From IMG/VR virus record IMGVR_UViG_3300027708_000298, positions 1-23,914 of that record: a stretch of 23,914 nucleotides of DNA, one strand, 5' to 3'. Shown here piece after piece: positions 1 through 23,914 of the stretch (within the stretch, counting starts at the first letter, position 1; the number at the start of each line of letters is the position of its first letter). Source of the stretch: a virus. The translations under genes were made by a program, and so were the position numbers. The notes under the pieces were generated by a model. It was not told where the DNA came from. It saw only the letters and a list, made by a program, of their open reading frames with translations, and ran no database searches.

Positions 1-1
1 G

Positions 2-88
2 AAAAGAGAACTCCCCTCCTGCCGAGGTTTCTTTTCTGGGAGATTTGCGGAGATGCTTTATGCATTACTACCAACACCACATTGGTGA
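2..88 (+). CDS. Possible 3' end of an upstream gene (partial)
   Basis: One frame is open from the left edge to a TGA at 86-88 and would encode the last 28 residues of a protein. It would overlap the start of the next gene by 29 nt. The fragment is too short to recognise. Two other frames are also open across positions 1-60, including the frame of the downstream gene, so this choice is weak. Something coding probably precedes position 60, given the packing of the rest of the window. Confidence 0.2.
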   Translation, partial: KRELPSCRGFFSGRFAEMLYALLPTPHW

Positions 89-836
89 TTTCATTAAAGA
101 CACTTCATTTTTGACGAATGAAGAAGTTGGAATTTATCTTAAGTTGTTGTGGATTTACTACGACACCGAACAGGCATTGCCCAATTCTTTGTTTGAACTT
201 TCAATGAAGGTCAACGCCCGTGACCAACAAGAGGTTTTGAGTGGCATTTTGGATATGTTTTTTACTTTAGAAAACAACGAATGGCATCACAGACGTTGCG
301 ACAAAGAAATTGATCATTACCACTTGCAAATTGAAACCGCATCTAAGGCAGGAAAAGCATCGGCACTTAAACGAGCGTTGAACAAAGAATCAACGGTCGT
401 TGAACAGGCGTTAAACGGGCGTTCAACAGACGTTCAACCAACCAATAACCATGAACCAATAACCAATAACCATATTAAAGAATCTAAAGATTCTTTGTCG
501 GCAGGGTTGCCGACTTGCCCCCATCAGGACATTCTGAATCTTTACAAAAAGCATTTGCCACAGCTTGCCCAGCCAAGGGTTTGGGATGGGGTCAGGCAGA
601 CCAACCTACGGCAAAGATGGTTGCAAGCCGCAAAACCGTCTGTATTCAGCCCACAGGGGTATGCAAGCCAAGCCGATGGGTTGGCATGGTGGGATTCTTT
701 TTTTGCCTACATTGCAAACGACACCAAGCTGGCGCAGGGGTTTGAAACCAAGGACAGGACATGGCGACCTGATCTGGTGTGGATAGTGAACGCAACCAAT
801 TTCGCCAAGATAATTGATGGAAAGTACCAAAAATGA
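60..836 (+). CDS. DUF1376 (YdaU-type) replication protein
   Basis: Residues 1-98 match the DUF1376/YdaU family, seen in an N-terminal pattern of YYQHHIGDF, FLTNEE and a WIYYDTE helix. Residues 100-150 are a low-complexity linker. Residues 155-258 resemble the C-terminal domain shared by phage replication proteins (NLYKKHLP near 160, then RQRW, and a final NFAKIIDGKY). DUF1376 proteins in prophages usually sit beside helicase-loader genes, so a role as origin-binding initiator or replisome organiser is inferred. I chose ATG 60 because GGAG lies 7 nt upstream and the conserved domain starts there. TTG 45 is the alternative, and the frame is open to the left edge. The DNA of the linker carries phased repeats and hairpins listed separately. 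The stop overlaps the next start (ATGA). Confidence 0.8.
   Translation: MHYYQHHIGDFIKDTSFLTNEEVGIYLKLLWIYYDTEQALPNSLFELSMKVNARDQQEVLSGILDMFFTLENNEWHHRRCDKEIDHYHLQIETASKAGKASALKRALNKESTVVEQALNGRSTDVQPTNNHEPITNNHIKESKDSLSAGLPTCPHQDILNLYKKHLPQLAQPRVWDGVRQTNLRQRWLQAAKPSVFSPQGYASQADGLAWWDSFFAYIANDTKLAQGFETKDRTWRPDLVWIVNATNFAKIIDGKYQK
365..441. repeat. Seven phased 11-bp repeats (putative replication iterons)
   Basis: Units begin at 365, 376, 387, 398, 409, 420 and 431, each exactly 11 bp after the last. The consensus is CGTTNAACRGN. AAC stands at unit positions 6-8 in all seven, and GTTNAAC is intact in the units at 376, 398, 409, 420 and 431. The units at 365 and 387 are degenerate. The core is a dyad, so one symmetric site occurs per helical turn. 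The units fall in all three codon phases of the host gene, so the period is a DNA-level feature. Phased repeats inside an initiator gene are typical of lambdoid origins. The assignment as iterons is inference. Confidence 0.7.
442..476. repeat. AT-rich direct repeats next to the iterons (candidate unwinding element)
   Basis: The 11-mer CCAATAACCAT occurs at 442-452 and again at 463-473, with a partial copy (CCAATAACC) at 456-464. The stretch has a low G+C content and lies directly between the phased repeats and two hairpins. An AT-rich tract beside iterons is the usual place where an origin melts; that role is inferred. It encodes a Thr/Asn/His-rich linker, so protein-level low complexity may explain part of the repetition. 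Confidence 0.5.
477..496. repeat. Perfect hairpin, 8-bp stem, 4-nt loop
   Basis: AAAGAATC at 477-484 is the exact reverse complement of GATTCTTT at 489-496, with TAAA as the loop. It lies inside the linker of the DUF1376 gene immediately after the AT-rich repeats. A coding-region terminator is unlikely because the gene continues. A role in origin function, such as priming or single-strand initiation, is inferred from position only. Confidence 0.55.
497..514. repeat. Perfect hairpin, 7-bp stem, 4-nt loop
   Basis: GTCGGCA at 497-503 pairs exactly with TGCCGAC at 508-514 around a GGGT loop. It abuts the previous hairpin without a single intervening base. The two together close the repeat region inside the DUF1376 gene. 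Confidence 0.55.
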
Positions 837-1063
837 ACTTTGTAAAACCAGACACCAAAAAAGACCCGCTAGACGATGTTCAGCGCCTGATGTGCAGTGT
901 GCCAGGATGCCCCAAACGCTGGTCAGTTCACATGGAAGGCCAGCGCCCAATGTGTAGCGAACACCAATGGTCAGGTAGCAAACCAGCAAAACGCAACATT
1001 GCTGACCTGTTGCCCAACACGCCGCCTGTGAAACATTGGGCTGACCCAGGAGATATATTTTGA
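833..1063 (+). CDS. Small putative zinc-binding protein
   Basis: A 76-residue protein with Cys21, Cys26, Cys41 and His44 spaced like a small zinc site (CxxxxC then CxxH), framing an RWSVH segment. The C-terminal third is basic then acidic, with no clear fold. I recognise no named family. The start ATG overlaps the stop of the replication gene (ATGA), so translation is probably coupled to it, and the stop overlaps the next start (TTGA). A nucleic-acid-binding accessory role in replication is plausible from position but not shown. Confidence 0.7.
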   Translation: MNFVKPDTKKDPLDDVQRLMCSVPGCPKRWSVHMEGQRPMCSEHQWSGSKPAKRNIADLLPNTPPVKHWADPGDIF

Positions 1064-1284
1064 ATTATTTTGAAGCGCACAAACTTTTAGACAGGGTAAA
1101 AGATGGACAAACATTCAGCCGTGTCGTTATCGACCGAGCACTTGTGCTTACTGGAGACATTGAGGCAGACAGAAGCACGGGAATGGATTACGAGACACCA
1201 GCAGAAAACCAAGGAACTAGGCAAGGCCAAGGCATCAGCATGGTGGCAAACCACGATTGCCGACATTTCCAGGCGCAGGGGTGA
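1060..1284 (+). CDS. Small hypothetical protein, TTG start
   Basis: TTG at 1060 overlaps the preceding TGA and has a good ribosome site (AGGAGAT, 1048-1054). The first 35 residues (opening MNYFEAHKLL, then an IDRALVLTGD segment) look like a small protein often seen in phage replication regions. The rest is polar and resembles no family. From 1103 onward this frame overlaps another ORF by 182 nt, and its C-terminal half may be translated only because no stop intervenes. Function is unknown. Confidence 0.5.
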   Translation: MNYFEAHKLLDRVKDGQTFSRVVIDRALVLTGDIEADRSTGMDYETPAENQGTRQGQGISMVANHDCRHFQAQG

Positions 1285-1339
1285 ATCCTTTGCCGATGAC
1301 TTACGAAAGCGAATGAATGAGATACGCCGCCAGGGTTGA
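1103..1339 (+). CDS. Small basic helical protein
   Basis: A 78-residue protein starting at ATG 1103 with AGGG about 6 nt upstream. Residues 24-78 are charged and helical, with an EAREWI segment, a central WW pair and an RRRGESFADDLRKRM tail. This resembles short helical phage proteins of unknown function. Its first 182 nt overlap the preceding ORF in another frame, and the last 23 nt overlap the nuclease gene. The first 20 residues look unconserved, so a later start is possible. Confidence 0.55.
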   Translation: MDKHSAVSLSTEHLCLLETLRQTEAREWITRHQQKTKELGKAKASAWWQTTIADISRRRGESFADDLRKRMNEIRRQG

Positions 1340-1583
1340 CCAAAACCAAGACCAGATTGTTAGTGCCCTGCGAGCCGCTGGCGCTTATGTCTGGGTTATT
1401 GGCCTACCAGTTGACCTTTTGGTGGGATACAAGGGGCACACCTTTCTGGTCGAGGTCAAGAATGGCCCTAGAAAGCGTTTAACGCCCCTACAACGCGATT
1501 TTTTTGAAAGTTGGACTGGAGGTACGCTGGCGCGTGTTGACAGCCCAGAAGCCGCTTTAAACATGATTGGAGTTTTGAAATGA
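1317..1583 (+). CDS. PD-(D/E)XK nuclease, VRR-NUC/resolvase-like
   Basis: An 88-residue minimal nuclease. The catalytic pattern is visible: Asp33 in the PVDLLVGYKG strand, then Glu46-Val-Lys48 in FLVEVKNG, followed by Gln59 in TPLQRDFF. This is the PD-(D/E)XK core as found in VRR-NUC and archaeal Holliday-junction-resolvase-like phage proteins. It probably cuts branched or recombination DNA during replication; substrate is inferred. The start overlaps the previous gene by 23 nt, and the end overlaps the next ATG (ATGA). Confidence 0.8.
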   Translation: MRYAARVDQNQDQIVSALRAAGAYVWVIGLPVDLLVGYKGHTFLVEVKNGPRKRLTPLQRDFFESWTGGTLARVDSPEAALNMIGVLK

Positions 1584-1909
1584 AACCAGAAGAAGCCGCC
1601 CAAGACATTCGCGCAAAAGCTAGAGCATATGGCGATGCCAAAGCCCAGCGGGTGTATTTGGAGGAATTCCGCAAGTCAAAAAAAGCCCTTTTGATGAAAG
1701 ATGCCTTGCAAATGGGCTACGAGGCGGCAAACGCCCAAGAACGCGAAGCTTACGCTGACCCCGAATATCACACCTTGCTGAAAGGGCTGGCGGCGGCAAT
1801 AGCCCAGGAGGAAACCTTGCGCTGGGAAATTGAGGCATCAAGGCTAGATGTCGAAATTTGGCGGACTCGAGAGGCCACCAACCGACTGCAAGACAGGGCG
1901 CACCAATGA
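1580..1909 (+). CDS. Helical conserved phage protein of unknown function
   Basis: A 109-residue, Ala/Glu/Arg-rich, almost wholly helical protein (KKALLMKDALQMGYEAA, then an EREAYADPEYHTLLKGL segment and a long helix around LRWEIEASRLDVEIW). Similar proteins occur beside recombination and replication genes of many phages, but I know no assigned function. A coiled-coil or DNA-recombination accessory role is only a guess. It overlaps both neighbours by ATGA junctions, so it is translated as part of the same operon. Confidence 0.65.
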   Translation: MKPEEAAQDIRAKARAYGDAKAQRVYLEEFRKSKKALLMKDALQMGYEAANAQEREAYADPEYHTLLKGLAAAIAQEETLRWEIEASRLDVEIWRTREATNRLQDRAHQ

Positions 1910-2553
1910 AAGTAGAAATAGAAAACGCAACGCTGTATCTTGGCGATTGCATGGAAATATTGCCTACTTTAGACAAACTGGATGCTGTAATTACAGACCC
2001 ACCTTACGGATTAGGCAAACGTATGCAGGGCGGCACATGGGGCGCTAAAACTGAATTTAAGGAAATGGTTATTTGGGACAATGCGCCGCCAGAAGTTGAA
2101 ACATTAATTTATTTGGCAAATATGTCTCAAATTACTGTTTTTTGGGGTGGTAATTATTATGGATTGCCGCCCTCACGTTGTTGGCTTGTTTGGGATAAAC
2201 AAAACGCAGTGCCAACAATGGCAGATTGTGAAATTGCTTGGACAAGTTTAGACGCTAATACAAAACGTTTTAGTCATCCTGTTGGTCGTGTTTTACATGG
2301 GCATCCATCAGAAAAACCGCTTCAGTTAATGCGTTGGACAATTGACACAGTAAAAGCAGTAGGAACAATTCTTGATCCATTTATGGGAAGCGGTACAACA
2401 GGAGTTGCCGCCATTCAAATGGGGCGCAAGTTCATAGGCATTGAACGCGAGCCAAAATATTTTGATATTGCTTGCAAGCGCATAGAACAAGCATCAAAAC
2501 AAGTGGATATGTTTGTTGAACAACCCAAGGTAATCCAAGAGGTGATGTTTTGA
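1906..2553 (+). CDS. DNA methyltransferase, N6-adenine/N4-cytosine type
   Basis: A 215-residue enzyme that would transfer a methyl group from S-adenosylmethionine to DNA. The catalytic motif DPPY is at residues 31-34, HPSEKP at 133-138 and the AdoMet-binding DPFMGSGTTG at 157-166. Motif IV before motif I is the beta-class order. The size is near the minimum and no separate recognition domain is obvious. No restriction partner lies nearby, so it is probably an orphan enzyme protecting phage DNA or setting replication timing. ATG 1906 is preferred over an upstream TTG at 1858 because it gives an ATGA overlap and the family's usual N-terminus. The middle of the gene is AT-rich (15 G/C in 60 at 2101-2160, against 35 in 60 at 1741-1800), suggesting separate acquisition. 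Confidence 0.9.
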   Translation: MKVEIENATLYLGDCMEILPTLDKLDAVITDPPYGLGKRMQGGTWGAKTEFKEMVIWDNAPPEVETLIYLANMSQITVFWGGNYYGLPPSRCWLVWDKQNAVPTMADCEIAWTSLDANTKRFSHPVGRVLHGHPSEKPLQLMRWTIDTVKAVGTILDPFMGSGTTGVAAIQMGRKFIGIEREPKYFDIACKRIEQASKQVDMFVEQPKVIQEVMF

Positions 2554-2735
2554 AATGTCCAGAATGCGGAACATGGACAATTGTCAAAGAATCCAGAACA
2601 TCCACAGGCAACACCCGCAGAAGGCGGTTAGAGTGTGCAAATATGCACAGGTTTTCCACATTGGAGACAATCGTTGATCGCAAAACATTCATACGTCAGG
2701 TCAAAAAAGCTGCTGAAACTGGTGGCAAGCCTTGA
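2550..2735 (+). CDS. NrdR-like zinc-ribbon small protein
   Basis: A 61-residue protein starting at TTG 2550, which overlaps the methyltransferase stop (TTGA). The pattern CPECG at residues 3-7, a basic TRRRR strand, then LEC and a following His, with FSTLE, resembles the N-terminal zinc ribbon of NrdR. The ATP-cone domain of NrdR is absent. It is likely a small nucleic-acid-binding protein. The second half of the ribbon has Cys and His instead of the usual CxxC. Confidence 0.65.
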   Translation: MKCPECGTWTIVKESRTSTGNTRRRRLECANMHRFSTLETIVDRKTFIRQVKKAAETGGKP

Positions 2736-2991
2736 CTGTCAAGCCTGTGGGTCTGGCAATATGGTGCAAGCGGCGCACACAAACTGGGGTGGCGGCAAAG
2801 GCCGTGGGGTAAAAGCTGACGATAATTTAGTCGCTGCGCTGTGCCTAGGGTGTCATTACGAGATTGACCAAGGAAAGGATTTGAGCCGCCAGGAACGCCA
2901 AGAAATGTGGCTAAAGGCCCATCGCAGGACAATTGATGCCCTGCGAGACTGCTGGCCTATTGACATTCCGCTACCTAATGCGAAAATCTAG
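2674..2991 (+). CDS. YbcO-like HNH nuclease
   Basis: A 105-residue protein with Cys22 and Cys25 (CQAC), His35 (AAHTN), a GKGRGVKADDN loop and a second cluster LCLGCHYEID (Cys57, Cys60, His61). This matches the YbcO/DUF1364 family of phage HNH-like nucleases, which act in recombination. I chose TTG 2674 because GGAGA lies 6 nt upstream and it leaves the usual short lead before RSKKLLKLV. A GTG at 2635 gives a longer form. From 2674 the gene overlaps the zinc-ribbon gene by 62 nt. It is the last gene before the terminator at 3019. Confidence 0.75.
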   Translation: MIAKHSYVRSKKLLKLVASLDCQACGSGNMVQAAHTNWGGGKGRGVKADDNLVAALCLGCHYEIDQGKDLSRQERQEMWLKAHRRTIDALRDCWPIDIPLPNAKI

Positions 2992-3018
2992 CCGTGTTGG
3001 TAGCAGTTGCCAGCATTT

Positions 3019-3039
3019 GGGGGTTCGCCCCCTTTTTTT
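3019..3039 (+). terminator. Rho-independent terminator after the replication block
   Basis: Five G at 3019-3023, a TTCG loop, five C at 3028-3032 and seven T at 3033-3039. A UUCG-type tetraloop on a pure G-C stem followed by a U tract is a textbook intrinsic terminator. It separates the nuclease gene from the next cassette. Confidence 0.9.
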
Positions 3040-3053
3040 GATATAGTTGACGC

Positions 3054-3419
3054 ATGAAAAACGAAGAAATTGCCGAATTTGTCGCCACGCTGTTTCATGC
3101 GGGAACAATCACGCACTTCCAACATTTGCAAACAACCGAGTACAGCACCCATAAAGCATTGGGCAAGTTTTACCCCAAGATCGTAGACTTGGCTGACAGT
3201 TTGGCAGAGAGTTACCAAGGGCGGTACGACACCAGGATGAAGAAATTTCCTGATGAACTGCACCAGCCCAAAGAAACGCCGCACGAATATCTGACCCAGC
3301 TAAAAGGGTTTGTGAAAGAAGCGCGTGAAGAAATCCCCCAAGATTCAGAATTGCAAAACATCGTTGATGAAATTGCTGATCTGATCAATTCAACCCTGTA
3401 TCTTTTAACTCTGAAATGA
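3054..3419 (+). CDS. DUF5856-like helical protein
   Basis: A 121-residue helical protein opening with EEIAEFVATLFHAGT and containing THFQHLQTTEYSTHKALGKF, a pair of His residues and an acidic ALAES-type helix. This resembles the DUF5856 family found in aquatic phages, whose layout recalls ferritin/Dps-like four-helix bundles. Function is unknown. The gene follows a terminator by only 15 nt and has no evident Shine-Dalgarno sequence; I found no convincing promoter in the gap. Confidence 0.65.
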   Translation: MKNEEIAEFVATLFHAGTITHFQHLQTTEYSTHKALGKFYPKIVDLADSLAESYQGRYDTRMKKFPDELHQPKETPHEYLTQLKGFVKEAREEIPQDSELQNIVDEIADLINSTLYLLTLK

Positions 3420-3426
3420 GGAAATC

Positions 3427-3642
3427 ATGGCAAACCTGATGAAAAACGAACCCAAAGGCTACGGCGCACAAGTCTCCATGAAGGGCAACCCTGCCGCTGA
3501 CATGAAGTCTGGCGAACAAGGCAGCGCTAAAAAGGGCATTCCTAACGCCATGAGCAACAAAATGCCTTCTGGCAATGAATGCACTGGCGGCAAATCTAGT
3601 GGTGTTTGCTACACTCACGACCGCAAGTGCTATCAGGATTAA
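3427..3642 (+). CDS. Small Lys/Gly-rich protein with C-terminal cysteines
   Basis: A 71-residue protein preceded by AGGAAA about 5 nt upstream of ATG 3427. It is low in hydrophobic residues and rich in Lys, Gly, Met and Ser. Three cysteines occur in the last 20 residues (NEC, GVCY, KCYQD). No family is recognised. It lies between the DUF5856-like gene and an RNA hairpin. Confidence 0.6.
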   Translation: MANLMKNEPKGYGAQVSMKGNPAADMKSGEQGSAKKGIPNAMSNKMPSGNECTGGKSSGVCYTHDRKCYQD

Positions 3643-3646
3643 AAGC

Positions 3647-3681
3647 GTAAGCCCCACCGTGATTGAGACGGCAGGGCTTAC
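3647..3681 (+). promoter_or_regulatory. Intergenic stem-loop
   Basis: GTAAGCCC at 3647-3654 pairs perfectly with GGGCTTAC at 3674-3681. An inner CCGT (3657-3660) pairs with ACGG (3668-3671) around a 7-nt loop. It fills most of the 65-nt gap between two genes and is followed by an A-rich stretch and a strong AAGGAGG. There is no U tract, so it is not a standard terminator. It could act as an mRNA processing or stability element. Role inferred. Confidence 0.55.
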
Positions 3682-3707
3682 TAACCAAACAAAAAAGGAG
3701 GTTTTGA

Positions 3708-3959
3708 ATGGCTGAGAGTGATTCTAATTGCGGGAATTGCAAGTATTTCCGCGCACAACAAATCATGGGCATCTGTCGGTTAAACCCGCAACAGGTGAAC
3801 AAGCACGAAAAAGATTGGTGCGGTCAGCATCTTATTGTTGAAACGCAGGATGTCAAGGTCGATTTAATCGGCCTTCCTGTGTACGACATCACCACCGATC
3901 AAATCACGCCCCCAAAGCGCAAATACGAGAGGAAAAGCCATGCTAAAGCCTCTGCGTGA
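3708..3959 (+). CDS. Four-cysteine small protein
   Basis: An 83-residue protein with Cys8, Cys11, Cys23 and Cys38 (a CGNC knuckle, then ICRLNP and DWCGQH). This spacing suits a zinc or iron-sulfur site and recurs in small phage proteins of unknown role. The C-terminus is strongly basic (KRKYERKSH). The ribosome site is the best in the region (AAGGAGG about 8 nt upstream). The last 20 nt overlap the GroES-like gene. Confidence 0.65.
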   Translation: MAESDSNCGNCKYFRAQQIMGICRLNPQQVNKHEKDWCGQHLIVETQDVKVDLIGLPVYDITTDQITPPKRKYERKSHAKASA

Positions 3960-4197
3960 TCGGGTAGTGGTGCGCCCCCAAGTTCGGCATATCTCCGACA
4001 TAATCTATATTGACAACAAAGAACCTTTTAACGAGGGTACGATTGTGGCAATTGGTTCAGATGTTGAGGATGTGCAAGTTGGTGACTTCATCAAGTATGG
4101 AAATGGGGATTATCTGAAATGGCCCACCCATAAGATTGATGGTCAAGATTATCAAATCATTCAAGAAGCGGACATTTGCGCCGTTGTGGAAGGTTAA
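3940..4197 (+). CDS. GroES-like co-chaperonin (Cpn10 family)
   Basis: An 85-residue protein aligning by eye along the whole of GroES: LKPLRDRVVV at the N-terminus, a strand GTIVAIG, VGDFIKYGNG and a closing EADICAVVEG. The mobile loop that contacts GroEL is shortened and carries SDIIYID where GroES has GGIVL. The roof loop after GTIVAIG is also shorter. It would cap the host GroEL to fold phage proteins, as T4 gp31 does for the T4 capsid protein; that use here is inferred. GAGAGG at 3927-3932 serves ATG 3940. Confidence 0.85.
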   Translation: MLKPLRDRVVVRPQVRHISDIIYIDNKEPFNEGTIVAIGSDVEDVQVGDFIKYGNGDYLKWPTHKIDGQDYQIIQEADICAVVEG

Positions 4198-4199
4198 AA

Positions 4200-4367
4200 A
4201 TGGCAACTAAACCTGGGCTATATGCCAATATCGCAGCAAAAAGAGAGCGCATTGAACGTGAAAAGGCTGCGGGTAAGCCCGTAGAGCGCATGAGAACGCC
4301 AGGGACAAAGGGGGCGCCCACTGCTCAGGCATTCAAAGAATCAGCTAAAACCGCCAAAAAGAAGTAA
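4200..4367 (+). CDS. Short basic phage protein
   Basis: A 55-residue, Lys/Arg/Ala-rich protein (GLYANIAAKRERIE, then a MRTPGTKGAPTA segment and a Lys tail). Short proteins of this type recur beside DUF6321 and terminase genes of aquatic phages, with no known function. ATG 4200 follows the GroES-like stop by 2 nt and is preferred over an upstream start at 4176 that would overlap the co-chaperonin. Probably nucleic-acid-binding or disordered. Confidence 0.65.
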   Translation: MATKPGLYANIAAKRERIEREKAAGKPVERMRTPGTKGAPTAQAFKESAKTAKKK

Positions 4368-4369
4368 TC

Positions 4370-4648
4370 ATGGCGACTAAGAAGCACGACAAGCCCATAC
4401 CCCACAAGACCACGGGCGCGGGGAAAACCTACAATCCCACTGAAAAGGGTGCGGGAATGACCGCTAAAGGCCGTGCTGAATACAACGCAAAGAACAATTC
4501 AAATTTAAAGCCACCAGCCCCCAATCCCAAGACCAAAGCAGATGCTGGGCGAAAGGCCAGTTTTTGCGCTAGGATGGAGGGGGTAGTCAAAAACGCCAAA
4601 GGCCCAGCGGAACGGGCTAAAGCATCCCTCAAAAATTGGAACTGTTAA
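4370..4648 (+). CDS. DUF6321-like small basic protein
   Basis: A 92-residue basic protein with the DUF6321 signature: GMTAKGRAEYN, SNLKPPAPNP, then RKASFCARMEGV and a final RAKASLKNWNC. The role is unknown; it is common in phages with similar packaging modules. It starts 2 nt after the previous gene. Confidence 0.7.
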   Translation: MATKKHDKPIPHKTTGAGKTYNPTEKGAGMTAKGRAEYNAKNNSNLKPPAPNPKTKADAGRKASFCARMEGVVKNAKGPAERAKASLKNWNC

Positions 4649-4660
4649 AGGACACACATC

Positions 4661-5101
4661 ATGGGTAACTCAGTAGCAATAGGCGCAGCATATCAAGATC
4701 AAGACCTTAAAGGGTCAGCCACGGTCTACGCCGCCGCCACATCAGGCCAGATTGGGTACAACACGGGTTCGCTTACGACTGCACCCGCAACTGTGACCCA
4801 AGCGACCAGCAAGTCAACAGGCGTGACCATCAATGCATCGGTGGGTCAAATTGTGACCAACAATGCAGCATTAGCGGCAGGGGCTGAAGCGGCTTTTGTG
4901 GTGACAAACAGCGCAATTTCTGCATACGACATCCCAGTAATTGCCATTGCAAGCGGTGCAGCAACGGCAGGAACTTACTTGGTTTCTGTGGTGGCAGTAG
5001 CCGCTGGGTCATTTACCATTGCCATTACTAACGCAAGTACTGGTTCATTGTCTGAGGCATTGACCTTTAATTTTGCAACCATTCACGTTGCCCAGGCATG
5101 A
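4661..5101 (+). CDS. Possible virion decoration protein
   Basis: A 146-residue Ala/Thr/Val/Ser-rich protein with no Cys or Trp and a strong beta-strand pattern. Segments such as TQATSKSTGVTINA and TNNAALAAGAEAAF followed by alternating strands resemble Ig-like or jelly-roll surface proteins of phages. A head decoration or fibre role is inferred. It sits upstream of the terminase genes rather than beside the coat. The next gene overlaps its stop (ATGA). Confidence 0.6.
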   Translation: MGNSVAIGAAYQDQDLKGSATVYAAATSGQIGYNTGSLTTAPATVTQATSKSTGVTINASVGQIVTNNAALAAGAEAAFVVTNSAISAYDIPVIAIASGAATAGTYLVSVVAVAAGSFTIAITNASTGSLSEALTFNFATIHVAQA

Positions 5102-5274
5102 CCCCAGAGGTCATAAACAAGCGTCTGGAAGAACTCCAGGCGCAAGCAAAGCAACAAGAGGCAGTCTTGATTCAGCTTTCGGGCGCGATTCAAGATTGCC
5201 ACTATTGGCTGGGTGAATTATCTAAGGAGAAGGCAAATGCCGCTAATAGCATCAATGACTCCCAAGGCGCTTAA
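5098..5274 (+). CDS. Short helical protein (58 aa)
   Basis: ATG 5098 overlaps the preceding TGA (ATGA) and runs 58 codons to TAA 5272-5274. The product begins MTPEVINKRLEELQ, is a Gln/Glu-rich amphipathic helix, then GAIQDCHYWLGEL. Short proteins with this helix followed by an AIQ-x-C-x-YWL pattern are common in phage packaging regions; function unknown. It overlaps the next gene by 38 nt, and its own sequence supplies that gene's ribosome site. Confidence 0.65.
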   Translation: MTPEVINKRLEELQAQAKQQEAVLIQLSGAIQDCHYWLGELSKEKANAANSINDSQGA

Positions 5275-5401
5275 GGCCAACATTAAGGCAGAAATTGAAG
5301 CTGGCAAGCCACCAAAACAAGCGGTGGCTATCGGCTATTCAGTACAGCGCCAAGCCATGAAAGATGCGGGAAAAAAAGCCCCATCAAAAAAGAAAAAGTA
5401 A
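5237..5401 (+). CDS. Short basic phage protein
   Basis: A 54-residue protein (MPLIASMTPKALKANIKAEI, a KQAVAIGYSVQR helix and a Lys-rich tail). The motif of a short helix, GKPPKQAVAIG and a poly-Lys end is frequent in small phage proteins. ATG 5237 has AAGGAGA at 5224-5230; the upstream TTG/ATG alternatives would extend further into the preceding frame. Function unknown. Confidence 0.65.
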   Translation: MPLIASMTPKALKANIKAEIEAGKPPKQAVAIGYSVQRQAMKDAGKKAPSKKKK

Positions 5402-5431
5402 TTTAGTCACAAAGACTTACAGGTTAAATCA

Positions 5432-5695
5432 ATGGCTGCACCACAAGGAAACCAGAACGCCGCAAAGGGCAGACTGTTCTACGACAAGTTGCGCCTAGTT
5501 TTGACCACTGAGCCGCACCGACTTAGGGGGATTGCCGAACAGTTGGTAAGCCAAGCCGAAGCGGGTGAGCCTTGGGCGATTAAAGAGATCATTGATAGGA
5601 TGGACGGCAAGGCGATACAGGCAACGACCATTGAAAACGCTGATGGAACGCCTCTGCTGGGTGGAATTCAAGTCACATTTATCAAGCCCGAATGA
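5432..5695 (+). CDS. Probable small terminase subunit
   Basis: An 87-residue protein opening with MAAPQGNQNAAKGR, followed by a helical core (RLVLTTEPHRLRGIAEQLV and PWAIKEIIDRMDGKA). This is typical of short proteins placed directly before large terminase genes. It would bind the packaging-start DNA. It is shorter than P22 gp3, and the identification rests mainly on position. The stop overlaps the large-subunit start (ATGA). Confidence 0.65.
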   Translation: MAAPQGNQNAAKGRLFYDKLRLVLTTEPHRLRGIAEQLVSQAEAGEPWAIKEIIDRMDGKAIQATTIENADGTPLLGGIQVTFIKPE

Positions 5696-6963
5696 GTGAT
5701 GTATCAGAAGCCATTGCAAGGGCAGAGTTCCCTGTAAAGCTGCAAGGCTTGTTTCAAAAGTCTCGCTACAAGGTTCTATATGGTGGGCGGGGTGGGGCAA
5801 AGTCTTGGGGCATAGCTAGGGCATTGTTAATCCTTGGCGCTAAAAGCCCATTGCGTATTCTGTGCGCCCGTGAGTTTATGACCTCCATGCGGGATTCTGT
5901 ACATAAACTGTTGTGCGACCAGATTGAAAGCTTGGGCTTGTTGGGTTTCTACGAAATTACCCAAGCTAGTATTAGAGGCAAAAATGGTACTGAGTTTGCT
6001 TTTGCTGGCCTAAAAAGCAATATTGCCAATATTCAATCCTATGAGGGTGTGGACATTTGTTGGGTGGAAGAAGCTCAAACAGTGAGCCGCTTATCTTGGA
6101 ATGTGCTGATTCCTACCATTCGTGCCGAGGGCAGTGAGATATGGATTTCGTTTAACCCCAAGTTGGAAACAGACGAAACTTACCAGCGGTTTGTGGCAAA
6201 CCCCCCAAAGGACTGCATCACCATGAGGGTGAATTGGTCAGATAACCCTTGGTTTCCCGAGACTTTGCGCCTAGAAAAAGACTCGCTAAAGCAAAGGGAC
6301 GAAGAAGCCTACAACCAAGTCTGGGAGGGTCTATGCCGCCAAACTGTGGATGGGGCAATCTTTGCCAAGGAAATGCAACAGGCTGAGAAGGATGGGCGCA
6401 TCACCAAAGTGCCTTATGACGCAACCAAACCCGTCCATGCGGTGTTTGACTTGGGCTGGTCAGATAGCACCGCCATCTGGTTTTTGCAGTTTGTCGGCAT
6501 GGAAACACGCCTGATTCGCTACATTGAAGATAGCCAGAAAACCATCAGCTATTACTTAGCGACCATGCAAACCTATGGTTATGTCTACGATACCATTTGG
6601 TTGCCTCATGACGCTGAAAACAAGACCTTGGCGGCGGCTGGACGGTCAATTGATGACATTGTGCGGGCGGCAGGGTACAAGACCACTATTTTGCCTAGAG
6701 TGCCGATTCTGGACTCCATCAACGCCGCCAGGACAATATTTCCGAACTGTTACTTTGACCGCGAACACACCGCCGATGGGCTAACTTGCCTCAGACATTA
6801 CAGGTACGAGGTTGACCCAGACACGGGGCAATTTAGCAGAAACCCGCTACATGACCATTATTCGCATGGGGCAGACGCATTCCGCTACATTGCCCTCATG
6901 ATCAAAGAACCACCCAAACGCAAAAAACAAATGGTTGCTACGGCGGGAAGTTGGATGGGTTAG
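5692..6963 (+). CDS. terL: Terminase large subunit
   Basis: A 423-residue packaging motor of the PBSX/Terminase_3 type. The ATPase has Walker A GGRGGAKS at residues 31-38, Walker B with catalytic Glu in VDICWVEEAQ (120-129) and the coupling motif SFNP at 153-156. The C-terminal RNase H-like nuclease shows Asp253 (FDLGWSD), Asp307 (PHDAE) and Asp395 (HGADAFRY). All key residues are present and the length is normal, so it should be active in cutting concatemers and pumping DNA into the prohead. A homing endonuclease gene starts at the base after its stop. Confidence 0.95.
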   Translation: MSDVSEAIARAEFPVKLQGLFQKSRYKVLYGGRGGAKSWGIARALLILGAKSPLRILCAREFMTSMRDSVHKLLCDQIESLGLLGFYEITQASIRGKNGTEFAFAGLKSNIANIQSYEGVDICWVEEAQTVSRLSWNVLIPTIRAEGSEIWISFNPKLETDETYQRFVANPPKDCITMRVNWSDNPWFPETLRLEKDSLKQRDEEAYNQVWEGLCRQTVDGAIFAKEMQQAEKDGRITKVPYDATKPVHAVFDLGWSDSTAIWFLQFVGMETRLIRYIEDSQKTISYYLATMQTYGYVYDTIWLPHDAENKTLAAAGRSIDDIVRAAGYKTTILPRVPILDSINAARTIFPNCYFDREHTADGLTCLRHYRYEVDPDTGQFSRNPLHDHYSHGADAFRYIALMIKEPPKRKKQMVATAGSWMG

Positions 6964-7287
6964 ATGGAACGTAACGACATTACCCCAAGCGTTTTACAAT
7001 CAGAATTTGATTACTCTGATGGCAATTTGATATGGAAAAAATCAAAAGGTCGAGCTAAAAAAGGCAACATTGCGGGTCGTAAGGTCAAAGATGGTTATCT
7101 GCAAACGTGCGTTAACAAGGTCAGATTGCTCAATCACCAAATTGTTTTTATGATGTTTCATGGATATATTCCCAAGGAAATCGATCACATAAACCGCAAT
7201 GTAAGCGACAATAGAATCGAAAACTTACAAGAAACAACCCGATCTGCAAATTTACGCAATCGAAAAACATGGACATGGGGTAAATAA
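6964..7287 (+). CDS. Free-standing HNH homing endonuclease
   Basis: A 107-residue HNH protein. His58 (NHQIVF), Asp74-His75 with Asn77 (IDHIN) and Asn83/Asn87 (NRIENL) make up the HNH_3 motif. The tail SANLRNRK is typical of phage homing enzymes. It sits exactly between TerL and portal genes, starting 1 nt after the TerL stop and ending 1 nt before the portal start, so both neighbours are intact and it is not within an intron. It is AT-richer than its neighbours (19 G/C in 60 at 7141-7200; 28 in 60 at 7441-7500), a sign of insertion. Confidence 0.9.
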   Translation: MERNDITPSVLQSEFDYSDGNLIWKKSKGRAKKGNIAGRKVKDGYLQTCVNKVRLLNHQIVFMMFHGYIPKEIDHINRNVSDNRIENLQETTRSANLRNRKTWTWGK

Positions 7288-7288
7288 C

Positions 7289-9415
7289 ATGGCTTACCAA
7301 GACGAAGATAACGCAAAAGACAAGATTTCAGAGGCGATTAAGTTCTGGCGCTTGGTCAATGATTCGGACTCCACAAACCGAGCCGAGGCGCTAAACGACA
7401 TTAAGTTTGCCGCTGGTGACCAATGGCCCGTTGAGATTCAGAACTCGCGAAATCTGGAAAGCCGCCCTTGTCTGACCATCAACAAAATTGATGCGTACAT
7501 CCGACAGGTGACCAACCAGCAACGCCAACAGCGCCCCCGCATTAAAGTTCACCCCGTCAATAACCTTGCCGATTACAAAATCGCCCAGGTTATTGAGGGC
7601 ATTACCCGTCATATTGAGGTTAATTCAAGCGCCGACAGCGCCTATGACACCGCATTTGACTATGCCGTGCGGATGGGTTGGGGCTATTGGCGCATAAATT
7701 ACAAATATGTAAGGGAAGATTCATTTGATCAAGAAATCTACATTGATGCGATTGACAACCCTTTTACTGTTTATTTCGACCCCAACAGCAATAGGCCAGA
7801 TGGTTCGGATGCTGAACGCTGTTTGATCACCACCGTCTTAGACAAGAAGATATTTCGGGAAATGTACCCAGGTGCTGATGATGGCGCTAACTTTCAGCAA
7901 AGAAGCACGGGCGATGACACCGCCGCCTGGGTGACCAAAGAGGACATCCGCATTGCTGAGTATTTTTGGATTGAGCGTGAACGCGCCAAGCTGTATTTGC
8001 TGAGTGATGGCACTTCTTCATTTGGGGACAGCGCTGGATTCTTTGCGCGAGTTGAGGCCGCAGGGTTGACTGTGGTTGACGAGCGCGAATCCTTCCGCAG
8101 GGCCGTTAAATGGGCCAAGATGACCGCATTGGAAGTGCTTGAGGAAAAGACCTGGGCGGGTAAATATATCCCCGTTGTGCCTGTTTATGGCGCACAGGTC
8201 ATAGTGGATGACAAGCGCAAAAAATACGGTCTGGTGCGGTTTGCCAAAGACCCCCAGCGGATGTATAACTTCTGGCGCACCAGCATGACCGAGAGCATTG
8301 CCCTTGCACCTAAAGCCAAATGGGTGATGGCAGAAGGTCAAGACGAAGGACATGAAAACGAATGGGCAATGGCAAACATCAAGTCAATGCCTGTGCTGAG
8401 ATATAAGCAAAAAGACATTGAAGGCGTACCAGCGCCAGCACCCCAGAGACTGCAACCCGAGCCGCCACCATCAGGCATTATGGAAGCTGCGGGGGCAATC
8501 TCTGCCGATTTGCAGATGGTTTTGGGTGTTCTTGACCCCAACCAATTGCCAAGCGGAAATATCTCAGGCAAAGCATTAGCGGGGCAGCAGAATCAGGTTG
8601 ATCTGTCTAACTTCCACTTTTACGACAATTTGACCCGTTCAATTGCTCAAACTGGGCGCATTATTCTTGATCTAATTCCCAAGATTTACGACACCCAGCG
8701 GGTGATGCGGATTATTGGTTCGGATGGTCAGCCCGATATGACCACGATCAACGAAGCCAACGAGATTGGAGAGGTTTTAAACGATGTGACCGTGGGTGAA
8801 TACGATGTGGTAATGGATACTGGCCCAGGATTCCAGACTAAGCGCCAGCAAGCGGTTGAATCCATGATGCCATTACTCACAGGCAACGCTGAATTGTTCA
8901 ATATCGCAGGGGATTTGGTATTCAGAAACATGGATTTTCCTGGCGCAGATGTAATTGCTGACCGCCTTGCCGCAATGAACCCGATGGCAAATATTGATCA
9001 AAAATCCGACATACCGCCCGAGGCCCAGATGCGTTTGGCACAGTCTGAGCAAATGATTCAGCAGTTGCAACAACAACTGCAAGCGGCTGGGTTGGAGATC
9101 AACAACAGGGCGCAAGTGGCCCAGATCAAAGAGGAAGGCGCAACCAAGCGCAAGCTGATGGATGTGACCGCACGGGCGCACAACACCGAAACAATGGCAG
9201 AGGTTCGGGTTAATGACCAGAATACCCGCAGCATCACCAGCCAGAATAAGACCGAAATTGATGCCCTGGTCAAAATCCTGTTGGCAAGAATGTCACCCAA
9301 TCAATTGATGGGCGAGATTGAGCGATTGAACGCCGAACAGGGCCAATATGCTCAATTTGCCGCCCAGGATATTAGCCAAGGTGCTAGTCCCTTTATTCAA
9401 GGAATGCCACAGTAA
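7289..9415 (+). CDS. Portal protein, P22 type
   Basis: A 708-residue portal, close to the 725 of P22 gp1. The N-terminal third carries typical segments: KFAAGDQWP, a NKIDAYIRQVTNQQRQQRP stretch and GWGYWRI, followed by an IDAIDNPFTVYFDP strand region. The last 130 residues are Gln-rich and helical, fitting the barrel or coiled-coil end of P22-like portals. It forms the dodecameric ring through which DNA enters and leaves the head. It is the gene after TerL apart from the inserted HNH gene. Confidence 0.92.
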   Translation: MAYQDEDNAKDKISEAIKFWRLVNDSDSTNRAEALNDIKFAAGDQWPVEIQNSRNLESRPCLTINKIDAYIRQVTNQQRQQRPRIKVHPVNNLADYKIAQVIEGITRHIEVNSSADSAYDTAFDYAVRMGWGYWRINYKYVREDSFDQEIYIDAIDNPFTVYFDPNSNRPDGSDAERCLITTVLDKKIFREMYPGADDGANFQQRSTGDDTAAWVTKEDIRIAEYFWIERERAKLYLLSDGTSSFGDSAGFFARVEAAGLTVVDERESFRRAVKWAKMTALEVLEEKTWAGKYIPVVPVYGAQVIVDDKRKKYGLVRFAKDPQRMYNFWRTSMTESIALAPKAKWVMAEGQDEGHENEWAMANIKSMPVLRYKQKDIEGVPAPAPQRLQPEPPPSGIMEAAGAISADLQMVLGVLDPNQLPSGNISGKALAGQQNQVDLSNFHFYDNLTRSIAQTGRIILDLIPKIYDTQRVMRIIGSDGQPDMTTINEANEIGEVLNDVTVGEYDVVMDTGPGFQTKRQQAVESMMPLLTGNAELFNIAGDLVFRNMDFPGADVIADRLAAMNPMANIDQKSDIPPEAQMRLAQSEQMIQQLQQQLQAAGLEINNRAQVAQIKEEGATKRKLMDVTARAHNTETMAEVRVNDQNTRSITSQNKTEIDALVKILLARMSPNQLMGEIERLNAEQGQYAQFAAQDISQGASPFIQGMPQ

Positions 9416-9443
9416 TTGACATTGACATGATTTCGGGTAATAT
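9416..9443 (+). promoter_or_regulatory. Sigma-70-type promoter before the capsid genes
   Basis: A perfect -35 TTGACA at 9416-9421 and a -10 TAATAT at 9438-9443 are separated by 16 bp. A second TTGACA follows at 9422-9427 but is too close to that -10 box. Transcription would start near 9450, in the 79-nt gap between portal and scaffold. This would give scaffold and coat their own supply of mRNA. Confidence 0.7.
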
Positions 9444-9454
9444 CGCCCCAAACC

Positions 9455-9478
9455 TTACCAGTTGGGTCAACTGGGTAA
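9455..9478 (+). promoter_or_regulatory. 5' leader hairpin before the scaffold gene
   Basis: TTACC-AGTTG at 9455-9464 pairs with CAACTGGGTAA at 9468-9478, giving a ten-pair stem with one bulged G and a 3-nt loop. It would lie at the very 5' end of RNA made from the promoter at 9416-9443. A 5' hairpin of this kind can protect mRNA. There is no U tract, so it is not a terminator. Confidence 0.5.
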
Positions 9479-9494
9479 ATCCTTGGAGTAATCC

Positions 9495-10409
9495 ATGTCC
9501 GAAGTGCAAGAAGCACCAAAAGTTGCCGCTAGTGTGGTGACAAGTGAAAATTTAGCTGAGTTCAACGCCAAGAAGATGGGTTTAGCTGACAAAGCGCCTG
9601 TTGAGGCTGTGGTTGAGAAAACTCCCGCAGAGCCGACAGAAACGCAAAGCCAGAGTGAGCCACTTGGGGAAGATGAAGCGACAGCGACAGAGGAAAGAAA
9701 ACGCAATCCAAAGCTGGAATTGAGGTTTGAAAAGATAACCAAACAACGCGAAGAAGCGAGGCAAGAAGCCAAGCGGGAACGGGAAGCACGGGAATCTTTG
9801 GAAGCTAAGGTCAGGGAATTAGAAGGTCGGGCCAAGCCGCAAGCAGAAACCCAACCAACTGGTGAACCCAAGCCAGAGAATTTCTCCGATATGTATGAAT
9901 ACGCCAAGGCGTTGACAGATTATCGGGTTGAACAAAGGTTAGGCGAGGAAAAGCAGAAGGACGCACAGGCTAAACAGCAAGCCGAACGGGAAAAGGTCAT
10001 TAGTGCCTGGACTGATCGGGTTAAAGCTGCCAAGTCTGAGATGCCTGATTTTGACGATATGGTTGGGTCTGCTGACGTTGTTGTGAGCAACGAAGTGCGG
10101 GACGCAATCTTTGAATCAGATGTAGGGCCACGAATTCTGTATCACCTTGCCGAGAATCCCGAGTTTGCAGAGAAACTCTCAGGCATGACGGTGGCATCGG
10201 CTTTGAGAAGCATTGGAAAGCTAGAGGCCCAGTATGAAAAGACTGAGCCAACATCTAAGACTGTCGTTGGGAAAAGTAAAGCGCCAGCGCCGATTAACCC
10301 AATCAGATCGGCGGCAAACGGCAGAGATGTGCCCCTTACCAGCGATGGTAAATTTGAAGGTACGTTTCAAGCCTACAAAGCCGCACGACTTGCTGGGCGA
10401 ATCCGCTGA
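9495..10409 (+). CDS. Scaffolding protein, P22 gp8-like
   Basis: A 304-residue, highly charged helical protein, almost the length of P22 gp8 (303). A long Glu/Arg/Lys coiled coil covers roughly residues 65-115, a second helical region lies near 130-180, and the C-terminus is a short basic segment (YKAARLAGRIR) like the coat-binding end of P22 scaffold. It directs coat assembly and leaves before maturation. It lies between portal and coat, the normal place. Confidence 0.85.
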   Translation: MSEVQEAPKVAASVVTSENLAEFNAKKMGLADKAPVEAVVEKTPAEPTETQSQSEPLGEDEATATEERKRNPKLELRFEKITKQREEARQEAKREREARESLEAKVRELEGRAKPQAETQPTGEPKPENFSDMYEYAKALTDYRVEQRLGEEKQKDAQAKQQAEREKVISAWTDRVKAAKSEMPDFDDMVGSADVVVSNEVRDAIFESDVGPRILYHLAENPEFAEKLSGMTVASALRSIGKLEAQYEKTEPTSKTVVGKSKAPAPINPIRSAANGRDVPLTSDGKFEGTFQAYKAARLAGRIR

Positions 10410-10440
10410 CAATCAATCATTCTTTTGAAAGTAATGCAAA

Positions 10441-11688
10441 ATGAGTAATAATCTTTTGACTATTTCAATGATCACCAATGAAGCATTGATGGTTTTGGAA
10501 AACGAGTTGACCTTCTCCAGCGAGGTTGACCGCAATTATGACGATCAATTTGCCGTCAGTGGTGCAAAAATTGGTAACACTCTGAATGTCCGCAGACCTG
10601 GAAGGTTCCTAGGGACGACAGGGCCGGCATTGAACGTTGAAGACTTCAATGAAACCAGCGTACCTGTAACCTTAAGTACTCAGTTTCACGTCGACACCCA
10701 GTTTACGACAGTTGATTTAGCACTTTCGTTGGACGCATTTTCAGATCGAGTGTTGAAACCCGCTGTGGCAGCTATTGCCAACAAGGTGGACTTTGACGGT
10801 CTGACGATGGCAAAAAACAGCACCGCCAACATTGTTGGCACGGCTGGCACTCCCCCAACCTCCTTGCTCACCTACTTGACGGCTGGTGCGTATTTGGACG
10901 CTGAAGGTGCGCCCCGTGATGGTCGCCGTTCATGTATCGTTGAGCCTTTCACGGGCGCAACTATTGTGGACAGCCTTAAAGGTTTGTTTGTTCCCTCAGA
11001 CATCATTTCTGCACAGTACGAAAAAGGCATGATGGGAAAAGACAGCGCGGGGCTTCGATGGAAAATGGACCAAAACGTGGTTAATCAAACGTTTGGGTCT
11101 TATTCCACTGCGACTCTGGCTTGCGATACCGCAACGGGAACTGGCTTTTTGTCAACTGGTTGGGCACAAACCTCTACCATTGCACTGACTGCCGCCACCG
11201 CTACCGCTGGTCTGCAAGTTGGTGACGTTATCCAGATCGCAAACATTTACGCTGTCAACCCCCAAAACCGTAGCGCATACGGTTCTGGCAAGCTGCGTAA
11301 CTTTGTTGTGACCGCTGCCGCCACTGTCGCCACCTCTGGCACTACCTCTGTGACCGTCAGCCCCGCTGTCATCACTGGCGGTCAGTTCCAAAACGTGAGC
11401 GTTACCAGCACTAGTTCTACCGCTGTTGTGACCCCGTTCAACAAAACAGGTACTGTGTCTCCGCAAAACATCGTAATGCACAAAAACGCATTCACCTTGG
11501 CTACGGCTGACTTGGAACTGCCTGATGGCGTTGTGTTCGCTGGTCGTGCTAGTGACAAAGAACTAGGTCTTTCCCTCCGTGTAATTCGCCAGTACACAAT
11601 TAACAACGATTCGATTCCGACTCGCGTTGATGTGCTGTACGGCTGGGCGCCTCTCTACCCTGAGTTGGCTTGCCGCGTTGCAGCTTAA
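10441..11688 (+). CDS. Major capsid protein, P22 coat family
   Basis: A 415-residue coat protein (P22 gp5 is 430). The N-terminus (MITNEALMVLENEL, then NVRRPGRF and a VTLSTQFHVDTQFT strand) follows the P22 coat pattern, with an HK97-type fold expected. A Thr/Ser/Ala-rich middle (about residues 225-345) corresponds to the telokin-like insertion region and domains around it. It builds the icosahedral shell. The ribosome site is weak for so abundant a product, and translation may depend on the high mRNA level from the upstream promoter. Confidence 0.9.
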   Translation: MSNNLLTISMITNEALMVLENELTFSSEVDRNYDDQFAVSGAKIGNTLNVRRPGRFLGTTGPALNVEDFNETSVPVTLSTQFHVDTQFTTVDLALSLDAFSDRVLKPAVAAIANKVDFDGLTMAKNSTANIVGTAGTPPTSLLTYLTAGAYLDAEGAPRDGRRSCIVEPFTGATIVDSLKGLFVPSDIISAQYEKGMMGKDSAGLRWKMDQNVVNQTFGSYSTATLACDTATGTGFLSTGWAQTSTIALTAATATAGLQVGDVIQIANIYAVNPQNRSAYGSGKLRNFVVTAAATVATSGTTSVTVSPAVITGGQFQNVSVTSTSSTAVVTPFNKTGTVSPQNIVMHKNAFTLATADLELPDGVVFAGRASDKELGLSLRVIRQYTINNDSIPTRVDVLYGWAPLYPELACRVAA

Positions 11689-11711
11689 CCATTAACTTTT
11701 GGAGATAAATC

Positions 11712-12134
11712 ATGGCAAATCCAGGCGCAGCTACCACTGTCACCAACCATCCCAGTAATTTGGCAACCAATCAGGCTTTGCGCTTGATTGCCTCTGCTCA
11801 ATCGGTTGACCTCAACACCGTTGGCGACACCATCGCACCAATCTTGGTTTCTGGTCGAGTTAGCGTTCAAAGCATCATCGTGACCAACGCATCGGTCAGC
11901 TTGACCACGGCACAACTTGCCGTGTACACAGGCGCTGGCGCTACGGGCACAACCGTTAAATCGGCTTATGCTCTGTCGGGTAACACCGCCGCATCAACTG
12001 TTGTCGTGACCGCAGCAACTTCAACCGCTGCAATCACTTCAACGCCGTTGTATCTGCGTTGTTCTACCGCCCAAGGCGCTGCCGCAACCGCTGACATTTT
12101 TGTCTACGGCTACGACCTGACCTTCTTGCCTTAA
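11712..12134 (+). CDS. Small beta-rich structural protein
   Basis: A 140-residue Ala/Thr/Val-rich protein with a single Cys and alternating strands, preceded by a GGAGA ribosome site. Its position right after the coat gene and before a terminator suggests a head decoration or head-completion protein. It shares composition, not clear sequence, with the product at 4661-5101. I recognise no named family. Confidence 0.65.
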   Translation: MANPGAATTVTNHPSNLATNQALRLIASAQSVDLNTVGDTIAPILVSGRVSVQSIIVTNASVSLTTAQLAVYTGAGATGTTVKSAYALSGNTAASTVVVTAATSTAAITSTPLYLRCSTAQGAAATADIFVYGYDLTFLP

Positions 12135-12157
12135 AACGGCATGAACTAAGTGAAAGG

Positions 12158-12183
12158 GCCGCCCTCAAAAGGGGTGGCTTTTT
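12158..12183 (+). terminator. Rho-independent terminator after the capsid genes
   Basis: GCCGCCC at 12158-12164 pairs with GGGTGGC at 12172-12178 (one G-U pair) around a short A-rich loop, followed by TTTTT at 12179-12183 and more T soon after. It closes the transcript that begins at 9416-9443. Confidence 0.85.
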
Positions 12184-12196
12184 CTCTTTTGAAGCA

Positions 12197-12202
12197 TATA
12201 AT
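12197..12202 (+). promoter_or_regulatory. Candidate -10 element before the fibre genes
   Basis: A perfect TATAAT lies just downstream of the terminator and 24 nt before the next start codon. No good -35 box stands 15-18 bp upstream; the spot is occupied by the terminator stem. It may be a weak or phage-factor-dependent promoter restarting transcription, or chance in an AT-rich gap. Confidence 0.4.
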
Positions 12203-12225
12203 TTGATGAACAGAAAGGCCAAACC

Positions 12226-12489
12226 ATGTCTAATTTTGCACAGATTTCTGCAACCACAACGGTCAAAAACCAAGCTGGGAAAGTGAAAGGCATTTTTGTT
12301 AGCGCCGCATCATCCACCCCCACACTTACAATTTACGACACCCAGACAACCAGCACCACTTACAAAGTAATTGATACGTTCACGCCTGTGAGCGCCACAA
12401 ATTACAATTTTTATGATGGCATCAACACCGAGGATGGGATTTATGTCGTGATTAGCGGTACTGTGAGTTGCACCGTCTATTACGAGTAA
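12226..12489 (+). CDS. Small beta-rich tail-region protein
   Basis: An 87-residue protein made of short strands (VKGIFVSAAS, TLTIYDTQTT, a DTFTPVSATNYNF segment and a closing VVISGTVSCTVYYE). Such proteins occur next to head or fibre genes and may be attachment or decoration subunits. Function is inferred from position only. It is 3 nt upstream of the large fibre gene. Confidence 0.6.
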   Translation: MSNFAQISATTTVKNQAGKVKGIFVSAASSTPTLTIYDTQTTSTTYKVIDTFTPVSATNYNFYDGINTEDGIYVVISGTVSCTVYYE

Positions 12490-12492
12490 AAC

Positions 12493-14553
12493 ATGACCAC
12501 AGCGGTCACCCAGACCACTAATTTTGTCCCAGTTCAAGGGGTGTTTGCCCCTGAACCGACTTATGCCCTCCAGTATTTTGTTGGCCCTGCTGGAACGCCG
12601 TTCTATGGCCCTGCAAACGCCACATTTACCAACATCAGCACGGTAACGGGCACGATCACCACAACCCCAACTGGCGACACAGACATTGCCAATAAAGGCT
12701 ATGTGGATTCGGTGGCGCAGGGTTTGGATGTAAAAGCATCCTGTGTCTATTCAACCACGGCAAACATTACGCTGTCTGGTTTGGCTGTCCAGGCTAATGG
12801 TGATTGGACTTCTACGCTAACCGTTGGGGATAGGATTCTGGTCAAGAATCAGACTCTGAGCCAGTTCAACGGCATTTATGTGGCGGCATCAGGCACTTGG
12901 GCGCGATCTGCCGACATGAATACATGGGCAGAAGTGCCATCTGCTTTTACCTTCATTGAATCAGGCACAACCCTAGCGGATACGGGCTGGGTTTGTACCT
13001 CAAACCAAGGCGGCACGATTGATGTGACCGCAATCAATTGGTCGCAGTTTTCTGGTGCTGGGTCTTACTTGGCGGGTACTGGATTAACCCTTACGGGCAA
13101 CACATTCAGTATTACCAACACAGGGGTGACGGCTGCGGCATACGGTTCGGCATCATCTGTTGGGACTTTTAGCGTCAATGCTCAAGGTCAATTGACTTTG
13201 GCGGGAAGCACCAGCATTGCCATAGCAGGGACTCAGATTACTAGCGGCACGATTGACAGCGCCAGATTGTCGGGCAGTTATTCGGGCATCACAGGTTTGG
13301 GGACGCTGACCAACTTGACGGTGACCAACACTATCACGGGGTCGGTATCTGGCAACGCTGCCACGGCAACATCTGCAACCAATATTGCAGGGGGCACTGC
13401 TGGGGCGGTTGTCTATCAAAGCGGTTCTGGCGCAACAGCATTTTTAGCTGCTGGCACAAATGGGCAAGTATTGACTTTGGCATCGGGTATCCCGTCTTGG
13501 GCCACGCCAACTGTTGGCACGGTCACATCAATTTCTCAGACATTCACAGGCGGCATTATTTCGGTTGCTGGTTCGCCCATCACCACAAATGGCACTCTGG
13601 CGCTGACTGTGGCGGGTACGAGTGGCGGCATACCTTATTTCACAAGCACAACGGCCTGGGCATCATCTGCGCTACTGGCGGCAAATTCTTTGATGGTTGG
13701 TGGTGGGGCTGGTGTAGCGCCTAGCACGGTCACCACAGGAACAGGGGTGGTTACTGCCCTTGGCGTGAATACAGGTACTGCTGGGGCTTTTGTGGTCAAT
13801 GGCGGGGCTTTAGGCACACCATCTAGCGGCACGGTCACCAACTTGACGGGCACAGCCGCGATAAACATCACTGGCACAGCAAGTAATTTGGCGGGTGGGG
13901 CGGCGGCATCTATACCCTATCAATCAGCAACGGGAACAACGGCATTCTTGGCCTCTGCTGCGGGGGATGCCAACAAAGTTTTGCAATCCAACGGCACAAG
14001 TGCCCCAAGCTGGGTTGTCCCAACCGCTTATGCCACGGTCACAGATGACACCACTACCAATGCAGTGCGTTACCCCTTGTTTGCCAACCAAACAACGGGA
14101 AATCTGTCCACCGAATACGTCAGTTCCACAAAATATAACTACAACCCAAGCACGGGATTGCTGACCGCCACAGGGTTTAGCGGGTCGGGCGCAAGCCTGA
14201 CAAGTCTTCCAGCGGGGCAGTTGTCAGGCACGATTCCTAGCGGTGTTTTGGGTAACTCAAGCCTTTATATTGGCACGACCATAATTGCACTCAATCGATC
14301 AAGCAGCGCCCAATCCCTGACAGGGGTAAACATTGACGGGTCGGCAGGGTCGGCAACCACAGCGACAACCGCAACCAATGCAACAAATGTGGCGATTACT
14401 GATGACACCAGCACAGCGGCAGAAATGTATCTATCCTGGGTGACCACAACTACGGGGAATTTGCCAATCAAGGTATCATCGACTAAACTCAAATTCAATC
14501 CATCCACGGGCGTTTTAACCGCCACGGGCGGGGTCACAGGGGGCACATTCTGA
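12493..14553 (+). CDS. Large repetitive tail fibre protein
   Basis: A 686-residue Thr/Gly/Ala/Ser-rich fibre. Residues about 70-200 form a recognisable fibre module (NKGYVDSVAQGLD, RILVKNQT, FNGIYVAASG and ADTGWVCTS). Later come repeats of the VYQSGSGATAFLA/GQVL/PSW type (about 305-336 and 470-507) and two homologous C-terminal units starting near residues 513 and 633 (TDDT, TTGN, VSSTK and NPSTG, then LTATG). It ends in GGTF. It probably forms a trimeric fibre on the virion. No enzymatic domain is visible. The stop overlaps the next start (TGATG). Confidence 0.8.
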   Translation: MTTAVTQTTNFVPVQGVFAPEPTYALQYFVGPAGTPFYGPANATFTNISTVTGTITTTPTGDTDIANKGYVDSVAQGLDVKASCVYSTTANITLSGLAVQANGDWTSTLTVGDRILVKNQTLSQFNGIYVAASGTWARSADMNTWAEVPSAFTFIESGTTLADTGWVCTSNQGGTIDVTAINWSQFSGAGSYLAGTGLTLTGNTFSITNTGVTAAAYGSASSVGTFSVNAQGQLTLAGSTSIAIAGTQITSGTIDSARLSGSYSGITGLGTLTNLTVTNTITGSVSGNAATATSATNIAGGTAGAVVYQSGSGATAFLAAGTNGQVLTLASGIPSWATPTVGTVTSISQTFTGGIISVAGSPITTNGTLALTVAGTSGGIPYFTSTTAWASSALLAANSLMVGGGAGVAPSTVTTGTGVVTALGVNTGTAGAFVVNGGALGTPSSGTVTNLTGTAAINITGTASNLAGGAAASIPYQSATGTTAFLASAAGDANKVLQSNGTSAPSWVVPTAYATVTDDTTTNAVRYPLFANQTTGNLSTEYVSSTKYNYNPSTGLLTATGFSGSGASLTSLPAGQLSGTIPSGVLGNSSLYIGTTIIALNRSSSAQSLTGVNIDGSAGSATTATTATNATNVAITDDTSTAAEMYLSWVTTTTGNLPIKVSSTKLKFNPSTGVLTATGGVTGGTF

Positions 14554-14828
14554 TGTGGAAAATCTTGGAAATCCAAGCCGAAAGCGACTTGATCACAGGC
14601 GCACGATATTTCTGCGCTAAAAACGGTGTGGAAACTGAGGGCTGGTGGAAGTTTGCCGAGCCTGTGCTGACCATTCCATTTGCTGATGTGACCGAAGATA
14701 TTGTAATTGGCTGGGTGACCGCCGACATTGGCGCACAGGTTGAAGCCCGATTAGACGCGCAAGCTGCGGCAACCCAACGGGTGGTTGTTGCCCCCTGGTT
14801 GCCCCAAGTCTTTACACCGAGCATCTAA
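14553..14828 (+). CDS. Small fibre-associated protein
   Basis: A 91-residue protein (WKILEIQAESD, EGWWKFAEPVLTIPF, then IVIGWVTADIG and a helical Ala/Gln segment). Short proteins with this strand pattern and an IGWV helix often lie directly after or between tail-fibre genes; they may belong to DUF7936, but I am not sure. A fibre chaperone or connector role is a guess. It overlaps both neighbours by 1 nt. Confidence 0.6.
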   Translation: MWKILEIQAESDLITGARYFCAKNGVETEGWWKFAEPVLTIPFADVTEDIVIGWVTADIGAQVEARLDAQAAATQRVVVAPWLPQVFTPSI

Positions 14829-16072
14829 TGGCACAAACAGGCTTTACTCCAATCCAACTGTACTATTCAAGTACAACTACCAATGCGCCATCTGCGGGTA
14901 ATCTTGCGTCTGGTGAATTGGCGATCAATATTACTGATGGCAAACTGTTTTACAAAGACGATGCTAATGCGGTGCAAGTCATTGGCTGGAAAACTGTACC
15001 AGCTACGGCAGGAGGTACAGGACAAACATCTTATGCCGTGGGTGATTTGCTTTATGCCAACACCACCACAACCCTTGCAAAACTTGCAGATGTAGCCACA
15101 GGAAATGCGCTTATTTCGGGCGGCGTTGGAGTTGCGCCCAGTTGGGGCAAGATTGGTTTAACAACACATGTTAACGGCACATTGCCAACTGCCAACGGCG
15201 GCACAAACTTAACCTCATTTACGGCAAATGGCGTTGTCTATGCCTCAAGCACAAGTGCTTTGGCTACGGGCAGTGCGTTGGTGTTTGATGGTACGAATCT
15301 GGGTGTGGGTGTTACGCCTAGTGCTTGGAGTGGCTTAAAAGGTTTTCAGATAAATACAGGATTATCTTTTGGTGGTTCATCAGCTAACGGAAGCATATCG
15401 TCAAATAGTTTTTATGACGGTTCAAATTGGAAATATTTAACATCAACTTTTGCAACCCGATACGATGCAAATTTTTCTACCAATGGCTCTCATGTATGGC
15501 TTATAGCCCCATCAGGCACAGCAGGTAACGCCATCACCTTTACCGAAGCAATGACGCTTACGGCGGCGAATGACTTGCTGGTGGGGACTACAAGTACAAG
15601 CGTAACAAATGGTGGAATATATAACCGAGTTACAAACGCCGCAGGGTCTTCTGTAATTATTGGTCATCAATCCGGGGTAGTTACTGGAAATTCTTTTGCT
15701 GAATTTCAATATGCGGGTTCTTTAATAGGTTATATTTCACAAGTTGGAACAACAGCCGTTGGTTATAATTCAATTTCAGATTATAGGCTAAAAAGCAATC
15801 AATTGCCGTTAACAAATTCGGGTGAATTTATTGATGCTTTACAACCTAAAACTTGGATATGGTCAAAAGATGGTTCTAAAGGCGTTGGATTTATAGCGCA
15901 TGAAGTTCAAGAAATTTCACCTTTAAGCGTTTCTGGTGCTAAAGATGCAATTGATGAAAATGGCAACCCAATTTATCAAGCAATGGAATATGGTTCTTCT
16001 GATTTTATTGCAAACATTATTGCAGAATTAAAATCATTAAGAGCAAGACTTAAAGCAGCAAATATTGCATAA
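14828..16072 (+). CDS. Tail fibre with C-terminal S74 chaperone domain
   Basis: A 414-residue fibre. The N-terminal part has repeats such as GGTGQTSYAVGDLLYA and GGTNLTSFTANGVVYA. From residue 317 a Peptidase S74 intramolecular chaperone begins: Ser317-Asp-Tyr-Arg-Leu-Lys322 gives the Ser-Lys dyad with the +5 spacing known from endosialidase, then KTWIW, GFIAHEVQEI and a final helical rod. The chaperone assists trimer folding and then cuts itself off. Base composition falls sharply near 15605 within the gene, so the C-terminal part looks newly joined. It starts at TAATG over the previous stop. Confidence 0.88.
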   Translation: MAQTGFTPIQLYYSSTTTNAPSAGNLASGELAINITDGKLFYKDDANAVQVIGWKTVPATAGGTGQTSYAVGDLLYANTTTTLAKLADVATGNALISGGVGVAPSWGKIGLTTHVNGTLPTANGGTNLTSFTANGVVYASSTSALATGSALVFDGTNLGVGVTPSAWSGLKGFQINTGLSFGGSSANGSISSNSFYDGSNWKYLTSTFATRYDANFSTNGSHVWLIAPSGTAGNAITFTEAMTLTAANDLLVGTTSTSVTNGGIYNRVTNAAGSSVIIGHQSGVVTGNSFAEFQYAGSLIGYISQVGTTAVGYNSISDYRLKSNQLPLTNSGEFIDALQPKTWIWSKDGSKGVGFIAHEVQEISPLSVSGAKDAIDENGNPIYQAMEYGSSDFIANIIAELKSLRARLKAANIA

Positions 16073-16081
16073 GGAAAAAAA

Positions 16082-17941
16082 ATGACTACTCTTGTACCAA
16101 AATTTCAACAACCAATATCAGGCGCAGTTAACAGGCCTATTAACTTAAAACTTCAAGAATTTATTTCTGTTTTAGATTTTATTAACGCTGCTGATGTTGG
16201 TACAACTAATGATGTGACTTATGCTTTTACAGCTGCAATTGCCACATTAAAAAATGTTTACGTTCCCCCAGGTTTTTATCATTTGTCTGGAAATCTAACT
16301 TTAAATCAAAACCAAGTTTTGTATGGCGATAATAGATCAACAAGTATTTTATATTCGTCAATAACAACAGGTAATTTTATTACGGCTGCATTAGGTGCAA
16401 GAGTACAAAATTTAGGAATTATTGGGGTTTGGACACCAAATTCCAATAACACGTCTGTTGGTCTATATGGTGGATTTGGCGGTTATTTTGATGGCGGCGT
16501 AAGCAATTGTTTTATTCAATATTTCTATATTGGTTTAAGCGCTTCAAATTCAGTACAAACATTTGAAAACAACATATTTACTAATTGTAATTATGGTTAT
16601 AAATCAGTTTATCTTGTTTTTAATGATTCAATACGTTTGGTAAGCAATTGGTTTACTTACATAGGTCAAACAATAACAGCAACACCATCATCTGTTACTT
16701 TATCAAGCGGTAAAATTTACAATATTATTGTTCCAAATGCTTCTATTTTTGAAGTTTATACACCTATTTCACAAGCATCTACTAACGCACAAGCGCTAAT
16801 ACAGGCAATAAATACGGGAACAAATACTTTAACAGTTTATGTCATATCAGGAACATTTAACACTTCAAATGTAGTGACTAATTTTCAAGGTGCTTGTATG
16901 TACAACACCTATAGATCATTAAACGCACAATATATTAATAATCAATGTGGTCAATCTACCAATTTTATTAATAATGGTGGACAAAACAGTGACATTTATT
17001 TAACTAATAATTGGTGCGAACAAATAACAGGTTCGCCATTAATTTCATCTGGTACTGGTACTTATGTTTTGTCTCCTACTGGCATTTACATTAGTGGTGT
17101 AACTGGATTCCCAATTATTAATGATCCAACAGTTTCGTTTGGATTTTATGCAAGTGGTTCACAAGTTGTAACTCAAGATGCAGGATCAATACCTGGATCA
17201 GGTTTAACTCAAGTTAGTTCATCTACTTTGCTACAACCACTTAGAACAATTTATACCAATGGGTATCAAACCGCAGTTTCTAATGCAATAGTTGCAGTAA
17301 TGGGATTAGAAAGTGATGCAAGCGACAATGGTTACGCAAAGCAATATATATGGAACATGACTGTTGGTTCTGGAAACGCTAATGCAGTTTTAAATTTAGG
17401 TTATGCAAGTAATTATAGTAATACTTATGGTGCTACAACACCACTTCCATTAACTGCTAACGTTGTTTCATTTGGCACATCATTTTTTGCCCCAAGTAGT
17501 GATAATGCAATTACTCTTGGGACATCTTCTAATAGATGGTCAACTGTTTATGCTGCAACAGGCACAATCAATACTTCAGATGAAAATCAAAAAACTGTTA
17601 TTGGTTCTTTAACAACAGCCGAACAAAATGTAGCGAAAGCAATAAAAGGTTTAATAAAAACATTTAAATTTAATGATGCTATCGCTAAAAAAGGTATTGA
17701 TAAAGCAAGACTTCATGTGGGTGTGGTTGCTCAAGATGTACAGGCGGCATTTATTGCTCAAGGACTTGACCCAAATAAATACGCTTTATTTTGTTCTGAT
17801 ACTTGGTACACAAATGAAGATGGTATTGTTTTTGAATCAAACATAGACGATAAAAATATATTAATTCCTAACTTAACAACTCATACCCAACTTGGTGTTA
17901 GGTATGAAGAATTATTGGCTTTTGTAATATCTGCAATATAA
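16082..17941 (+). CDS. Tailspike with beta-helix and S74 domain
   Basis: A 619-residue receptor-binding protein. The N-terminus (VNRPINLKLQEFISVLDF, then a NVYVPPGFYHLSG segment and YGDNRSTSIL) is that of pectate-lyase-like beta-helix tailspikes; the middle is Asn/Thr/Ser-rich, with repeated short strands fitting a trimeric beta-helix. The S74 chaperone begins at Ser499 (SDENQK, with Lys504 at +5) and shows VGVVAQDVQ and a closing YEELLAFVISAI. Specificity, probably for a surface polysaccharide, is inferred, and no catalytic residues can be assigned by eye. The gene is very AT-rich (16 G/C in 60 at 16921-16980). Confidence 0.85.
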   Translation: MTTLVPKFQQPISGAVNRPINLKLQEFISVLDFINAADVGTTNDVTYAFTAAIATLKNVYVPPGFYHLSGNLTLNQNQVLYGDNRSTSILYSSITTGNFITAALGARVQNLGIIGVWTPNSNNTSVGLYGGFGGYFDGGVSNCFIQYFYIGLSASNSVQTFENNIFTNCNYGYKSVYLVFNDSIRLVSNWFTYIGQTITATPSSVTLSSGKIYNIIVPNASIFEVYTPISQASTNAQALIQAINTGTNTLTVYVISGTFNTSNVVTNFQGACMYNTYRSLNAQYINNQCGQSTNFINNGGQNSDIYLTNNWCEQITGSPLISSGTGTYVLSPTGIYISGVTGFPIINDPTVSFGFYASGSQVVTQDAGSIPGSGLTQVSSSTLLQPLRTIYTNGYQTAVSNAIVAVMGLESDASDNGYAKQYIWNMTVGSGNANAVLNLGYASNYSNTYGATTPLPLTANVVSFGTSFFAPSSDNAITLGTSSNRWSTVYAATGTINTSDENQKTVIGSLTTAEQNVAKAIKGLIKTFKFNDAIAKKGIDKARLHVGVVAQDVQAAFIAQGLDPNKYALFCSDTWYTNEDGIVFESNIDDKNILIPNLTTHTQLGVRYEELLAFVISAI

Positions 17942-17957
17942 AATTTAGGAGAATATC

Positions 17958-18458
17958 ATGAGTGTAAATTTATCACCATTAGGAGGCGCTGGGTGGCAGT
18001 TTTTTGATGACAATGGCCTTCCTTTGGTTGGTGGGCTTATTTATACCTATTTGGCAGGAACTACAACACCACAAGCAACTTATACATCTGCATCAGGAAC
18101 AATTCAAAATTCCAATCCTATCATATTAAATTCTGCTGGAAGGCCATCAAATGAAATTTGGCTTTCGGGTGGTGTTTCGTATAAATTTGTATTAAAAACT
18201 GCTACTTTTACACAAATTTGGAGTATGGATAATCTTCAAGGATTACCCTCTGCTGGTCAAGAAGGTTATATAACCGCAACTCAAAATCAAACTGTTTGCA
18301 CAGTACCATTTACTTATTTATTAGGATCAAGCTCTTTATATGTTTTGGTAAATGGATCAAAACAAGTTAATACGTTAAATTACAATGAAACAAATGCCAC
18401 AACCGTTACATTTGTTAATGGTTTAAATGTTGGTGATGTTGTTGAGTTTTTGCAATAA
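17958..18458 (+). CDS. Head-binding-like tail adaptor protein
   Basis: A 166-residue protein. Residues 10-95 (GWQFFDDNGLPLVGGLIYTY, a PIILNSAGRPS turn and YKFVLK, then IWSMDNLQG) follow the strand order of the P22 tailspike head-binding domain, which also has a LIINAAG-type turn. Residues 100-166 form a second small domain (VPFTYLLGSSSLYVLVNG, then VTFVNGLNVGDVVEF) common in fibre proteins. No receptor-binding part follows, so it may be a separate anchor linking a spike to the tail hub. It is preceded by an AGGAG site, is AT-rich and lies directly before the gp4-like adaptor gene. Confidence 0.65.
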   Translation: MSVNLSPLGGAGWQFFDDNGLPLVGGLIYTYLAGTTTPQATYTSASGTIQNSNPIILNSAGRPSNEIWLSGGVSYKFVLKTATFTQIWSMDNLQGLPSAGQEGYITATQNQTVCTVPFTYLLGSSSLYVLVNGSKQVNTLNYNETNATTVTFVNGLNVGDVVEFLQ

Positions 18459-18468
18459 AGGATAAGAA

Positions 18469-19656
18469 ATGACCCAGCCGATTGACATCATCACCCGAGC
18501 CATGAAAGACATTGGCGCTGTCGCCGCTGGTGAAGTGCCAACGGCAGATGAAGCGCAAGATGGTCTGGATATGCTTAACGACATGATTGCCCAATGGTCG
18601 AATGAAAACATGATGGTTTTCTATCGATCAGAGATCATTTTCCAGACCACACAAAATCAGGTGCAGTACACCATTGGCCCAAGCGGTCAGATGGGGGCGA
18701 CATTCACAGGGTCGATTGCTGGTACAACCTTGACCGTCCCAGCTAATGCGGTGACTGCTGGCGGCATCAATATCGGTCAGACGCTATCAGGCACAAGCAT
18801 CACAGCGGGAACAAGGATTGTGGGCTTTACAACGGGCGCTGGGGGAAATGTAAATGAAGGTGGGACGTATACCCTGTCCAGCAGTAATACCACGCCCACG
18901 CCAGCTTTCACAGGGTCTATCAGTGGAACAACTTTAACTGTGAGCGCCATTTCTGCTGGTTATTTGGGCGTTGGTTCTGTGATTGCTGGAACTGGTGTTA
19001 CCGTTGGAACTACGATCACAGCGTTTGTAAGTGCTTCTGGCGGGGTTGGAACATATACCGTTTCGGTTTCCCAAACTGTTGGCAGCGTTGCCATGACGGG
19101 AACAATTACGCCTTTTCCAATTTCTGCCTATTACGAGCGCCCGCTAACGATTGAATCTGGCTTTGTGCGGGTTGCCACCATGCAGGGCGGGTCAAACATT
19201 GCGGGTGGTTATCTTGACTATCCTTTGTCGATTCTGAGCCTTGAAGAATATGAATCCATCGGCATCAAGCAATTGAACGGCCCTTGGGCAAAGGCGATTT
19301 ACTACCAACCTTCTGAATTGTTGGGGACAATTTATGTGTACCCCAACCCGTCACAGGGTGAATTGCATTTGTTCACCCAGACGATCTTTAGAGAATTTGC
19401 CACGCTAAACGACACCATTCAACTGCCCCAAGGCTACAACATGGCGTTGCGGTGGTGCTTGGCTGAACGTTTGCTGCCCATGTTTGGCAAGGTCAATCAG
19501 GTGCAGATTGCTATGATCAACGCTTATTCTGGTCAAGCTAAAGCCACGGTTAAGCGCACCAATATGCGCCCACCCCAGATTGCCCGATACCCTGACAGCT
19601 TGATGGTTGGCAGGGCTAAGGATGCTGGCTTTATTATGGATGGGGGCTTCCGATAA
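18469..19656 (+). CDS. Head-tail adaptor, P22 gp4-like, with insertion
   Basis: A 395-residue protein. Residues 1-72 match the P22 gp4 tail accessory factor pattern ([26 protein letters not shown]). Residues 220-395 continue the family ([18 protein letters not shown], then [11 protein letters not shown] and [10 protein letters not shown]). Between them, about residues 76-213, lie two beta-rich repeats listed separately. Without them it would be about 255 residues; P22 gp4 has 166. It would bind beneath the portal, close the packaged head and recruit the gp10 hub. Codon use returns to GC-richer values here. The stop overlaps the next start (TAATG). Confidence 0.82.
18703..19101 (+). repeat. 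Two tandem beta-domain repeats inside the gp4-like gene
   Basis: Residues 79-146 and 147-211 of the adaptor are copies of one module: [12 protein letters not shown] or [12 protein letters not shown], then an [14 protein letters not shown] or [14 protein letters not shown] segment, then GGTYTLS or [11 protein letters not shown] copies start at 18703 and 18907 and are diverged. Similar modules appear in other phage proteins and probably fold as small Ig-like or jelly-roll units exposed on the virion. Confidence 0.75.
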
Positions 19657-21134
19657 TGCCTGATTTTGGCTTTGTTGGCACATCCTACGTTGCGCCATCC
19701 ATTTATCAAGGTGACCAAGAGTGCATCAATTTCTTTGCTGAGATTGACACATCTAAGCAGCCTGGGGACAGGGGTATTGTGGCGCTTTACCCTACGCCTG
19801 GATTGGTGCAAGAAGTACAGCTTGCGGCGGCAGAAGTGCGGGGCTTGCACACCATGTCAGGTGAATCCATCCTTATTGCGGTGGCTGGGAACATTGTTTA
19901 TAAAGTTACCACGGCATTTGTTGCCACGCAAGTCGGAACACTGACCACTAGCATTGGGCAAGTGTCCATATCAGACAACATTGACACGGTAAATGGTTTG
20001 ACTGCTTATATTGTTGATGGCCCAAATCGATATACCTGGGTTGTGGCAACCAACACATTCACCAAGTTGCCAGCATCAGATGGCCCTTGGCAGGGCGCAT
20101 CTGTGGTTGATAACGTTGACAACTACAACATTTATAACGAGGTAGGAACGCAAAACTGGGCGTGTACCGACTTGGGTCGCAGCATATCAAGCCAAGCCCT
20201 GTATGGCACGGCTGATGGCGCATCTGATTTGTTGATGACGCTGATTGTTAACCAACGTCAGGTTTATTTGATTGGTGAGATAACCACCGAGGTCTGGACA
20301 GATGTGGGCAACGTAATTGCAGGAATTACAAGTTTTCCCTTTCAGAGAGTGCCAGGGACTTCAAGCCAATCAGGTATTGATGCCAAGTTTTCCCTGGCCC
20401 GATTGGGCGAGACTTTTGTTTGTGTGGCAAAAGACACCCGAGGTTCGGCAACCATTGAAATGATGCAGGGTTATACCTGGGTCAGAATCAGCACTCACGC
20501 TGTTGAACAGTCTTTGGTGGATTCAGTGACCAATGATGCCATTGCATATTCTTACCAAATTGAAGGCCATGAAATGTATGTGGTCACCTTCCCCAGCGTT
20601 GGGGAATATGGACTTACTTGGGTTTATGACCTGTCCACAAAAAGCTGGCACAAGTGGTTGTCTTGGGATTCTGATTTAGCGGTTTACAAACGTCATCGGT
20701 CAAACTGTGCGGCATTTTTTGGCAATAAAAACATTGTTGGTGACTATGAAAACGGCAAGATTTACAGTCTGGACAACGCTGTATATACAGACAACGGTAG
20801 CACAATTCGCAGACTGCGCCGAGCCGTTCATCTGACACAAGACTTACAACGCCAGTATTTTGATTCTTTCCAGATTCAATTTCAGCCAGGGGTTGGGTTA
20901 AATACTGGGCAGGGACAAGACCCTCAGGCCATGCTTAGATGGTCAAACGATGGCGGGTCTACATGGTCAAACGAGCATTGGGTTAGCATAGGCAAAATGG
21001 GCGGGTATGTCAATCGTGCCCTGTGGCGGCGGTTGGGATGGGCACGGGACAGGATTTTTGAAGTGGCGATAAGTGACCCTGTGAAAGCGGTTATTGTGTC
21101 TGCTGAATTGAAAATGTCTGCTGGAGATAATTGA
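19656..21134 (+). CDS. Tail hub protein, P22 gp10-like (packaged DNA stabilisation)
   Basis: A 492-residue protein (P22 gp10 has 472). The N-terminus FGFVGTSYVAPSIYQGDQ with INFFAE, an ALYPTPGLV turn and strands built around GIDAKFSLARLGET and TWVYDLSTKSWHKW match the gp10 family, expected to form a beta-propeller. It joins the adaptor ring and holds the DNA in the filled head, and tailspikes dock against it. It sits directly after the gp4-like gene as in P22. Confidence 0.9.
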   Translation: MPDFGFVGTSYVAPSIYQGDQECINFFAEIDTSKQPGDRGIVALYPTPGLVQEVQLAAAEVRGLHTMSGESILIAVAGNIVYKVTTAFVATQVGTLTTSIGQVSISDNIDTVNGLTAYIVDGPNRYTWVVATNTFTKLPASDGPWQGASVVDNVDNYNIYNEVGTQNWACTDLGRSISSQALYGTADGASDLLMTLIVNQRQVYLIGEITTEVWTDVGNVIAGITSFPFQRVPGTSSQSGIDAKFSLARLGETFVCVAKDTRGSATIEMMQGYTWVRISTHAVEQSLVDSVTNDAIAYSYQIEGHEMYVVTFPSVGEYGLTWVYDLSTKSWHKWLSWDSDLAVYKRHRSNCAAFFGNKNIVGDYENGKIYSLDNAVYTDNGSTIRRLRRAVHLTQDLQRQYFDSFQIQFQPGVGLNTGQGQDPQAMLRWSNDGGSTWSNEHWVSIGKMGGYVNRALWRRLGWARDRIFEVAISDPVKAVIVSAELKMSAGDN

Positions 21135-21412
21135 TGGCTACGGCAATTCCCAACACAAACATCAATATCCCGTATTCTTCATTCCTTGATGAAACCACGG
21201 GGCGGCCTAGCATTCCTTGGATGCAATGGTTGATGAATCCCAACATCATTACGCTGAACGTGCAAAACACCAATATCACGGGTGGCACAATCAAAAATGT
21301 GACGATTACCAACAGCACTATCAACAGTTCCACCATTGGCTTGACAACTCCAGCGGCGGGTAAATTTACCGATTTCACGGCCCTAAACGGTGTTAAAGGG
21401 GGTACGTTTTGA
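21134..21412 (+). CDS. Short fibre-like protein in the tail-needle position
   Basis: A 92-residue protein. Residues 1-36 (IPNTNINIPYSSFLDE, TGRPSIPWMQWLMNP) look like a virion-attachment segment. Residues 38-70 are a regular Asn/Thr/Ile repeat (NITGGTIKNVTITNST) suited to a parallel beta-helix. The protein ends in GGTF like the large fibre at 12493. In P22 order this slot belongs to gp26, the needle that plugs the hub, but gp26 is a 233-residue coiled coil; equivalence is a hypothesis. ATG 21134 has GGAG 7 nt upstream. Confidence 0.65.
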   Translation: MATAIPNTNINIPYSSFLDETTGRPSIPWMQWLMNPNIITLNVQNTNITGGTIKNVTITNSTINSSTIGLTTPAAGKFTDFTALNGVKGGTF

Positions 21413-21861
21413 ACGACCTTGATTTGCCTAGCCATGTTTCACGGGAACAGGTTGAACGCCTTCAAGCGGAAATGGCAACTATGCCCCAAGCCGAATTGGT
21501 CACAGAACATCAGTTTAGCCCTGGGATGTATATGCGAAAGCTGTTTCGCCCTGCTGGTACGCTGATTGTGGGCAAAGTTCATAAAGAACCCCACTTCTTT
21601 TTATGTGCTAAAGGCGAGATAATCGCATGGACAGAAAGCGGCATGAAGCGCCTCCAGGCGGGGGATGTGATTGAATCCAAGCCTGGGACAAAGCGGGTGA
21701 CTCTGGCTGTGACTGATGCCATCGGCATTACGATTCACAGAACTGATAAAACCGATCTTGACGAGATTGAAGCTGAATTGATTGAGCCAGACCCATCAGC
21801 GTTGTTTGATGCTAGGAACAAGCTAAAAATAACTGTTGATACAAAAAGGGGAATAGTATGA
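21409..21861 (+). CDS. Cupin-fold protein of the tail module
   Basis: A 150-residue protein starting at TTG 21409 (TTGA overlap, GGGGG upstream); ATG 21472 would remove the N-terminal helix. Residues 40-115 have a cupin pattern: LFRPAGTLIVGKVHKEPHF, a GEIIAW strand, LQAGDVIESKPGTKRV and GITIHRT. His58, His62 and His110 could bind a metal. Similar proteins occur among virion or injection genes of P22-like aquatic phages. Enzymatic activity is not evident, and it may be structural. Confidence 0.72.
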   Translation: MNDLDLPSHVSREQVERLQAEMATMPQAELVTEHQFSPGMYMRKLFRPAGTLIVGKVHKEPHFFLCAKGEIIAWTESGMKRLQAGDVIESKPGTKRVTLAVTDAIGITIHRTDKTDLDEIEAELIEPDPSALFDARNKLKITVDTKRGIV

Positions 21862-22682
21862 GTTGGATGAATGTGGCAATAGGCGGTGCAGCCGTATTAG
21901 GCTTCATGGGGGCAAATAAACAAGCAAGTGCGGCATCACAAGCGGCAAATCAGCAATATCAAGCCACACAAGATGCAGCTGCTCAACAACGGGCGATGTT
22001 TGACATTCAAAACGCCCAGCAAGCCCCATACCGTGAAGCTGGATACGGCGCTTTGTCAAGAATTGGCACAATGTTGCCGCAATTAACAGAATTGCCAGCG
22101 GGATATAAGCCATTTACCGCTGCTGATTTGCAAACAAACCTTGCCCCAAATTATCAATTTATGCTGGGTCAAGGTTTAGGCGCAACCCGTCAAGCCTTAA
22201 ACGTTGGTGGCGGTGGGTCTAATGTTGAGCGAGGCGGGATTAAGTTTGCCGAAGATTACGCAAGCAATGCCTATCAAAATGCCCTTGACAACTACATGAA
22301 ACAAGAAGCCCAAAAGTTTAACCAACAACAAACGGGCGTTGGCAATGTTTACAACCGATTGGCGTCTATTGCTGGAATTGGTCAAACTGCCACGGGGCAA
22401 ACTTCTAATCTTGCACAAAGCACCGCAGCCAACATTGGTCAACTGGGCATTGGGGGTGCGTCTGCCCTTGGCGCTGGTCAGATTGGCGCTGCAAACGCTA
22501 TGGCGGGGGGTTATCAAGGTCTTGGTAATGCCGCAACTTTAGCTGGGCTATTGCGACCACAAGCCACTTCTAATCCTTATGCAAATGCAGCGCAAGCTAA
22601 TCAACAATATGGCGGGTCAAACGTTTATGGATTTGGTGGCGGTGGTACTGTTCCAACAGGCTATTCATTCATTGAATCATAA
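21858..22682 (+). CDS. Probable DNA ejection protein
   Basis: A 274-residue Ala/Gln/Gly-rich protein. Residues 5-20 are a Gly/Ala-rich hydrophobic segment (AIGGAAVLGFMGA), followed by a Gln/Ala helix (about 21-55), an AGYGALSRIG segment and a later Gly/Ala-rich stretch. Such proteins take the place of P22 gp7, which is ejected into the cell with the DNA to help cross the envelope. The family match is by composition, a few segments and position. It overlaps the cupin gene by ATGA. Confidence 0.72.
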   Translation: MSWMNVAIGGAAVLGFMGANKQASAASQAANQQYQATQDAAAQQRAMFDIQNAQQAPYREAGYGALSRIGTMLPQLTELPAGYKPFTAADLQTNLAPNYQFMLGQGLGATRQALNVGGGGSNVERGGIKFAEDYASNAYQNALDNYMKQEAQKFNQQQTGVGNVYNRLASIAGIGQTATGQTSNLAQSTAANIGQLGIGGASALGAGQIGAANAMAGGYQGLGNAATLAGLLRPQATSNPYANAAQANQQYGGSNVYGFGGGGTVPTGYSFIES

Positions 22683-22691
22683 GGTTTAAAA

Positions 22692-23914
22692 ATGGCAGAC
22701 TTTACCGTCCCAATGATTGGCACAGAGATCAAACCTGTGCCCCAAACTTCCCTTGCCGATATGCTTGGCATTGCAAGGGGGGCGCAAGCCTATCAGCAAG
22801 CCCAGCAAATAAACCCGCTGGCGTTACAGCAACAACAACAAGCAACCCGCACGGGACAAATTGCTTTGTCTGTTGAAGAACAAAAAGACTTAGAGCGCAA
22901 AAATCTTCAATATTTGATTGGCAAAGAACCACAAAAATTAATGACAGATGGTGTTTATGACCCACCAAAAGCTATATCTGAAATTTTAAAAATAGCGCCA
23001 TTGACAGGTATGGCACAGCTTAAAGACATAGCGGGTTCTTTCGGCGCACAGGAAACTTTTAAAACTGGTGCAGCAGGTTCTGAAGCTGCTAATTTAGCTT
23101 TAGCGCAAAAAAAATCGCAAGTAATTTCTAACGGTTATGTTGGCGCAATTAATGATCCCATTATTTTGCAAGCAACAAACAACCCTGATTCTGTTGATAA
23201 AAATAAATTAGTTAATTTTTTGAAAACATGGGGTAGAAATCAAGCAAAAGCAAGCGGAGTGCCAGAAGATCAAGCGGATAAAGTAATGCAACCATATTTT
23301 GATATTGCACAAACCAATCCCGCCGCTGTACGTTCTTATTTAATTCAACGACACATTAATGGATTAGACCAATCTGCACAACTAGGCACTTACCAAACAA
23401 CAACTTCAGTTACCCCCGAAGGTGGTGCTGTAACAGTAACGCCTGGTATCGGAACGCAAACTGTTGAGGCTGGCGTTGTAAAAGGAACTGACCCATATCT
23501 CTATAAAGATACTGGCAAAAAAGACCCAATATCAAATCAACCAATTTATGAAGTGCGAGATAAATTGTCTAATCAATTAATTGGACAAATGATCAGAGCG
23601 CCTCAACCAGAAAAACAACCAGCAGGTTTCAGCCAAGCACCAACAATTCCCTCTGGCGAATCTGAAGAAACTGGCAAAAAATATCAAGATGAAATTATTA
23701 CTGCTCGCAATTCAGTACAACCAGCAAAAACTGCAATAAACGGCATAGATACAATTTTAAAATATTTGCCATTAGCGCAAACTGGTCGAGCATCAGAATC
23801 AATTGCAGGGCTTGAATCCATTTTGGGAAATTTAACGGGAAACACCGCATCAGAAAAAGCGGCATCTGCTAGAGATATTATTCAAAAAAATATTGCTGAT
23901 TTAGGTTTGCAAAA
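22692..23914 (+). CDS. Probable DNA ejection protein, 3' end missing
   Basis: Starts at ATG 22692, 9 nt after the previous stop, and stays open for 407 codons to the right edge, so the C-terminus lies outside the window. The N-terminus (DFTVPMIGTEIKPVPQ) leads into a Gln-rich helix with a run of five Gln. The rest is helical and polar, ending within a Ser/Ala/Ile-rich coil. Position and composition fit the larger ejection proteins of P22-like phages (gp20 or gp16); which one is unclear. AT content rises after about 22900 (22 G/C in 60 at 23101-23160). Confidence 0.65.
   Translation, partial: MADFTVPMIGTEIKPVPQTSLADMLGIARGAQAYQQAQQINPLALQQQQQATRTGQIALSVEEQKDLERKNLQYLIGKEPQKLMTDGVYDPPKAISEILKIAPLTGMAQLKDIAGSFGAQETFKTGAAGSEAANLALAQKKSQVISNGYVGAINDPIILQATNNPDSVDKNKLVNFLKTWGRNQAKASGVPEDQADKVMQPYFDIAQTNPAAVRSYLIQRHINGLDQSAQLGTYQTTTSVTPEGGAVTVTPGIGTQTVEAGVVKGTDPYLYKDTGKKDPISNQPIYEVRDKLSNQLIGQMIRAPQPEKQPAGFSQAPTIPSGESEETGKKYQDEIITARNSVQPAKTAINGIDTILKYLPLAQTGRASESIAGLESILGNLTGNTASEKAASARDIIQKNIADLGLQ

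Follow-up and report, generated by a model that had tools for sequence, protein, structure and literature searches.

The window, by which is meant the whole 23,914-nucleotide stretch of viral DNA analysed here (IMG/VR record IMGVR_UViG_3300027708_000298), carries near its left end a gene for a DUF1376 protein, and within that gene lie seven 11-bp repeats, an A/T-rich tract of 7-bp units and two hairpins, all described on the plus strand. The gene spans positions 60–836 and encodes 258 amino acids from the ATG at 60; a TTG at 45 is an alternative start, and homologues beginning with MHYY support the ATG. The DUF1376 family (PF07120) is matched well above its curated Pfam cut-off (E = 2.7e-21; 76.2 bits vs. 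30.1) over residues 7–90 of the 263-residue open reading frame. This is the sole Pfam match of the protein, with none to the Phage_rep_O N-domain or to the iteron plasmid Rep and RepA_N families.

The protein is built of distinct parts. Its N-terminal domain (63–314; Pfam residues 2–85 and AlphaFold2) is winged-helix-like, with four helices and a beta wing, and is modeled with pLDDT above 90. A long helix (residues 78–107 of the model) ends in a basic arm, ASKAGKASALKRA (339–377), which is delimited by that helix and by the association with the repeats described below. There follow a linker that is disordered in the AlphaFold2 model and a helical C-terminal domain (522–833), recognized from PHROG similarity, from the model, and from the exchange of N- and C-terminal modules between relatives. 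This exchangeable domain resembles PHROG 5810 (E = 1.5e-13) and PHROG 345, annotated as "replication initiation O-like" (E = 8.4e-10), and is likely the part that recruits the replisome. No sequence relative of the protein was found in the PDB, where a Foldseek search returned nothing at E ≤ 0.001 and only weak winged-helix matches, to MarR and DnaD-N.

Eleven-base-pair iterons within the coding sequence

The seven iterons (365–441; type A, core CGTTNAAC) start at 365, 376, 387, 398, 409, 420, and 431, the units at 365 and 387 being degenerate. In order, they match the 11-nt consensus at 7, 7, 7, 9, 10, 9, and 8 positions, and exact GTTNAAC occurs five times, at 377, 399, 410, 421, and 432. 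The DNA that encodes the basic arm partly overlaps the start of the array. A sequence-only reading of the window had reported seven units exactly 11 bp apart and had argued that their period is not made by the protein, as they fall in all three codon phases; both statements are borne out, the phases running 2, 1, 0, 2, 1, 0, 2. Measured against 20,000 synonymous-codon versions of the linker protein stretch, the lag-11 identity is 0.60 where 0.375 ± 0.053 is expected (p = 5e-5), and the five GTTNAAC motifs compare with a mean of 0.74 and a maximum of 4. Nowhere else in the window does lag-11 identity score as high as at the array (0.63; runner-up 0.41), which is also detected by Tandem Repeats Finder (367–438 at period 22 and 390–438 at period 11).

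Repeats of this kind could in principle reflect nothing more than a low-complexity protein linker without any role for the DNA, with periods arising from codon use or replication slippage. The disordered linker does repeat at the protein level, with an 11-residue repeat (ALNKESTVVEQ / ALNGRSTDVQP) followed by a 7-residue one. However, an 11-residue repeat equals three times 11 bp and is thus insufficient alone to produce an 11-bp DNA period; the 11- and 7-residue protein repeats are the 11- and 7-bp DNA repeats read in three frames. A protein-level origin is further at odds with units that occupy every codon phase, with an excess over synonymous shuffles that is seen in relatives at lags 11 and 7 but not at other lags, with unrelated repeat sequences that retain the 11-bp spacing, and with genes of a second family, Lin1244, that keep 11 bp yet carry a 5-bp tract (see below). 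We regard it as scarcely tenable.

The A/T-rich tract and the hairpins

Next to the iterons lie five 7-bp AACCANN units (440–474), namely AACCAAT at 440, AACCATG at 447, AACCAAT at 454 and 461, and AACCATA at 468. The earlier reading had placed A/T-rich 11-mers here; A/T-rich repeats are indeed present, and it is the unit that needs correction. The GC content of positions 440–475 is 31%, compared with 44% for the whole gene, and the tract, conserved in DUF1376 genes, is likely the unwinding element.

Two perfect hairpins, also recognized in that reading, follow at 477–496 (AAAGAATC-TAAA-GATTCTTT) and 497–514 (GTCGGCA-GGGT-TGCCGAC). As single-stranded DNA, the 477–514 segment folds with −13.3 kcal/mol (z = −7.6 vs. 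dinucleotide shuffles). The stems covary among relatives that share the C-domain of the window, appearing as GAATC/GATTC, GAAGC/GCTTC, GATGC/GCATC, GAACC/GGTTC, and GAAGG/CCTTC. Across 18 distinct sequences, 94.2% of 207 hairpin cells are paired, as opposed to 33–50% when slid, and there are 35 double changes instead of 3–7.

Lying in transcribed coding DNA, the hairpins could fold as RNA too, and it is conceivable, if doubtful, that they are attenuators or translational control elements unrelated to an origin. One-sided G.U or G.T changes are absent from the 207 cells, so the hairpins fit folded DNA better than RNA. Furthermore, relatives with other types of C-domain often have different hairpins directly 3′ of the 7-mers, which also speaks against an RNA role unrelated to the origin: among 26 scorable bacterial genes from a set fetched by N-terminal peptide (see below), a hairpin follows the 7-mers in 50%, whereas control windows have one in 22%. 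In several betaproteobacterial prophage genes (loci L344, L335, and L326), the strong hairpin CCCCCGCAAGCGGGGG, unlike those of the window, stands directly 3′ of the 7-mers.

Recurrence among DUF1376 genes

Relatives were drawn from viral contigs, GenBank phages, and bacterial genomes. As the larger set of 126 DUF1376 genes was partly chosen for repeats, the fair set is one of 30 non-redundant genes from bacterial genomes, which were fetched by N-terminal peptide alone and are therefore free of selection for repeats. Their record titles name beta- and gammaproteobacteria, an alphaproteobacterial metagenome-assembled genome (MAG), a Chlorobiaceae MAG, and others, although MAG assignment is perhaps imperfect. 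Relative to synonymous shuffles at p < 0.01, lag 7 is elevated in 60% of the 30 genes, lag 14 in 40%, lag 11 in 33%, and lag 22 in 20%, and every other lag in 0–10%; at p < 0.05 lag 11 reaches 57%, so that about 43% of the genes fall short of significance at this lag, which counts against the reading as an origin. The 11-bp period is thus conserved in homologous genes beyond protein constraint, as the earlier reading had proposed should be checked, including in genes not chosen for repeats.

A blind scan of 2.9 million IMG/VR viral contigs for AACCANN repeated five times, a pattern with 25 fixed bases, provides a second line of evidence. Among the matches listed, 202 of 210 stretches fall in a same-strand open reading frame with a DUF1376 domain, and several of the remainder are open reading frames cut at contig ends; 58 of the stretches sit in loci already fetched as homologues. 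On the evidence of sequence comparison, many phages and prophages have this layout of iterons and 7-mers in their DUF1376 genes. Moraxella phage Mcat25 (L091:3342–3490) has exactly one 11-bp iteron fewer than Mcat21 (L084:4080–4240); the difference shifts the frame, and the gene stands as two open reading frames in the Mcat25 record.

The iteron class follows the basic arm

The 11-bp spacing is unchanged among relatives, whose iterons fall into at least seven sequence classes, each with its own arm: class A (GTTNAAC) with AGKASAxxR, class B (CCAGTCGGTT-like) with NGxxGGRPKK, class C (GCGAACGCAAT) with SAxxRW, class D (CACGAANCGTG-like) with NKRIAxERE, class E (CCCCCCTAATG) with GKRGAAKRW, class F (GGGTACATGAT) with FGxFIRD, and class G (AAATCAGATCN) with ANxIRW. 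Two singletons, L114:4082–4873 (CATACCGACGGTAT) and L350:478–1287 (GTCACGCGTGAC), have other arms and other apparent repeats and possibly represent further classes.

What the iteron class tracks is this arm of about 20 residues after the winged helix, and neither the winged-helix domain nor the C-domain. In an unsupervised test on the 126 genes, with arm DNA and repeat DNA kept non-overlapping, repeat similarity had a partial rank correlation of 0.486 with the arm (Mantel p = 0.003, the lowest value that 300 permutations allow), −0.03 with the N-domain, and −0.006 with the C-domain. In a separate comparison, repeats are shared by pairs of genes similar in the N-domain and different in the C-domain (repeat similarity 0.17) but not by those similar in the C-domain and different in the N-domain (0.049; background 0.058). 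Regular expressions for the arm classes agree with the iteron class in 117/125 and 114/124 cases. These expressions overlap (AGKRGAAKRW fits both A and E) and were drawn up after the data had been viewed, so weight is placed on the unsupervised test and on a prospective scan.

That scan, made with type C iteron DNA once the code had been drawn up, returned 119 loci, and arm C is present in 84 of 85 DUF1376 genes and in all 32 genes of the Lin1244_N family (116/117 together). Type A iterons are accompanied by arm A in 62/66 DUF1376 and 27/28 Lin1244_N genes, and three of the four DUF1376 exceptions carry AGKRSFSVRS or AGQRSFSVRS, close to A. By-eye classing finds class C arms in only 3 of the 30 bacterial genes.

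A second family with the same arm and repeat pairs

Phage genes of the Lin1244_N family (PF14297) contain type A or type C 11-bp iterons together with the matching arm classes. Like DUF1376 proteins, their products are modeled by AlphaFold2 with a winged-helix-like domain, a long helix bearing the arm, and a disordered linker, and the iterons lie just downstream. The two are nonetheless separate Pfam families, related only weakly by hhalign (E = 4e-5, probability 70%) over a region that includes the arm. Unlike in DUF1376 genes, the A/T-rich tract consists of AAAGN 5-mers and not AACCANN 7-mers (L210, L212, L240, L267, and L393–L472). Among 13 non-redundant Lin1244_N genes fetched by N-domain peptide, lag 5 is found in 85%, lag 11 in 69%, and lag 7 in none.

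Given that the arm adjoins the iterons, linkage alone could hold the pair together, and linkage does contribute to the association. The two might accordingly be co-inherited as a recombination cassette while specificity resides in the winged-helix core; they lie within about 130 bp, and modules are exchanged around them. Such an account, which we consider improbable without dismissing it, does not explain why genes with similar N-domains (>0.7) and different arms have unrelated repeats, their repeat similarity being 0.024 compared with 0.366 where the arms are similar too. Nor does it readily accommodate the same arm and repeat pairs in two families, for which linkage would have to outlast a very old divergence. 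Without amounting to proof, and from comparative data alone, the recurrence in two families and the pairs with similar N-domains and different arms argue for recognition of the iterons by the arm.

We accordingly lean, with some reserve, toward a view of the arm and its one-turn iterons, within about 130 bp, as an exchangeable cassette of origin specificity that would pass jointly from one winged-helix initiator family to another, at least two being involved, and from one helicase-recruiting C-domain to another, with a readable recognition code and with an unwinding tract that is family-specific (7-mers in DUF1376, 5-mers in Lin1244).

A probable replication origin inside its initiator gene

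Positions 365–514 are, with high probability, a phage replication origin embedded in the gene that encodes its initiator. The origin interpretation put forward in the sequence-only reading is supported to this extent; there are no data on binding, melting, or origin activity, all of which remain inferred. It is possible, though very unlikely, that the repeats are instead in-gene operators through which the DUF1376 protein only autoregulates transcription, with replication starting elsewhere. Binding sites alone would account for the 11-bp period and for the correlation with the arm, and plasmid iterons often serve in autoregulation. Operators would, however, leave unexplained the A/T-rich 7-mers that are always downstream, the covarying hairpins, the replication-initiation C-domain, and the helicase and loader neighbours of some relatives.

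In the origin interpretation, DUF1376 proteins would bind next to one another along the array, in which each iteron lies one helical turn from the next, and the basic arm, alongside the helix, would contact the iterons and confer sequence specificity. The initiator may then open the 7-mer tract and probably hold one of its strands, in the manner of lambda O and plasmid Rep proteins, and the C-domain would recruit a helicase or primosome, presumably that of the host here and a phage-encoded one in other phages. The role envisaged for the hairpins is that of folded single-stranded DNA, used for instance in priming or primosome assembly.

The gene neighbourhood bears on the recruitment step. A replicative helicase or YdaV is encoded directly downstream in some other DUF1376 phages, and a Walker-A open reading frame follows 11 of the 30 prophage DUF1376 genes. 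No match to DnaB_C or IstB/DnaC was found in the record of the window or in 12 relatives, records that are possibly incomplete, and the phage may therefore use the helicase and loader of its host.

GC skew, named in the earlier reading as a check, gave an equivocal answer. The detrended minimum does lie within 1.25 kb of the site in 9 of 13 genomes, but it is confounded by gene direction. When this is controlled for, using third-position skew in same-direction genes, a clear rightward rise remains only in AB_SZL4 and P19250A. As the minimum stems mostly from a switch in gene direction just left of the gene, skew is left uncounted.

Relation to known origins

Lambda O offers the closest parallel in layout, as the earlier reading had noted for lambda and P22: the origin lies in the middle of the initiator gene, iterons precede an A/T-rich tract, and both are situated between a DNA-binding winged helix and an O-like, partner-recruiting part. 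The O protein of lambda and Stx phages binds single-stranded DNA of the A/T-rich region (PMC7466680). The analogy does not extend to the protein family, the N-domain here being DUF1376. Also unlike lambda O, the iterons are 11 bp long and contiguous and fall in many classes tied to the arm, the adjacent tract is made of 7-mers, and no loader gene comparable to that of the O/P module was found with the initiator of the window.

Plasmid iterons usually lie outside the initiator gene and are longer than 11 bp. RepE/TrfA and RepA_N systems share with the window a winged-helix initiator and direct repeats beside an A/T-rich DNA unwinding element (DUE), without any sequence match between its protein and those families. 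Plasmid Rep proteins bind single-stranded DNA of the DUE (PMC4081077), and RepA_N occurs in a phage satellite (PMC7145576).

The Rac prophage carries an active origin, oriJ (PMC3945230). Its ydaU gene in Escherichia coli K-12 (L595:3620–4477) belongs to the DUF1376 family. The arm of its product, AGKASVQARR, is of type A, and the gene contains GTTNAA repeats, degenerate and at intervals of about 11 bp, that are weak and were judged by eye without statistics. That oriJ and these repeats are the same thing is our inference.

No earlier description of in-gene iterons for DUF1376, YdaU, oriJ, or Lin1244 was found in the open-licence literature. New here are the iteron classes, at least seven in number and linked to the arm, and the same arm and repeat pairs in Lin1244_N. 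Both families are named only as unknown, although phages and prophages from several phyla commonly carry them. If the interpretation is correct, they are initiators of in-gene origins that can be located from sequence alone; because the basic arm changes together with the repeats that it probably reads, it may be possible to read the origins of a great many phages. The arm and iteron pairs would then constitute a natural experiment on the evolution and exchange of initiator specificity, would predict the sharing of origin sites among co-infecting phages or prophages, and might be a source of small orthogonal replication origins.

Farther downstream of the initiator gene, the window encodes an HNH endonuclease-like open reading frame (2635–2991; PHROG 131, E = 2.1e-24), and a DNA methyltransferase gene (1858–2553) sits between the two.
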